Below are positions 1 through 64,000 of a DNA stretch of 64,000 nucleotides, one piece after another; the first letter of the stretch is position 1; every line of letters starts with the position of its first letter. Position numbers and translations under genes: made by a program. Below the pieces are notes generated by a model that saw only the letters and a list, made by a program, of their open reading frames with translations, had not been told where the DNA came from and made no database searches. Source of the stretch: Hyphomicrobiales bacterium (GTDB taxonomy: Bacteria > Pseudomonadota > Alphaproteobacteria > Rhizobiales > Xanthobacteraceae); NCBI GenBank assembly GCA_003135415.1, contig PLBP01000032.1, positions 1 to 64,000 of the forward strand. Direction: 5' to 3'.

Positions 1-126
1 CAAAAAATCCGTCAGGCCACGATTACACTGGTAAACTTCTGCCCCTCAGAACTGATGGCCGAAAAGTCGACGGCCGCCGTTGAGGTAAATCAAAGGCCCA
101 ACCGAACTGACGGAGCGCACTGTGGG

Positions 127-381
127 TCAGATCAGTTTCTTAGATAGATCCAAATTTGTTCGATTTGGAAAGAAAGCGGGGGCACGCTCGATCGTGGCCG
201 AAGAATTCTCTAATACTGCCTCGCATTCTTTATCGGCTTTGCACAGTTGGCAGGTATGCACGATCGAAGTCATTAGCCGCCCCTCATTTACGAAGGCCAG
301 CGCAATAGGCCCTATTTGGAGCCGCTTCAACATTCTTCCCATATTGCGCGCTTTACGATCTAGGCGTTGCATAAATGACAT
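127..381 (-). CDS. small DUF6455-like protein (cysteine-containing, HTCQLCKADKEC...APAFFPN)
   Basis: 84-aa ORF; C..C...C motif followed by APAFFPN as in DUF6455 proteins. Confidence 0.55.
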   Translation of the reverse strand: MSFMQRLDRKARNMGRMLKRLQIGPIALAFVNEGRLMTSIVHTCQLCKADKECEAVLENSSATIERAPAFFPNRTNLDLSKKLI

Positions 382-411
382 GGCTTTTTTCCATGGTTCT
401 ACCTTGTTAGT

Positions 412-972
412 TCATGACGTCTCCACATCACGGCGCCTAAGCGACGGCCGCGTTTTTTGTGGCCACGCTGCCCGAATAATATTCGGATTTAGCGGTTGGG
501 CTGTGACGGCATCAATAGTTGGCTCGTTCGGACAATAGAGCGGCCAAGTTTGGATCGGCGGCTTGTCATCAAGCTCATGCGCGCAGAGTTTTTTGCTGTT
601 GCATTGTGCGCAATGTAGCTGAAGATCGCGCATTACGGCAGGATCGACACTGGTTGGATCAATCCGAAGTTCTTGCAATCGACGCTTGAGAAGATCAGCC
701 GTCCCTTTATCGCTCGCGGCAAGAAAGCGGAGATCTGACGTCGAGACTCCCAAATCATCCGCAATGCGAGCAACTTCTGACGGATCACAATTGGCAAGTT
801 CGTTGATTGCCGCCCTTTTTTTCCAATAACTCTTCCACTGGCCCGTAAGTAAACCCATCAAGCCATTAAGGTTTGAGCGCAGGTCGCTTTGCATGGCGGC
901 TCTCCCAAAATACGAATTCTTATTTTTCATTCTTATTTCGTATTGCTGCGCACCTGCATTGATCTGGATCAA
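412..972 (-). CDS. DUF6455-like protein with N-terminal extension
   Basis: 186-aa ORF; LHCAQCNSKKLCAHEL...WPLYCPNEPTI motif resembles DUF6455; same strand as the preceding small homologue. Confidence 0.6.
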   Translation of the reverse strand: MIQINAGAQQYEIRMKNKNSYFGRAAMQSDLRSNLNGLMGLLTGQWKSYWKKRAAINELANCDPSEVARIADDLGVSTSDLRFLAASDKGTADLLKRRLQELRIDPTSVDPAVMRDLQLHCAQCNSKKLCAHELDDKPPIQTWPLYCPNEPTIDAVTAQPLNPNIIRAAWPQKTRPSLRRRDVETS

Positions 973-1039
973 AATTCGACATTTCTACTCACGCTCAAAT
1001 TTGTCGCTTGCTTGGTGCAATTGACGGTGTGATGCAACA

Positions 1040-1780
1040 ATGATTATTGCGTTGCTTGCCGACATCCATGCCAACCAAGAAGCATTGACGGCTTGCCTGG
1101 CGGATGCCAAGCGCCGCAGCGTCGATCGCTACATCTTTCTGGGCGACTTGGTCGGCTACGGCGCTGATCCCGCGTGGGCAGTTGATCGGGTAACGGAATT
1201 TACCGCGCGCGGCGCGCTTGCCGTCCTCGGTAATCACGATTCCGCCGCCCTTGGCACGCCCGAAAGTATGAACGAGACGGCGCAGGAGGCAATCGAGTGG
1301 ACGCGCCCTCGTCTGAACGCGGCGCAGCGCGACTTTCTTAAGCGGCTGCCGATGACCGTTACGCATGGCGGGCGGCTGTTCGTGCATGCCAGCGCTTACG
1401 AACCTCCGCAGTGGCACTACATCGGAACCCCACACGACGCCCGCCAAAGCCTAGGCGCGACAACTGCGGAGCAGACCTTCTGCGGACATTTGCACATGTC
1501 GATGGTTTATCATCTCTCCCTAACCGGAAAACTCATCGAATTCGAGCCGGTATCCGACATGCCCATCCCGCTTCTGCGCGGGCGAAAATGGCTCGCCGTG
1601 ATCGGTGCTGTGGGGCAGCCGCGCGATCACAATCCCGCGGCTTGCTACGCGCTTCTTGACGACGTGAGAAACACGCTGACCTACATACGCGTTCCCTACG
1701 ACGTCGAAACGGCTGCGCGGAAGGTGCGCGAGGCGGGATTGCCGGCCATTCTCGCCACCCGGCTCGAACGAGGATATTGA
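1040..1780 (+). CDS. metallophosphoesterase family protein
   Basis: IIALLADIHANQEAL, FLGDLVGYG, LGNHDSA, CGHLHMSM motifs. Confidence 0.88.
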   Translation: MIIALLADIHANQEALTACLADAKRRSVDRYIFLGDLVGYGADPAWAVDRVTEFTARGALAVLGNHDSAALGTPESMNETAQEAIEWTRPRLNAAQRDFLKRLPMTVTHGGRLFVHASAYEPPQWHYIGTPHDARQSLGATTAEQTFCGHLHMSMVYHLSLTGKLIEFEPVSDMPIPLLRGRKWLAVIGAVGQPRDHNPAACYALLDDVRNTLTYIRVPYDVETAARKVREAGLPAILATRLERGY

Positions 1781-1818
1781 AATTCATGCCCGCCCGAATG
1801 TCCAGCTGGGCGCGAGTC

Positions 1819-2646
1819 TTAATGCAGGTCGGCCCACACCTTCTTTTTGGTGAAGTAGGCGAGTCCCGCGAGCACGATCAGGAAGATCATTACCTGGAAA
1901 CCGATGCGCTTGCGCGCCTCGAGATGCGGCTCCGCCACCCACATCAGGAAAGCCGAGACGTCGCGCGAATATTGCTCGGCCGTCGCCGGCGTGCCGTCGG
2001 TGTAGTCGACCTGGCCGTCCAGCAGCGGCGGGCGCATGGCGGTGCGGTGACCGGGGAAATATTTGTTCCAGAATTGTCCCTCGGAGAGCGTCACATCGGC
2101 CGGAGGATCTTCATAGCCTGTGATGTAAGCGAAAATGTAGTCCGCTCCGGCTTCCTGATATTGCCGCACGGCATCGAAGACGAACCACGGAAAGCCCGCC
2201 TCCGCGCCGCGCGCCTTGGCGATCACGGAGAAGTCCGGCGGCAGCGCGCCGTTGAAGCGCGCACGCGCCGCCTGCTCGTTGGCATCGGGTGACGGAAAAT
2301 AGTCGGACAAGCGGCCCGGACGCTCGAACATCTCGCCCTTGTCGTTCGGTCCGTCATTGATGCGATATTCGCTCGCGATCTGTTTCGCTTGCGCTTCCGA
2401 ATAGCCGGGGCCGCCCGGCTGCGCCAAATTACGGAAGGCGACGTGCTTCATGCCGTGACAGGCGGAGCAGACATCGCGATAGACGTGGAGGCCGCGCTGA
2501 ATCTGCGCGCGATCGAAGATGCCGAACGGCCCGGCGAAACTCCAGGATTGCCGCGGCAGCGTCGGCGTGTGTTGCTCTTGCGCGAGCGCGGACGAAGCCG
2601 CCGAGACGGCGCAAGCAACGAGGATGGGGAAAGCGGTTTTGCGCAT
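1819..2646 (-). CDS. petC: cytochrome c1, bc1 complex
   Basis: CSACHGMKHVAFRNLA heme-binding motif and C-terminal TM anchor; start taken at MRKTAFPILVACAVSA rather than the longer ORF. Confidence 0.93.
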   Translation of the reverse strand: MRKTAFPILVACAVSAASSALAQEQHTPTLPRQSWSFAGPFGIFDRAQIQRGLHVYRDVCSACHGMKHVAFRNLAQPGGPGYSEAQAKQIASEYRINDGPNDKGEMFERPGRLSDYFPSPDANEQAARARFNGALPPDFSVIAKARGAEAGFPWFVFDAVRQYQEAGADYIFAYITGYEDPPADVTLSEGQFWNKYFPGHRTAMRPPLLDGQVDYTDGTPATAEQYSRDVSAFLMWVAEPHLEARKRIGFQVMIFLIVLAGLAYFTKKKVWADLH

Positions 2647-2657
2647 GACGCCCCCGC

Positions 2658-3926
2658 TCAACCCTTCCGCACGGGCGTGCGCGTGCTCATCGCGGCCGCA
2701 GCGCGCGTCTTGGGCAGCACCGGCTCGGAAATCGAAGCCGGCAGCGGCCGCGGCGTTTCGAGATAGCCGAGCGCCGGCAGGATCACCAGGAAGTGCAGGA
2801 AATAATAGGCCGTGAGGATGCGCGCGACGATCACGTACCCGCCCTCGGCCGGCTTCGATCCGAGATAGCCGAGCCCGATACAGACGACCAACAGCACCCA
2901 GAAGAACTGCTTGAAGAGCGGCCGGAAGCGCGCCGAGCGCACCTTTGAGGTGTCGAGCCACGGCAGGAATGCAAGAACGGCGATCGAGCCAAACAGTGCC
3001 AGAACGCCCATGAGCTTATTCGGAATCGCGCGCAGGATCGCGTAGAACGGCAGGAAGTACCATTCCGGCACGATATGCGGCGGGGTCTGCAGCGGGTTCG
3101 CCGGAATGTAATTGTCGGGATGGCTGAGATAGTTGGGGATGTAGAACACAAACCAAGCGAACAAGATCATAAAGCAGATAAGCGCAAAATTGTCCTTCAC
3201 GGTGGCATAGGGCGTGAACGGCATGGTGTCGCGTTCCGATTTCACGTCGATGCCTACTGGATTCCCCTGCCCGACGTGATGCAATGCCCATATGTGCAGC
3301 ACCACGACGCCCACGATCATGAAGGGGAGCAGATAATGTAGTGCGAAGAAGCGCTGCAACGTCGGTTGATCTACCGAATAGCCGCCCCACAGCCACTGGG
3401 TGATCGCTCGTCCGGCGCCGGGGATCGCTGTGAACAGATTGGTGATGACCGTGGCCGCCCAGAAGCTCATCTGGCCCCAAGGCAGGACATAGCCCATGAA
3501 TGCCGTCGCCATCATCAGGACAAATATGATGACCCCGAGAATCCAGAGAATTTCGCGCGGCTCCTTGTACGAGCCGTAATAGAGGCCGCGGAAGATGTGG
3601 ATATAGACGGCGAGGAAAAACATCGAGCCGCCGTTGGCGTGAAGGTAGCGCAACAGCCAGCCGTAATTCACGTCACGCATGATGTGCTCGACGGAATCGA
3701 AGGCTCCGGCCGAGGTCGGCGTATAGTGCATCACCAACACGATGCCGGTGACGATCTGCACCACCAGCATGAAGCTAAGGATGGCGCCGAACGTCCACCA
3801 GTAATTCAAATTGCGCGGCACCGGAAAGGCGACAAAGGAGCCGTGCATGAAGGAGAGCACCGGCAAGCGGCGCTCGAACCATTTCAGGATCGGGTTCTTC
3901 GGTTGATATTCGCCGTGTCCTGCCAT
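2658..3926 (-). CDS. petB: cytochrome b, bc1 complex
   Basis: [26 protein letters not shown]...[20 protein letters not shown]...[13 protein letters not shown]. Confidence 0.95.
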
Positions 3927-3943
3927 CTTGCTTCTCGTTGCCT

Positions 3944-4471
3944 TCAACCGATCCGGATCGCGGTGTCGGAAGCGAATTCGTAGGGCGGTATTTCCAGATT
4001 GGCCGGCGCCGGGCCTTTGCGAATGCGCCCCGAGGTGTCGTATTGCGAACCGTGGCAGGGACAGAACCAGCCGTCGTAATCGCCTTCGTGGCCGAGCGGC
4101 ACGCAACCGAGATGGGTGCAGATGCCGATCACCACGAGCCACTGTTCCTTGTCCTTCTTCACCCGCGCCTCGTCGGTCTGCGGATCGGGAAGATCGGAGA
4201 GCTTCACCGCGCGCGCTTCCTCGATTTCCTTCTTGGTGCGGTGAGAAATAAAGACCGGCTTGCCGCGCCACTTCACGGTGAGAATCTGGCCTTCGACGAT
4301 CGGCGTAAGATCCACTTCGGTCGAGGAAAGTGCCAGCACCGAAGCGTCCGGATTCATCTGATTGATGAGCGGCCACGCCGCGGCGACAGCGCCGACGGCG
4401 CCGACCATGGAGGTCGCGATATAGAGAAAGTCCCGTCTTGTCGGTTGCTCGGCCGTATTGGTCGTCGCCAC
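3944..4471 (-). CDS. petA: ubiquinol-cytochrome c reductase iron-sulfur (Rieske) subunit
   Basis: CTHLGCVPL and [10 protein letters not shown] Rieske motifs. Confidence 0.95.
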
Positions 4472-4704
4472 GATTCGGTCCCTGCGTTAGGCCGCCTATC
4501 CAAACGAGCGCCGCGATACGAAATCGATGCCCCCGCCCGACCCCGCTCGCGGCGCATGATCGGCGCCTGTTTCGACGGCTTCTAATTGCATCGTTGCCCC
4601 TTATTGTCCAGTGTTCGCATGTGCGGCAAAGCGGTTTCTTGCTTGCACAATTCGTCGAAGGAACAGAGCCCCTTGCGGGATTTTCTACAGGCGGCCAGCC
4701 GGCC

Positions 4705-5166
4705 ATGATCATCGCCCTCTATGAGCCCGACATCCCGCAAAACACCGGCACGATTCTCCGGCTCGGCGCCTGTCTCAGCATTGCGGTCCATATCGTCGGC
4801 CCCGCCGCCTTCCCCGCGAATGAAAAAGCGTTTCGCCGCGCCGGACTCGACTATCTCGACCACGTCAGCGTCGTGAATCACGTTTCGTTCGACACGTTCC
4901 AGGATTGGCGGAAGCAAGAAAGCCGCCGGGTCGTGCTCCTCTCCACCAAGGCATCGAGTGCGCATATCGATCTGGCCTACCGCGAGAGCGACGTGCTCTT
5001 GTGCGGGCGCGAATCCGCCGGCGTCCCTGAGGAAGTGCATCAGGCCGCCGACGAGCGCGTGCGCGTCCCGATGCGGCAGGATTTGCGTTCGTTGAACGTG
5101 GCGGTGAGCCTCGCGATGGTGCTCGGCGAGGCGCTGCGCCAGACCGGGGGTTTTCCCCGTGGTTGA
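4705..5166 (+). CDS. trmL: tRNA (cytidine(34)-2'-O)-methyltransferase (SPOUT)
   Basis: [24 protein letters not shown]...[15 protein letters not shown]...[24 protein letters not shown]. Confidence 0.93.
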
Positions 5167-6037
5167 TCTCACTGAACGCAAGGCAAAGGCGAGCGCCTGG
5201 TTCAGCGAATTGCGCGACCGCATTTGTGCAGCACTAGAGGCACTCGAATACGAGGCGCCGAAGACGCTCTATTGGGGGGCGCCGGCCCGCTTCGAGCGCA
5301 AAGCCTGGGAGCGGAAGGATCATACCGGAGCGCCCGGCGGCGGCGGCGAGATGGCGATGTTGCGCGGCCGCGTGTTCGAAAAGGCCGGCGTGCATGTATC
5401 GACCGTACACGGCGAATTCGCGCCCGAATTTCGCGCGCAGATTCCCGGCGCGGAGAGCGACCCAAACTTCTGGGCAGCCGGCCTCTCGGCGATCGTGCAT
5501 CCGCGCAATCCGCACGTGCCGGCGGTTCACTTGAACACGCGCTACGTGGTGACGGCCAAATCCTGGTTCGGCGGCGGCAGCGATCTGACGCCGCTTCTCG
5601 ACAAGCGGCGAGAGGCCAGCGACCGCGACGCCACCGCCTTTCATGCCGCGATGAAAACGGCGTGCGACCGGCATGCTGTCGCTTCCTACGAGAAATACAA
5701 AGCGTGGTGCGACGAATATTTCTTTCTCAAGCATCGCAACGAGCCGCGCGGCGTCGGCGGAATTTTCTTCGACTATCTGGATTCCAGCGACTGGGATGCC
5801 GACTTCGCCTTCGTGCGCGAGGTGGGAACCGCCTTCCTCGAAATTTATCCGACGCTGGTATGGCGGAATATCGCGACGCCTTGGAGCAAGGAAGAGCGCG
5901 AGGAGCAACTCGTGCGCCGCGGCCGCTACGTCGAATTCAACTTGCTCTACGATCGCGGCACGGCGTTCGGCCTGAAGACCGGCGGCAATGTCGACTCGAT
6001 CCTCTCCTCGCTGCCACCCGAGGTGAAGTGGCCGTAA
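5159..6037 (+). CDS. hemF: oxygen-dependent coproporphyrinogen III oxidase
   Basis: [14 protein letters not shown]...[10 protein letters not shown]...[11 protein letters not shown]...[30 protein letters not shown]. Confidence 0.96.
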
Positions 6038-6052
6038 TTGCCTTGCGAAAAA

Positions 6053-7318
6053 TCAGCTTTTCCCAACGTCCTTGGCAGCTCCGTCGGCAATCGAATCGAG
6101 CTTCAAGCGCTCGGCCGGAAACCCGGCCTCGATCCACGCCTCCTCGGCGCGTGTGAGCGATTTGCCGAGAGCAGGGCCTTTCGCCACCCCGCGATCAAGA
6201 AAATCCTTGGCCGCGAGCGGAAATTTCGGCGGTGTCCAGCGCGCGGGCAACGCAATCAGCTCGTGCCAGGCCTTGTCGTTGGCTTTCGCCGGCGAGCGCG
6301 CGAACGCGAGCAGCGCCCGGTCGCGGAAATTCTCCGTCCCGATTTTATAGAGCAGCGCCCGCGCGGCCTGCTCGCCGCGATCGGGCGATATTTGCCACCA
6401 ACAATCGCCCATCGATTCCAGCCGGCGAGACTCGGCATTGGCGAGCCGCAAGCGCTCGCGCAGCCGCTCGGCGTCATCGGCGACGAAAACGGCGAGCGCG
6501 CCGAGACGACGGATCGCGTCTGGTGCGAGGCCCAGCGCCTGTTCCGCCTTCATCATGTTGGCGAAGCTCGCGAGCAGCGGAACGCCGCCCAACACGCTCA
6601 CTGAGAGACCCGTTTCGCCCATGACCGCGAGCGCCGAGACGGCGTGCTTCGCGACGAAAAGCTTCAACAGTTCGGCGCGCACGCGTTCGCGCGAGAGCGT
6701 GGCGAGTTCGCCGCGCGCGCGAATGCAAGCGAGAAGTCCGGCGGCATCCGGCGCGCCCTCGCCGTAAGCGGCGTGAAAGCGGAAGAAGCGCAGTATCCGC
6801 AGATAGTCCTCGCGGATGCGCGCGCCGGGATCGCCGATGAAGCGAACGCGCCGCGCTTCGATATCCTTGAGCCCGCCGACGAAATCGATCACGCGGCCGT
6901 CGCGCGCGAGAAACAGCGCATTGATGGTGAAGTCGCGCCGCTCCGCGTCCTTTTTCCAATCGCGCCCGAAGCGCACCTTGGCGTGGCGCCCGAAAGTTTC
7001 GACGTCCTCGCGCAGCGTCGTCACCTCGAACGGCTTGCCGCCGATCACGACGGTAATCGTTCCGTGCTCGATGCCGGTCGGCACCGGATTGAACCCTGCG
7101 CTCTTCGCACGCCGCACGACTTCGTCGGGAACAGCGGTGGTCGCGAGATCTATAATTTCCCCCGGCGCGAGCCCAAGCAACGCGTTACGCACCGCGCCGC
7201 CGACGACGCACGCTTCCTCGCCGCCGCTGTCGAGTACGTCCAGAAGCCGGGAGAGCGGCTCTTGTTCGAACCACCGCCGCTTCTCCGCGGCGAGGATGCG
7301 CGTCTCGCCCTCGCTCAT
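6053..7318 (-). CDS. cca: CCA tRNA nucleotidyltransferase
   Basis: CVVGGAVRNALLG...RRDFTINALFLARDGRVIDFVGGLKDIEARRVRFIGDP. Confidence 0.9.
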   Translation of the reverse strand: MSEGETRILAAEKRRWFEQEPLSRLLDVLDSGGEEACVVGGAVRNALLGLAPGEIIDLATTAVPDEVVRRAKSAGFNPVPTGIEHGTITVVIGGKPFEVTTLREDVETFGRHAKVRFGRDWKKDAERRDFTINALFLARDGRVIDFVGGLKDIEARRVRFIGDPGARIREDYLRILRFFRFHAAYGEGAPDAAGLLACIRARGELATLSRERVRAELLKLFVAKHAVSALAVMGETGLSVSVLGGVPLLASFANMMKAEQALGLAPDAIRRLGALAVFVADDAERLRERLRLANAESRRLESMGDCWWQISPDRGEQAARALLYKIGTENFRDRALLAFARSPAKANDKAWHELIALPARWTPPKFPLAAKDFLDRGVAKGPALGKSLTRAEEAWIEAGFPAERLKLDSIADGAAKDVGKS

Positions 7319-7578
7319 TTGATCTGGCCGGGCACAAGAGTCCCGTTGCCGCCGAGATGCGCCGGCGTATAGCTACCGCCCGGCGGCGAGCCGCCGAAAT
7401 GCGCAAACGCGATCAGGCTCGCAATGACCAACAGGCAACCGGCGACACCAAGTCCCGCGAGCACGTCGCGCCGCCAATGCGCCTGCTCGCGCGCGTCGCG
7501 CTCTGTCGCGAACAAATAGATCGCGTAGGCCGCGAACGGCGTCAGGAACAGAAGAATTTCGATTAGCGTTCTGCTCAT
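7315..7578 (-). CDS. DUF6111-like small membrane protein
   Basis: 87-aa two-TM protein between cca and a NUDIX gene; overlaps both neighbours by a few bases. Confidence 0.65.
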   Translation of the reverse strand: MSRTLIEILLFLTPFAAYAIYLFATERDAREQAHWRRDVLAGLGVAGCLLVIASLIAFAHFGGSPPGGSYTPAHLGGNGTLVPGQIK

Positions 7579-8255
7579 GTGTAGAGCCGTTCATAAAGCC
7601 GGTGAATGATGCCGGCGGTGACGCCCCAAATGTAGCGCTCGCCATAGGGCATCGCATAGTAGCTCCGCGTCACGCCTTTCCATTCGCCGCTGTGGCGGGC
7701 GTGATTGGCCGGCGACATCAGAAAATCGAGCGGCACCTCGAAAGCGTCCGTCACCTCGCGCGGGTTGAGCGTGAGTATAAAGCCGGGCGTCACCAGCGCC
7801 ACTACCGGCACGATGCGGAAGCCAGTACCCGAAAGATACGGATCGAGATAGCCGAGCATGGAGACGAATTCGCGGCGAAGTCCAATCTCCTCCTCGCCCT
7901 CGCGAATCGCAGCAGTGGCGGGATCGGCGTCGCCCTCGTCGATGCGGCCGCCGGGAAAGGCGACCTGGCCCGAATGGCTAGAGAGATCGCTCGATCGCTG
8001 CGTGAGGAGAAACGTCGGGTGTTCATGCGCGACGACGGGAATGAGCACAGCAGCGGCGCGAAACGGCTTATCGGCAAGCACCGTCGCGATATCCGCGGCC
8101 ATCCGGTGATCGCCGTATTGCGAGGCGAGTTCATCGAGCGAAACCGCGGCATCGAGTTGATCGGGCGGCGTCTGCGAAAGCCGCGACTTCGCCCGCTCGG
8201 CAAAATCGCGCGTGGGCGCCGAGAACGCATCCATGGCCGCGGACGGCAACATCAT
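7575..8255 (-). CDS. NUDIX hydrolase, CoA pyrophosphatase-like
   Basis: GQVAFPGGRIDEGDADPATAAIREGEEEIGL NUDIX box. Confidence 0.88.
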   Translation of the reverse strand: MMLPSAAMDAFSAPTRDFAERAKSRLSQTPPDQLDAAVSLDELASQYGDHRMAADIATVLADKPFRAAAVLIPVVAHEHPTFLLTQRSSDLSSHSGQVAFPGGRIDEGDADPATAAIREGEEEIGLRREFVSMLGYLDPYLSGTGFRIVPVVALVTPGFILTLNPREVTDAFEVPLDFLMSPANHARHSGEWKGVTRSYYAMPYGERYIWGVTAGIIHRLYERLYT

Positions 8256-8833
8256 GCGTATCCCGCAATCGCCGCTTCGGGCGCCATGGCAAAAAACTCG
8301 CCGCTGGAAGCGACGCCGAACATGCGCTGGCCTTCCTCTTCGCGCACCTCGCCGATCGCCACGAGGTCAAAGAACAGCGTGCGGGTGACCTTGGCCCACA
8401 AATCGCGGCGCACATGAAGATAGGGCCGGAGGCCCCCGGTACCTGCTTCCGGCTCGAAGCGCAGGCGATGACCCGCATCGCATCGCACGACGTCATCCAC
8501 ATTGGTGCGGAAAATAAGGCTCTGTTCCGGCCCGCGGTTCTCGATTTCCATCTCGACCGCGAGGAACGGCGCATCCTCCACCCGGATGCCGACCTTCTCG
8601 ACCGGCGTCACTAGGAAGTAGCGCCCGTCCTCGCGCTTGATGACCGAGGCGAACAGGCGAACGAGCGCCGGCCGGCCGATCGGCGTGCCGAGGTAGAACC
8701 AGGTGCCGTCGGTGGCGATCCGCATGTCGAGATCGCCGCAAAAAGGCGGATTCCACTTCTCAACCGGCGGGTGTTTGCCCTTGCCGAGCGCCGAAGCAAG
8801 GGATTCCAGCGCCTTTGTACCGGCCTCAACCAT
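8252..8833 (-). CDS. DUF1285 family protein
   Basis: VEKWNPPFCGDLDMRIATDGTWFYLGTPIGRPALVRLFASVIKRE matches DUF1285; start chosen at MVEAGTKALESL. Confidence 0.85.
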   Translation of the reverse strand: MVEAGTKALESLASALGKGKHPPVEKWNPPFCGDLDMRIATDGTWFYLGTPIGRPALVRLFASVIKREDGRYFLVTPVEKVGIRVEDAPFLAVEMEIENRGPEQSLIFRTNVDDVVRCDAGHRLRFEPEAGTGGLRPYLHVRRDLWAKVTRTLFFDLVAIGEVREEEGQRMFGVASSGEFFAMAPEAAIAGYA

Positions 8834-9052
8834 GACTTTCTCCCCTTGGGACGCCTTACAATATTGTGATCGGCAGGCCCGAGTTCGATTCCGTAAAGCA
8901 TAGCCTAGGCTTAAGATTCCTAGGATCGCCTTGATTGCGGCTGAGTCGCGGGTTCTCCTGCACGGAACTTGCATCGTGATCGAGGTGTGCATCACCAAGG
9001 GGTCGCGAAAGACCCCGGATGGCCAAAAGCCGTCCCACCGGCGGAGGACCGA

Positions 9053-10063
9053 ATGACGTCCGCGAAGAGCGAAACCCCCGAAACCCTCGACCAGATGATC
9101 GTTCGCGCGGCGGAAACGACCGCCGCGAGCATCCGCGCGGCGCGCACGGCCATCGCTGCCGTCATTTTCGGCCAGGACGAGGTGATCGATCGCGCGCTCA
9201 TTACCGTTCTCGCCGGCGGCCACGCGCTGCTCGTCGGCGTGCCCGGTCTCGCCAAGACCAAGCTCGTGGACACCATGGGCACCGTGCTGGGCCTCGAGGC
9301 ACGCCGCATCCAGTTCACGCCCGACCTGATGCCGTCCGATATTCTCGGCGCCGAGGTGCTGGAGGAAAGTGCCGCCGGCAAGCGCTCGTTCCGCTTCATC
9401 CGCGGGCCGATCTTCTCGCAGCTCCTGCTCGCCGACGAGATCAATCGCGCGAGCCCGCGCACCCAGTCGGCCCTTCTGCAGGCGATGCAGGAATATCATG
9501 TGACCGTGGCCGGTACCCGCCACGACGTGCCGCGGCCCTTCCACGTGCTCGCGACCGAAAACCCGATCGAGCAAGAAGGCACCTATCCGTTGCCCGAGGC
9601 GCAGCTCGACCGCTTCCTGATGCAGATCGACGTCTCCTATCCCGCCCGCGAGGCCGAGCGGAAGATCCTGTTCGACACCACCGGCGTCGACGAGACGAAG
9701 CCGCGCGCCGCCATGTCGGTCGACGATCTGATCGCCGCACAACGGCTCGTGCGCCGGATTCCGGTCGGCGAATCCGTGGTCGAGGCGATCCTCGATCTCG
9801 TGCGCGCGGCACGTCCCGGCGCCGACGCCGACGGACCTTCCAAGCTGATCGCCTGGGGACCGGGCCCGCGCGCGAGTCAGGCGCTGATGCTCGCCGTGCG
9901 CGCCCGCGCGCTCCTCGATGGCCGGCTTGCGCCCTCGATCGACGACGTCTTGGCGCTTGCCGAGCCCGTCCTCAAGCACCGCATGGCGCTCACCTTCGGC
10001 GCGCGCGCCGATGGCGAGACGATCGAAGGCGTGGTCGCAAGGCTGAAAGCAAGGATTGCATGA
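9053..10063 (+). CDS. MoxR family AAA ATPase
   Basis: GVPGLAKTKLVDT Walker A; LLADEINRASPRTQSALLQAMQE; ATENPIEQEGTYPLPEAQLDRF. Confidence 0.94.
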   Translation: MTSAKSETPETLDQMIVRAAETTAASIRAARTAIAAVIFGQDEVIDRALITVLAGGHALLVGVPGLAKTKLVDTMGTVLGLEARRIQFTPDLMPSDILGAEVLEESAAGKRSFRFIRGPIFSQLLLADEINRASPRTQSALLQAMQEYHVTVAGTRHDVPRPFHVLATENPIEQEGTYPLPEAQLDRFLMQIDVSYPAREAERKILFDTTGVDETKPRAAMSVDDLIAAQRLVRRIPVGESVVEAILDLVRAARPGADADGPSKLIAWGPGPRASQALMLAVRARALLDGRLAPSIDDVLALAEPVLKHRMALTFGARADGETIEGVVARLKARIA

Positions 10064-11028
10064 GCGAGGCGAACGCCGGTTCTCGAAGCGCTCGCGACGA
10101 CGCGCCGGTTCGCGCCGCGACGGGAGCGGCCCTTCACCTCGTCGCCGCGATGCCGCGGCTCGTGCTCGAGGCCCGGCGCGTGGCGGCCTCGGTCTTCCAT
10201 GGTCTGCACGGACGCCGCCGTGCCGGGCCGGGCGAGAATTTTTGGCAATATCGCCGCTTCATGTCGGGCGAGCCCGCGAGCCGCGTCGACTGGCGGCGCT
10301 CGGCGCGCGACGACCACCTCTATGTGCGCGAGCGCGAATGGGAGGCGGCGCACACGGTCTGGATCTGGCCCGATCTTTCGCCGTCGATGGAGTTCGCATC
10401 GCCCCTGGTGTGGGAAACGAAGCGCGACCGCGCGCTCGTACTTGCGTTTGCGCTCGGCGAATTGCTCGTTCGCGGCGGCGAGCGCGTCGGCATTCCCGGC
10501 ACCATGCGGCCGACCGCCAACCGCGCCGTGATCGAGCGCATGGCGGAGGCGATCATTCATACGGCCGGCGCGCCGCAAAGCCTGCCGCCGTTCTTCGTGG
10601 CGGGCCCGTGCGACGAGGTCTGCATTCTCGGCGATCTGTGGAGTCCGCCCGCCGAAGTCGTGAGCTCAATCGCGAATTTGTCGGCAAACGGCGCCGGCGG
10701 CCATGTGGTGCAAATCGTCGATCCGGCGGAGGAAACATTCCCTTATTCCGGCCGGGTGGAGTTCCTCGAGCCCGAGGGCGCGGGCTCGATCACCGTCGGC
10801 CGCGCCGAAAGCTGGCGGGGCGATTACGTGCGGCGGATCGCCGAGCATCGCGAGACGATCCGCAACGAGACCGACCGCAGGAGCTGGAGCTTCGCCGTCC
10901 ATCGCACCGATCGCCCGGCAAGCGAATTGCTGCTGGCGCTCCGCGCGCGCATGGGCGAGACCCGCGACGTGGTTGCCCGCCGGCGTCCGGCCAATCTAGC
11001 CCTGTCTGAAGCGGGGGCCGCCGCATGA
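10060..11028 (+). CDS. DUF58 domain-containing protein
   Basis: RRRAGPGENFWQYRRFMSGEPASRVDWRRSARDDHLYVREREWEAAHTVWIWPDLSPSM; starts 4 bp inside the MoxR ORF. Confidence 0.92.
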   Translation: MSEANAGSRSARDDAPVRAATGAALHLVAAMPRLVLEARRVAASVFHGLHGRRRAGPGENFWQYRRFMSGEPASRVDWRRSARDDHLYVREREWEAAHTVWIWPDLSPSMEFASPLVWETKRDRALVLAFALGELLVRGGERVGIPGTMRPTANRAVIERMAEAIIHTAGAPQSLPPFFVAGPCDEVCILGDLWSPPAEVVSSIANLSANGAGGHVVQIVDPAEETFPYSGRVEFLEPEGAGSITVGRAESWRGDYVRRIAEHRETIRNETDRRSWSFAVHRTDRPASELLLALRARMGETRDVVARRRPANLALSEAGAAA

Positions 11029-13898
11029 TCGGCCTGCCGCTCGGATTCACCTCGCCCTTCTTGCTGCCCACGCTCTTGGCCCTCCCCGTTCTGTGGTGGC
11101 TCTTGCGTCTGGTGCCGCCGCGGCCGCGGCGCATCACATTCCCGCCCACGCGGATTCTGTTCGATATCGAGCCCAAGGAAGAAACGTCCGCGCGCACGCC
11201 GTGGTGGCTGACGGCGCTCCGGCTCTTGCTCGCCGCTCTCATCGTATTCGCGGCGGCGGGACCGATATGGAATCCGCCACCGGCCGGCACCCGCGCCAGC
11301 GGGCCGACGATTCTCCTGATCGATTCCGGCTGGTCCGCCGCGGCTTCGTGGCGCGAGCGGCTGCGCACCGCCGACGCGATCATCTCCCGCGCCGAGGCCG
11401 AAGGCCGTCCGCTCGCGCTGATCGCGAGCGGCGCGCCGCCGAAGGATGTTTCGCTCTTGCGCCCCGGCGAGGCGCGCGAAGCGCTCCGCCTGCTCGCGCC
11501 TTCCGCGCACACGCCCGATCGCGTCGAGATTTTGCCGCCGCTCGGCCGCTTGTTGCAGCTCAATCCGGAAGCATCGGTCATTTGGCTCACCGACGGCGTC
11601 GATCTCGGCGACGGGTCGGCCTTCACCGAAAAGCTCGGCGAACTCGCACGCGATCGATTAACGATCGTCAATGGCGGCGTGCAGGGCGGGCACGCGCTCG
11701 CCGACGCCGACAACGCCGCCGGCGGGCTCACGGTCAAGGTCTTGCGCGCGGACGATAGCTCCCCCGCGCAAGGCATCGCCCGCGCCCGCGACCTCCGCGG
11801 GCTTGCGCTCGGCGACGCGCTCTTCGCGTTTCAGGCGGGCGAGCGCGAAACCGAAGCGCGTTTCGATCTTCCGGTCGAGATCCGAAACGACATCGCGCGC
11901 ATCGAAATCGCGGGCGAGCGCGCGTCCGGCGCGGTTCAACTTCTCGACAAGCGCTGGCGACGCCGCACGGTCGGCGTCGTTTCGGGCGCGACCGCCGACA
12001 CGAGCCAACCGCTTCTTGCCGCGACCTTTTATCTCTCGCGCGCGCTCGGGCCCTTTGCCGACGTGCGTCTCGCCGAGGGTGCCGCGCCCGCCGAAGCGAT
12101 CACCCGCTTCCTCGATCAACGGCTGCCGGCGCTGATCCTTTCCGATGTCGGCACCATCGCACCCGCGGCGCGTGAGCGGCTGGTGCGCTGGATCGAGGAA
12201 GGCGGCCTGTTGGTCCGTTTCGCCGGACCGCGGCTAGCCGCGGCTGACGACGATCTCGTTCCGGTGCAATTGCGCCGCGGCGGACGCGTTCTCGGCGGAA
12301 GTCTTTCCTGGGAGCAGCCGCAGAAGCTCGGCCAGTTCTCGCGCGAAAGTCCTTTCCACGATCTCGCCGTCCCAAACGATGTGACGGTGACCCGCCAAGT
12401 GCTGGCCGAGCCCGACGGCGCGCTCGCCGAGCGCACCTGGGCGACGCTCACTGACGGCACCCCGCTCGTCACCGCCGAGCGGCGCGGACGCGGTCTGCTT
12501 GTGCTCTTTCACGTATCCGCCGACGCGACGTGGTCGGACTTGCCGCTGTCGGGCACATTCGTCGAGATGTTGCGCCGGGTTGTCGCGCTATCGGGCTCGG
12601 CCGGCGGGCCCGCCGCGGAGCCCGCGCAGCCATCGGAACGCCGGCAAGCGCCGACCGTATCGCCGAGCCGGCTCCTCGACGGCTACGGCGTGTTCACCGC
12701 GCCGGGACCGACCGCGCGGCCGATCCCTGCCGATTACCAGGGGCCCGGCGTGTTCGATCATCCGCCCGGATTCTACGGCCCGCCGGAGGGCCTCGTCGCC
12801 GTGAACACGCTCGCGCCACGCAACCGGCTCACCCCGCTCGACCTTTCAGCAATCGGCGCGCGCATCGAGCCCTATCGCCAGGGCGAGCCAGTCGATTTGC
12901 GCGCGGCCGCCCTGATCGCCGTGCTGACGCTGCTCGCCGCCGACGCCCTGATCGTCTTCGCGCTCGCGGGCGGATGGACGCGGCTGAATTGGCGCCGCGC
13001 GGCAACCGTGCTCGCTTTCGCAATTGTATTCGGAGCGCCCGCCGCCGATCGAGCTTGGGCGCAAAGCGCGCCGCCGTCGCCGCCGAAGGCGACGCAACAA
13101 CAACAGCCCAAAGCGGCGCCGACGACGCAACAAAAACCGGTCGACGACTTCGCCCTCCGCGCCACCACGCAGACGCGCCTTGCCTACGTCGTCTCCGGCG
13201 ACAAGGAAATCGACGCCGTGAGCCGCGCCGGTCTCGAAGGACTTTCGCTGTTTCTCTCCCAGCGCACCGCGCTTGAGCCCGGCGATCCGATCGGCGTCGA
13301 TATCGCGAAGGATGAACTCGCCTTCTTCCCGATGCTGTATTGGCCGATCGCGCCGGACGCCGCGAAGCCCGAGGCGGCGACGCTCGCGCGCATCGACGCC
13401 TACATGAAACAGGGCGGCACCATCGTGTTCGACACCCGCGACGCGCTTACGGCGCTCCCCATGCGCGGCGGCGAGGTTTCACCGGCGCTCGCGAAGCTGC
13501 GGGAAATTCTATCGGCCCTCGACATCCCCGAACTCGAGCCCGTACCCGCCGATCACGTGCTGACGAAATCGTTCTACCTCCTGCGCGATTTTCCCGGCCG
13601 CTACGGCAACGGAAGGCTGTGGGTGGAGGCGTTGCCGGAACAGAGCGCGGAGAGTGAGGCGCGGCCCGCGCGCGCGGGCGACGGCGTCTCGCCGATCCTG
13701 ATTACTTCGAACGACCTCGCCGGCGCCTGGGCGCTCGGCCCTGACGGCCAGCCGCTCTTGCCGCTCACACCGGGCGAGCCGCGCCAGCGCGAATTTGCCT
13801 TCCGCGTCGGCGTCAACATCGTGATGTACGTGCTCACCGGCAACTACAAGGCCGATCAGGTGCACGTGCCGGCGCTGCTTGAGCGGCTCGGGCAGTAG
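11025..13898 (+). CDS. BatA-like N-terminal / DUF4159 domain-containing membrane protein
   Basis: N-terminal TM pair (FLLPTLLALPVLWWLLRLVPPRP) and C-terminal LAYVVSGDKEIDAVSRAGLEGLSLFLSQRTALEPGDPIGVD...GGTIVFDTRD of DUF4159. Confidence 0.9.
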   Translation: MIGLPLGFTSPFLLPTLLALPVLWWLLRLVPPRPRRITFPPTRILFDIEPKEETSARTPWWLTALRLLLAALIVFAAAGPIWNPPPAGTRASGPTILLIDSGWSAAASWRERLRTADAIISRAEAEGRPLALIASGAPPKDVSLLRPGEAREALRLLAPSAHTPDRVEILPPLGRLLQLNPEASVIWLTDGVDLGDGSAFTEKLGELARDRLTIVNGGVQGGHALADADNAAGGLTVKVLRADDSSPAQGIARARDLRGLALGDALFAFQAGERETEARFDLPVEIRNDIARIEIAGERASGAVQLLDKRWRRRTVGVVSGATADTSQPLLAATFYLSRALGPFADVRLAEGAAPAEAITRFLDQRLPALILSDVGTIAPAARERLVRWIEEGGLLVRFAGPRLAAADDDLVPVQLRRGGRVLGGSLSWEQPQKLGQFSRESPFHDLAVPNDVTVTRQVLAEPDGALAERTWATLTDGTPLVTAERRGRGLLVLFHVSADATWSDLPLSGTFVEMLRRVVALSGSAGGPAAEPAQPSERRQAPTVSPSRLLDGYGVFTAPGPTARPIPADYQGPGVFDHPPGFYGPPEGLVAVNTLAPRNRLTPLDLSAIGARIEPYRQGEPVDLRAAALIAVLTLLAADALIVFALAGGWTRLNWRRAATVLAFAIVFGAPAADRAWAQSAPPSPPKATQQQQPKAAPTTQQKPVDDFALRATTQTRLAYVVSGDKEIDAVSRAGLEGLSLFLSQRTALEPGDPIGVDIAKDELAFFPMLYWPIAPDAAKPEAATLARIDAYMKQGGTIVFDTRDALTALPMRGGEVSPALAKLREILSALDIPELEPVPADHVLTKSFYLLRDFPGRYGNGRLWVEALPEQSAESEARPARAGDGVSPILITSNDLAGAWALGPDGQPLLPLTPGEPRQREFAFRVGVNIVMYVLTGNYKADQVHVPALLERLGQ

Positions 13899-13907
13899 GG
13901 ATCAAGC

Positions 13908-15971
13908 ATGGGATACGGCTTCGCCTTCGATCCGCTGCTACCGCTGCCCGCGCTTATCGCGGCGGGGGTCATGACGCTTCTAGTCGCCGCCCTACTGATC
14001 GTTTCGCGCTCGCGCGGCTCCTATCTTCGCTCGCTTGCGCTTGCGCTCGCCCTGTTTGCGCTCGCCAATCCGTCCTTTACCCGCGAAGACCGCGAGCCGC
14101 TCTCCTCGGTCGTCGCCGTCGTCATCGACAAGAGCGCGAGCCAGCGCTTCGACGACCGCGAGAAAATAACGGAACAAGCGCGCGCAGCACTCGCGGAAAA
14201 GCTCGCGAAAATCCCGGGTCTCGAAGTGCGCATGGTCGATGCAAGCGGCAATGACAGCGAGGGCGAAGGTACGCGTCTCTTTTCGGCGCTGGGTGCCGCC
14301 CTTTCGGACGTTCCACCCGAGCGGGTGGCCGGCGCGATCCTCGTCACCGACGGCCGCGTTCACGACGTGCCCGACGCGTCGGTCCTCGGCTTCGCCGCGC
14401 CCGTGCACGCGCTGATTACCGGCCGCGAGGGCGAGCGCGATCGCCGCGTTGCGCTCACCGCGACGCCGCGTTTCGGCATCGTCGGGCAGAAGCAGACGAT
14501 CGGCTACCGCGTCGAAGACGAAGGCGCGCCGAAGGGCGCGCGCGTCCAGGTCACCGTACGCATCGATGGCGATATCGTCGCCCGCCCCGCCGTGGTCGCG
14601 GGCGAGCCAGCGCGGGTAGAGATCGAGATCGCGCATGCCGGCGCTAATATCGTCGAGATCGAGGCGGCCCCGCTCGAGGGCGAGATCACGCCCCTCAACA
14701 ACCGCGCGGCACTCACCATCGAAGGGGTGCGCGAAAAGCTGCGCGTGCTCCTGGTTTCGGGCGAGCCGCATTCGGGCGAGCGCACCTGGCGAAACTTGCT
14801 CAAATCCGACGCCAATGTCGATCTCGTTCATTTCACCATTTTGCGGCCACCGGAAAAACAGGACGGTACCCCGATCAACGAATTGTCGCTGATCGCCTTT
14901 CCCACGCGCGAGCTGTTCCAGCAGAAGATCAAGGAGTTTCAGCTCATCATCTTCGACCGCTACGCCCAGCAAGGCGTGCTGCCGATGATCTATTTCGACA
15001 ACATCGTGAATTACGTGCGCGAAGGCGGCGCGGTGCTGGTCGCCGCCGGTTCCGACTATGCCAGCCCCAATTCGATCTTCCACTCGCCGCTCGAAACGAT
15101 CCTGCCGGCGGAGCCGACCGGCAACATGACCGAAGCGGCGTTTCAGCCGCTTCTGACCGAGGCGGGCAAGCGCCATCCAGTCACCCGCTCGCTACCGGGC
15201 GGTGATTTCGACCCGCCGCATTGGAGCCACTGGTTCCGTCTGATCAACGCCCGCGCCCAAAGGGGCACGGCCGTCATGAACGGGCCGAACGACAATCCGC
15301 TTCTAGTTCTTTCGCGCTACGGCGAGGGACGCGTGGCGCTGCTCCTCTCCGATCACATCTGGCTGTGGGCGCGAGGCTTCGAGGGCGGTGGGCCGCATCT
15401 TGATTTGCTGCGGCGCCTGTCGCACTGGCTGATGAAGCAGCCGGAACTCGAGGAAGAGCGGCTGCTGTTGTCGGTGCAAGGCGGCAATCTCGCGATCGAG
15501 CGCCGCACCATGCAAGACGATGCGGTGCCGGTCTCGGTGACAACACCATCGGGCCACGTGCGTGCGATCGATCTCGCGCTCGTCGAGCCCGGCGTCTATC
15601 GCGCCACGACGCCCGCTTCCGAACTTGGCCTATGGCGCGCGAGCGATGGCACGCTCACGACGCTCGTCAATGTCGGGCCGATCAATCCGCGCGAATTCGC
15701 CGAGGTAACGAGCACGAAAGCCGTGCTGGAGCCGCTCGCCAGCGCCACCGGCGGCGGCGTCTGGCGCATCTCGGAACTCGGCGCGCCGGCGCCCCGCATC
15801 GTCGGCGTGCGCTCGGGCGAGCGTTTCGCCGGCTCCGATTGGCTCGGGCTGAAACTCCGCGACGCAAGCACGCTCCGCGGCCTCGGGTTGTTTCCGCTCT
15901 TCGCCGGATTGTCGGGGCTGCTGATCCTGCTCGCCGGCGTCGCCGCGGCCTGGGCGCGCGAAGGGCGCTGA
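13908..15971 (+). CDS. membrane protein with vWA-like and glutamine-amidotransferase-like regions, MoxR/DUF58 operon
   Basis: 687 aa; TM helices at both ends; VVAVVIDKSASQRF; co-directional with the DUF58/DUF4159 genes. Confidence 0.8.
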   Translation: MGYGFAFDPLLPLPALIAAGVMTLLVAALLIVSRSRGSYLRSLALALALFALANPSFTREDREPLSSVVAVVIDKSASQRFDDREKITEQARAALAEKLAKIPGLEVRMVDASGNDSEGEGTRLFSALGAALSDVPPERVAGAILVTDGRVHDVPDASVLGFAAPVHALITGREGERDRRVALTATPRFGIVGQKQTIGYRVEDEGAPKGARVQVTVRIDGDIVARPAVVAGEPARVEIEIAHAGANIVEIEAAPLEGEITPLNNRAALTIEGVREKLRVLLVSGEPHSGERTWRNLLKSDANVDLVHFTILRPPEKQDGTPINELSLIAFPTRELFQQKIKEFQLIIFDRYAQQGVLPMIYFDNIVNYVREGGAVLVAAGSDYASPNSIFHSPLETILPAEPTGNMTEAAFQPLLTEAGKRHPVTRSLPGGDFDPPHWSHWFRLINARAQRGTAVMNGPNDNPLLVLSRYGEGRVALLLSDHIWLWARGFEGGGPHLDLLRRLSHWLMKQPELEEERLLLSVQGGNLAIERRTMQDDAVPVSVTTPSGHVRAIDLALVEPGVYRATTPASELGLWRASDGTLTTLVNVGPINPREFAEVTSTKAVLEPLASATGGGVWRISELGAPAPRIVGVRSGERFAGSDWLGLKLRDASTLRGLGLFPLFAGLSGLLILLAGVAAAWAREGR

Positions 15972-16032
15972 CTTCCGAGACGCGTCAACCGCGCTATGAT
16001 CGGCGGATACGTCGCGAAGTTCGGAGAAATTC

Positions 16033-16986
16033 TTGACCGCAAACTCAACACACGAAGCGTGGCCGGATCTGCCTTACAGCGCCTGGAAGGACACCCGCGA
16101 CACGCTTCATCTGTGGACGCAGATCGTCGGCAAGATCAGGCTCGCGCTCACGCCGTGGCTCAATCATTCCTGGCACGTTCCGCTTTATGTCACCGCGCGC
16201 GGCCTGACGACCTCGCCGATTCCCTACGGGGAGGGTTCATTCGAGATCGAGTTCGATTTCAACCAACATTTGCTCGAGATCACGACGAGCGGCGGTGACC
16301 ACAAGCAGATTGCTTTGCAACCGCGGACCGTCGCAGAATTCTACGAAATTGCGCTGGCGGCGCTGCGCGAGGCCGGCATCCGCGTCGAGATCAATGACTT
16401 CCCGTCCGAGATTCCCGGAGCGATTCCATTCAGCACTGACCGCACGCATGCCGCCTACGACGCCGAATATGCAGAGCGCTTCTGGCGCGTTCTCATCCAA
16501 GCCGATCGCGTGTTCAAACAGTTCCGCACCGGCTTCATCGGCAAAAGCAGCCCCGTTCACTTTTTCTGGGGAAGTTTCGATCTCGCCGTCACGCGCTTTT
16601 CCGGCCGCCGGGCGCCGCCGCATCCGGGCGGCGTTCCCGGCTTGCCGGATACCGTCATGCGCGATGCCTATTCCCACGAGGTGAGCAGTGCGGGATTCTG
16701 GCCGGGCGGCGGCGGAGTCGATTACGCGGCGTTCTATTCCTATGCCTATCCGGAACCGAACGGCTTCAGAACGTCTGTCGTCGAACCGGCAGAAGCCTTT
16801 TTTAGCGAGGCACTCGGCGAGTTTCTCCTACCCTACGATGTGGTGCGGACCGCGTCCGATCCCGACGCGATGCTCCTCGCTTTTCTGCAAAGCACCTATG
16901 AGGCGGCAGCGCGCGACGGAAAATGGGATCGCGCTGCGCTCGAATGCGCGCCCGGAATTCCCGGTGTTCCCAAACCAACTCGTTGA
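16033..16986 (+). CDS. DUF5996 family protein
   Basis: WPDLPYSAWKDTRDTLHLWTQIVGKIRLALTPWLNHSWHVPLYVTARGLTTSPIPY. Confidence 0.9.
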   Translation: MTANSTHEAWPDLPYSAWKDTRDTLHLWTQIVGKIRLALTPWLNHSWHVPLYVTARGLTTSPIPYGEGSFEIEFDFNQHLLEITTSGGDHKQIALQPRTVAEFYEIALAALREAGIRVEINDFPSEIPGAIPFSTDRTHAAYDAEYAERFWRVLIQADRVFKQFRTGFIGKSSPVHFFWGSFDLAVTRFSGRRAPPHPGGVPGLPDTVMRDAYSHEVSSAGFWPGGGGVDYAAFYSYAYPEPNGFRTSVVEPAEAFFSEALGEFLLPYDVVRTASDPDAMLLAFLQSTYEAAARDGKWDRAALECAPGIPGVPKPTR

Positions 16987-17026
16987 AGCTTATCGTGGCT
17001 GCGAACTTATAAGTCCGCGTTTTCGC

Positions 17027-17587
17027 TCAAAGTGGTTTCGCCCGCTCGGGCCGAAGCGGCCCGGATACGTTCGCGAACGCCCCGTCGGCAAGCTCGGCCA
17101 CCAGCACCCGTTCGGGATCGACCGGCCCCGGTAGCTTGACCAGCCCGCGCGGAACTTTCTTGAAGCCCATGCGCCCGTAATAGGGCTCGTCGCCGACGAG
17201 GAGCACGAGCCGCGCCCCCGCCTTGCGCGCAGCGGCGAGCGAAGCCTCGATCAAGGCGGCACCAATGCCGTGCTCGCGAAAGGGCGGCTCGACCGTGAGC
17301 GGCCCGAGCAATAGCGCCGGCGCCTCGCCGATGCGGACGGGCGTGAGCCGCACCGAGCCCACGAGCAAGGTGCCGATTCTCGCCGTGAAGGAAAGTTCGC
17401 GCCGGTGCTGGGCTATCTCGCGCAGGCGGTAGGCCGTGCGCGCGAAACGGCCGGGACCGAAGGTGCGCTCGTAGAGCTTCTCGATCGCCGGATCGTCCTC
17501 GGCCTGTTCGGGCAGAATGGTGAGGGAAAGATCGGACAAGGAAAGCTCCGAGAGAGCCTCGGCGGCGAGGCGCGCGCCGCATATCAT
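17027..17587 (-). CDS. GNAT family N-acetyltransferase
   Basis: LLGPLTVEPPFREHGIGAALIEASLAAARKAGARLVLLVGDEPYYGRMGFKKV. Confidence 0.85.
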   Translation of the reverse strand: MICGARLAAEALSELSLSDLSLTILPEQAEDDPAIEKLYERTFGPGRFARTAYRLREIAQHRRELSFTARIGTLLVGSVRLTPVRIGEAPALLLGPLTVEPPFREHGIGAALIEASLAAARKAGARLVLLVGDEPYYGRMGFKKVPRGLVKLPGPVDPERVLVAELADGAFANVSGPLRPERAKPL

Positions 17588-17695
17588 GACGGGGCTTCCG
17601 AATCCACCGCCGCCCTCGCGCATAGCCGCTTTGCACCGCTTCCGCTCGCTAAAGCGCTCCCTACATGACAAAGGTCGCGGCAAAGGAATGGAACG

Positions 17696-18715
17696 ATGGG
17701 CCTTCTGATCGACGGCGTCTGGCGGGACCAAGGGTTCGACACCAAGTCGACCGGCGGCCGCTTCGTCCGCAAGGATTCGCACTTTCGCAACTGGGTGACG
17801 GCGGACGGCGCTCCCGGCCCGAGCGGCGAAGGCGGTTTTCTGGCCACGCCCGGCCGCTATCATCTCTACGTCTCGCTCGCCTGTCCCTGGGCGCACCGCA
17901 GCTTGATCTTCCGCAAGCTGAAGAAGCTGGAGGACATCGTCTCGCATTCGATCGTCGATCCGCTGATGGGCGACGAAGGCTGGGTGTTCTCAAACTTTCC
18001 CGGCGCGATCCCCGACACGGTCAACGCCAAACAGCGTCTTTACGAAATCTATCTCCTCGCGGAGCCGCGCTACAGCGGCCGCGTCACCGTGCCGGTGCTA
18101 TGGGACAAGGAAAAGAAAACCATCGTCAATAACGAATCGTCGGAAATCATTCGCATGTTCAATTCCGCCTTCGACAAGTTCACCGGCGCGCGCGAGGATT
18201 ATTATCCACGGGAATTGCGCGGCGAGATCGATGCGATCAACGATCTCGTCTACAAGCAGATCAATAACGGCGTCTATCGCGCGGGCTTCGCGACGACGCA
18301 GGAAGCCTATGAAGAAGCGTTCCGCGATTTGTTCGCGGCTCTCGATGAAATCGAGCGGAGACTATCGCGCCAACGTTATCTCGCGGGCGGCCGCCTGACC
18401 GAAGCCGATTGGCGGCTTTTCACCACGCTCGTGCGCTTCGATCCGGTCTATGTCGGCCACTTCAAGTGCAATCTGAGCCGGATCGCCGACTATCCGAACC
18501 TGTCGAATTATCTGCGCGAACTCTATCAGATACCCGGTGTCGCCGAGACGGTGAACTTCGAGCACATCAAGCGGCACTATTATATGAGCCACCCGCAGAT
18601 CAATCCGACGCGGATCGTACCGCTCGGGCCCGAGATCAAGCTCGACGCGCCTCACGACCGCGTCCGCTTCGCAGCACAGTCCTCACCAGGACGTGCTGAC
18701 CGGCGCGCCGTATAA
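17696..18715 (+). CDS. glutathionyl-hydroquinone reductase-like glutathione S-transferase
   Basis: FRNWVTADG...YHLYVSLACPWAHRSLIFRKLKKLE; RYLAGGRLTEADWRLFTTLVRFDPVYVGHFKCN. Confidence 0.92.
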   Translation: MGLLIDGVWRDQGFDTKSTGGRFVRKDSHFRNWVTADGAPGPSGEGGFLATPGRYHLYVSLACPWAHRSLIFRKLKKLEDIVSHSIVDPLMGDEGWVFSNFPGAIPDTVNAKQRLYEIYLLAEPRYSGRVTVPVLWDKEKKTIVNNESSEIIRMFNSAFDKFTGAREDYYPRELRGEIDAINDLVYKQINNGVYRAGFATTQEAYEEAFRDLFAALDEIERRLSRQRYLAGGRLTEADWRLFTTLVRFDPVYVGHFKCNLSRIADYPNLSNYLRELYQIPGVAETVNFEHIKRHYYMSHPQINPTRIVPLGPEIKLDAPHDRVRFAAQSSPGRADRRAV

Positions 18716-19132
18716 AATCTCTTCAAGCCTTCGCCGCGTGCTCTCGCTCGTCCCCTTGGGAAGCTTATTCAAGGGGAAAAAGCCCGCTTCGGCAATTTCC
18801 CAGCTCGGAGCGGGCGGCGACGGCCACTCGAACTCCCGCACCACAAACACCGCCACGTGATCGCGCGACGAGGCGTGGACGTTATGGAAGACGCCGTGCA
18901 GCGGCGGCGCGCCGATGACGCGGAGATTGCCTTCCTCCATCAATTCGCGCGCGAGCGCCTCCGACAGGCTCTCGCCGGGATCGACCCCGCCGCCGGGAAA
19001 ATGCCAGCCGGGCGTATAGCCGTGGCGGACCAGAAACACCTTGCCGTCTTCATCCAGCACTACACCGCGCACGCCCAACGTCATGCCGCGCGCGAAACGC
19101 CAGTAGAAATGCAGAATCCTGCGGATCATCAT
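18683..19132 (-). CDS. NUDIX domain-containing protein
   Basis: WHFPGGGVDPGESLSEALARELMEEGNL NUDIX box. Confidence 0.88.
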   Translation of the reverse strand: MMIRRILHFYWRFARGMTLGVRGVVLDEDGKVFLVRHGYTPGWHFPGGGVDPGESLSEALARELMEEGNLRVIGAPPLHGVFHNVHASSRDHVAVFVVREFEWPSPPAPSWEIAEAGFFPLNKLPKGTSESTRRRLEEILYGAPVSTSW

Positions 19133-19232
19133 GCTTCCTTCGATTCGCCGCCCGATCCTATCGGCTTTCGCGTTTCCGCGTTATGAACGCTACGTTTCGT
19201 ACGCCAGCCAAAAGCTCCGAGAGAAACCAGCC

Positions 19233-20189
19233 ATGAAACGTTTCGCCGACCTCACCGAGCAGGAAATCCTCGCGCTTGCGATCTCCAACGAGGAGGAGGA
19301 TAGCCGCATCTATCACGGCTTCGCCAACGGGCTCCGCAAGCAATATCCCGCCTCCGCCAAGGTGTTCGAGGAAATGGCGGAAGAAGAAATCCGCCATCGC
19401 GGCATGTTGTTCGACCTCTATCGCGAGAAGTTCGGCGAGTATCTGCCGCTCGTCCGCCGCCAGGACGTGAAGGGCTTCGTGCGCCACAAGTCGTTGTGGC
19501 TTATGCATCCGCTCGGCCTCGACGAGGTGCGCAAATACGCGGCCAACATGGAATACGAGGCCGCGAATTTCTATCGTCAGGCGGCGAAATCTGCCCGCGA
19601 CGCCTCGGTACGCGAACTGCTCGACCGGCTCGCCGAGATTGAGGACCAGCACGAGGATCTCGCCGAGAAGCTGAGCGAGGAAATTCTCACCCAGGATGCG
19701 CGCGGTAAGGAGGAAACGGCCGCGAAGCGCATGTTCATGCTGCAATACGTGCAACCGGGGCTCGCGGGCCTGATGGACGGCTCGGTCTCGACGCTGGCAC
19801 CTCTCTTCGCCGCCGCCTTCGCCACCCACAACACCTGGCAGACCTTTCTCGTCGGCATGGCGGCCTCGCTCGGCGCCGGAATTTCCATGGCGTTCGCCGA
19901 AGCGCTCTCCGACGACGGCTCGCTCACCGGCCGTGGCGCGCCGGTGATCCGCGGCGCGGTCTGCGGCGGCATGACCGCGATCGGCGGCCTCGGCCACACG
20001 CTGCCCTATCTCATTCCCGATTTCTGGACCGCGACGAGTGTTTCCTTCGTCGTGGTCGCGATCGAACTCGCGGTGATCTCCTGGATCCGCTGGCGCTATA
20101 TGGATACGACACTGCTCGCGGCCGCTTTTCAGGTGATGGTGGGCGGCGCGCTGGTCTTCATCGTGGGCATCCTGATCGGAAGCTCGTGA
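19233..20189 (+). CDS. mbfA: membrane-bound ferritin (erythrin-VIT1 fusion), MbfA-like iron exporter
   Basis: N-terminal ferritin-like repeats (EEEDSRIYHGFA, EMAEEEIRHRGML, EYEAANFYRQ, EDQHEDLAEKL) followed by a VIT1-like membrane domain. Confidence 0.85.
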   Translation: MKRFADLTEQEILALAISNEEEDSRIYHGFANGLRKQYPASAKVFEEMAEEEIRHRGMLFDLYREKFGEYLPLVRRQDVKGFVRHKSLWLMHPLGLDEVRKYAANMEYEAANFYRQAAKSARDASVRELLDRLAEIEDQHEDLAEKLSEEILTQDARGKEETAAKRMFMLQYVQPGLAGLMDGSVSTLAPLFAAAFATHNTWQTFLVGMAASLGAGISMAFAEALSDDGSLTGRGAPVIRGAVCGGMTAIGGLGHTLPYLIPDFWTATSVSFVVVAIELAVISWIRWRYMDTTLLAAAFQVMVGGALVFIVGILIGSS

Positions 20190-21073
20190 GCGTGTTCGTC
20201 CTCGCGCATCTTTCCGATCCGCACATCCCGCCGTTGGCGGAGCCCCGCCCGGCCGAACTCATCGGCAAGCGGATCACTGGCTATCTCAACTGGAAGCTTC
20301 GCCGCGGCGCCCACCACCGGCGCGACATACTCGACCGTCTTGCCGCCGACCTTCTGGCGCAGGCGCCCGATCATGTCGCCGTCACCGGCGATCTCGCCAA
20401 TCTCTCGCTCCCCGTCGAATTCGACGACGGCCGCGCGTTTCTCGCCCGTCTCGGCGACGGGAAACGAGTGAGCGTTATTCCGGGCAATCACGACGCCTAT
20501 GTGCGCGCGACCAACGGGACGTATCTAGGCGCCTGGCGCGAATATCTCGCCGGCGATGCCGCTCAAACCGCGCCTTTCCCTTATTTGCGCCGGCGCGGAC
20601 CCGTCGCGCTAATCGGACTTTCGAGCGCGGTGCCGACGCTGCCGTTCTTTGCCTCCGGCCGTCTCGGTTCCGATCAGCTCGATCGTCTTGCCATCGTACT
20701 CGCGCGCCTGCAGGAGGAGCGGTGCTTCCGCGTGATCCTCATTCACCATGCGCCGGCGGGCCCGCGTTCGTGGTTGAAGCGCTTGGAAGATGCCCCAGGA
20801 TTTCGCGACACCGTCGCGCTCTATGGCGCCGACCTCGTTCTATCGGGGCACGATCATATCGCCGCCGTGAATGAAATCGCGGGATTCGAGCGACCGATCC
20901 CGGTGGTGCAAGTGCCTTCCGCCTCTGCAGCGCCCGGCGATCCGCGCGGCGGCGCTGCCTATAATCTCTACCGGATCGAGGGCGCGCCCGGCTTTTGGTC
21001 GTGCGAAATGGAAAGCCGCGGCTTCTCGCCGGACGGCAAGATCGTTTCGCTCCGAAAAAAGAAACTCATGTGA
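20186..21073 (+). CDS. metallophosphoesterase
   Basis: LAHLSDPHIPP, VAVTGDLANLS, IPGNHDAYV, LIHHAP, SGHDHI motifs. Confidence 0.9.
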   Translation: MSVFVLAHLSDPHIPPLAEPRPAELIGKRITGYLNWKLRRGAHHRRDILDRLAADLLAQAPDHVAVTGDLANLSLPVEFDDGRAFLARLGDGKRVSVIPGNHDAYVRATNGTYLGAWREYLAGDAAQTAPFPYLRRRGPVALIGLSSAVPTLPFFASGRLGSDQLDRLAIVLARLQEERCFRVILIHHAPAGPRSWLKRLEDAPGFRDTVALYGADLVLSGHDHIAAVNEIAGFERPIPVVQVPSASAAPGDPRGGAAYNLYRIEGAPGFWSCEMESRGFSPDGKIVSLRKKKLM

Positions 21074-21078
21074 AGCGC

Positions 21079-21645
21079 TCAGCGCGTCAGATACACGCCG
21101 AGCACGAACAGCCCGATCGCGCCGACGATGATGCCGAGAATGAAACTCAGTACCGTCTCTCCGCGCGAGGGCTGTGGCGGCGGCGTTTCCTGCTTCGGCG
21201 CGACGGCTTCCGCCGGCGACACCAGCGCCTGCTCGCGCGCGATCAGGCGGCGCGCGACATAGCGCGTCACCGCCTCGGCGATCGGCGCCGTTTCGGTCGA
21301 CTCCGCGAGCACGCGGCGGCCATAGGCCGTGTCATGCAGGAACCGGTAGGTGCGCTTGTCGCGGCCCATGGCGACATGCGCGACCATGTCGATCCACAGC
21401 CGCGGCATCGATCCTTGCGAAAGGCCGCGGTCGAAGAGATCGGCGTGCTCGGCCGGAATGTCGGCGAAGGTGGGGTCGAGCGCCTCGTTCAGGATTTCGA
21501 GCCGCGCGGCTTCGGCGTCGCGGAGTTCGACGACGACGGCGGAACGCTCCGCGGCCTCGATACGCGCGGCACGCACCGCCTCCTTCAGCGGTGATGAGCG
21601 GCGATTTTCCACAGCTTGGCCGTCCTGATCCATGCCCGTCTCCAT
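21079..21645 (-). CDS. hypothetical protein with C-terminal TM helix
   Basis: 188-aa ORF; C-terminal GETVLSFILGIIVGAIGLFVLGVYLTR. Confidence 0.6.
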   Translation of the reverse strand: METGMDQDGQAVENRRSSPLKEAVRAARIEAAERSAVVVELRDAEAARLEILNEALDPTFADIPAEHADLFDRGLSQGSMPRLWIDMVAHVAMGRDKRTYRFLHDTAYGRRVLAESTETAPIAEAVTRYVARRLIAREQALVSPAEAVAPKQETPPPQPSRGETVLSFILGIIVGAIGLFVLGVYLTR

Positions 21646-21737
21646 CGACCGTTAAATTAAGAGACAAATTATACGAGTGCGGAGGCGGCGCAAAGGACAA
21701 GTTTGCGACGATTCCCCGGGAGGCCCATGAAATCGGC

Positions 21738-22481
21738 CTATACGCAACGGCCGCCGTCGACCTCCACCACATTTCCGGTGAGGAACTCGGCTTCGTCGGA
21801 GACGAGGAACAGCGCCGTGTTGGCGACGTCTTGCGGCGTCGAAAGCCGTCCGAGCGGCACCGTGGCGACGAATTTAGCGCGCAGTTCCGCCGTGTCGCCG
21901 CCCATGAAGGTGGGCAACAACGGTGTGTCGCCCGCGACCGGCGCGATGGTGCAGACGCGAATTTCGGGCGCGAGTTCCACCGCGAGCGTCTTCGAGAAGA
22001 TATGCACGGCACCTTTGGTCGCGTTGTAGCACGACAGGCCGGCCCGAGGCCGCAAGCCCGCGGTCGAGCCGATATTGATGATGACGCCCTTACCGCGGCG
22101 GCGCATCAAGGGCACCGCCGCCTGGGTGCAGAGGAAGACGCCTTTCATATTGATCGCGAAGACACGGTCGAATTCGTCCTCGCTGATTTCCATCAGCGGC
22201 TTGTTGACGTGGCTGACGCCGGCGTTGTTGACAAGAATATCGAGCGCGCCGAAGGCCCCGATCGTATTCCTGACGGCTGCATCGACCGCGGCCTTTTTCG
22301 ACACGTCGCACTGGATCGCGAGCGCGCTCTTGCCGATCGCCTCCGCGGTCTCCTTCGCCGCCTTTTCCACCACATCGAGAACCGCGACCCGCGCGCCCTC
22401 GCGCGCGAAGGTCTCTGCAATCGCCTTGCCGAAGCCGGAACCGGCGCCGGTCACGAGCGCGACCTTGTCCTTGAGATGCAT
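21738..22481 (-). CDS. SDR family oxidoreductase
   Basis: VTGAGSGFGKAIAETFAREGARVAVLD; NNAGVSHVNK; SCYNATKGAV. Confidence 0.92.
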   Translation of the reverse strand: MHLKDKVALVTGAGSGFGKAIAETFAREGARVAVLDVVEKAAKETAEAIGKSALAIQCDVSKKAAVDAAVRNTIGAFGALDILVNNAGVSHVNKPLMEISEDEFDRVFAINMKGVFLCTQAAVPLMRRRGKGVIINIGSTAGLRPRAGLSCYNATKGAVHIFSKTLAVELAPEIRVCTIAPVAGDTPLLPTFMGGDTAELRAKFVATVPLGRLSTPQDVANTALFLVSDEAEFLTGNVVEVDGGRCV

Positions 22482-22515
22482 GCATTCCTCCCTTTGCGCG
22501 ATTTCGCCGCCGAGA

Positions 22516-23313
22516 TTACCTCGGCGCGATTCCGTAGCGCCGTGCCCAGCCGAGCCCATCCTCGGTGCGCCCGCGTGGCCGATACTCGGCGCCGACCCAG
22601 CCGTCACAGCCGATCTCTTCGAGGGTGGCGAAGAAGGCCGGATAGTCCACCTCGCCCTCGTCCGGCTCATGACGCGCCGGCACGCCCGCGATCTGCACAT
22701 GACCGATAAGCGGCGCGAATTCCTTCAATCGCTGGATCACGTCGCCTTCCATGAGTGCCACGTGATAGGCGTCGAATTGCAGCTTCACATTCGCGAGGCC
22801 CACCTCGACGATGAAATCGGCGGCCCGTGTTATCGAGCGCAAGAAATAATTCGGCCGGTCGCGCGGATTGAGCGGCTCGATCAGGATCGTCTTGCCGCGC
22901 GCGGCGGCCTTCTCGCCGGCCGCGCGGATATTGTTGACGAAGGCGCGCGCGTTTTCCGGCACGTCGAAACCGTCGCCCGCCATGGCGTGAATTTTCGTGA
23001 CGCCAAGCGAGGCTGCATAGTCGAGCGCCTGATCGACGCGCGCCTGGAATTCCATCTCGCGGCCCGCGGTGGCGGCAAGCCCGAAGCCATCGATCGCCGG
23101 ATCGCCGGGCCGTGTGTTGATCAGCGCGAGCACGAGACCCGTGCGCTCGAGCCGCTCCTTGATCGCCGGAATCGCGTGCTCGTAACAGGACTGGCATTCG
23201 ACCGCTTTGAATCCCGCGGCCGCCACGGCCTCGAAGCGATCGAGGAACGGGTGCTCGGCGAACATCAGCGAAATATTGGCTGCGAAGCGCGGCACGGCGT
23301 GAATCTGTATCAC
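22516..23313 (-). CDS. hydroxypyruvate isomerase family TIM-barrel protein
   Basis: PRFAANISLMFAEHPFLDRFEAVAAAGFKAVECQ; ILIEPLNPRDRPNYFL; GHVQIAGVPARHEPDEGEVDY. Confidence 0.9.
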   Translation of the reverse strand: MIQIHAVPRFAANISLMFAEHPFLDRFEAVAAAGFKAVECQSCYEHAIPAIKERLERTGLVLALINTRPGDPAIDGFGLAATAGREMEFQARVDQALDYAASLGVTKIHAMAGDGFDVPENARAFVNNIRAAGEKAAARGKTILIEPLNPRDRPNYFLRSITRAADFIVEVGLANVKLQFDAYHVALMEGDVIQRLKEFAPLIGHVQIAGVPARHEPDEGEVDYPAFFATLEEIGCDGWVGAEYRPRGRTEDGLGWARRYGIAPR

Positions 23314-23341
23314 GAGACGGCCGCGCGCAGCCCGCGGCCGA

Positions 23342-23542
23342 TCAGTGCGGGCGGGCGAAATCCAACACGATCTTCAACAAACCGAAGATCACAACCGCGG
23401 CCAGCATGCCGATCAAGGTGACCGCCAAAGCATGAGCGATAATGCCCGCTTGTCCCGGCGCTACGCCCGGACCTTGCGAGGCGGCAGCGCTTTGCGCACA
23501 GATGCCCAAACCGGCGGCGATAGTGGCGAATGGAAACCTCAT
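23342..23542 (-). CDS. small (66 aa) membrane protein, signal peptide plus one TM
   Basis: MRFPFATIAAGLGICAQSAAAS... HALAVTLIGMLAAVVIFGLLKIVLDFARPH. Confidence 0.45.
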   Translation of the reverse strand: MRFPFATIAAGLGICAQSAAASQGPGVAPGQAGIIAHALAVTLIGMLAAVVIFGLLKIVLDFARPH

Positions 23543-23643
23543 GACACTCTTCTCTCTCGCCGATATACACGCCAGCCTTCGCGCCGGCTGTGATATGGAT
23601 AATCACGAATGCGCGATCCTGCCGATTCCTTGCGGAAAATCCC

Positions 23644-24492
23644 TTGAGCACCTTCATCCTGATCGCCGTCCTTTGCGGCGCGGTGTTCCATGCGTGTTGG
23701 AACGCCATCATCAAGGCGCAGGACGACCACTCGCTGGCGGCGCTCGTGGTGGCGGTGTTCGCGGGCCTCTACGGCATCCCGCTCATGCTGGCGCTCCCCG
23801 CCCCTCCGCCCGCGGCGTGGCCCTATGTCGTCGCCTCGTCGCTGATTCACGTCGGCTATTTCGTGCTGGTGGGCTTCGCTTATCGCTCGGCCGATCTCGG
23901 CGTCGCCTATCCGCTCACCCGCGGCTCGGCGCCATTGCTGACCGCGCTGATCGCCTTTCTCTTTCTCTCCGAGGCGCTCGCCTGGAACGGCTGGCTCGCG
24001 ATCTTTATTCTCGCCGCCGGAATCGTGACGTTGTCGGCGGACGCGCTCATTCGCGGCGGCCTCACCGGGCGCGCCGCGATGGCGGTCGCGACCAACGCCT
24101 GCGTGATCGTGACCTACACGCTGGTCGACGGCCTGGGCGCGCGGGTGGCCGGCTCGGGCTTCGTCTATGGCGCCTGGCTGCTCGCCGGCACCGGCCTTTG
24201 CGTTCTCGCTTTCGCGCTCGCGATGCGCCGGCAAGCCTTCTTCCGCGAGGCGAGAAAAATATGGCTGCCGGGTCTGATCGCCGGCTCCTTGGTGCTGCCG
24301 TCCTACGGCATCGCGCTGTGGGCGATGACGCAAGCGCCGATCGGCCTCATCGCCGCCTTGCGCGAGACATCGGTGCTGTTCGCCGCGATCATCGGGGTGC
24401 GCTTCTTCGGCGAGCCGTTCGGCCCGCGGCGCTGGATCGCGCTCGCTTTAATCGTCGGCGGAATTATTTTGTTGAGGCTGCCCGCGGCCTGA
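23644..24492 (+). CDS. EamA/DMT family transporter
   Basis: About ten hydrophobic helices; TTG start assumed at 23644. Confidence 0.82.
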   Translation: MSTFILIAVLCGAVFHACWNAIIKAQDDHSLAALVVAVFAGLYGIPLMLALPAPPPAAWPYVVASSLIHVGYFVLVGFAYRSADLGVAYPLTRGSAPLLTALIAFLFLSEALAWNGWLAIFILAAGIVTLSADALIRGGLTGRAAMAVATNACVIVTYTLVDGLGARVAGSGFVYGAWLLAGTGLCVLAFALAMRRQAFFREARKIWLPGLIAGSLVLPSYGIALWAMTQAPIGLIAALRETSVLFAAIIGVRFFGEPFGPRRWIALALIVGGIILLRLPAA

Positions 24493-24507
24493 GCCGCGAC
24501 CGGCGGA

Positions 24508-24783
24508 TCACTGACGGTATTGCTGCAGCCGCGTGGTGCGAAGGCCGGCGAGGCCGTGCCGCTCGATCGAGTGCTGCCAGGCAAGAAACTCTTCCGTGGT
24601 CAGCGTGTAGCGATTGCAGGCATCCTCAAGCGACAAGAGGCCGCCCCGCACGGCGGCCACCACTTCGGCCTTGCGCCGAATGACCCAGCGCCGGGTTTCC
24701 GGCGGGGGCAGATCGGCGATCGTCAGGGGGCTACCATCGGGCCCGATGACGTACTTGGCTCTCGGGCGTTGTGCTTCGGTCAT
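24508..24783 (-). CDS. sciP: CtrA inhibitor SciP (DUF1153)
   Basis: YVIGPDGSPLTIADLPPPETRRWVIRRKAEVVAAVRGGLLSLEDACNRYTLTTEEFLAWQHSIERHGLAGLRTTRLQQYR. Confidence 0.93.
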   Translation of the reverse strand: MTEAQRPRAKYVIGPDGSPLTIADLPPPETRRWVIRRKAEVVAAVRGGLLSLEDACNRYTLTTEEFLAWQHSIERHGLAGLRTTRLQQYRQ

Positions 24784-24943
24784 CCTACGCTCACTGAACT
24801 CAAACACGACTTGAACAAGCCGCGAAGCTAAGGCCGAGGCATGAAAATTTCACTAAAAGCTTGTTTCCAAAGGCTTAATGAGTCCTGGCGGTTTTTCGCC
24901 GCTGGGACCGAAAACCCCTGCTATTCGGCGCTTATGAACCCGG

Positions 24944-25210
24944 CTATTGGATCGCGCTCACCTGCGAAATCGTCAGATAGCTCGAACCCACCTACAGCAA
25001 GGGCTGCGAGCCGCTGAGATCGACGCCGGTGACCGTGCCGGTGAATTGCATGGAGACGCTGACGGGCTGCGCTGCCGCGTCCTGCGCCGCGAGCATGTTC
25101 GAAAAGGAATCGTCCCCCTTGTCCTTGCGCTCGGGAGCGGACGCAGGCGCGGGAAGGAGATCGGGCGAATTGATGCTGGCGACGCTCTGCACGGAAAAAT
25201 CCCTTAACAA
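24944..25210 (-). pseudogene. flagellar remnant: probable fliK 5' end fused to flgD 3' end, interrupted by TAG at 24992-24994
   Basis: Reading through the TAG gives ...MQFTGTVTGVDLSGSQPLL*VGSSYLTISQVSAIQ*, resembling the C-terminus of alphaproteobacterial FlgD; N-terminus GDDSFSNMLAAQD is FliK-like. Confidence 0.55.
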
Positions 25211-25392
25211 GACATACGGATCCGGTTCTTACTCAGCAAAGCGCGGGCCAGTTCGGCCGATTGCGAAGCCGAAGCAAATCAAGGATTTAGCGCGCGGCCG
25301 GTTGCCCGCCACGCGGCAGAATCGGCACGCCCGGCAGGACTTGCCGGGCGGGCCACTTTGCCCCGCCGCAATGCCCTCCTATAAGAACCCAC

Positions 25393-26577
25393 ATGGAAAC
25401 GATCACGGACATCAACCTCGCCCTCGAAGGACCGCCCGCGAAGACGCAGGTCGTGGTCGCGATGTCGGGCGGCGTCGATTCCTCGGTCGTCGCGGCACTC
25501 CTCAAGCGCGCGGGCTACGACGTCGTCGGCGTCACGCTGCAACTCTATGACCACGGCGCAGCACGCCGCAAAAAGGGCGCCTGCTGCGCGGGCCAGGACA
25601 TCCATGACGCGCGCGCGGTGGCGGCTTCGCTCGGCATTCCGCACTACGTCCTCGATTACGAGGAGCGCTTTCGCAAGGCGGTGATCGAGCCGTTCGTCGC
25701 GAGCTACCGGGCGGGCGAGACGCCGGTGCCCTGCGTCGCCTGCAACCGGCAGATCAAGTTCGCCGATCTTCTCCACACCGCGCGCGACCTTGGCGCCCGC
25801 GCGCTTGCCACCGGCCATTATGTCGCGAGCCGCGCAACGTCTTTGGGGCGCCGTGGGCTTTATCGCGCGCGCGAGGCCGAGCGCGATCAGAGCTATTTTC
25901 TGTTCGGCACGACCTTCGACGAACTCGACTTTTTGCGCTTTCCGCTCGGCGAGATGACCAAGGCGGAGGTGCGCGGCCTCGCGCACGAATTCGGCCTTGC
26001 GGTCGCCGACAAGCACGACAGCCAGGACATCTGCTTCGTTCCCACCGGGCGCTATACCGACGTGATCGAGCGGCTGAAGCCCGGCGCCGCCGAGCCCGGC
26101 GAGATCGTCGATCTCAACGGCCGCGTCTTGGGCAAGCATCCCGGCATCGTGCACTTCACCATCGGCCAGCGGCGCGGGCTCGGCATTGCGTCCCGCGAAG
26201 CCTTGTTCGTCGTCCGGCTTGACCCGGCGCGGCGGCAAGTGATCGTCGGCCCGCGCGCAGCACTCCTAACCCATCGGTTTCGAGTGGCCGACCTCAACTG
26301 GATCGGCGACGCGCCCGCCGGGGACATCGCGCACGACGGCTTGCCGGTGTTCGCCCGCGTCCGCTCGATGCGCCCGCCGCAGGCGGCATTGTTGTTCGTC
26401 GGCGACGGTGAAGCGGAAGTCGAAATCGAACGGGGCGAGGAAGCGATCGCGCCCGGGCAGGCCTGCGTGATTTACGACAGCGCCGATCCGCGCGCGCGCG
26501 TTCTCGGCGGCGGCGTGATCCGTGCGAGCCTGCAGCACACGGCCTCGCCACGCGAGCCGCTCCGCGCCGCCGTCTGA
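25393..26577 (+). CDS. mnmA: tRNA 2-thiouridine(34) synthase
   Basis: [54 protein letters not shown]. Confidence 0.96.
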
Positions 26578-26587
26578 TCGAAGGCCG

Positions 26588-27226
26588 ATGGCCGACATCG
26601 ACAAGAATACGGTCGAGAAGGCCTATGCCCGCTGGGCGCCGGTCTATGATCTTGTGTTCGGCAAGGTGTTCGATGCCGGCCGCAAGGCGACGATCGCCGC
26701 CGCCGAGAAGATCGGCGGCCGCATTCTCGACGTCGGCGTCGGCACCGGCATTTCGCTGCCCGACTACCGGCGCGATATCCGCCTCGTCGGCGTCGACTAC
26801 TCCGCCCCGATGCTGAAAAAAGCGTATGAGCGCGTCGTGGCACTCAAGCTCTCGAACGTCGAGGCGCTGGCGGTGATGGATGCGAAGCATCTCGGCTTTC
26901 GCGACAAGTTCTTCGACGCGGTAGTGGCGCAATATGTCATCACCGCGCTGCCGGAGCCCGAAGCGACGCTCGACGAATTCGTCCGCGTGGTGAAGCCGGG
27001 CGGCGAGATCATCCTCATCAATCACATCGGCGCCGAACAAGGACCGCGCCGGCTGTTCGAGCAGTGCTTCGCGCCGGTGGCGCGAAGGCTCGGCTGGCGG
27101 CCGGAATTTTCCTGGGAGCGCTTCACGGCGTGGGCCGCGCGCCATGGCGGCGTCGAGCTGATTGAGCGCCTGCCGATGCCGCCGCTCGGGCATTTCTCGC
27201 TGATCCGCTACGCGCGGCGAGCATGA
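26588..27226 (+). CDS. class I SAM-dependent methyltransferase (PmtA-like)
   Basis: YARWAPVYDLVFG; ILDVGVGTGISLPDYRRD; LINHIGAE. Confidence 0.85.
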   Translation: MADIDKNTVEKAYARWAPVYDLVFGKVFDAGRKATIAAAEKIGGRILDVGVGTGISLPDYRRDIRLVGVDYSAPMLKKAYERVVALKLSNVEALAVMDAKHLGFRDKFFDAVVAQYVITALPEPEATLDEFVRVVKPGGEIILINHIGAEQGPRRLFEQCFAPVARRLGWRPEFSWERFTAWAARHGGVELIERLPMPPLGHFSLIRYARRA

Positions 27227-27267
27227 TCTCCGAAAAGTGGGAACCGGTTTTCGGTAAAGATCATGCT
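27218..27267. repeat. imperfect palindromic REP-like element (GAGCATGATCtcCGAAAAgtgggaaccggTTTTCGgtaaaGATCATGCTC)
   Basis: Inverted repeat arms GAGCATGATC/GATCATGCTC and CCGAAAA/TTTTCGG; matches from memory an intergenic palindrome common in Hyphomicrobiales genomes. Confidence 0.8.
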
Positions 27268-27371
27268 CTCGCAAAACGTGGCGATTCCACCTAAGGCAAT
27301 CGTGCTAACTAACTTGCCTTGACTCCGATTCCCTCGGCTTCTTATATCCGGCCGCCGGTTCCGATCGGAAT

Positions 27372-27448
27372 GGCGGAGTAGCTCAGTTGGTTAGAGCAAC
27401 GGAATCATAATCCGTGTGTCGGGGGTTCGAATCCCTCCTCCGCTACCA
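27372..27448 (+). tRNA. tRNA-Met (CAT)
   Basis: 77 nt GGCGGAGTAGCTCAGTTGGTTAGAGCAACGGAATCATAATCCGT...GGTTCGAATCCCTCCTCCGCTACCA; complete cloverleaf with encoded CCA. Confidence 0.96.
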
Positions 27449-27535
27449 AATTTTCAATGATTTAAATGACACAATAGGAGCGTTAGACTCACAACGAGAT
27501 CTGCGCGCTCGTTCATTTTTATTCGAGGTTGGCCA

Positions 27536-28345
27536 ATGTCAAAAACAGCATGGAAAATCTTATTCGCCGCAACGCTCGTCATGGCGGCGAACGTGGCGCA
27601 CGCGGCGACCTGCAACGACCCGTCGGGATTTCCCGCCTGGATCGAGGACGTAAAACGCGAAGCAGCTTCGCAGGGCATTTCACCGCGCGGCATCGCGGCA
27701 CTGAACGGCGTGACCTACGACCCGGCCGTTGTTTCGAGCGACCGGCGGCAGGGCGCGTTTCGCCAAAGCTTCGAGCAATTTTCCGGCCGTATGGTGCCGC
27801 CGCGGCTTGCGCGCGGCGCGCAGATGATGAAACGCCAGGCGGCTTTGCTTTCCCGCATCGAGCGCGATTACGGTGTCTCGGCCGCCGTCATCGTCGCCAT
27901 CTGGGGACTTGAAACCGATTTCGGCGCCGACAATGGGCGCTTTCAAACGATCCGCGCCTTGGCGACGCTGGCTTACGACTGCCGCCGCCCGGATAAATTC
28001 CGCCCGGAATTATTCGATGCGCTCCGGATCGTCGCGCGCGGCGACATGGCCGCGGCAGGGATGCGCGGGGCCTGGGCGGGTGAAATCGGTCAGACGCAAT
28101 TTATGCCTTCGTCGTATTTGAAATTCGCCGTCGATTACGACGGCGATGGCCGGCGCGATCTTGTCCGCAGCGTTCCCGACGTGCTCGCCTCCACCGCCAA
28201 TTACTTGCGCGGCTATGGATGGCAGCGCGGAGCGCCCTATGGCCCGGGCACGAGGAACTTCGAAGTCATCCTTGCCTGGAATAAAGCGCAAGTCTACGCG
28301 AAGACAATTGCGTACTTTGCGGAGCGTCTGGAGAGCGCGCGATAG
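27536..28345 (+). CDS. lytic murein transglycosylase (MltB-like)
   Basis: GLETDFGADNGRFQTIRALATLAYDCRR; GEIGQTQFMPSSYLKFAVDYDGDGRRDL. Confidence 0.92.
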   Translation: MSKTAWKILFAATLVMAANVAHAATCNDPSGFPAWIEDVKREAASQGISPRGIAALNGVTYDPAVVSSDRRQGAFRQSFEQFSGRMVPPRLARGAQMMKRQAALLSRIERDYGVSAAVIVAIWGLETDFGADNGRFQTIRALATLAYDCRRPDKFRPELFDALRIVARGDMAAAGMRGAWAGEIGQTQFMPSSYLKFAVDYDGDGRRDLVRSVPDVLASTANYLRGYGWQRGAPYGPGTRNFEVILAWNKAQVYAKTIAYFAERLESAR

Positions 28346-28364
28346 GGCTCGCGCTCCGGAGTTC

Positions 28365-29222
28365 TCAATTCCCCTTTATCGGCGTTTCCTTCAGCGCGAG
28401 CGCCAAGGGCCCCGCGATATTCATGCTGTCGACCATCGAAGTCGGAATCAGGATCGTGGCGCCACGCTCTTTCGTCGTTTCGTAAATGATGTTCATCGAG
28501 CGCAAATGCAGCGCGGCCGGGTTGTCGGCATAGAGCTTGGCGGCCTCGACGAATTTTCCGGCGATCTCGGCCTCGGCCGATCCCAGAATAACCCGCGCCT
28601 GCTTCTCGCGCTCGGCCTGCGCTTGCCGCGACATCGCGTCTTGCAAGGCGACGGGAATGGCGACGTCGCGGATCTCCACCGAGTTCACCGAAATTCCCCA
28701 CTCGGCGGTCTTGCGAGAAATTTCCGCGCGCAGGACCTCGTCGGCGGCCTGGCGTTCCGACAACAGCGCCGACAACATGGTGGCGCCGATCATTTCGCGC
28801 AGCGACGTTTGCGCCACGCGATCGATCGCCTCGCGGTAGTTCGTGATGTTCAACGCGGCCTTCTGCGCGTCATGAACGAGCCAGAAGATGATGGCGTCGA
28901 CGTTGACCGGCACCGTGTCCTTGGTCAGCGCCGATTCGGCGGCGAAAGCGGTCGTCTGGATGCGCTCGTCGATCACCGCCGTCACCGCATCGAGAATCGG
29001 GATGATGAAAAAGAGGCCCGGCCCCTTGGCCGATTGGAACCTGCCGGCGCGCAGGATGACGAACTTCTCCCAGTTGTTCGCCATTTTGAGCGAAGCGGAA
29101 ACGATGACGGCGAGGACAAAGAGCGCGAAAGCAAGCGAGGTATATCCGCCGAGCCCCGCAACAACGCCCAACGCGACCAAAACGACTGTTAAAGAAAGAG
29201 TAATTGCATTCATGTGCGTCAC
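28365..29222 (-). CDS. slipin/stomatin-like SPFH (band 7) protein
   Basis: Two N-terminal TMs; FVILRAGRFQSAKGPGLFFIIPILDAV; AQAEREKQARVILGSAEAEIAGKF. Confidence 0.92.
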   Translation of the reverse strand: MTHMNAITLSLTVVLVALGVVAGLGGYTSLAFALFVLAVIVSASLKMANNWEKFVILRAGRFQSAKGPGLFFIIPILDAVTAVIDERIQTTAFAAESALTKDTVPVNVDAIIFWLVHDAQKAALNITNYREAIDRVAQTSLREMIGATMLSALLSERQAADEVLRAEISRKTAEWGISVNSVEIRDVAIPVALQDAMSRQAQAEREKQARVILGSAEAEIAGKFVEAAKLYADNPAALHLRSMNIIYETTKERGATILIPTSMVDSMNIAGPLALALKETPIKGN

Positions 29223-29276
29223 TCCCTATCCGAGCGCGGCCGCTCCCGCGTTGAGAATATCACGGCTCTGACACGG

Positions 29277-29301
29277 CAAGGGCCCCGATTTGGGGCCCTT
29301 G
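29277..29301 (-). terminator. GC-rich hairpin CAAGGGCCCC-GATTT-GGGGCCCTTG
   Basis: Perfect 10-bp stem downstream of the 29345-29716 gene on the minus strand; no strong U-tract. Confidence 0.5.
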
Positions 29302-29344
29302 AGATGCTCTGGCAGTTCGGCTCGCCAATCAGTGCTGCGGAATA

Positions 29345-29716
29345 TCAATTCAGCCGAAACCACGCCGAGCTGGTCGAGCGGGGGATGAAAGCGCGGACCG
29401 ACGAGGTACCGAGCAAGCGCCCGAGCGGCTGCGTCTCCGGCGCCCGCGTCGGCCACGGGCTGGTCCAGCGCGGCAGATCAAGATTGAGACCGGCCGCGAC
29501 GAGCGCGCCGACAATCAAGCCGAGATACAAGAGAACCGCAAAGAGATAGATAAAATTGGAGACGATCATCTTCTCGCCGGCGAGCACCACCGCCATGAAG
29601 GTCGCGATTACGGCGAGCAACACGAAAAGCCCGCCGAAACAGAGCGTCAAGGCAACGGTTAGAACGGTATTGCTGCGCGGTCTCGGATAGCGAACGGAAA
29701 GATTCTCTGGATCCAT
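29345..29716 (-). CDS. hypothetical two-TM protein
   Basis: Hydrophobic helices VLTVALTLCFGGLFVLLAVIATFMAVVLA and FIYLFAVLLYLGLIVGALVAAGL; start MDPENLSVRYPRP assumed. Confidence 0.45.
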   Translation of the reverse strand: MDPENLSVRYPRPRSNTVLTVALTLCFGGLFVLLAVIATFMAVVLAGEKMIVSNFIYLFAVLLYLGLIVGALVAAGLNLDLPRWTSPWPTRAPETQPLGRLLGTSSVRAFIPRSTSSAWFRLN

Positions 29717-29870
29717 GAAACGGCTCGTTGGAAAGTCACCTGATAGCCCCTTGGCGCCCAATAACGCGCGGAACATCAATGGGTTCCCGTGGTACTCGCA
29801 TTCCTCCACGCCCACATCCGGAGGCCGCGAAAGGCTTATTTCATCTGCGCTTCCGCGTGCCCGGCGGCAA

Positions 29871-31097
29871 TCATCCTCCGCCGTGCATCCGCGCCAGCAA
29901 CTCCACCGTCGGCCACGAATCCGCGGGGAAGCCGAGCTTCATTTGCGCGGCCTTCACCGCCGTCCGCGTCGAGAGCCCGAGCTTGCCGTCGATCTCGCCG
30001 GTGTAGCCATAGCGCCGCAGCAATTGCTGCAACTCCTTCGCCTGCTCGTAGGACAGCGCCACCGGCGTGCCATTGCCTTTGTGCATCGGCGCAGCACCTG
30101 CGAGCCTGGTGGCGTAATAGGCTGCGGTCAGCGAATAGATCAGCGACTGATTCCACTTAAGATAGACCTGGAAATTCTCGTAGGCGAGGAACGCCGGGCC
30201 GAACCGTCCCATCGGCAGCACGAGCGAGGCGGGCAATTCATCCGCTTGCAGCGGGCGGCCGTCGGGAAGCGTCACGCCCCAACCCGCCCATTGCGAGCGC
30301 GGATGCTGGATCGTCAGGTCCGCCTGATCCCACGCTAAATTGGCGGGCACGCGCACGTTGGTGAGCCACGGCTCGCCGCGCCGCCAGCCGAGGCTCTCGA
30401 TATAATTCGCGGTCGAGCCGATGACGTCGGGCACGCTTCTAATCAGGTTGCGGTGACCATCGCCGTCATAGTCGACCGCCCATTTGTTGTATTCGGTCGG
30501 CATCATCTGGGTCTGGCCGATTTCGCCGGCCCACGAGCCGATCATTTCCTCCGGCCGAAGGTCGCCGTGGTCGATCAGTTGCAGCGCCGACAACAACTGG
30601 CCGCGGAACATTTCCGCGCGGCGGCAGTCATAGGCGAGCGAAGTGAGTGCCACGAGCGATTTTTCCTTGCCGGAATTGGCGCCGAAATCGCTCTCTAGCC
30701 CCCAGAAGGCGGTAATCACCGCCGCCGGCACGCCGAACTGCTGGTTCGCGCGCCCGAACACCGAGCCATATTGCTGGATCAGCTGGCCGCCCTTCTGGAT
30801 ACGATAGGCCGCGACCATGCGGTTGGAGAATTCGATGAAGGTCTGGTTGAAGACGCGCTGGCCGCGGTCGATGTTGACGATGCGCTGGTCGTAGACCATC
30901 TGGGGTGCTGCCGCCGCGAGTGCCCGCTGCGAAACGCCGGCACCCGCCGCCTCGCGCCTGAACTCGTCGAGCCAACGATCGAAGCTCGTGCTGGTGCGGC
31001 AACTCACGGCAAATGCCGGACCCGCCGAAAGCGACGCGACGAGAACCGTCGCCATTACCGCAAACGAAAGTTTAAACCGCCGCATCATGTTGCCCAT
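29871..31097 (-). CDS. lytic murein transglycosylase with C-terminal peptidoglycan-binding domain
   Basis: GLESDFGANSGKEKSLVALTSLAYDCRR; GEIGQTQMMPTEYNKWAVDYDGDG; C-terminal LQQLLRRYGYTGEIDGKLGLSTRTAVKAAQ. Confidence 0.94.
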   Translation of the reverse strand: MGNMMRRFKLSFAVMATVLVASLSAGPAFAVSCRTSTSFDRWLDEFRREAAGAGVSQRALAAAAPQMVYDQRIVNIDRGQRVFNQTFIEFSNRMVAAYRIQKGGQLIQQYGSVFGRANQQFGVPAAVITAFWGLESDFGANSGKEKSLVALTSLAYDCRRAEMFRGQLLSALQLIDHGDLRPEEMIGSWAGEIGQTQMMPTEYNKWAVDYDGDGHRNLIRSVPDVIGSTANYIESLGWRRGEPWLTNVRVPANLAWDQADLTIQHPRSQWAGWGVTLPDGRPLQADELPASLVLPMGRFGPAFLAYENFQVYLKWNQSLIYSLTAAYYATRLAGAAPMHKGNGTPVALSYEQAKELQQLLRRYGYTGEIDGKLGLSTRTAVKAAQMKLGFPADSWPTVELLARMHGGG

Positions 31098-31360
31098 CCT
31101 CGATTGAAACTCGAGTAATCGTGCTCATGGTGTAGGCCATTACGGCGCGACAAAGACCGCTCGCAATCGCCTCATACCGCGCCGCGAAGAGTGACCGCCA
31201 CCGCCGCAATTCTCTAGTTTCCCGATTATAGGCAAGCACCCTCCCCCTAAAGACTTTTCTCTCTGGCGGTTCCGCGCTACCCATTTGCCAACGGGGGAGC
31301 ACGCAGGGGAAAGGTGCCTTCCTCCAAACAAGATCAAGAACATAACGGGAGGATAGTCAG

Positions 31361-32533
31361 ATGATGAAACGGATTCTTGTCGGCCTTTTGGCCGCTACCG
31401 CCATGGCAGCCGCCGGCGGCGCGTGGGCGGAGGAGCCCGTGAAAGTCGGCCTTATTCTGCCGATGACCGGCGGCCAGGCCTCGACCGGCAAGCAGATCGA
31501 CGCCGCCGTCCGTCTTTATATGCAGCAGCACGGCGACACCGTCGCCGGCCGGAAAATCGAGATCATCCTCAAGGATGACGCCACCGTTCCCGATAACACC
31601 AAGCGCCTCGCGCAAGAGCTGATCGTCAACGACAAGGTCAACTTCATCGCCGGTTTCGGCATCACGCCGTCGGCGCTCGCCGCGGCGCCGCTCGCAACCG
31701 AGGCCAAGGTGCCCGAGATCGTGATGGCGGCCGGCACCTCGATCATCACCGAGCGCTCGCCCTATATCGCGCGCACGAGCTTCACCCTCGCGCAATCCTC
31801 CGTCATCATCGCCGATTGGGCGGCGAAGAACGGCATCAAGAAAGTGGTGACGCTCGTTTCCGACTACGCGCCCGGCGCCGACGCGCAAAATTCCTTCAAG
31901 GAGCGCTTCACCGCCGCCGGCGGTCAGGTGGTCGAGGAATTGAAAGTGCCGCTCGCCTCGCCCGACTTCTCGCCGGTGTTGCAGCGTGCGGCCGACGCCA
32001 AGCCCGACGCGCTCTTCGTGTTCGTGCCCGCGGGTCAAGGCGGAACCTTTGCCAAGCAATATAGCGAGCGCGGCCTCGACAAGGCCGGTATCAAGCTGAT
32101 CGGCCCCGGCGACGTCACCGACGACGATATCCTCAACAACATGGGCGACTCCATGATCGGCACCGTCACCGCCCATTTCTATTCGGCGACGCATCCCTCC
32201 GCGATGAACAAGGATTTCGTTGCCGCCTACAAAAAGCTGATGAACGGCCAGCGTCCCGGCTTCATGGCCGTCGGCGGCTATGACGGCATTCACCTGATCT
32301 ACGAGGCGCTGAAGAAGACCGGCGGCAAGACCGACGGCGACGCCTTGATCGCGGCGATGAAGGGGATGAAATGGGAAAGCCCGCGCGGGCCGATCTCGAT
32401 CGATCCCGACACCCGCGACATCATCCAAAACATCTACGTCCGCCGCGTCGAGAAGGTCGGCGGCGAGCTCTATAACGTCGAATTCGCGACCGTCGAGGCG
32501 GTGAAGGATCCGATCAAGGCCGCCAAGAAATAA
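31361..32533 (+). CDS. branched-chain amino acid-type ABC transporter substrate-binding protein
   Basis: Signal peptide; VKVGLILPMTGGQASTGKQIDAAVRLY; first gene of a liv-type operon. Confidence 0.92.
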   Translation: MMKRILVGLLAATAMAAAGGAWAEEPVKVGLILPMTGGQASTGKQIDAAVRLYMQQHGDTVAGRKIEIILKDDATVPDNTKRLAQELIVNDKVNFIAGFGITPSALAAAPLATEAKVPEIVMAAGTSIITERSPYIARTSFTLAQSSVIIADWAAKNGIKKVVTLVSDYAPGADAQNSFKERFTAAGGQVVEELKVPLASPDFSPVLQRAADAKPDALFVFVPAGQGGTFAKQYSERGLDKAGIKLIGPGDVTDDDILNNMGDSMIGTVTAHFYSATHPSAMNKDFVAAYKKLMNGQRPGFMAVGGYDGIHLIYEALKKTGGKTDGDALIAAMKGMKWESPRGPISIDPDTRDIIQNIYVRRVEKVGGELYNVEFATVEAVKDPIKAAKK

Positions 32534-32611
32534 CCTGAAAACGGCTGGCGCGCGGCTTCATCACGGCTGCGCGCCGCTTGTTATGCGGCTCCTCGTCGGC
32601 GAACATCGGCC

Positions 32612-33472
32612 ATGCTGACCATTCTGTTCGACGGCATCGCCTACGGCATGCTCCTGTTCGTGCTCGCCTGCGGGCTTGCCGTGACACTCGGGCTGATGAA
32701 CTTCGTCAACCTCGCGCACGGCGCCTTCGCCATGACGGGCGGCTACGCCGCTTTCATCGCGGTGAACCGCTTCGGCGTGCCGTTCCTGCTCGGCCTGCCG
32801 ATCGCCTTTCTCGCCTCGGCGCTGCTTGGCATTATCCTCGAGCGCACGCTCTATGTTCACGTCTACCGCAAGAGCCATCTCGATCAGGTGCTGTTCTCGA
32901 TCGGCCTCGTGTTCATGGCGGTGGCGGCGGTCGATTACATCATGGGCTCCTCGCAGGTGTTCATCGATGTGCCGGACTATCTGAAGGGCCAGTTCAACGT
33001 CTTCGGCGTCGGCATCGGCAAGTACCGGCTCCTGATCATCGTGATCTGCGGCCTCCTCACCGCCGCGTTGCAATTCGTATTGAGCTACACCCGCTTCGGC
33101 AGCCGTCTCCGCGCCTCCGTCGACGACGCACGGGTGGCGCGCGGGCTCGGCATCAACGTCAACGCCGTCTTCGCCGCGACCTTCGCGGTGGGTTCGGGCC
33201 TGGCGGGCCTCGGTGGCGCGCTCGGCGTCGAGATTCTCGGACTCGATCCGTATTTTCCACTGAAATTCATGATCTATTTTCTGATCGTGGTGACGGTCGG
33301 CGGCACCTCGAGCATCACCGGGCCGTTCGTCGCCTCGACCCTTCTCGGCGTCGCCGACGTCGCCGGCAAGTATTACGTGCCGAAGCTCGGGACTTTCGCG
33401 ATCTACACCGTGATGATCGTCGTCTTGATCTGGCGCCCGCAAGGATTGTTCGCGCGAGGGAGCGCGAAATGA
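32612..33472 (+). CDS. branched-chain amino acid ABC transporter permease (LivH-type)
   Basis: GLAVTLGLMNFVNLAHGAFAMTGGY. Confidence 0.93.
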   Translation: MLTILFDGIAYGMLLFVLACGLAVTLGLMNFVNLAHGAFAMTGGYAAFIAVNRFGVPFLLGLPIAFLASALLGIILERTLYVHVYRKSHLDQVLFSIGLVFMAVAAVDYIMGSSQVFIDVPDYLKGQFNVFGVGIGKYRLLIIVICGLLTAALQFVLSYTRFGSRLRASVDDARVARGLGINVNAVFAATFAVGSGLAGLGGALGVEILGLDPYFPLKFMIYFLIVVTVGGTSSITGPFVASTLLGVADVAGKYYVPKLGTFAIYTVMIVVLIWRPQGLFARGSAK

Positions 33473-33494
33473 AGCCAGCCAACGGACGCGCGCC

Positions 33495-34511
33495 GTGAGC
33501 GCCACCCCCCTCAACACGCCGGACGTTGCGCGCCTCGTGATGAGCCGCGCGCGCTGGCGGTTTTCCGAAATCGTCTTCTGGATTGCCGCACTCGCGACGA
33601 TTTTTCTGGTGCCCAGCCGGCACCTGATTCTCACCGAGATCGCGATCCTCGGCCTGTTTGCGCTATCGCTCGATCTCATTCTCGGCTACGCCGGCATCAT
33701 CTCGCTCGGCCAAGCCGCCTTCTTCGGCTTCGGCGCCTATTGCGCCGGCCTCTTGGCCACGCATCAGCTCGTCACCGAACCCGTGCTCGCGCTCGCGCTC
33801 GCGGGGGCCGCCACCGCCGCGCTCGGTTTCGTCACGAGTTTCCTCGTGCTCCGCGGTTCGGACCTGACGCGCATCATGGTGACGCTCGGCATCGCGCTCA
33901 TCCTGCGCGAGCTTGCCAACCGCTTCGACGGACTCACCGGCGGCGCCGACGGCCTGCAAGGCGTCACCATCGAGCCGCTATTCGGGCTTTTCCGCTTCGA
34001 TATGTTCGGCCACACCGCCTATGCCTACAGCCTCGCGGTGCTGTTCGTTTTATTCTTGCTCGCGCGCCGCATCGTCAATTCTCCCTTCGGGCTCTCCTTG
34101 CGCGCGGTGAAGGGCAATCCGCTGCGCGCCTCGGCCGTCGGAATTTCCGTGAATGGGCGCATGGTCGCGATCTACACCATCGCCGCGGGCTATGCGGGCG
34201 TCGCCGGCGCGCTGCTGACGCAAACCGCGCAATTCGCCTCGCTCGACATGTTTTCGTTCGAGCGCTCGGCCGACGTGCTCCTGATGCTGATTATCGGCGG
34301 CACCGGCTATCTCTATGGCGGCATCATCGGTGCGCTGATCTTCAAGCTGATGCAGGACTGGCTTGCCAGTATGACGCCGCAATACTGGCAGTTCTGGATC
34401 GGCCTTGTGCTCGTGGCGATCGTCATCATTGGCCGCGAGCGGCTCGAACAGTTGCGCGGCGCGATTCGCAAGCGGATTCTCCGCCTGCGCCCGCAGAAGC
34501 ACGCGGCTTAA
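33495..34511 (+). CDS. branched-chain amino acid ABC transporter permease (LivM-type)
   Basis: LSLDLILGYAGIISLGQAAFFGFGAY; GGTGYLYGGIIGALIF. Confidence 0.93.
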   Translation: MSATPLNTPDVARLVMSRARWRFSEIVFWIAALATIFLVPSRHLILTEIAILGLFALSLDLILGYAGIISLGQAAFFGFGAYCAGLLATHQLVTEPVLALALAGAATAALGFVTSFLVLRGSDLTRIMVTLGIALILRELANRFDGLTGGADGLQGVTIEPLFGLFRFDMFGHTAYAYSLAVLFVLFLLARRIVNSPFGLSLRAVKGNPLRASAVGISVNGRMVAIYTIAAGYAGVAGALLTQTAQFASLDMFSFERSADVLLMLIIGGTGYLYGGIIGALIFKLMQDWLASMTPQYWQFWIGLVLVAIVIIGRERLEQLRGAIRKRILRLRPQKHAA

Positions 34512-34524
34512 GCGCGAGCGCCCG

Positions 34525-35277
34525 ATGCCGATCGTGCTCGCAACCGAAAATCTCGACAAGCGCTTTGGCGGCATCGTCGCCGCCAACGACGTTTCGCTGC
34601 AGGTCGAACATGGCGCGCGCCACGCGTTGATCGGTCCGAATGGCGCCGGTAAAACCACGCTCATCAATCTCTTGACCGGCGTGCTCAAGCCGACCGCCGG
34701 CCGCATCCGCCTCGACGGCCGCGACATCACGGAGCTGAAGCCGCACGAGCGCGTACGGCTCGGCATCGCGCGCACGTTCCAGATCAATCAGCTGTTCGCC
34801 GATCTCACGCCGTTGGAAACCCTCGGCGTCGCGATTTCCGAGCGGCAGGGCTCGGGCCGCGACTGGTGGCGGCTTGCCGGCAGCAAGAAGGGCGTGGTGG
34901 AAGAATCGATCGAGCTGATCGAGCGCTTTCACCTTGCCGACGTGATGAGCGAGCGCACGGCGATCCTGCCCTACGGCAAGCAGCGCCTGCTGGAAATCGC
35001 GCTTGCCTTCGCCTGCCGTCCGCGCGTGCTGTTGCTCGACGAGCCCGCCGCCGGCGTGCCGGAAGCCGAACGGCACGAAATTCTCGCCACCGTCGCCGCG
35101 CTCCCCAAGGATGTGACCGTGCTCCTGATCGAGCACGACATGGACCTCGTGTTCAGCTTCGCCGACCGCATTTCGGTGCTGGTCAATGGCGCGTTGCTCA
35201 CCGAGGGCGCGCCCGAGGCGATCGCGCGCGATCCAAACGTGCGCGCGGTTTATCTTGGCGAGGCTATCGATGCCTGA
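34525..35277 (+). CDS. ABC transporter ATP-binding protein (LivG-type)
   Basis: LIGPNGAGKTTLINLLTG; LPYGKQRLLEIALAFACRPRVLLLDEPAAGV. Confidence 0.94.
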   Translation: MPIVLATENLDKRFGGIVAANDVSLQVEHGARHALIGPNGAGKTTLINLLTGVLKPTAGRIRLDGRDITELKPHERVRLGIARTFQINQLFADLTPLETLGVAISERQGSGRDWWRLAGSKKGVVEESIELIERFHLADVMSERTAILPYGKQRLLEIALAFACRPRVLLLDEPAAGVPEAERHEILATVAALPKDVTVLLIEHDMDLVFSFADRISVLVNGALLTEGAPEAIARDPNVRAVYLGEAIDA

Positions 35278-36007
35278 AGTGCTGCAAATCGAGAATTTAT
35301 CCGCGGGTTATGGCGAGGCCGTGGTGCTCTCGAACGTTTCGCTCCGCCTCGAAGAAGGCCGCTCGCTCGCGTTGCTCGGCCGGAACGGCATGGGCAAGAC
35401 GACGTTACTGAACTCAATCGTCGGCGCGACGCGCCATTTCGGCGGCGCGATCCGTCTCGGCGGCGACGACATCACGCGGCTCCCACCCGACCAGCGTGCG
35501 CACAAGGGGATTGGCTGGGTGCCGCAAGAGCGCAACATCTTCAAATCGCTCACCGTCGAGGAGAACATGACCGCGGTGGCAGAGCCCGGCAGCTGGACCG
35601 TTGCGCGGGTTTACGAGCTGTTTCCGCGGCTCAAAGAGCGCCGTCGCAATCTCGGCAATCAACTCTCGGGCGGCGAACAGCAGATGCTCGCGATCGGCCG
35701 CGCGCTCGTGCTCAATCCGCGCCTTCTGCTCCTCGACGAGCCGCTCGAGGGACTGGCGCCGATTCTGGTGCAGGAATTGATCGCGGCCTTGTCGCGCGTG
35801 ATGCGCGAGGAAGGGCTCTCCGCGATCCTCGTCGAGCAGAACGCCCCGAAAATTCTTTCCGTTACCGACCGCGCCGCGATTCTCGAGCGCGGCATGATCG
35901 TGCATGAAAGCACGAGTGCTGCGCTGAAGGCCGACCCGAAGGTGCTGGAGGAATATCTCGGCGTCGGCAAGACCAAGGCCGGGACGCTCGCGCCGAAAAC
36001 CGGCTGA
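35270..36007 (+). CDS. ABC transporter ATP-binding protein (LivF-type)
   Basis: LLGRNGMGKTTLLNSIVG; LSGGEQQMLAIGRALVLNPRLLLLDEPLEGLAP. Confidence 0.94.
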   Translation: MPEVLQIENLSAGYGEAVVLSNVSLRLEEGRSLALLGRNGMGKTTLLNSIVGATRHFGGAIRLGGDDITRLPPDQRAHKGIGWVPQERNIFKSLTVEENMTAVAEPGSWTVARVYELFPRLKERRRNLGNQLSGGEQQMLAIGRALVLNPRLLLLDEPLEGLAPILVQELIAALSRVMREEGLSAILVEQNAPKILSVTDRAAILERGMIVHESTSAALKADPKVLEEYLGVGKTKAGTLAPKTG

Positions 36008-36010
36008 GCG

Positions 36011-37237
36011 TTATTCCGCCGCTTCCGCCTTGCTCGCGAACGGGAGATCAAGCGCTTTCCACGTCTTCACCAGCGCGTCGGCAAGCTGGGCGATCAGCTC
36101 GTCGTCGTGGAACGGCGTCGGGGTCACGCGTAGCCGCTCGGTGCCCTTCGGCACCGTCGGCTCGTTGATCGGTTGCAGATAGATGCCGTGCTGCGTGAGC
36201 AGAAGATCGCTCGCGGCCTTGCACACGCCCGCTTCGCCCACCATCACCGGAATGATGTGCGTCTCCGACGCCAGCATCGGCAGACCGGCGCGAGCGAGCG
36301 CGGCCCGCGTCTTGCGCGCCTGCGCCTGCAGACGTTCGCGCTCATGGCTCGACGATTTGAGGTGACGGATCGAAGCCGTCGCCGCCGCGGCGATCGGAGG
36401 CGGTAGTGCGGTCGTGAAAATAAACCCGGGCGCGAACGAGCGCACGGCGTCGATCGTCTCGCTTTTGCCCGCGAGGTAGCCGCCGATCACGCCGAAGGCC
36501 TTGGCGAGCGTGCCTTCGATCACGTCGATGCGGTGCATCACGCCGTCGCGCTCGGCGATGCCGCCGCCGCGCTTTCCATAGAGGCCGACCGCGTGCACCT
36601 CGTCGAGATAGGTCATCGCGCGATACCGCTCGGCGAGATCGCAAATCGCCGCGAGCGGCGCGAGGTCGCCGTCCATCGAATAAAGACTTTCGCACACGAT
36701 GAGCTTGGGCCGGTTTCCCGCAGCAGCCAGCAATTCCTCGAGATGAGCGACATCGTTGTGGCGGAACACCGCCTTCTCGCATCCCGCGCGGCGCACGCCC
36801 TCGATCATCGAATGGTGGTTGGCCTCGTCCGACAGGATCAGGCAATCGGGCAAGAGCTTGGCGATCGTGGCGATGCCGGTTTCGTTCGAGACGTAGCCGG
36901 AGCCGAATACAAGCGCCGATTCCTTGGCGTGCAGATCGGCGAGCTCCGCCTCTAACTCCACGATCGCGCGGCTGGTGCCGGAGATGTTGCGCGTGCCGCC
37001 GGCGCCGGCGCCCGTCCGCCGCGCGGTCTCGGCCATCGCCTCGACCACGGCCGGATGGCGGCCCATGCCGAGATAATCGTTCGAGCACCACACTACGATT
37101 TCGCGCGCGCCCGCGGGCGAATGCCAGATCGCGCGCGGAAAGCGCGCCGCGTCGCGCTCGATCTCGGCGAACACCCGATAGCGCCGTTCGCGGCGGAGGC
37201 GGTCGAGCGCGCGGGCGAAGATCTGTGGGTAATCCAT
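36011..37237 (-). CDS. hemA: 5-aminolevulinate synthase
   Basis: [75 protein letters not shown]. Confidence 0.96.
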
Positions 37238-37518
37238 GGTTTTCGGCGCCGCTCGGTTCCTGTCAATTTAGAACTATTCGCACTTTGGTGCCGCTTGTGG
37301 CTAGAGGGCAAGACACCATACCTGCGGCTGATATTCTACGATAAATAGCTGCCGTAGCGTAATAAGTAGATTAAAATCAGATAGATGTATAGAGGTTTCT
37401 AAATACCTATTTTATAACCGGCATGAATTTGCAAGCAATCTTCCGGGGCGGATTGGGAATCGATCGAGATCGGCGGTTCGCCCGAGAATTTCGCCCGATT
37501 TGCCCCAACCTCTGATCG

Positions 37519-37556
37519 TTAACGGTTTTGCAACCTTGAACCCGGAAATTATTGCC
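37519..37556 (+). promoter_or_regulatory. degenerate CtrA-type box plus 13-bp near-palindrome upstream of the fliF remnant
   Basis: TTAACGGTTTTGCAACCTTGAACCCGGAAATTATTGCC; aligns base for base, apart from substitutions, with the element at 38521. Confidence 0.5.
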
Positions 37557-37608
37557 TAGCGCCGAAATGCGCCATCGCCGCCGGACGGCCCGCACGGAGA
37601 ATTCCCAA

Positions 37609-38076
37609 GTGAACGGTCTCATCGAGTTCGTCAAAACGCTGGGGGCGGCGCGCGGCGCGGCCATGGGCGCGGCCACCGCGATCCTGATCGGCTTCTTCGC
37701 CTTCGTCATCATGCACTTCTCGCAACCGACGATGGCGCCGCTCTTCACCGAGCTCACACTCGACGATTCCGGGCGCATCGTGAAGGAGCTCGAGACGCAA
37801 GGAATTCCCTACGAGCTGCGCGGCGACGGCACGACGGTGTTCGTGCCGAAGACGCAGGTGACAAAGCTGCGCATGCGGCTTACCGAAACCGGGCTGCCGC
37901 GCGGCGGATCCGTCGGCTACGAGATTTTCGACAAGTCCGACGCGATCGAATGGGCCGATGGCGGCGTCACGCGCGAGCACGCCGCGATCGAAGCGCGCAT
38001 CAACGAAGCGGTGGCGCGCTATCTCGGCAGCAGCACGAAATCTTTGAGCCTTCCCGATCTGGAGAGTGAAAAATGA
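37609..38076 (+). pseudogene. flagellar remnant: fliF N-terminal ~115 codons fused in frame to a fliH-like C-terminus
   Basis: VNGLIEFVKTLGAARGAAMGAATAILIGFFAFVIM...MAPLFTELTLDDSGRIVKELETQGIPYELRGDGTTVFVPKTQVTKLRMRLTETGLPRGGSVGYEIFDKSDA is FliF; IEWADGGVTREHAAIEARINEAVARYLG resembles the FliH C-terminus. Confidence 0.75.
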
Positions 38077-38381
38077 GCGACCAACCGACGACCAATAAAC
38101 AGACGGACAAAACTCCGCCGCTCCCCGATCTCGAGCGCGACGTCGACATGACGGCGCGCGTTGCCGAGCAGCTCGCCTCCTCGCATATCGGCCGCACGGT
38201 CGCCCAGGTCGAGCGCGATCTCATCCTCGACACGCTCAAGCATTGCCTCGGCAACCGGACGCACGCCGCGAGCATTCTCGGCATCTCGATCCGGACGCTC
38301 CGCAATAAGCTCAACGAATACATGACCGAGGGCTATGCCGTGCCCTCGCCGGCTTCGGGCGTGGCCTCTTCGGCCGCCTGA
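38073..38381 (+). pseudogene. flagellar remnant: probable fliN start fused to the flbD C-terminal Fis-type HTH
   Basis: IGRTVAQVERDLILDTLKHCLGNRTHAASILGISIRTLRNKLNEY is the C-terminal HTH of FlbD-type sigma-54 activators; no receiver or AAA+ domain; starts 4 bp inside the previous ORF. Confidence 0.72.
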
Positions 38382-38520
38382 CAACGAATCAGGCCGCCCG
38401 CTAGCGGCCTGGTGGGGAGCGACAGGGCGAGGGCCTCAAGCCCGCGCCTTTCGCTTTGGTGTTGCCGGAGTTCGGAATTCCCCGGAACAAGCCAGAAAAG
38501 TTCCCGCTAACCCCGGCTTA

Positions 38521-38558
38521 TTAACCATCCGCTAACCATGAACCCGGCAAATTTTGCC
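38521..38558 (+). promoter_or_regulatory. CtrA-type box TTAA-N7-CTAAC plus 13-bp near-palindrome GGCAAATTTTGCC upstream of the flhA remnant
   Basis: TTAACCATCCGCTAACCATGAACCCGGCAAATTTTGCC; one mismatch to TTAA-N7-TTAAC. Confidence 0.6.
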
Positions 38559-38593
38559 TTGCAGGGGGAACGCGCTTTCGCGCGGTCAGGGGC

Positions 38594-39062
38594 ATGACCG
38601 ACATCACCGCAGGAGAAAAGACCGCGCCCGGTATAAGGTTGCCTGGCTTTGCCGATTTGGCGACGCTGATGCGCCGCGGCGACCTCGCGCTTGCGGTCGC
38701 TGTGATGATGATCCTGGTCGTCCTAGTGCCAGATCTGCGCAATGAATCTCTCGCCGCACGGCTATCTCGCGCTGATTTCGCTTTCGCCCCGCTGGGAGCA
38801 GACTTTCGCCGAATCGATGGTCGGCGAAGGCGACGCCCGCACCCTCGCCATGCAGCCCTCGAAGCTTTCCGAATTCGTCAGCCTCGTGCGCGAGCGCTTC
38901 TAGGAGGCCGGGCGCCAGTCCGAATCGCCGGTCTTGCTCGCGAGCGCCGCGGCCCGGCCCTTCGTGCGCTCGATCGTGGAGCGCTTCCGGCCGCAGACTA
39001 CGTTATTATCGCAAAGCGAGATTCACCCGCGCATCCGGCTGAAGATGATCGGCAGCGTCTGA
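38594..39062 (+). pseudogene. flhA: flagellar remnant: flhA N-terminus joined out of frame to the flhA C-terminus, plus TAG at 38901-38903
   Basis: MTDITAGEKTAPGIRLPGFADLATLMRRGDLALAVAVMMILVVL in one frame; QICAMNLSPHGYLALISLSPRWEQTFAESMVGEGDARTLAMQPSKLSEFVSLVRERF*EAGRQSESPVLLASAAARPFVRSIVERFRPQTTLLSQSEIHPRIRLKMIGSV* in another. Confidence 0.85.
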
Positions 39063-39118
39063 AGCGGCTGCAAGGGTCGAGGATCGAGACGAAGTTCTAA
39101 AGCCGTGAACGGATCGCC

Positions 39119-39724
39119 ATGCCCGGCCCCCTCAAGGACGAATTTACGTTGGTGCCGCCGGGACAAATCTCGGCGGTGGTCACGCATCTTGAAATGCGCA
39201 CGCAACTCCCACTCCGGCGCGACCACGTGAAGCAGGGGGAATACGCGCTCCGCCGCCAGCCGGCGCCCGAGCTCGGCTGGTATCGCGAGCTCTACCGCCG
39301 CGTCGGCCAGGATTGGCTGTGGTTCTCCCGCCTCGCGATGGCCGATGCGGCGCTTATCGCCATTACCCACGACGAGGCCGTCGAGGTGCATGCGCTTCGC
39401 CACCGCGGCCGCGACGAAGGGATCCTTGAAATTGATTTCCGCCGCTTCCCCGATGTCGAGATCGCGTTTCTCGGCGTCGTTCCTTCGCTGCTCGGCAAGG
39501 GGGCGGGGCGCTATTTGATGAACCGCGCGCTCGAGATCGCCTGGGGCCGCACGCCGAAGCGGGTGACGATCCATACCTGCACGCTCGATCACCCGCGCGC
39601 GCTCGAATTCTACCGCAAGACCGGCTTCGTGCCCTATTCGCGCTCGGTCGAGATCGCCGACGACCCGCGCCTGCACGGCATCCTGCCGCGCACGGCTGCG
39701 CCGCACGTCCCCATCATCGAATGA
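39119..39724 (+). CDS. GNAT family N-acetyltransferase
   Basis: VEIAFLGVVPSLLGKGAGRYLMNRALEIAW; TLDHPRALEFYRKTGFVPYSR. Confidence 0.9.
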   Translation: MPGPLKDEFTLVPPGQISAVVTHLEMRTQLPLRRDHVKQGEYALRRQPAPELGWYRELYRRVGQDWLWFSRLAMADAALIAITHDEAVEVHALRHRGRDEGILEIDFRRFPDVEIAFLGVVPSLLGKGAGRYLMNRALEIAWGRTPKRVTIHTCTLDHPRALEFYRKTGFVPYSRSVEIADDPRLHGILPRTAAPHVPIIE

Positions 39725-39737
39725 TCGCTGATTAAGT

Positions 39738-40145
39738 TCAGACCCGTACGCGGTGAGCGCCGATATGGTCGAGCTCTGCCTGCTCGATCGCGGCGTCCTC
39801 GGCACGCTCGCGCTGATGGTCGCGCTCTTCCAGGATCTCGACCTTCTTCAACTCCTCGAACGCCTCGGCCAATGCGGCACGGGCGTCTTCGAGTTGAACC
39901 TTGAGGTCGTTGGCCGAGCGGGCGAGGTTGTCGCGGCGCTGGATCGCGGCCTTAGCATAGGTCGGGTAGGCGAAGTGGCCGGGATCGGTGATGCCGGCGC
40001 GTTCTTGCTCGGTCTTGATTTCACGCTCGAGGTCGGCGGTCATCCGCTCGAATTCGGCGATCATCGCCTCGATCTGGGCGACTTGGCGGCGCTTTTCGTC
40101 GACCTGGAAGCGCTTCAGGCGGATCAGGGTTTCACGCGATTTCAT
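39738..40145 (-). CDS. fliJ: flagellar export protein FliJ, apparently full length
   Basis: MKSRETLIRLKRFQVDEKRRQVAQIEAMIAEFERMTADLEREIKTEQERAGITDPGHFAYPTYAKAAIQRRDNL...; coiled coil next to a fliI remnant. Confidence 0.8.
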   Translation of the reverse strand: MKSRETLIRLKRFQVDEKRRQVAQIEAMIAEFERMTADLEREIKTEQERAGITDPGHFAYPTYAKAAIQRRDNLARSANDLKVQLEDARAALAEAFEELKKVEILEERDHQRERAEDAAIEQAELDHIGAHRVRV

Positions 40146-40169
40146 ACCGGCGATACTCCACGCGTCCGG

Positions 40170-40528
40170 TTAGGATTCAGTTGCCCCGGCGCCGACTATC
40201 TGCGCCAGGCGGCTATATCCTTCGCCTAGATTGGTTGCCTCTTCCTTACCTTGGGCAAGAAAAGCCTCCAGGGCCGGAAATAGGCCGATTGCCTCGTCCG
40301 TCTCGGCATTGGTCCCCTGCCGATAGGCCCCGAGCCGGATCAGCTCCTCCATATCCCCGTAGATCGACAACAGCCGCTTGGCGCGGACAACGGCCGGCCA
40401 ATATTGCGGGTCGCAGGCCTTCGGCATGGTGCGGGAGATCGACTTCAAGACATTAATGGCCGGGTAGCGACTCGCCCATAAATCTCGGGTCCGTCGAGTT
40501 CCGCGATCTGTTCAGCCAAGGCTTTCAT
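40170..40528 (-). pseudogene. fliI: flagellar remnant: fliI start (~21 codons) joined out of frame to the fliI C-terminus (~108 codons)
   Basis: Frame 1 MKALAEQIAELDGPEIYGRVA...; frame 2 RYPAINVLKSISRTMPKACDPQYWPAVVRAKRLLSIYGDMEELIRLGAYRQGTNAETDEAIGLFPALEAFLAQGKEEATNLGEGYSRL; 359 nt, not a multiple of three. Confidence 0.88.
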
Positions 40529-40678
40529 CGAATCGCAGGCCCTCAAAAGGCAACGTTTTGTTTACCCGGCTCCTTAATGCTTAAGGAACCTCCCGGGCGC
40601 CGGTCCCTTCGGGCCGGCGTATTCGGGGTGTTGCTTGGCCCGGCTTCTTGAAGTTGCATGTTAACCGGGGTCTTGGGC

Positions 40679-40838
40679 GAATCTGACCGTACGTCAGTAT
40701 CTTACGACGATTCGCGAAGATTCGCTCGTGACCACCTTGCGGACAGGAATTAGGTTCTGTTAACCATTCCTCGGTAGCGTGCGAATCGTGAATTCCGAGC
40801 CGGTAACACGGGCAAGCGGCGCCCGGGCCGGGTGAGTC
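40679..40838. promoter_or_regulatory. ctrA upstream region with five GANTC (CcrM-type) sites and a GTTAACCAT CtrA half-site
   Basis: GAATC 40679, GATTC 40709, GATTC 40719, GAATC 40783, GAGTC 40834; GTTAACCAT at about 40759. Confidence 0.6.
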
Positions 40839-40867
40839 CCCCGAAAAGGGCCTGGAAGGGGATTGGC

Positions 40868-41569
40868 ATGCGAGTGCTTCTGATTGAGGACGATGGCGCG
40901 ACGGCGAAGAGCATCGAATTGATGCTCAAGTCAGAGAGCTTCAACGTCTACGTTACCGATCTCGGCGAAGAGGGTGTCGATCTCGGTAAACTTTACGATT
41001 ACGACATCATTCTTCTCGACCTCAACCTCCCCGACATGTCGGGATACGAGGTGCTGCGGTCGCTCAGGATCGCCAAGATCAAGACCCCGATCCTGATTCT
41101 CTCCGGCCTCGCCGGCATCGAAGACAAGGTAAAGGGTCTCGGCTTCGGCGCCGACGACTATATGACCAAGCCCTTCCACAAGGACGAACTCGTCGCGCGC
41201 ATCCATGCGATCGTGCGGCGCTCGAAGGGCCATGCGCAGTCGGTCATCAACACGGGCGATCTCGTCGTCAATCTCGATACCAAGACGGTCGAAGTGAACG
41301 GCGCGCGCGTGCATCTGACCGGCAAGGAATATCAGATGCTGGAGCTCTTATCGCTCCGCAAAGGCACCACGCTCACCAAGGAGATGTTCCTCAACCATCT
41401 CTATGGCGGCATGGACGAGCCGGAGCTGAAAATCATCGACGTCTTCATCTGCAAGCTGCGCAAGAAACTCGCCAACGCCTCGAACGGCAAGAACTACATC
41501 GAGACCGTCTGGGGGCGCGGCTATGTGCTGCGCGAGCCGATCGAAAGCGAAACGCGCATTTCCGCCTGA
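40868..41569 (+). CDS. ctrA: cell-cycle response regulator CtrA
   Basis: [67 protein letters not shown]...[68 protein letters not shown]. Confidence 0.97.
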
Positions 41570-41599
41570 CGTCCTCCACCCAACGATCCTAAAAAGACG

Positions 41600-41629
41600 A
41601 AACCCCGCCGCGAGGCGGGGTTTTGTTTT
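41600..41629. terminator. Rho-independent terminator downstream of ctrA (may serve both convergent genes)
   Basis: AAACCCCGCCGCGAGGCGGGGTTTTGTTTT. Confidence 0.88.
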
Positions 41630-41652
41630 GGGCGCCGCGGAGCCGCTCGATG

Positions 41653-42504
41653 TCAGCGTGCGGTGGCGGCGAGCTTCGGCTTCTGCGGCTGTGGCTCCGC
41701 CCGTATATAAAGTCCGCGTTTTTCGGCGAGCGGCACGAAAATGTTGGTAAGGCCGACCACCGTTTCAGCCGCTCCCATCAGCAGAAACCCGTCCGGCGCG
41801 AGCTGGCGGTAAATCCGCTCAAGCACGCCGGTCTTTGTCGCCTGGTCGAAATAGATCAGTACGTTGCGGCAAAACACGACGTCGAAGGTTCCGAGCGCTG
41901 CAAAATCCGCGAGCAGATTGAGCTGGCGGAATTGGACCATCTTGCGGATCGCTTCCGAAAGCCGCCATTGCTCGCCGACCTGCTCGAAATGCTGCATCAG
42001 CATCTGAATCGGCAGGCCGCGTTGCACCTCGAACTGGCTGTAAATGCCGGCACGCGCCTTCTCCAGCACGTCGTGCGAAATGTCGGTCGCGAGAATTTCA
42101 ATCCGCCAGCCGGAAAATTTCTCCTGCACGCTCTTTAGCATCATGGCGAGCGAGTAGGGTTCCTGGCCGGTCGAGGCGGCCGCGCACCAGATGCGGAAGC
42201 GTTTCGTATGTGCGCGCGCGCTCAACAGCGCGGGAAGCACGGTGTCGCGGAAACGGTCGAACGGAATCTTGTCGCGGAAGAAGAACGATTCGTTGATCGT
42301 CATCGCCTCGGTGATTTCCGCCTTGAGCGGCTCCGAATCCGGCTCCCGCAAGCGCCGGACGAGATCGGTGATCGAAGCGCAGCTAGCGCGGCGCGCCACC
42401 GGCATCAGGCGGCTTTCGATCAAATACTGCTTTTCCGGCGCCAGCACCAAGCCGGAGCGCTCGCGCAGGAGCTTGCGCAAATATTCGTAATCGAGCGGCG
42501 TCAC
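41653..42504 (-). CDS. cheR: chemotaxis protein methyltransferase CheR
   Basis: TPLDYEYLRKLLRERSGLVL; RIWCAAASTGQEPYSLAMML; FDVVFCRNVLIYFD; GTG start overlapping the cheB stop. Confidence 0.93.
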   Translation of the reverse strand: MTPLDYEYLRKLLRERSGLVLAPEKQYLIESRLMPVARRASCASITDLVRRLREPDSEPLKAEITEAMTINESFFFRDKIPFDRFRDTVLPALLSARAHTKRFRIWCAAASTGQEPYSLAMMLKSVQEKFSGWRIEILATDISHDVLEKARAGIYSQFEVQRGLPIQMLMQHFEQVGEQWRLSEAIRKMVQFRQLNLLADFAALGTFDVVFCRNVLIYFDQATKTGVLERIYRQLAPDGFLLMGAAETVVGLTNIFVPLAEKRGLYIRAEPQPQKPKLAATAR

Positions 42505-43628
42505 GAGCGATCCCCGTTGACCAGGCGCACGACCCTGGACGCGATCTCCTCGAGCGGAAGCACCGCGGAGCATTGTCCGCTATGCGCGGCCGAACCCGGC
42601 ATGCCCCACACCACACTCGACGCTTCGTCCTGCGCGATGACGCTGCCGCCGCCCGCGGCGATGTCGCGCGCGCCCTCGGTGCCGTCCGTGCCCATGCCCG
42701 TGAGCACGACCGCGAGCAGCGCCGGGCCGAACGCCGTCGCCGCCGAGTGAAACAGCGGATCGACCGCGGGCTTGCAAAAATGCACGGGCGCATCGTCGCC
42801 GATCACGATCGCGGTTGATTCCGCCTGCCGCTCGAGCCGCATGTGCTTGCCGCCCGGCGCCACGTAAAGCGTCCCGGGTTTGATCGTCTCGCCGTGTACG
42901 CCCTCATGCGCGGGCCGATTGGCGGCGCGAGCGAGGTGTTCGGCGAGGATGGCGGTGAAGGTCGGCGGCATGTGCTGCGTGATCACGATCGGCAAGCGAG
43001 CAAGCACGGGCGATAGCCCGCGAATCAGCACTTGCAGCGCTTGCGGACCGCCGGTGGAACTGCCAATCGCGAGCACGCGGGGAGGAACGGGGGAAAAGGG
43101 CCGCAGCGAAATCGCTTGCGCCCGTGGATCAATCGCCTCGCCGCGGAGCCCTTTCGAATGCAACGGTGCGGAGCGCGCGCGGCGGCCGAGATGCTTGATC
43201 TTCTCGACGATCTCGTGGCGGAACGAGAGCGTGAACATGATTTCCCGGCTCGTCTCGGGCTTGGTCACGTAATCGATGGCGCCCAATGAGAGCGCCTTCA
43301 AGCTCACCTCGGCGTTACGGCGGGTGAGCGTCGAGGCCATGATCACGACGAGATCGGACTTGCGCGCCAACAGAAGCGGGAGCGCGGAAAGTCCGTCGAG
43401 CTCGGGCATGTCGATGTCGAGCACGACGATGTCGGGCTTGAGTTTCAGCACGTTATCGACGGCCTCGCGGCCGTTGCGGAACGTACCGACGACCTCGATG
43501 CCGGATTCTTCCGAAAGCCATCGCGACATCAGGCCGCGCACGACCACCGCATCGTCAACGATCATGACGCGAATGGCGTGCCCCGCTGTACTTTTGGGGG
43601 CGATCTGCGGCAAGGACATGATGCTCAA
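42501..43628 (-). CDS. cheB: chemotaxis protein-glutamate methylesterase CheB
   Basis: Receiver domain (DIVVLDIDMPELDGLSALPLLLA) plus methylesterase (AIGSSTGGPQALQVLIRGL, ITQHMPPTFTAILAEHLAR, LTGMGTDG). Confidence 0.95.
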   Translation of the reverse strand: MSIMSLPQIAPKSTAGHAIRVMIVDDAVVVRGLMSRWLSEESGIEVVGTFRNGREAVDNVLKLKPDIVVLDIDMPELDGLSALPLLLARKSDLVVIMASTLTRRNAEVSLKALSLGAIDYVTKPETSREIMFTLSFRHEIVEKIKHLGRRARSAPLHSKGLRGEAIDPRAQAISLRPFSPVPPRVLAIGSSTGGPQALQVLIRGLSPVLARLPIVITQHMPPTFTAILAEHLARAANRPAHEGVHGETIKPGTLYVAPGGKHMRLERQAESTAIVIGDDAPVHFCKPAVDPLFHSAATAFGPALLAVVLTGMGTDGTEGARDIAAGGGSVIAQDEASSVVWGMPGSAAHSGQCSAVLPLEEIASRVVRLVNGDRS

Positions 43629-43694
43629 CCGGAACTCAACTCACCGAACAAGAGACGTGGAACGAGCCTTCCGCCGAAAGGCGGAAGGGTGTCT

Positions 43695-44060
43695 TCAGAT
43701 CAGGCCGACTTCCTGGAACTTCGCTTCGACGATTTCCTTGTCGAACGGCTTCATGATGTATTCGTCGGCGCCGGCATGCATCGCACGCGCGATATGCGCG
43801 AGGTCGTTTTCGGTGGTGCAGAAGACGACCTTCGGCTTGTCGCCGTGCGGCATGGCGCGGAGCGCGCGGAGGAATTCGTAGCCGTCCATCACCGGCATGT
43901 TCCAATCCAGGAGAATCGCCTCGGGCATCTCCTTGGTGCACGATTCGAGCGCCTGACGGCCGTCGGCCGCTTCTACGATGGCAAAGCCGAATCCTTCGAG
44001 GATTCGCCGAGCCACCTTTCGAATTACGCTCGAATCGTCGATTACAAGACAACGTTTCAT
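43695..44060 (-). CDS. cheY: chemotaxis response regulator CheY
   Basis: CLVIDDSSVIRKVARRIL; ILLDWNMPVMDGYEFLRALR; IMKPFDKE. Confidence 0.92.
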   Translation of the reverse strand: MKRCLVIDDSSVIRKVARRILEGFGFAIVEAADGRQALESCTKEMPEAILLDWNMPVMDGYEFLRALRAMPHGDKPKVVFCTTENDLAHIARAMHAGADEYIMKPFDKEIVEAKFQEVGLI

Positions 44061-44075
44061 TGTCGGGGTCTCCTT

Positions 44076-44528
44076 TTACGCAGCAAGCTCTGGGGTTTTC
44101 AGTTCGAGTACGCGTTCGACGTCGAGGACGACCATCAAGCGGTCGTCGAGCTGGACGACGCCTTCGGCCACGCGCGACCAGCGCGGGTCGAGATTCACCG
44201 GATTGGGGTCGCGGTTCGCGGCCGGAATTTTTAGCACCTCGCCGACGCTGTCGATGAGGAGGCCGTAGGATTCGCCGCGGTGCTCGATGCCGACCGCCAT
44301 GTTGCCCCTGCCCTCTTCGCGGGCCGGAAGATCGAGGCGACGGCGCATGTCGATCGTCGTCACCACGCGCCCGCGCAAGTTCAGAATGCCGGCGATCTCG
44401 GGCGGCGCCAACGGCACGCGTGTCAAGCGATCGACCATGAATACGTCGTGCACGCGCGAAATCGGCAGGCCGAACAATTGATCGGCGATCAATACGGTCA
44501 CGAATTCGATTTCAGGGGCGGTTTGCAT
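44076..44528 (-). CDS. cheW: chemotaxis coupling protein CheW
   Basis: FGLPISRVHDVFMVDRLTRVPLAPPEIAGILNLRGRVVTTIDMRRRL. Confidence 0.94.
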   Translation of the reverse strand: MQTAPEIEFVTVLIADQLFGLPISRVHDVFMVDRLTRVPLAPPEIAGILNLRGRVVTTIDMRRRLDLPAREEGRGNMAVGIEHRGESYGLLIDSVGEVLKIPAANRDPNPVNLDPRWSRVAEGVVQLDDRLMVVLDVERVLELKTPELAA

Positions 44529-47164
44529 CAGGCGGCCTTGCTGATTTCGAACGGCGCATCCTTGAGCGCGGCGATCAGTCCCTGGCGGTCGAACTTGGCG
44601 ACGAAGGCGCGGAAGCCCGCTCGGAGACCGCGCTCGAGCATCGCGGGCGAGGAGTGGGACGTGAGCGCGATGATCGGCACATGGCTCATGCGCGGGTCCG
44701 CGCGCAGCGCCTCGGCAAGCTCGAAACCGCCGATCTCCGGCATCTCGATGTCGCTCACGATCACGTCGAAGCCGTCCGCCGTCTCGGCCAGCGCAAGCGC
44801 TTCCTGGCCGTCCGCGGCCGTGGTCACGTCGTAGCCCGCCGCCTTCAGCACCGGCGTCAGCATATTGCGGAAGAAGGCCGAGTCGTCGACGAAGAGGAGA
44901 CGGCGCTTGCGCGCATCCGCGTTCATTTCCTTGCGCTGGAACCAGTCTTCGTGGGCAAGCGGGAGAAAATGGGCGACGTCGATGATTTCGGTCGCCTGTC
45001 CCCTGACGATGGCCGAGCCAAGAATTCCCGGCGTGGCGCTTCCGACCTCGATATTGAGGCGGTCCTCAACGATGTCCACGATCTCGTCGACGACGATGCC
45101 CATGGAGCGGCCGGCGTCGATGAAGACGAGAAGCGGCTGCATGCCTTCGGTCCTGATCCGCATGCCGTCATTGACCGGCACCAGCGGCATCAGCGTGTCG
45201 CGGTATTGGATCAGCGGGCGGCCGCTCGACCGCTGAATCTCTTTGGCGTCGATTTCCTCGAGCCGGGTAATCAGCGAGAGCGGAACGGCCTTCGGCTCGC
45301 CATCCCCCGCCCGGAAGACCAGAAGCGAAATCGGGCGATCGGTTTCCTCGACGCGCGCGTTGCTCTTGTGTTCTTGCTCCGCGATTTCGGAGCTGTCGAG
45401 CCGGCCGCCGAGCGCGCCCGCGATCCCGTTCGGATCGAGAATCAAGATTACGGCGCCGTCTCCGAGAATCGTATTGCCCGAGAACATCGCAATGTCGCGC
45501 AGCTTCGAAGCCATCGGCTTCACCACGATTTCCTCGGTATGGAACACGCCGTCGACGACGACGCCCATGGTGCGGTTTCCGGTCTGCATCACCACGATGA
45601 AAGCGCCGTCCTCGGCTCCCCCGCCGGCAAGCCGCAACAGCGAACCGAGATGCACGAGCGGTAACAGCTTGTTGCGAAGCCGCAGCACCGGCGCGTCCTT
45701 CACGCGCTCGATGCGGTGCTCCGAATTCGCGCGCACGCGCACAAGCTCCAGGACCGAGACCTGCGGGATCGCGAAGCGCTCTTTCGCCGCTTCCACGATC
45801 AAGGCCGGCACGATCGCAAGCGTGAGCGGAATCTTGATCGTGAAAGTGGTGCCGCGACCTTGCACGGATTTCAGTCCGACGCTGCCGCCGATCTGATCGA
45901 TATTGGTCTTCACCACGTCCATGCCGACCCCGCGGCCGGAGACGTTCGTCACCGTCGTCGCGGTCGAGAAGCCCGGCGCGAAAATGAATTTCTGAATTTG
46001 CGCTTCCGTGAGCTTGTCGTTCGCCGAGATCAATCCCATGCGGATCGCCTTGGCGCGGATGCGTTCGATATTGAGGCCGCGGCCGTCGTCGGCGATTGCG
46101 ATAATGATGTAGCCGCCTTCGTGACGGGCCGAAAGCCTGAGCGTTCCTTTTTCCCGCTTGCCGGCGGCCCGGCGTTCGTCGGGCATCTCGATGCCGTGAT
46201 CCGCGGAATTGCGCACCATGTGCGTGAGCGGATCCTTGATCACTTCGAGCACTTGGCGGTCGAGCTCGGTCTCGGCGCCGTGCATTTCGAGTTCGATCTC
46301 CTTGCCGAGTTCGTTGGCGAGATCGCGCACGATGCGCGGCAGCTTCGACCAGGCATTGCCGATCGGCTGCATGCGGGTCTTGATCACGCCTTCCTGCAAT
46401 TCGGCGGTGACGTTGGAAAGGCGCTGCAGCGGCGCCTTGAATTCGCTTTCCTGGCTGCGGCGCACGATTTCCAACAGCTGGTTGCGTGTCAGCACCAGCT
46501 CCGAGACCATCGTCATCAGGCGCTCGAGCGTCTCGACCTGCACGCGCAGCGTCTGCGCCTTCGACGTCGCTTCGCGCTGTTCTTCTTCGCGCCGTATCGC
46601 CGCGCGCCGGTCGGCGTCCGAGCGGCGCTCGCCCTCGGCCTCAAGAGGCTGCATGAACGTGTCCGCATCCGGACCCGGCGTCTCGCGAAACGCGCGTTCA
46701 AGGTCGTCGAGCGAAACCTCGCCCGGACGCAGCGGCCGCTCCAGAACCTGATGCACCAGCGTACCGACGCTTTGGGTTTGCTCGACCGGCGCGATCGCGG
46801 AGAGGCGCACGAGCTCCTTGATGAGATCTTCGTCGCCGCCTTCGGGCTCGGCCTGATTGGTTTCGAGTGCGGCGAGAATTTCCTTGATCCGGTCGATACT
46901 CGCGAGCACCACCGTCACGGCTTCGCTGGTGACCGGCAGGCCGTCGCGGAAACGGCCCATGAGGGTTTCAGCCGCGTGCGCGAGCGCTTCCAGCCGCGGC
47001 AGGTCGAGGAAGCCACAGGTGCCTTTGATCGTGTGGACGAGCCGGAAGACGTTCCCGAGAATTTCGGCGTTGTTCGGCTCTTGCTCGAAGCGCACCAATT
47101 CGACATCGACGACATCGAGGCTCTCGCTCGTCTCGGTGAGGAACTCGCGCAAAAGATCGTCCAT
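44528..47164 (-). CDS. cheA: hybrid chemotaxis histidine kinase CheA (Hpt, dimer/ATPase, two CheW-like domains, receiver)
   Basis: VHTIKGTCGFLDLPRLEALAHAAETL; LEVIKDPLTHMVRNSADHGIE; two CheW-like regions; C-terminal LLFVDDSAFFRNML...VIVSDIEMPEIGGFELAEALR. Confidence 0.95.
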   Translation of the reverse strand: MDDLLREFLTETSESLDVVDVELVRFEQEPNNAEILGNVFRLVHTIKGTCGFLDLPRLEALAHAAETLMGRFRDGLPVTSEAVTVVLASIDRIKEILAALETNQAEPEGGDEDLIKELVRLSAIAPVEQTQSVGTLVHQVLERPLRPGEVSLDDLERAFRETPGPDADTFMQPLEAEGERRSDADRRAAIRREEEQREATSKAQTLRVQVETLERLMTMVSELVLTRNQLLEIVRRSQESEFKAPLQRLSNVTAELQEGVIKTRMQPIGNAWSKLPRIVRDLANELGKEIELEMHGAETELDRQVLEVIKDPLTHMVRNSADHGIEMPDERRAAGKREKGTLRLSARHEGGYIIIAIADDGRGLNIERIRAKAIRMGLISANDKLTEAQIQKFIFAPGFSTATTVTNVSGRGVGMDVVKTNIDQIGGSVGLKSVQGRGTTFTIKIPLTLAIVPALIVEAAKERFAIPQVSVLELVRVRANSEHRIERVKDAPVLRLRNKLLPLVHLGSLLRLAGGGAEDGAFIVVMQTGNRTMGVVVDGVFHTEEIVVKPMASKLRDIAMFSGNTILGDGAVILILDPNGIAGALGGRLDSSEIAEQEHKSNARVEETDRPISLLVFRAGDGEPKAVPLSLITRLEEIDAKEIQRSSGRPLIQYRDTLMPLVPVNDGMRIRTEGMQPLLVFIDAGRSMGIVVDEIVDIVEDRLNIEVGSATPGILGSAIVRGQATEIIDVAHFLPLAHEDWFQRKEMNADARKRRLLFVDDSAFFRNMLTPVLKAAGYDVTTAADGQEALALAETADGFDVIVSDIEMPEIGGFELAEALRADPRMSHVPIIALTSHSSPAMLERGLRAGFRAFVAKFDRQGLIAALKDAPFEISKAA

Positions 47165-47319
47165 GGTGGGCCCGCTGGATGCGAATACGTAGGCGCAAAG
47201 GCGACGCCGGCCCCTTCCGGAAGCCGCGTCCTGTCGGGGCGGACTTTCGGCCCTGAGCGGTTAAATTTGCTTGAAAATGCAGGAATGCCCCCACCCGGAT
47301 ACCTCTCCCAGCAGGGATC

Positions 47320-47958
47320 TCAGAGCGTCGCGGTGAGGACGATTCCTTGCCCTTCGGCGGCTATCGACACCTTGAGAGCGGCGGCGCGGGCCAACAGCCC
47401 CGCGTAATAGGGCTGGATGACGTGAGCATCGAGGGTTTCCGCCGGTGTACCCGCCAGGAGCGCTTCGGCCTTGGGCGGAATGCGGGCATTGGTGCCCTCG
47501 GCCCGCAGGCGAAATCCCATGGCTTCTCCCTCCCCAACCGGATCGACGGTGAGCATGCCGCCGCGCGGAATGGCGGACGAGGCGATCATCAGGAGGTTGA
47601 GCAGGAGCTTCACCCGGTTCTTCGGCAAGAGGACCCGCGGCAGGTTCCAGACGAGTTTCAGACGATCGTCCTCGAGAAAGCCCTTGGCGACTTCGGCGGC
47701 GTCGCCGAGATCGATTTGCGCGCCGGCCGAGCCTGCAGCACCAAAGGCAAGGCGGGCGAATTGCAGCCGCGCGGAGGCCTGGATCGCACTCTTGCGAATG
47801 AGGTCGAGCGCAACCTCCTTCATTTTCTCGTCCTTCTCGTCGGCGAGCACTTCGAGGCCATTGACGATGGCTCCGACCGGGCTGATCACGTCATGACAAA
47901 TGCGCGAGCAGACGAGTGCGACGAGATCGAGGGCTTCTAGCGTGACGGGCTGGCTCAT
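47320..47958 (-). CDS. chpT: histidine phosphotransferase ChpT
   Basis: LDLVALVCSRICHDVISPVGAIVNGLEVLADE H-box and degenerate ATPase domain. Confidence 0.9.
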   Translation of the reverse strand: MSQPVTLEALDLVALVCSRICHDVISPVGAIVNGLEVLADEKDEKMKEVALDLIRKSAIQASARLQFARLAFGAAGSAGAQIDLGDAAEVAKGFLEDDRLKLVWNLPRVLLPKNRVKLLLNLLMIASSAIPRGGMLTVDPVGEGEAMGFRLRAEGTNARIPPKAEALLAGTPAETLDAHVIQPYYAGLLARAAALKVSIAAEGQGIVLTATL

Positions 47959-48074
47959 GCGCGGACGAGACTCGCGAAAAAAGCGAATCGCTTTGGGGAC
48001 GAAAGAGCGGCTGTGTGATACACCGCCGCCGCACACCATGCCAGCGCGGATCAGGACATGACCGGGGACAACAA

Positions 48075-48875
48075 ATGAGCGCCGGCGAGTATGCGCGCTT
48101 GCTGCAGCCGCTCGCCGAACTTGCCGCCGCCGCCGGTCGTTGCATCCAGGAGACGGCGCCATCCGATTTTCTCACGCGCTCGAAGGCCGACCAGAGCCCG
48201 GTGACCGCCGCCGACGAGGCATCCGAGGCAATTTTGCGCGAAGGACTCGGGCGCATCTTGCCCGGCGTGCCGGTGATCGCGGAAGAAGGGGTGGCGGCCG
48301 GAGAACTGCCGGAGCCCGGCGATGAATTCTTCCTCGTCGATCCGCTTGACGGAACACGCGAGCTTCTCGCCGGAAGGCCCGAATACGCGGTCAATCTCGC
48401 CTTTGTCAGCGGCGGCGTTCCGAAGATCGGCCTGATCTACGCTCCTGCATCGGGCATTCTCTATGCGGGCGCTGAGGGGAGCGCCATCCGCGCCGTCCTT
48501 CCGCCCGGCAGCGATTTCGACCGTGCCAAGGCAGCACCCATCCGTGTGCGCCCGCGGCCCGCGCGGTTCGTCGTCGCGGTAAGCCGGTCGCATCCCGATC
48601 CGGCGACCGACCGGTTTCTGGCGACGCTCCCCATCGAACGGTGCCTGGTCATGGGTTCGGCGCTTAAATTCGCTTCCATCGCCGAAGGGCTTGCCGACGC
48701 CTATCCGCGTCTCGTGTCGTTGAGCGAGTGGGACGTGGCGGCTGGCCACGCGCTTGTCGTCGCGGCGGGTGGAAGTGTGCGGACGCCCGATGGCGAAGCG
48801 CTCCGCTATGGTGCGCGCGCGCGAAACTTCCGGCTTGGCGGGTTCATCGCCTGGGGCGGCCCGCCCATCGCCTAG
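48075..48875 (+). CDS. cysQ: 3'(2'),5'-bisphosphate nucleotidase CysQ
   Basis: SPVTAADEASEAIL; FFLVDPLDGTRELLAGRPEYAVNLAFV. Confidence 0.92.
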   Translation: MSAGEYARLLQPLAELAAAAGRCIQETAPSDFLTRSKADQSPVTAADEASEAILREGLGRILPGVPVIAEEGVAAGELPEPGDEFFLVDPLDGTRELLAGRPEYAVNLAFVSGGVPKIGLIYAPASGILYAGAEGSAIRAVLPPGSDFDRAKAAPIRVRPRPARFVVAVSRSHPDPATDRFLATLPIERCLVMGSALKFASIAEGLADAYPRLVSLSEWDVAAGHALVVAAGGSVRTPDGEALRYGARARNFRLGGFIAWGGPPIA

Positions 48876-49384
48876 GGAACGAGTTTCTGCACGACCTTCG
48901 GCCACCCGGCCTCGGCGGCGTCCAACGCCTCGTTCGGGCCCGTGAGAAACGTCTTGCGGCTTTCCTCGCTCGTGAACAGCACAAGCTTATTGTCGTGAAT
49001 GATGAAGAGCGACGGATAGCCGGACGCCGGAACGCCGCGCGCGACTCCTAATGGATCGTAGCCGTCAAAACGAGGCATGTAATCACCCGGCCGCTCGGCA
49101 AAAGCCGCCAGGTTGCCTTCGTTCCGAAAGCGCCAGACGACACCGGCATATTTCAGCTTGAAGCCGGCCAATCCCTCGCGCGCCTCGCCGTCAACGAAGT
49201 AAGCCACCGGATCGAAGCCATAGAGTGCGATGCCCGTGAGCGGGTCGGAGATCACGAGTTCGGTGGTCGCGGCCCGGCTTTGCGGTGCGAAGACGAGACC
49301 CGCCAAGGAGGCCCATAGGGCGAAGGCAAAGGCCGCCCCGCCATACGCCCCGCGAGTCCCGCGCTTTTCCACGCCGAGCGCCAT
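48872..49384 (-). CDS. YHS domain-containing protein
   Basis: GIALYGFDPVAYFVDGEAREGLAGFKLKYAGVVWRFRNEGNLAAFAERPGDYMPRFDGYDP. Confidence 0.9.
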   Translation of the reverse strand: MALGVEKRGTRGAYGGAAFAFALWASLAGLVFAPQSRAATTELVISDPLTGIALYGFDPVAYFVDGEAREGLAGFKLKYAGVVWRFRNEGNLAAFAERPGDYMPRFDGYDPLGVARGVPASGYPSLFIIHDNKLVLFTSEESRKTFLTGPNEALDAAEAGWPKVVQKLVP

Positions 49385-49542
49385 CGTGACTTCCCCTCTC
49401 GCCTTCGAACCGCCAGAGTGGGGCGGTAATTATGTGCCTGATTCGCGCTGTAAGTCGGCTCGCCCTCAAGGATAGCCGGCCCCAGTGTGCGGGCGGTTAA
49501 AGGGCTTTTCGAACTTCGCATCGGTCAAACCGGAGAATTCGC

Positions 49543-50106
49543 ATGGCGCAGATCCGCGCGATTGTGCTCCTCCTTGCGTTCGTCTTTGCCGGGTCCCCGG
49601 CGCTTGCCCAGCAACAGCCGCCGGGCACCTATTCCTCCAATGAGCTGGTCGATACCGGCCACCACTTTTTCGGCACCGTGTCGCGCGACCTCGCGATGGT
49701 GATCGAAAAGGCCTTCAGCCAGTGGGGCCAGCCGAACGGCTATATCCTCGGCCAGGAAGCCTCGGGTGCGATCTCGGTCGGCCTGCGCTACGGCGAAGGC
49801 ACGCTCTATACGCGCAACGCGGGCGACATGAAGGTCTATTGGCAAGGCCCCTCGCTCGGCTTCGATCTCGGCGGCGACGGGGCGCGCACCATGATCCTGG
49901 TCTATAGCCTGCCGCGCGTGGACGGCCTTTTTCAGCGTTTCGTCGGCATATCGGGGTCCGCCTATTTCATCGGCGGCTTCGGCGCGACCGCGCTGTCCTG
50001 GGACCATATGGTGCTGGTGCCGATCCGCTCCGGTGTTGGCTTCCGGCTGGGCGCCAATATCGGCTATCTGAAGTTCACGCCGCAAGCGACCTGGAACCCG
50101 CTCTGA
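49543..50106 (+). CDS. eipA: DUF1134 / EipA family envelope protein
   Basis: YSSNELVDTGHHFFGTVSRDLAMVIEKAFSQWGQPNGYILGQEASGAISVGLRYGEGTLYTRNAG. Confidence 0.88.
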   Translation: MAQIRAIVLLLAFVFAGSPALAQQQPPGTYSSNELVDTGHHFFGTVSRDLAMVIEKAFSQWGQPNGYILGQEASGAISVGLRYGEGTLYTRNAGDMKVYWQGPSLGFDLGGDGARTMILVYSLPRVDGLFQRFVGISGSAYFIGGFGATALSWDHMVLVPIRSGVGFRLGANIGYLKFTPQATWNPL

Positions 50107-50191
50107 GACTCCCTGACTGCCGGCTCACGAGCGAAGAGCCCCCGCCTGCATTCCATGCAGCGAAAGGCCGCATTTCGGCCTCCCGCTAAGG

Positions 50192-50207
50192 TTAATTTTT
50201 AGTTAAG
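50192..50207 (+). promoter_or_regulatory. CtrA box TTAA-TTTTTAG-TTAAG
   Basis: TTAA-N7-TTAA upstream of the 50228-51580 ORF. Confidence 0.6.
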
Positions 50208-50227
50208 CTGGTCTTCCAATCGGGCGT

Positions 50228-51580
50228 GTGTCATCCAGTGAGCGACGTTTCAGTTCATCGCGTGGGGCCAGTGACGTGATCGAGTCGATCATGTTTTTCG
50301 CTCTCGGCTTTCTGGCCGCGAGCCTCGTAGCACTCATCCTGCTTTCGGCTGTCTGGCACCGGGCGGTGAGGCTCACCACCAAGCGAATCGAAGGCGCGAT
50401 CCCCGTTTCGATGGCCGAGATTCAGGCCGACAAGGATCAGTTGCGCGCCGAATTCGCCATGTCCACGCGCCGGCTGGAGACGAGCGTCGAGCAGCTGAAA
50501 TTCAAGACTACCGAACAGTTCGCCGAGATCGGCCGCAAGAACGAGACGATCCGCCACTTGAAGGTGCAAACCGAGGAAAAATCGGCGCTGGCCGCTTCCC
50601 TCGAGGCGCAGGAAAAGACGCTGCGCGAAAAGCTGAAAAGCACCGAGGAAGAATTCGCGCTGAAATCGAGGCAACTCCACGAAGCCGAGGCCGAGCTCAG
50701 AGCGAAGGCCACGGAAATGGCGCAACTCGCGCGCGCGCTTGCCGACAAGACCGCCGAATCCGACAGCCGGGCGGCGGAGATCAAGACGCTGGATGGCCAA
50801 TGCGAGAACCTGAAGGGCCGCATCGCCAGCCTCGAGCGCGAGATCGCGAGCACCGAGGAACGGATGGTCGAGGAACGCGGCAAAGTCGATCACACCTCCC
50901 GCACGCTCGCCGACGAGCGCGGCAAGGCCGACACGCTCACCCGCCGCGTCGCCGAGATGGAAGACCGCACCGCCGAAGGCCGGCAGCAAGCGGAATCGCT
51001 TTCGCGCACCATTGCCAATCTCGAAGCCGAGACGCAGCGGCAGGCGGAACTCGCCGCCCAGCGCGAAACCGAAATCACCGGCCGTCTCGCCCAGCGCGAG
51101 GCGGAGTTGATCGAGACCCGACACGAGATCGAGGTCAACCGCGCCGAAGCGGCCGCCCTTCACCGCGAGATTGAAAGTGCCACGCGCTCCTATAACGCCA
51201 CCATCGAGGCGCTGAAGGCCGAGAAATCGCTGAACGAGGGCGCGCTCACCCAAGTGCGCGAGGATCGCGATCGGCTGCAGCAGGAAGCCGCGACCCTGAA
51301 GCAACAGGCCGAATCCACATGGGCGAGCGAGCGGGTCGAGAGCGCGCTTCTGCGCGAGCGCATCAACGACGTCGCCGCCGAAGTCGTGCGGCTCGCGACG
51401 AATCTGGAAGGCAGCGCTTCGCCGATCCAGCGCATTCTCGATCAACCCGCCTCCCAGCCCGCGCACAAAAACGGCGGCGGCAGCACCAAGCACGGCGCTG
51501 CCGAGACGAATGGCGGCGATCGTCCGATGTCGCTTGCCGAGCGTATCCGCGCGTTGCAATCGCGCTCCGGCCAGACCTGA
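50228..51580 (+). CDS. single-TM, long coiled-coil protein
   Basis: TM MFFALGFLAASLVALILLSAVW followed by about 300 aa of Glu/Arg/Ala coiled coil; true start may be ATG 50291. Confidence 0.8.
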   Translation: MSSSERRFSSSRGASDVIESIMFFALGFLAASLVALILLSAVWHRAVRLTTKRIEGAIPVSMAEIQADKDQLRAEFAMSTRRLETSVEQLKFKTTEQFAEIGRKNETIRHLKVQTEEKSALAASLEAQEKTLREKLKSTEEEFALKSRQLHEAEAELRAKATEMAQLARALADKTAESDSRAAEIKTLDGQCENLKGRIASLEREIASTEERMVEERGKVDHTSRTLADERGKADTLTRRVAEMEDRTAEGRQQAESLSRTIANLEAETQRQAELAAQRETEITGRLAQREAELIETRHEIEVNRAEAAALHREIESATRSYNATIEALKAEKSLNEGALTQVREDRDRLQQEAATLKQQAESTWASERVESALLRERINDVAAEVVRLATNLEGSASPIQRILDQPASQPAHKNGGGSTKHGAAETNGGDRPMSLAERIRALQSRSGQT

Positions 51581-51758
51581 GCCGAGAGCGCTTCCGGGCT
51601 TGTTTCCACGACACCTTTCGGACTAGGTTTTCCATAGTCGCGTTTGACGCGCGATCCGCCGGAGAAGGCGGGCGATGAATCCTGCCCTCGTTCGAGGGAA
51701 CTTGCGGCAGCGTTCTCAATCCAATGAGCCGGGGCTTTTCGCCTCGCGGGAGAATGTC

Positions 51759-52556
51759 ATGCGCCTGCCGTTCCAAACGGCAGCCTTCGCGATTGCGTTC
51801 GCGCTGGCTGCTACCCTGCCGTCCTCGCCTGCGGGCGCCGAGAGCGAGTCCGTCGTCGTCTTCGCCGCCGCAAGTCTGAAAAACGCCCTCGACGAGATCG
51901 CCGCCAGTTGGACGGTGAAGTCCGGCGTCACGGTCAAGACGAGCTATGCCGCGAGCTCCGCACTCGCGAAGCAAATCGAGGAGGGCGCGCCCGCCGATCT
52001 TTTCATCTCCGCCGATCTCGATTGGATGGATTATGTCGAGAAGAAGAACCTCTTGAAGGCCGGCTCGCGCGGCAACCTGCTCGGCAACTCCATCGTGCTG
52101 GTTGCCTCCAAGGATTGGACCAAAGGCGACGTCAAAATCGAGCCAAATTTCCTGCTCGCCAGCCTCGGCGACGGGCGGCTCGCCATGGCAAGCGTCGCGG
52201 CCGTGCCCGCGGGCAAATACGGCAAGGCGGCGCTGGAAAAGCTCGGCGCATGGAGTTCCGTCGCGAACAAGGTGGCGGAAACCGAAAACGTCCGCGCGGC
52301 ACTCGCGCTCGTCGCCCGCGGCGAGGCGCCGCTCGGCATCGTCTACCGCACCGACGCCGCCGCCGAGCCGAGCGTGAAGATCGTCGGTACCTTTCCCGAC
52401 GACAGCCATCCGCCGATCGTCTATCCGGCGGCCGCGCTCGCGAGCTCCAAGAATGCGAAGGCCGAAGATTTCCTTCGCTATCTTGCCGGTCCGGAAGCGA
52501 AAGCGATTTTTGTAAAAAACGGCTTCACCGTGTTCGCCGCTCGCTCATCGACCTGA
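51759..52556 (+). CDS. modA: molybdate ABC transporter substrate-binding protein
   Basis: VVVFAAASLKNALDEIAASW; SADLDWMDYVEKKNLL; GIVYRTDAA. Confidence 0.94.
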   Translation: MRLPFQTAAFAIAFALAATLPSSPAGAESESVVVFAAASLKNALDEIAASWTVKSGVTVKTSYAASSALAKQIEEGAPADLFISADLDWMDYVEKKNLLKAGSRGNLLGNSIVLVASKDWTKGDVKIEPNFLLASLGDGRLAMASVAAVPAGKYGKAALEKLGAWSSVANKVAETENVRAALALVARGEAPLGIVYRTDAAAEPSVKIVGTFPDDSHPPIVYPAAALASSKNAKAEDFLRYLAGPEAKAIFVKNGFTVFAARSST

Positions 52557-52584
52557 TCGCGCGTGACAAAGAGGAGAGAATAAA

Positions 52585-52794
52585 ATGAAAATCAGCGCCC
52601 GAAACCAAATTCTCGGTAAGATCGTCGAGGTCGTTAAAGGAACAACCACCGCGCACGTCAAAATCGACATTCGCGGCGGTACGATCATTACTGCCTCGAT
52701 CACCAATGCAGCGGTGGATGACCTGCAGCTGAAAGCGGGAGGCGCTGCCACGGTCATCGTCAAAGCTTCCGATGTCATGGTGGGAGTGAGCTAA
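52585..52794 (+). CDS. Mop-type molybdopterin-binding (TOBE) protein
   Basis: MKISARNQILGKIVEVVKGTTTAHVKIDIRGGTIITASITNAAVDDLQLKAGGAATVIVKASDVMVGV. Confidence 0.92.
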   Translation: MKISARNQILGKIVEVVKGTTTAHVKIDIRGGTIITASITNAAVDDLQLKAGGAATVIVKASDVMVGVS

Positions 52795-52798
52795 ATTG

Positions 52799-53314
52799 AT
52801 GCGACCCTCATATGTTATTTTGGTAGCGCTCGCGGCGATCACGAGTTCGGTCACGGCGCGCGCGGAAGAAAGCGGCTGCGACAAGTTCGCTTGGCCCATC
52901 CAAGCCGAGCAAAAGATTCTTCTGAATTCGCAGAAAATTGCGGCCAACTCCGGAAAATCATTCAGCGGATTGCCGGACGGCCCGATCGAATTGTCTCTCG
53001 TCCGGATCGACCAGACGGCCTTCGAAAAACCGCCCGAGCGCGCACCCAAGAATCTAGATTCCTTCGCCGGATTCTTGAGGATCGCGGCAATGCTCTCCGG
53101 CGTCGTTCAGATCAGTCTTTCACGTGCTGCCTGGGTCGATGCGATTCAAGAGGACCGGTATCTAAAACCAGCCGCGCATTCCGGCGCGCTGGATTGTCCG
53201 GGCATCCGAAAGATCGTCAAATTCGAATTGCAAGAGGGGCCCGCCATTTTCCAGCTCAGCGGGGTGGAAGCGAACAGCCTCGCACTTCTGATTGCTCCGC
53301 CCTCGACTCCGTAA
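52799..53314 (+). CDS. secreted hypothetical protein within the mod operon
   Basis: Signal peptide MRPSYVILVALAAITSSVTARA; co-directional between the mop gene and modB. Confidence 0.65.
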   Translation: MRPSYVILVALAAITSSVTARAEESGCDKFAWPIQAEQKILLNSQKIAANSGKSFSGLPDGPIELSLVRIDQTAFEKPPERAPKNLDSFAGFLRIAAMLSGVVQISLSRAAWVDAIQEDRYLKPAAHSGALDCPGIRKIVKFELQEGPAIFQLSGVEANSLALLIAPPSTP

Positions 53315-53332
53315 TTCCTCAAAGAGTAACCC

Positions 53333-54025
53333 GTGTATTCATTCTCCGCGGAAGAAATGGAAGCGATCCGGCTGAGCCTCCGGGTCGCCACCATTGGCAC
53401 GCTCGCGAGCCTGCCCGTGGGGGCGCTTGCCGCCTACGCGCTCGCGCGCTGGCGCTTTCCCGGCAAGTTCCTCTTCGACGGCCTCGTGCATCTGCCGCTG
53501 GTGCTGCCGCCGGTGGTCACCGGCTATCTTCTGCTGATCCTGTTCGGCCGCCGCGGTCCGATCGGCGCCTTTCTCGAATCGACCTTTGGTATCGTATTTT
53601 CGTTTCGCTGGACCGGCGCGGCCCTCGCCGCCGGCGTGATGGGCTTTCCGCTCCTGGTGCGCGCGATCCGCCTTTCTTTCGAGGCCACCGATCGCCGGCT
53701 CGAGGACGCCGCGCGCACGCTCGGTGCCAACGCCCCGCTCGTTTTTCTCACCGTGACGCTTCCACTCGCGCTTCCGGGTATTCTCGCCGGCCTCGTGCTT
53801 GCCTTCGCCAAGGCACTCGGCGAATTCGGCGCGACGATCACCTTCGTCTCCAATATTCCGGGTGAAACCCGCACGCTGCCGACCGCGATCTATACCTACA
53901 CGCAAGTACCGGGCGGCGATGCCAATGCCGCCCGTCTTGCCGCCGTCGCCGTCGTGCTTTCGCTCGCTGCCCTCGTCATCTCCGAGTTTCTTTCGCGCCG
54001 GATCACCGCGCGCATCGCGGGCTGA
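53333..54025 (+). CDS. modB: molybdate ABC transporter permease
   Basis: LPLVLPPVVTGYLLLILFGRRGPIG; EFGATITFVSNIPGETRTLPTAIYTYTQVPGGD. Confidence 0.95.
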   Translation: MYSFSAEEMEAIRLSLRVATIGTLASLPVGALAAYALARWRFPGKFLFDGLVHLPLVLPPVVTGYLLLILFGRRGPIGAFLESTFGIVFSFRWTGAALAAGVMGFPLLVRAIRLSFEATDRRLEDAARTLGANAPLVFLTVTLPLALPGILAGLVLAFAKALGEFGATITFVSNIPGETRTLPTAIYTYTQVPGGDANAARLAAVAVVLSLAALVISEFLSRRITARIAG

Positions 54026-54028
54026 GCG

Positions 54029-54679
54029 ATGTTCGACGTGGCGGTACGGAAAGTGTTGGGCGATTTCGTTCTCGATGCCCGCTTCAAAAGCAAAGCGGCG
54101 GTGACCGCCCTCTACGGCCCTTCTGGCGCCGGCAAGACCAGCATCGTCAATGCCATCGCCGGCTTGCTCGCGCCGGAGCGCGGGCGGATCGCAGTTGGTG
54201 ATACGATTTTATTCGATGCGGATAATGGCACCGACATTCCGGCGCATAAACGCCGTGTGCGTGTGGTCTTTCAGGAAAGCCGGCTGTTTCCACATCTCAG
54301 CGTGCGGCAGAACCTGCTCTACGGCCGCTGGATCGCCGGGCACGCGAGCGGGAAGCTCGATGAGGTCGTACAATTGCTTGGCCTCGAGGATTTGCTCGCG
54401 CGCCGCCCGCGCACGCTTTCGGGCGGCGAGCGCCAGCGCGTCGCGATCGGCCGCGCGCTGCTCGCCGATCCGATGGCGCTTCTCCTCGACGAGCCGCTTT
54501 CCTCGCTTGATGAAGCGAGAAAGCAGGAGATTCTGCCCTATCTCGAAAAACTCGTGGGCGCGGCGAGAATTCCCATTCTCTATGTCAGCCACGCGCGCGA
54601 GGAGATCGAGCGGCTCGCCGACACCGTGGTGACGATGGACGGCGGCCACGTGAAATCGATCGAGGAAGTTAGGCGCTAG
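54029..54679 (+). CDS. modC: molybdate ABC transporter ATP-binding protein
   Basis: LYGPSGAGKTSIVNAIAGLL; VFQESRLFPHLSVRQNLLYG; LSGGERQRVAIGRALL; lacks a C-terminal TOBE domain. Confidence 0.93.
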   Translation: MFDVAVRKVLGDFVLDARFKSKAAVTALYGPSGAGKTSIVNAIAGLLAPERGRIAVGDTILFDADNGTDIPAHKRRVRVVFQESRLFPHLSVRQNLLYGRWIAGHASGKLDEVVQLLGLEDLLARRPRTLSGGERQRVAIGRALLADPMALLLDEPLSSLDEARKQEILPYLEKLVGAARIPILYVSHAREEIERLADTVVTMDGGHVKSIEEVRR

Positions 54680-55698
54680 CTTGCGACGCGCACCAGGAGC
54701 TTGCCGAAATTCTTGCCCTTCAGCATGCCGATGAAGGCTTCCGGCGCTTTTTCCAGGCCCTCGACCACGTCCTCGCGATATTTGATCTTGCCCTCGCGCA
54801 GCCACTGACCAACGTCGCGTTGGAAGTCCTTTTCCTGCGCCGCGAAATCCCACACGATGAAGCCGCGCATGGTGAGCCGCTTGCGCAGTATCGCACCCAT
54901 CAGCATCGGCGTGCGGTCAGGCCCGGACGGAAGAGTCGTGTCGTTGTAGTGCGCAACGATCCCGCACACCGGTATGCGGGCGAAATCATTGAGCAACGAA
55001 AACACCGCGTCCCACACCGCACCGCCGACATTCTCGAAATAAACGTCGATGCCGTTAGGGCAGGCTTCCTTCAGTTTTGCCGCCATGTCCGGCGCGCGGT
55101 GATCGATCGCCGCGTCGAAGCCGAGTTCCTTCACGATGTAATCGCACTTGTCCTTGCCGCCGGCGATGCCGACGGCGCGCGCGCCCTTGATTTTCGCAAT
55201 CTGCCCGACGACCGAGCCCACCGGCCCCGCCGCCGCCGCGACCACCACCGTTTCCTTCGCCTTCGGCTGGCCGATGGCGAGAAGCCCGGTATAGGCGGTC
55301 ATGCCCGGCATGCCTAAGACGCCGAGCGCGGTCTGCACCGGCGCCTGTTTCGGATCGAGCTTGCGGAGCCCCATGCCTTTTGACAGCGCGTATTGCTGCC
55401 AACCGTCGTAAGAGAGCACGACGTCGCCGGGCTTGTAGTCCTTGTGCTTGGACGCCGCGACCTCGCTCACCGTGCCGCCCACCATCATCTCGCCCGGCTC
55501 GACAGGCTTGGCGTAGGATTTCGCCGCGCTCATGCGCCCGCGCATATAGGGGTCGAGCGAAAGCCAAAGCGTCTTCAACAAAATCTCGCCCTCGCCGGGC
55601 TCCCGCAACTCGCTTTCCGCGCTTTTGAAATTCGCGGGGCTAGGCTCTCCCACGGGACGCGAGGCGAGCAAAATCTGTTTGTTCTTGACGGCAGGCAT
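54676..55698 (-). CDS. NADP-dependent oxidoreductase, MDR/zinc-independent type
   Basis: LWLSLDPYMRGRMS; GMPGMTAYTGLL; VVAAAAGPVGSVVGQIAKIKGARAVGIAGG. Confidence 0.94.
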   Translation of the reverse strand: MPAVKNKQILLASRPVGEPSPANFKSAESELREPGEGEILLKTLWLSLDPYMRGRMSAAKSYAKPVEPGEMMVGGTVSEVAASKHKDYKPGDVVLSYDGWQQYALSKGMGLRKLDPKQAPVQTALGVLGMPGMTAYTGLLAIGQPKAKETVVVAAAAGPVGSVVGQIAKIKGARAVGIAGGKDKCDYIVKELGFDAAIDHRAPDMAAKLKEACPNGIDVYFENVGGAVWDAVFSLLNDFARIPVCGIVAHYNDTTLPSGPDRTPMLMGAILRKRLTMRGFIVWDFAAQEKDFQRDVGQWLREGKIKYREDVVEGLEKAPEAFIGMLKGKNFGKLLVRVAS

Positions 55699-55711
55699 TT
55701 TCGGCTCCCGG

Positions 55712-56437
55712 TTATTCTTTGATTGTTGTCGAGACGTTGCGGTCGTTCTTCGGCAGGACGAGCGGGGGAAATGAGGCGTAGGCGTCTATCTTCCGATAGA
55801 CGTCGTTCAGAATGCAATCGAAATTGAAGGCGGGAAATGTGCGCTTCAGCGCCGCGATGGTGATGGTGCGATTGTTCATGGGAAAGCAGAGCTTCGAGAG
55901 CCGCTTCGCGCCCTCCGGCGAGATGGCGTAGCCGCAGGTGCCGATGCAGTTATTGAGCCGGTAGGCGCTCGCGGGCTTGGTAGAGCGCACGAAATCCTTC
56001 AGCGTATTGTCGCCCGGATATTGCGGCGTGAAGGCGAGCGCCGAATTCATGCCGTTGGCGATTTCGATATCGAGGATCGAATCGCTGTTGTAGCCGAATG
56101 TGAGGTACTCCCAGCGGCCGAGCCCTGCCAAGGATTTCGGAAAGGCTTCGTCGAAATCGTTGCGCACGGCGGCGTCGTCCTCGAATACGAGGATCGGCTC
56201 GCCCTTCTCGATGCATTGCTGCCACAGACGGAAATGCGAAACGGCGCAGCCGATCGAGCCCTTGGTGAATTTGGCGCCGGGCATCACGATCTTCATCTTG
56301 ACGGCCTCGGACTCGCTCAACGCGGCACCATCGCAGGTCTCGTAGCGCTGGAATTCGATCTTGCTGCCGCTCTTCAACTTCAGAAAATTTTCGAACTTCT
56401 GCGGATCGCGCGCGAGATTGATGACGAAATTTTCCAT
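55712..56437 (-). CDS. glycosyltransferase family 25 protein
   Basis: MENFVINLARDPQKFENF; GSIGCAVSHFRLWQQCIEKGEPILVFEDDAAV; TCGYAISPEGAKRL. Confidence 0.85.
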   Translation of the reverse strand: MENFVINLARDPQKFENFLKLKSGSKIEFQRYETCDGAALSESEAVKMKIVMPGAKFTKGSIGCAVSHFRLWQQCIEKGEPILVFEDDAAVRNDFDEAFPKSLAGLGRWEYLTFGYNSDSILDIEIANGMNSALAFTPQYPGDNTLKDFVRSTKPASAYRLNNCIGTCGYAISPEGAKRLSKLCFPMNNRTITIAALKRTFPAFNFDCILNDVYRKIDAYASFPPLVLPKNDRNVSTTIKE

Positions 56438-56454
56438 TCCCGGATTCTGCTGCC

Positions 56455-57927
56455 TTAGCCTTGCGCGCGTAGCGACTCGACTGCCTTCGGCGTAGCGAAG
56501 ATTCCAATAGGTGCGCCGGTGAAAAGATGCGCGATCGCGTTCGCATAATATTCCAGCAAGATCAATTCGTTGGGATTGACGTGATAGCTGCCTTCCTCTT
56601 CCACCAAGATGTTGCGGTCCGTCAACACACGCAGGCCAATATCGATCGCATAATCGCGGTCGGCGCGCGGAATATGGACATAAGCTCCCAAAGCCTCCAG
56701 CCGGTGGATCAGGATCGAAACCCGCTCCTTGATTTCCAGAAGCGTAAGCGCATCCGCGCCGGCTTGGACCATTGCGGTGGAAACAAGTGATACGGGCAGC
56801 GCCGGCACCACCCGGCCCACTGCCGCCATCAATTTGTGACCGAGCCGATCGATTTCGGCGTGACGCGCTTCGGGCGTCATCGTGCGAAAATCGATTCCTC
56901 GCTCGGCAAGATACGCTCGCAGCGATATCGGCTCGCCGAAACTCACGCAGGTATAGCCAAAACGATGCCAATGGCCGCGGATGGCCAGCCACAGATGCTC
57001 GAAAAAATACCGCGCGAAGCTAAGCGCATTGACACCAAAGCTGGGCTTCGTTCCCGGCTCGGCACTGGCGGCGGCGGTCAGCAGACGATCCTCGAGCACG
57101 CGATCGTAATTGAGGCCGACCGGCACGAACATCACGTCCCGCGGACCCTGCGGATCGAAGCCCGAAACCATGTAGCTCAAGAGACCGAGCTTCGGCGGAC
57201 GCAAGCGGCCGTCGCGGCTGAGCCCGCCTTCGGGAAATACCGCCTGCACTACGCCCGCCGCGGTCGCCATATGAACGTAGCGTGCGAGCACCTTGCGATA
57301 GAGCGCGTCGCGGGAATCGCGCCGGATGAAATAGGCGCCCATGGAACGGATCAACTCGCGGAGGCCGAAAATCTGCGCCCACTCGCCGACGGCGTAACTC
57401 AAGGCCGATGCGGTGGCGGCGATATACGTCACCAACACGTAATCCATGTTGGAGCGGTGATTGATCACGGCGACAACCGAGGAGCCCGGCGCCATGCGTG
57501 CGAAGGCCTCGTCGTTGCGGTAGCCGACCCGTACGCGATAGAGACTTTCGGAAAGGATTTTTGCGAGCCGCGCACCGATGCTGAAATACGCATAGGCACT
57601 GAATGAGGGTACGATCTCGCGCGCGTAACGCTTTACTTTCTCGGCCGCGACTTCGCGCGGCACCTTATTGTCCTTGGCGTATTGCTCGACCGCGTACAGG
57701 ACCTCGGGGTCGTAAACCAACTGGTCGATCAGCACCTGGCGCTTTGTGAGCTTGAACGGCTGGATTTGCATGCTGAGCCGGGTATTCATCTTGTCGATGG
57801 CGCGATTAGCTCGCCGCCGGAGCGCCCAGCGCACGCTCGGCACCAACAGGCGGTCGAGCACGGCGATGATCGCGAGCGCCGCGAGGGCCACCACGATCCA
57901 AACAGGCAACGCCACGGTTGACGACAT
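56455..57927 (-). CDS. PlsB-like glycerol-3-phosphate/lysophospholipid acyltransferase
   Basis: AVINHRSNMDYVLVTY; AYFIRRDSRDALYRKVLARYV; VFPEGGLSRDGRLRPPKLGLL. Confidence 0.88.
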   Translation of the reverse strand: MSSTVALPVWIVVALAALAIIAVLDRLLVPSVRWALRRRANRAIDKMNTRLSMQIQPFKLTKRQVLIDQLVYDPEVLYAVEQYAKDNKVPREVAAEKVKRYAREIVPSFSAYAYFSIGARLAKILSESLYRVRVGYRNDEAFARMAPGSSVVAVINHRSNMDYVLVTYIAATASALSYAVGEWAQIFGLRELIRSMGAYFIRRDSRDALYRKVLARYVHMATAAGVVQAVFPEGGLSRDGRLRPPKLGLLSYMVSGFDPQGPRDVMFVPVGLNYDRVLEDRLLTAAASAEPGTKPSFGVNALSFARYFFEHLWLAIRGHWHRFGYTCVSFGEPISLRAYLAERGIDFRTMTPEARHAEIDRLGHKLMAAVGRVVPALPVSLVSTAMVQAGADALTLLEIKERVSILIHRLEALGAYVHIPRADRDYAIDIGLRVLTDRNILVEEEGSYHVNPNELILLEYYANAIAHLFTGAPIGIFATPKAVESLRAQG

Positions 57928-58014
57928 CAGGCCCCACCCGTCTAAAGGAGATGAGACTACCACCCGCGCCCCGCCAAACCGCAAGGCCGCCCGCGAAGAG
58001 CGCATCGAAGGAAG

Positions 58015-59451
58015 ATGATGACATTGGCCGAATCCTCCGCGAAGGCGGTGATCAGCGAAGGCTCAGACCGGGACGGGCCGCATCGCTATCGGCGTCCTAG
58101 CCCTGCCGCCGATCGCCTTCGGCGCAGCCTCGCGGGCTATCTGCTCGCCTGGCCCTGGTTCGACCGCCTCAGCAAGTGGATTTTGCGGCGCCTTTATTTC
58201 CCCGCCTCGCGCCTGTGGGCAGCGGCGGAACTCGCCGACGGCTCGGCCGAGCGTTTCTGGGAGGCGGTGCCGATGCGGCGCCGGCTCGAACATAGCGGGC
58301 GTCTCGAATCTGTGCTCGCGCGTTGCGATCGTGCCCGGGCGCGTGCGCAGGCGCTGGAGACGGAATGGCAGCGCGTCTTCTTTGGTCCCGAGGAAAGCTC
58401 GCCGAATTATCGCAGTGCCGTCGAAGCGGCGCGTCTCGGCGGCCGCCACGCCTATAACGCCGCGCGGAGATTTTTTCTCTTTCTACTCGATCGCGAAGTC
58501 CCGCGCGCGCGGCTAGAGACCGCGACTCCCGCCGAGGTCGCGGCGGTTTATGGCAACGCGCGCCGCGATCTCGCGCCGTTCGTCGCCCCGCCCGATCCGA
58601 TGCCCGAAATCGAAGTCTCGCGCGCGATCCCCGGTGCCGCCGCCACCGACTATTGGCTGCGCTTCAAAAGCCCGTCGCCGCGCCTCGGCGACATGGTCTA
58701 TGCCCGCGTGCACGAGCCGCAAGGCGCGGCCGACGCGCCGACGATCATTTTCGGCCACGGCATTTGCGTCGAGTTCGACCATTGGCACGGATTGATCGAC
58801 GAGGCGGACACACTCTGCAAAGCGGGCTTCCGCGTCATCCGGCCCGAAGCGCCGTGGCACGGACGGCGCGTGCCGGCCGGCTATTTCGGCGGCGAGCGCT
58901 TGATCGCGACCTATCCATTGGGGCTCCTCGATGCGGTGTTGGGGTCACTGCAAGAATGGGCCGTGCTCGCCGATTGGTCGCGCAAGATCTCGCGCGGCGC
59001 GCTCGCCTTCGGCGGCACCAGCCTGGGCGCGCAAGTGGCGCAGCTCGCGGCCGATCGCGCCCGCGAATGGCCGGCGCGCTTGCGGCCCGACGGACTTTTT
59101 CTCATCACCCACTGCGGGAGCATGGGCGAAGCCGCACAACACGGCGAGATCGCGAAGATCGTCGGCGGCGCCGAGGAGGCGGTCAAAAAAGGCTGGACGG
59201 CGGAAGAAGTCGATAACTACGCGGCACTTCTCGACCCCCGTGTGGAGCCGGCGGTGGCGCCGACGAGGATCGTCAGCGTGCTTGGCCGCCGCGACATCGT
59301 GACGCCGTTTTCGAGCGCGCTGCACTTGATCGATGGCTGGAATGTGCCGGGCGAGAACCGGTTCATATGGGACCGCGGCCACTTCTCGATCCCGATGACG
59401 CTGATTCGCAATTCCGCGCCGATCGCGCGCTTTCGCGAAGTCATGCGCTGA
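58015..59451 (+). CDS. alpha/beta hydrolase
   Basis: PTIIFGHGICVEFDHWHGLIDEADTLCKAGFRVIRPEAPWHGRR; AFGGTSLGAQVAQL. Confidence 0.82.
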   Translation: MMTLAESSAKAVISEGSDRDGPHRYRRPSPAADRLRRSLAGYLLAWPWFDRLSKWILRRLYFPASRLWAAAELADGSAERFWEAVPMRRRLEHSGRLESVLARCDRARARAQALETEWQRVFFGPEESSPNYRSAVEAARLGGRHAYNAARRFFLFLLDREVPRARLETATPAEVAAVYGNARRDLAPFVAPPDPMPEIEVSRAIPGAAATDYWLRFKSPSPRLGDMVYARVHEPQGAADAPTIIFGHGICVEFDHWHGLIDEADTLCKAGFRVIRPEAPWHGRRVPAGYFGGERLIATYPLGLLDAVLGSLQEWAVLADWSRKISRGALAFGGTSLGAQVAQLAADRAREWPARLRPDGLFLITHCGSMGEAAQHGEIAKIVGGAEEAVKKGWTAEEVDNYAALLDPRVEPAVAPTRIVSVLGRRDIVTPFSSALHLIDGWNVPGENRFIWDRGHFSIPMTLIRNSAPIARFREVMR

Positions 59452-59503
59452 ACGGAAAATTGCCGGATGCGCCGTCAAGCGCGCCCGGCTAGTTATCAGG
59501 CCG

Positions 59504-59662
59504 TTAGGCGCCTGCCACAGGGAAGAGATGATTAAAGAGCGCGAGGATCACGAGAAGGGTGATGCCGATCCCGAGGCTCCAACCGATCAGATGCTTTTCG
59601 ATCGGCAATAGCGGCTCGGCATGGGCTTTCTCAAGTTCCTTTTGTACGTCGGTTTTCGACAT
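59504..59662 (-). CDS. 52-aa single-TM small protein (not in the ORF track)
   Basis: Translated by hand: MSKTDVQKELEKAHAEPLLPIEKHLIGWSLGIGITLLVILALFNHLFPVAGA*; directly downstream of the exporter gene on the same strand. Confidence 0.65.
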   Translation of the reverse strand: MSKTDVQKELEKAHAEPLLPIEKHLIGWSLGIGITLLVILALFNHLFPVAGA

Positions 59663-59678
59663 GGATATAGCCTCCGGT

Positions 59679-61151
59679 TCAGGTCGCGAGCGGCGGCTTG
59701 ATGCCGCTGAAGAAGATCCACGAGATCAGCAGCCCGACCCAGATCACGAAGCCGAACAGGCTCACGAAATAGACCGCAGCGAGCTTGCCGAAGCCATCCT
59801 GCCAAAGCTTGCGGAAGTTCGACAGAACGCCGATCGAGAAGAAGGTGAGAATAAAGAAGATCACGCGGAACGTATTGGCCTCACCAATCGCGGGCGTGAG
59901 CTTCGCGAGCGTCGCGGGCGAACTCGTGAGCGCGATCACGAGCCCGATCGCGAACGTCACCACGAAGCCGATGCTGAACTTCGGAAAACGCTGCCAGATT
60001 TCGCCGGCCTTCGCCTTGTCGTGCGTGACGTTGATGTGGTTCGTCCAGATATAGGCGAGCAGGAACGCCCAGATGCCGATGAAGACATCAATGAAGATCT
60101 TCACCGCCGCCGTGGTGCCCAAAATCCAGCCCGCCTGATAATTGACGCCCTCGGCGGCATTCTTGGAAAGAATGAGCGCCTCGGTAATGCCGCCTGCGGC
60201 GATGGCAGCGCCGTCGGTCTTGACCGCGAGCCCCATCCAGCTCGCAGCGACGAGCGGCTCGTGCGAGAGGAACGCCATCGCGATCCACGGCAGGATCAGA
60301 ACTTCGACCACGGCGAAGATCACGACAAGCGAGGAGACGAGCACGGGCACGGCGGGACGCGCGCGGATAGCGCCGCCGGTCGCGATCGCGGCGGCGACAC
60401 CGCAGATCGAGATACCCGAGGCGAGCGGTGCCGACCATTCGCGGCTGAAGCCGAACCATTGGCGGGCGACGTAATAAACCACAGCCCAGTAAATCAGATA
60501 CGCCTCGACGATCGCCGCGATACCGCGCAGCACCACCGAGGTCGCGAGATTGAGCCGCGAGGCGAAGGTGACGGCGAGGAAGCCGCCGAGGATCACGATT
60601 GCGATTTTGATGTAGAGTTCGGGCCGGATCGCCTCCTTCAGCCACTCGGCAAAGCGCGGAAAGAAATTGGCGATGACGATGCCGGCGAGTAGCGCGACGA
60701 TGAAGCCGCCTTCATTGGTGAGCTTGAGCGACCAGGGAATCCCGAATTTCTGCAAATCGGCCGGCGTCACCACGGCAAGATAAGCGTAACTGCCGGCGAT
60801 CCAGCTCGCATAGGCAATTCCAAACACCGCCGTGAAGGTGACGGCGAAGCGCGCGACATTGGCCCTGAGCGCCGCCGCGGCCGCGGCCAACACGACGAGG
60901 AGAGCAAGATAGGTCGCGAACAGCGCGCCCGTGCCGCCGAGGTCGGAATAAATTTTTGAAGCCGGGCCGAGCGCCTTGGCGGGATCCGTCCACACCGAAG
61001 TCGTGACCACCCAGCCGAGGAAATCGGTGCCGGAGAGTCCGGCCAGCGCGAGCAGGAAGATGGCGAGACCGATACCGACCGAGAGCCAGTCCTCGCTCAA
61101 AACAAGACGGCTCTCACCCGGACGATCCAGGGATTTGCTTGCTGTGGACAT
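59679..61151 (-). CDS. YeiH/UPF0324 family putative sulfate exporter
   Basis: About a dozen TM helices; NEGGFIVALLAGIVIANFFP; SGISICGVAAAIATGGAIRARP. Confidence 0.88.
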   Translation of the reverse strand: MSTASKSLDRPGESRLVLSEDWLSVGIGLAIFLLALAGLSGTDFLGWVVTTSVWTDPAKALGPASKIYSDLGGTGALFATYLALLVVLAAAAAALRANVARFAVTFTAVFGIAYASWIAGSYAYLAVVTPADLQKFGIPWSLKLTNEGGFIVALLAGIVIANFFPRFAEWLKEAIRPELYIKIAIVILGGFLAVTFASRLNLATSVVLRGIAAIVEAYLIYWAVVYYVARQWFGFSREWSAPLASGISICGVAAAIATGGAIRARPAVPVLVSSLVVIFAVVEVLILPWIAMAFLSHEPLVAASWMGLAVKTDGAAIAAGGITEALILSKNAAEGVNYQAGWILGTTAAVKIFIDVFIGIWAFLLAYIWTNHINVTHDKAKAGEIWQRFPKFSIGFVVTFAIGLVIALTSSPATLAKLTPAIGEANTFRVIFFILTFFSIGVLSNFRKLWQDGFGKLAAVYFVSLFGFVIWVGLLISWIFFSGIKPPLAT

Positions 61152-61159
61152 CGTGTAGG

Positions 61160-61300
61160 CTCTATTTCACTTTTAAATAGCGTTATTAGTGCATAAATCG
61201 GACATAGCATGTGATATAGCAAAATAAAACGAAAAAAATTACGCGTTGCTATAATAATAGCATCTATACATTGTGAATTAGTATCAAAAAAATGGCGCGC
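61160..61300. promoter_or_regulatory. AT-rich divergent intergenic region with palindrome TGCTATAATAATAGCA (61247-61262)
   Basis: Sharp drop in GC between the exporter and DoxX genes; inverted repeat TGCTAT-N4-ATAGCA. Confidence 0.5.
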
Positions 61301-61380
61301 AGCGTGTTGAAAAATAAGGCCCGCCGTTAAGGTCCCGCCTGACCGAGCGGAGGCTGGGCCGTTGCCCGAGGAGGATTCCG

Positions 61381-61794
61381 ATGTCGCGTTCCGATCTCAT
61401 TCCCTACGGCGCGCTTTTGTTGCGTTTGGCGCTGGGCGCGCTGTTCCTCGCACACGGACTGCTCAAATTGTTGGTGCATAAGCCCGCGGGCACGGCGGCT
61501 TATTTTCGCTCGCTCGGTCTGCCGGGTTTCGTCGGATATCTGACGATGGCCGCCGAACTCGGCGGCGGCTCACTGCTCATTCTGGGCATCGCCACTAGGC
61601 TCGTGGCGCTTGCGCTCGTGCCGCTTATTCTCGGCACCATCTACATGGTGCATGGCTCGAAGGGTTGGCTTTTCACCAACAAGGACGGCGGCTGGGAATT
61701 TCCGGCTTTCTGGGCCGTGGCGCTGGTCGCGCAAGCGCTGCTCGGCAGCGGCGCGTATTCGCTCGGTCATGCGCTCTGCATCGCATGGCGGTAG
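61381..61794 (+). CDS. DoxX family membrane protein
   Basis: LLLRLALGALFLAHGLLKLLVHKPAGTAAYFRSLGLPGFVGYLTMAAELGGGSLLILG. Confidence 0.9.
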   Translation: MSRSDLIPYGALLLRLALGALFLAHGLLKLLVHKPAGTAAYFRSLGLPGFVGYLTMAAELGGGSLLILGIATRLVALALVPLILGTIYMVHGSKGWLFTNKDGGWEFPAFWAVALVAQALLGSGAYSLGHALCIAWR

Positions 61795-61861
61795 TCTTCA
61801 AAGAAAAATCCGAGAAGAGAAAGTGCGCCGCGTACAGAAGTTTCGCTGGACGGAGTGAAAT

Positions 61862-62125
61862 TTAGCCGGGAAGCGCGCTGCTCGCTTGCTTCTCTTGCAG
61901 CTCCACCGGGGTATAGGTCCGCTCCGCCGCGTTAAATATTTCGACCTGAATCACCGGAAAATTCTGCTTGAGTTGTGAACCTGCCGTCATCGCTTCTTTC
62001 GACGTCTCGTATCGCGCTTTCAACTTCCCATCGATCGACAGCACATAACCATCGGTGGGGATCGCATCGGCTCGCGGAGCTACGGGTGGCTTTGTAAATT
62101 CGCTCATTGGCTTTGCTTCGCTCAT
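61862..62125 (-). CDS. hypothetical small protein
   Basis: 87-aa ORF with plausible composition (YVLSIDGKLKARYETSKEAMTAGSQLKQNFPVIQVEIFNAAERTYTPV). Confidence 0.55.
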   Translation of the reverse strand: MSEAKPMSEFTKPPVAPRADAIPTDGYVLSIDGKLKARYETSKEAMTAGSQLKQNFPVIQVEIFNAAERTYTPVELQEKQASSALPG

Positions 62126-62365
62126 GGGTTGTTCCTTTGTTGTGTTCCAGCCTCGGCACCGCCTCGTAAAGCGCAGCGGGCGCGCCGTCAGTCGGACGGC
62201 GTCGAATACTGGTCGGCGAGAGAGTGTTGATAGTCAGTGCGAGGAGAAAGCGACGGGAGTCGCCTGCCGTTGGTCTTAGCCGAACACGACGCTCTTTACT
62301 TACATATGCTTAGAATGGCGAGAAACAAGGTGCTGCCCCGCTCTCATGATCGTTGCTCTCAGGGC

Positions 62366-62414
62366 TGGCGCTCCCTAGGGAACTCGAACCCCTGTTTTCG
62401 CCGTGAGAGGGAGC
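62366..62414 (-). other. isolated 3' fragment of tRNA-Glu (anticodon loop to CCA)
   Basis: Minus strand reads CTCCCTCTCACGGCGAAAACAGGGGTTCGAGTTCCCTAGGGAGCGCCA; T-arm, acceptor 3' strand and CCA present, D-arm and 5' acceptor strand absent. Confidence 0.7.
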
Positions 62415-62542
62415 GGACGCCGGCGAACGTCAGCAGTTATCAGCGAATGAACGTGCACACCGCACGCCGAGATTTGCAAATCGGAGAAGAAGCAGATTCT
62501 AGCGGACTTACTGCAACCAAGCGGCAATGGGAGATCTCTCGA

Positions 62543-62908
62543 TCAGGAAGAGAGCACCCGCGTGAATATCTCCGTCAATCCCTCATGTCTGAATGGTTTC
62601 TTCAGCGCGGGCCGGTCGCGGTAGCCGACCCTCGTTTCCAGGTCAGTGTTGCCGGTCGAGTAGAAAAACGGCACACCGCGGGCGACGAGCGCCTCCGCCA
62701 CCGGATGGCTTGTGTTGCCATTCAGATTCATATCTAGCATGGCGACGTCGAAGATCTGCGCATCAATCAGGGCGACGGCTTTATCGACCGTCGCGGCAGT
62801 CGTCACGGCCTCGCATCCGAGGTCGGCCAGCATGTCTTCAATCATCATAAGAATAAGAAGCTCATCTTCGACAACGAGGACCCGGCGACCGGAAAGCAAT
62901 TTATCCAC
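62543..62908 (-). CDS. single-domain response regulator
   Basis: RVLVVEDELLILMMIEDMLADLGCE; FDVAMLDMNLNGNTSHPVAEAL; LKKPF. Confidence 0.9.
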   Translation of the reverse strand: MDKLLSGRRVLVVEDELLILMMIEDMLADLGCEAVTTAATVDKAVALIDAQIFDVAMLDMNLNGNTSHPVAEALVARGVPFFYSTGNTDLETRVGYRDRPALKKPFRHEGLTEIFTRVLSS

Positions 62909-63980
62909 GACGCGCGATCCTTGGTATTGGGATGGTCATCGTGCAGGCGAGGCCATCCGGCGCGAAATCGAGATGCATTGTGCTTTCCAGCTCATGCGCC
63001 AGACCGCGCTCGATCACTCGCGTTCCGTAGCCCTTACGTGACGGTGTGGTCACGGGCGGACCGTCCTTCTCCGTCCAGTGTAGAAGTATTGGGGCTCCCT
63101 CTGACTTGGACTTCTTCGTCCACTCGATCTGGATTGATCCCGCCTCATTGGACAAGGCACCGTACTTCGCAGCATTGGTTGCGAGTTCGTTGAACACGAT
63201 TCCAAGGGTCAGGGCTGCTGGTGGAGGGAAACGGATGTTCTCACCCTTGAGAACAATGCGCTCCCTCCGACCGTCCGCGGCCGCGAATGGCTCCACGGCA
63301 TCGTGAACGATATCGAACAGCCCCGCATTTTCCCAGTTTTCCCGCGTTAATAGGTCGTGCGACCGAGAGAGCGCTAATAGGCGGGACTCGATGGCTTCCT
63401 TAATCACGTCAGGATCAGAACCCGTCCGCATTGCCTGCCATACGATCGATTGCACCGTTGAAAGGGTGTTCTTCACGCGATGGTTCAACTCGTCGATGAG
63501 CAATTTCGACTTAACTTCATCGTCTTTATGTTTGGTGAGATCAACGAAGGAGGCAAAATACTGAACGACATTCCCGCTCGCCTCACGAACCGGGCTGATA
63601 AAGACCGCGGCCCAGAACTCGCTTTTATCTTTGCGGCGGTAGAGGACTTCTGTTCCGCTATTGGACTTGCCCTCAAACTCGTTCTTGATTCGCGCCAGTG
63701 CCTTAGCATCGGCGCCATGCGCCATGAGAAAATTGAAACTTTTTGCGAGCACCTCTTCCCGGTCATATCCGGTTAGAGAGAGAAAGCTGTCATTGGCAAA
63801 AATTATCGGATTGTGGGGTTCCGTCGCGTCAGTAAATACCATCGCCATCCGTGTCGTTTCAGCGGCGACTACGAACGGCCCACGGTTCTTCCGAAAACTC
63901 TCGACTTCGGCTTCGGCACCTTTCTGCTCGTTTGACTTCTTTGTTATTTTCGACATGTCACGGGGCGATCTTTGAAGCAT
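62901..63980 (-). CDS. PAS/LOV-like HWE-family sensor histidine kinase
   Basis: PIIFANDSFLSLTGYDREEVLAKSFNFLMAHGADAKALARI PAS/LOV-like; ELNHRVKNTLSTVQSIVWQAMR HWE H-box; overlaps the response regulator by 8 bp. Confidence 0.9.
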   Translation of the reverse strand: MLQRSPRDMSKITKKSNEQKGAEAEVESFRKNRGPFVVAAETTRMAMVFTDATEPHNPIIFANDSFLSLTGYDREEVLAKSFNFLMAHGADAKALARIKNEFEGKSNSGTEVLYRRKDKSEFWAAVFISPVREASGNVVQYFASFVDLTKHKDDEVKSKLLIDELNHRVKNTLSTVQSIVWQAMRTGSDPDVIKEAIESRLLALSRSHDLLTRENWENAGLFDIVHDAVEPFAAADGRRERIVLKGENIRFPPPAALTLGIVFNELATNAAKYGALSNEAGSIQIEWTKKSKSEGAPILLHWTEKDGPPVTTPSRKGYGTRVIERGLAHELESTMHLDFAPDGLACTMTIPIPRIARRG

Positions 63981-64000
63981 TAGGAGCCCAATCTGCGGCT

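Follow-up and report, generated by a model that had tools for sequence, protein, structure and literature searches.

Flagellar-class chemotaxis systems are assumed to serve the motor. Why, then, does a genome whose flagellar genes lie in ruins keep a full set of chemotaxis (che) genes beside them? The window analyzed here, the whole 64,000-nucleotide stretch (G000:C27:1-64000), belongs to the 3.0-Mb genome of a soil-type alphaproteobacterium (G000) that is 95% complete in 41 contigs, and gene inventories of G000 were made by family-by-family searches of the genome. Judging from the named relatives of its CheA, G000 falls among Xanthobacteraceae-like Hyphomicrobiales. On the minus strand of the window, chpT, cheA, cheW, cheY, cheB, and cheR follow one another in that order, and ctrA then follows on the plus strand (Table 1). 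A flagellated relative, G003, has the same order, running ctrA-fliI-fliJ-...-flhA-flbD-fliN-fliH-fliG-fliF-DUF1153-flgD-fliK-mnmA with every gene intact, so the ancestral state of the locus is known. Flagellar clusters are also intact in G015, a flagellated sister species in the same genus as G000.

Flagellar loss and the state of the che genes in G000

Flagella were lost piecemeal in G000, through internal deletions. All seven flagellar genes of the fliF-to-fliI stretch are deleted or cut, fliJ excepted, and no fliK was found near the flgD remnant, unlike the order in G003. Decay is just as advanced at the second flagellar locus, on contig C31: only the C-terminal part of flhB is left, and it contains a stop; fliP shows a deletion and a shift; fliX is broken; and flgE is truncated, frameshifted, and interrupted by a stop. 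Intact on C31 are flgB, fliO, and cckA, which encodes a cell-cycle kinase. The initial annotation had made its argument depend on flagella being lost genome-wide, and a second flagellar set was sought in G000 and not found. Searches with FliG_C, Flg_bb_rod, flagellin, and FliMN_C recovered no FliG, FliM, or flagellin anywhere in the genome, the only matches being flagellar stubs, a weak MgtE-type FliG_C match, and an isolated FliN-like gene next to lipB. The flagellar loss is therefore real, and G000 has no FliM/FliG motor to serve as the CheY target of a functional flagellar chemotaxis system. It is very improbable that flagella are present in the organism and missing only through an incomplete or misassembled MAG. 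The assembly is indeed short of complete, and one of its MCP genes is broken by an N gap, but two loci still carry what is left of the orthologous clusters, including stops and gene fusions, in addition to the absence of FliG, FliM, and flagellin. Two other features of the window are an intact gene for a GNAT acetyltransferase (39119-39724), which separates flhA from fliJ and is found at the same place in G015 and G047, and a pair of SLT_2/MltB-like lytic transglycosylase paralogues near each other (27536-28345 and 29871-31097).

Table 1. Chemotaxis, flagellar, and CtrA-pathway features of the window
Feature	Position	Strand	Evidence
DUF1153 protein, CtrA-pathway (SciP-type) neighbour, intact	24508..24807	-	PF06627 E=5.6e-42; 85% to G003
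flgD remnant (stub)	24935..25114	-	
fliF codons 1-113 running into fliH codons 187-226; intervening fliG deleted	37609..38073	+	YscJ_FliF
fliN 5' end running into flbD 3' end (HTH_8)	38073..38381	+	
flhA remnant: codons 1-45 then 597-706, junction frameshifted, in-frame stop	38594..39059	+	
fliJ-family gene, intact, divergent from ctrA	39738..40145	-	Pfam FliJ PF02050 E=2e-10
fliI remnant: out-of-frame junction of codons 1-21 with codons 343-441	40173..40528	-	
ctrA, master cell-cycle regulator	40868..41569	+	Response_reg + Trans_reg_C; 97% to G015
cheR, MCP methyltransferase, 283 aa, GTG start by homology	41653..42504	-	Pfam CheR/CheR_N; 69% to G015
cheB, MCP methylesterase with receiver domain	42501..43628	-	Pfam CheB_methylest + Response_reg; 66% to G015
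cheY, 121 aa	43695..44060	-	95.9% identity to flagellated sister G015; dN/dS 0.034
cheW coupling protein	44076..44528	-	Pfam CheW
cheA hybrid kinase with Hpt, dimer, ATPase, two CheW, and C-terminal receiver domains	44528..47164	-	
chpT, phosphotransferase of CckA-ChpT-CtrA relay; neighbour of Che	47320..47958	-	Pfam HPTransfase

The initial annotation described cheA-W-Y-B-R (41653-47164) as full length with motifs intact, and reading frames, Pfam domains, and conserved residues bear this out. The domains are those expected (CheR_N and CheR; REC and CheB_methylest; REC; CheW; and, in CheA, Hpt, H-kinase_dim, HATPase_c, two CheW domains, and REC), the kinase blocks of CheA are conserved, and CheY retains D13, D57, N59, T87, and K109. 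The start of cheR was corrected from homology to 42504, which gives the 283-aa product. The chpT gene had been counted within the che set and was misassigned: it belongs to the cell-cycle relay, outside Che, and is still present in genomes stripped of all che and flagellar genes.

A genome search found only one che cluster in G000. The F5 chemosensory class of the Wuichet-Zhulin scheme has the order cheA-cheW...cheB-cheR, an additional CheW domain in CheA, and cognate 38H chemoreceptors (PMC10746217). In G000 the order is A-W-Y-B-R and CheA contains two CheW stretches; judged by gene order and CheA domains under these published criteria, the set is assigned to class F5, and it shares synteny and identity with the flagellar che loci of relatives. 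It differs from the class description in that its CheA also has a terminal receiver domain and in that G000 has no flagellum to control. The system is of a known kind in an unusual state.

Selection on che and its fate across the family

The 5.4 kb of che sequence contains no lesion, against about 6 point lesions in about 4.9 kb of flagellar remnants, which have also undergone multi-gene deletions; this contrast has a rough p of 0.01 under equal rates, with similar ages assumed. Branch lengths point the same way: the fliI and flhA fragments are longer on the G000 side than on the G015 side (.158/.045 and.194/.099, G000/G015), while cheA (.215/.346), cheW (.263/.636), and cheR (.237/.335) are shorter and cheB is equal (.354/.332). 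Relative to G015, dN/dS is 0.26-0.28 for cheA, cheW, cheB, and cheR, like that of hemA (0.27), and for cheY it is like that of ctrA (0.035); the G000 branch includes time before flagellar loss, and part of this purifying signal predates the loss. Because there are no lesions, no acceleration of the branch, and housekeeping-like dN/dS values, che looks to have been kept through selection and not to be merely awaiting decay.

The FliM-binding surface of CheY, a check that the initial annotation had proposed, is conserved: of the five sites at which CheY differs from that of G015, none lies in the alpha4-beta5-alpha5 docking face, which is identical. A CheY identity of 96% at a CheA identity of 72% between G000 and G015 is out of line with other genome pairs, and all five changes map to the G000 side of the tree, CheY being no slower in G000 than in G015. 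Exchange of cheY between the two genomes was considered and ruled out, as its synonymous divergence (dS 0.75) matches that of its neighbours; the dS of 0.75-1 for the che genes of this pair indicates no recent exchange.

We compared these observations with a family set of 101 genomes, in which 12 besides G000 had no FliG match. Ten are confidently flagella-less (G000, G004, G021, G027, G030, G033, G041, G047, G061, and G084); G048 was left out of the counts as too incomplete. Half of the ten retain che in the chpT-ctrA locus (G000, G027, G030, G033, and G047), and the other five have lost it. The set is complete in G000 and G030, cheA of G047 contains a TAG, and G027 and G033 (L138, L140) keep cheA, cheW, cheY, and cheR with cheB missing. 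In a tree of neighbouring genes, some nodes of which are weakly supported, the che keepers are interleaved with flagellated genomes, so that their flagella losses look like separate events in five lineages. Two genomes with fliG present, G014 and G093, have a lone cheY beside chpT (L205:16933-17319 and L206:14071-14436) and have lost cheAWBR.

We consider it fairly probable that the F5 system was the flagellar navigator of the ancestor and that purifying selection has continued to act on it since the flagellum was lost by deletion. We count against this reading the loss of che in the five other flagella-less genomes, the position of all five CheY changes on the G000 side, and the missing cheB and the cheA stop in other keepers, which fit slow decay. 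These last would also be expected in a decay series if flagellar loss were recent and che a doomed leftover that has so far escaped being hit, and the intact flgB and fliO agree with that account. However, the deletion or truncation of all seven fliF-fliI flagellar genes except fliJ, against none of the five che genes, argues the other way, as do the acceleration of the flagellar fragments with che unaccelerated and the MCP genes on other contigs, which look intact too. Recent loss alone leaves the lesion contrast (six against none, p ~ 0.01 at equal rates) and the repeated retention of che unexplained, and we regard it as unlikely, though far from negligible.

Che might instead be shielded by its position between the essential genes chpT and ctrA, where deletions could be lethal or transcripts common. 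On this account che would go with the island where it sits in a separate flagellar island (G013 and G059), and the flagella-less genomes G041, G061, and G084, which are without che, are indeed placed by the tree outside its main group. Yet fliI, directly between ctrA and fliJ, and flhB, which adjoins cckA, were both deleted; in G004 che has been cleanly excised from between chpT and ctrA; and cheAWBR is gone from this very locus in G014 and G093. Physical protection accounts for neither the intact reading frames nor the constraint on CheY, and we judge it improbable.

The fliJ gene beside ctrA

The initial annotation had missed the intact fliJ among its wrecked flagellar neighbours. A ctrA-linked fliJ orthologue is present in 100 of the 101 family genomes, in 87 of 87 of those that are at least 90% complete, and in every flagella-less one. 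In G004, G021, G041, G061, and G084 the locus has neither che nor fli genes, yet ctrA and fliJ are still adjacent; FliJ is expected to be lost along with flagella, and within the family it was not. Outside the family, most genomes without FliG are also without a ctrA-linked fliJ, and class-wide the gene mostly follows flagella; G145, G326, and G420 have ctrA-fliJ pairs without fliI. Seven further genomes (G099, G020, G185, G260, G229, G408, and G267) were rejected as flagella-less keepers of FliJ when other flagellar genes were seen by locus inspection or flagellin search.

Two genomes separate this gene from the flagellar cluster. G059 owes its flagella to a divergent cluster at another chromosomal site, with fliJ beside ctrA ~1.4 Mb away, and in G013 a six-frame fliJ match adjoins ctrA, ~0.6 Mb from the flagellar cluster; each cluster has its own small FliJ-like gene, as judged from no more than its size, its place, and the look of its sequence. 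The N-terminal 100 residues of FliJ are conserved in flagella-less genomes, and the C terminus drifts. A literature search returned no relevant paper on a ctrA-linked fliJ without flagella. The ctrA-linked FliJ probably has a non-flagellar role, which makes the gene a concrete candidate for a mis-named one and points into the CtrA cell-cycle neighbourhood. A joint reading would be that, in Xanthobacteraceae and certain further alphaproteobacteria, the ctrA-divergent FliJ is more than a flagellar export protein and has a conserved function independent of the flagellum, probably in a CtrA/cell-cycle or envelope context, and that F5 Che had an ancestral second CheY output that became its sole output after flagellar loss; our confidence in this combination is evenly divided.

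Receptors, candidate outputs, and known systems

The window holds no mcp, as initially annotated; a genome search nevertheless found six MCP genes elsewhere in G000. They comprise Cache3-HAMP, PAS, and protoglobin types, a similar 459-aa soluble receptor, a PilZ-bearing receptor, and one split by an assembly gap, and three of the six have clear G015 orthologues. The protoglobin-coupled MCP and the similar soluble MCP (L143:8121-9503 and L144:8789-10165) have no close orthologue among the seven MCPs of G015. The soluble MCP with the PilZ domain (L145:8364-10235, G000:C33) is at 65% to its G015 orthologue and might connect c-di-GMP to the Che array. An apparent frameshift in the MCP on C11 proved to be an artefact: the assembly has an N gap there, and the flank of the gap is duplicated (L146:7600-7630, G000:C11).

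If the F5 system has been retained by selection, MCPs of the Cache, PAS, protoglobin, and PilZ types would set CheA activity, CheA would phosphorylate CheY and its own receiver domain, and phosphorylated CheY would act on a non-motor partner through the ancestral alpha4-beta5-alpha5 face, the ancestral pathway presumably having already had a second output. A non-motor output is our best inference for G000. The initial annotation had proposed an alternative output after flagellar loss, such as type IV pili. Comparative evidence supports the general idea, while pili in the PilT/PilB sense did not stand: the genome search found no PilT/PilB-like ATPase, which marks the type IV pilus (TFP) chemosensory class, and only two CpaF-type ATPases, in two Tad pilus loci. 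Type IVa pili are thus an unlikely output. As a guess, and a tentative one, the likeliest output would be attachment to surfaces or Tad pili, with input from c-di-GMP, because both exist in G000 and because CheA1 and the CheYs of Azospirillum brasilense affect metabolism, attachment, and biofilm beyond chemotaxis (PMC8561660, PMC8100600), a precedent for a second output in such pathways. Metabolic regulation is another candidate. An orphan 86-aa FliN-like (FliMN_C) gene (L226:7891-8151, G000:C4) adjoins a lipB-like gene; this neighbour is shared by G015, the surroundings in G003 are similar, and the FliN-like gene is absent from G027 and G033. Its product is a candidate CheY partner. Motor-less genomes with a selected sensor-kinase-CheY core would serve as natural experiments in which a non-motor output could be found without confounding by motility.

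Several known systems resemble that of G000 in part. The Azospirillum proteins are likewise alphaproteobacterial chemotaxis proteins, but Azospirillum does have flagella and possesses Che4 as a second pathway, whereas G000 has its single cluster. The non-flagellar chemosensory pathways (the ACF and type IV pilus classes) share with G000 a Che phosphorelay without a flagellum; they are separate classes, while the G000 system is flagellar-class and still at its ancestral place. Caulobacteraceae that lost motility offer a convergent flagellar loss in an alphaproteobacterial lineage, but there the flagellar and chemotaxis genes were lost together (PMC12700997), and in G000 che was kept. Lysobacter enzymogenes, also non-flagellated with partial retention, has kept part of the flagellar gene set in new roles (PMC9927559); what it retains is the export apparatus (FlhA, FlhB, and FliI), which in G000 is destroyed.
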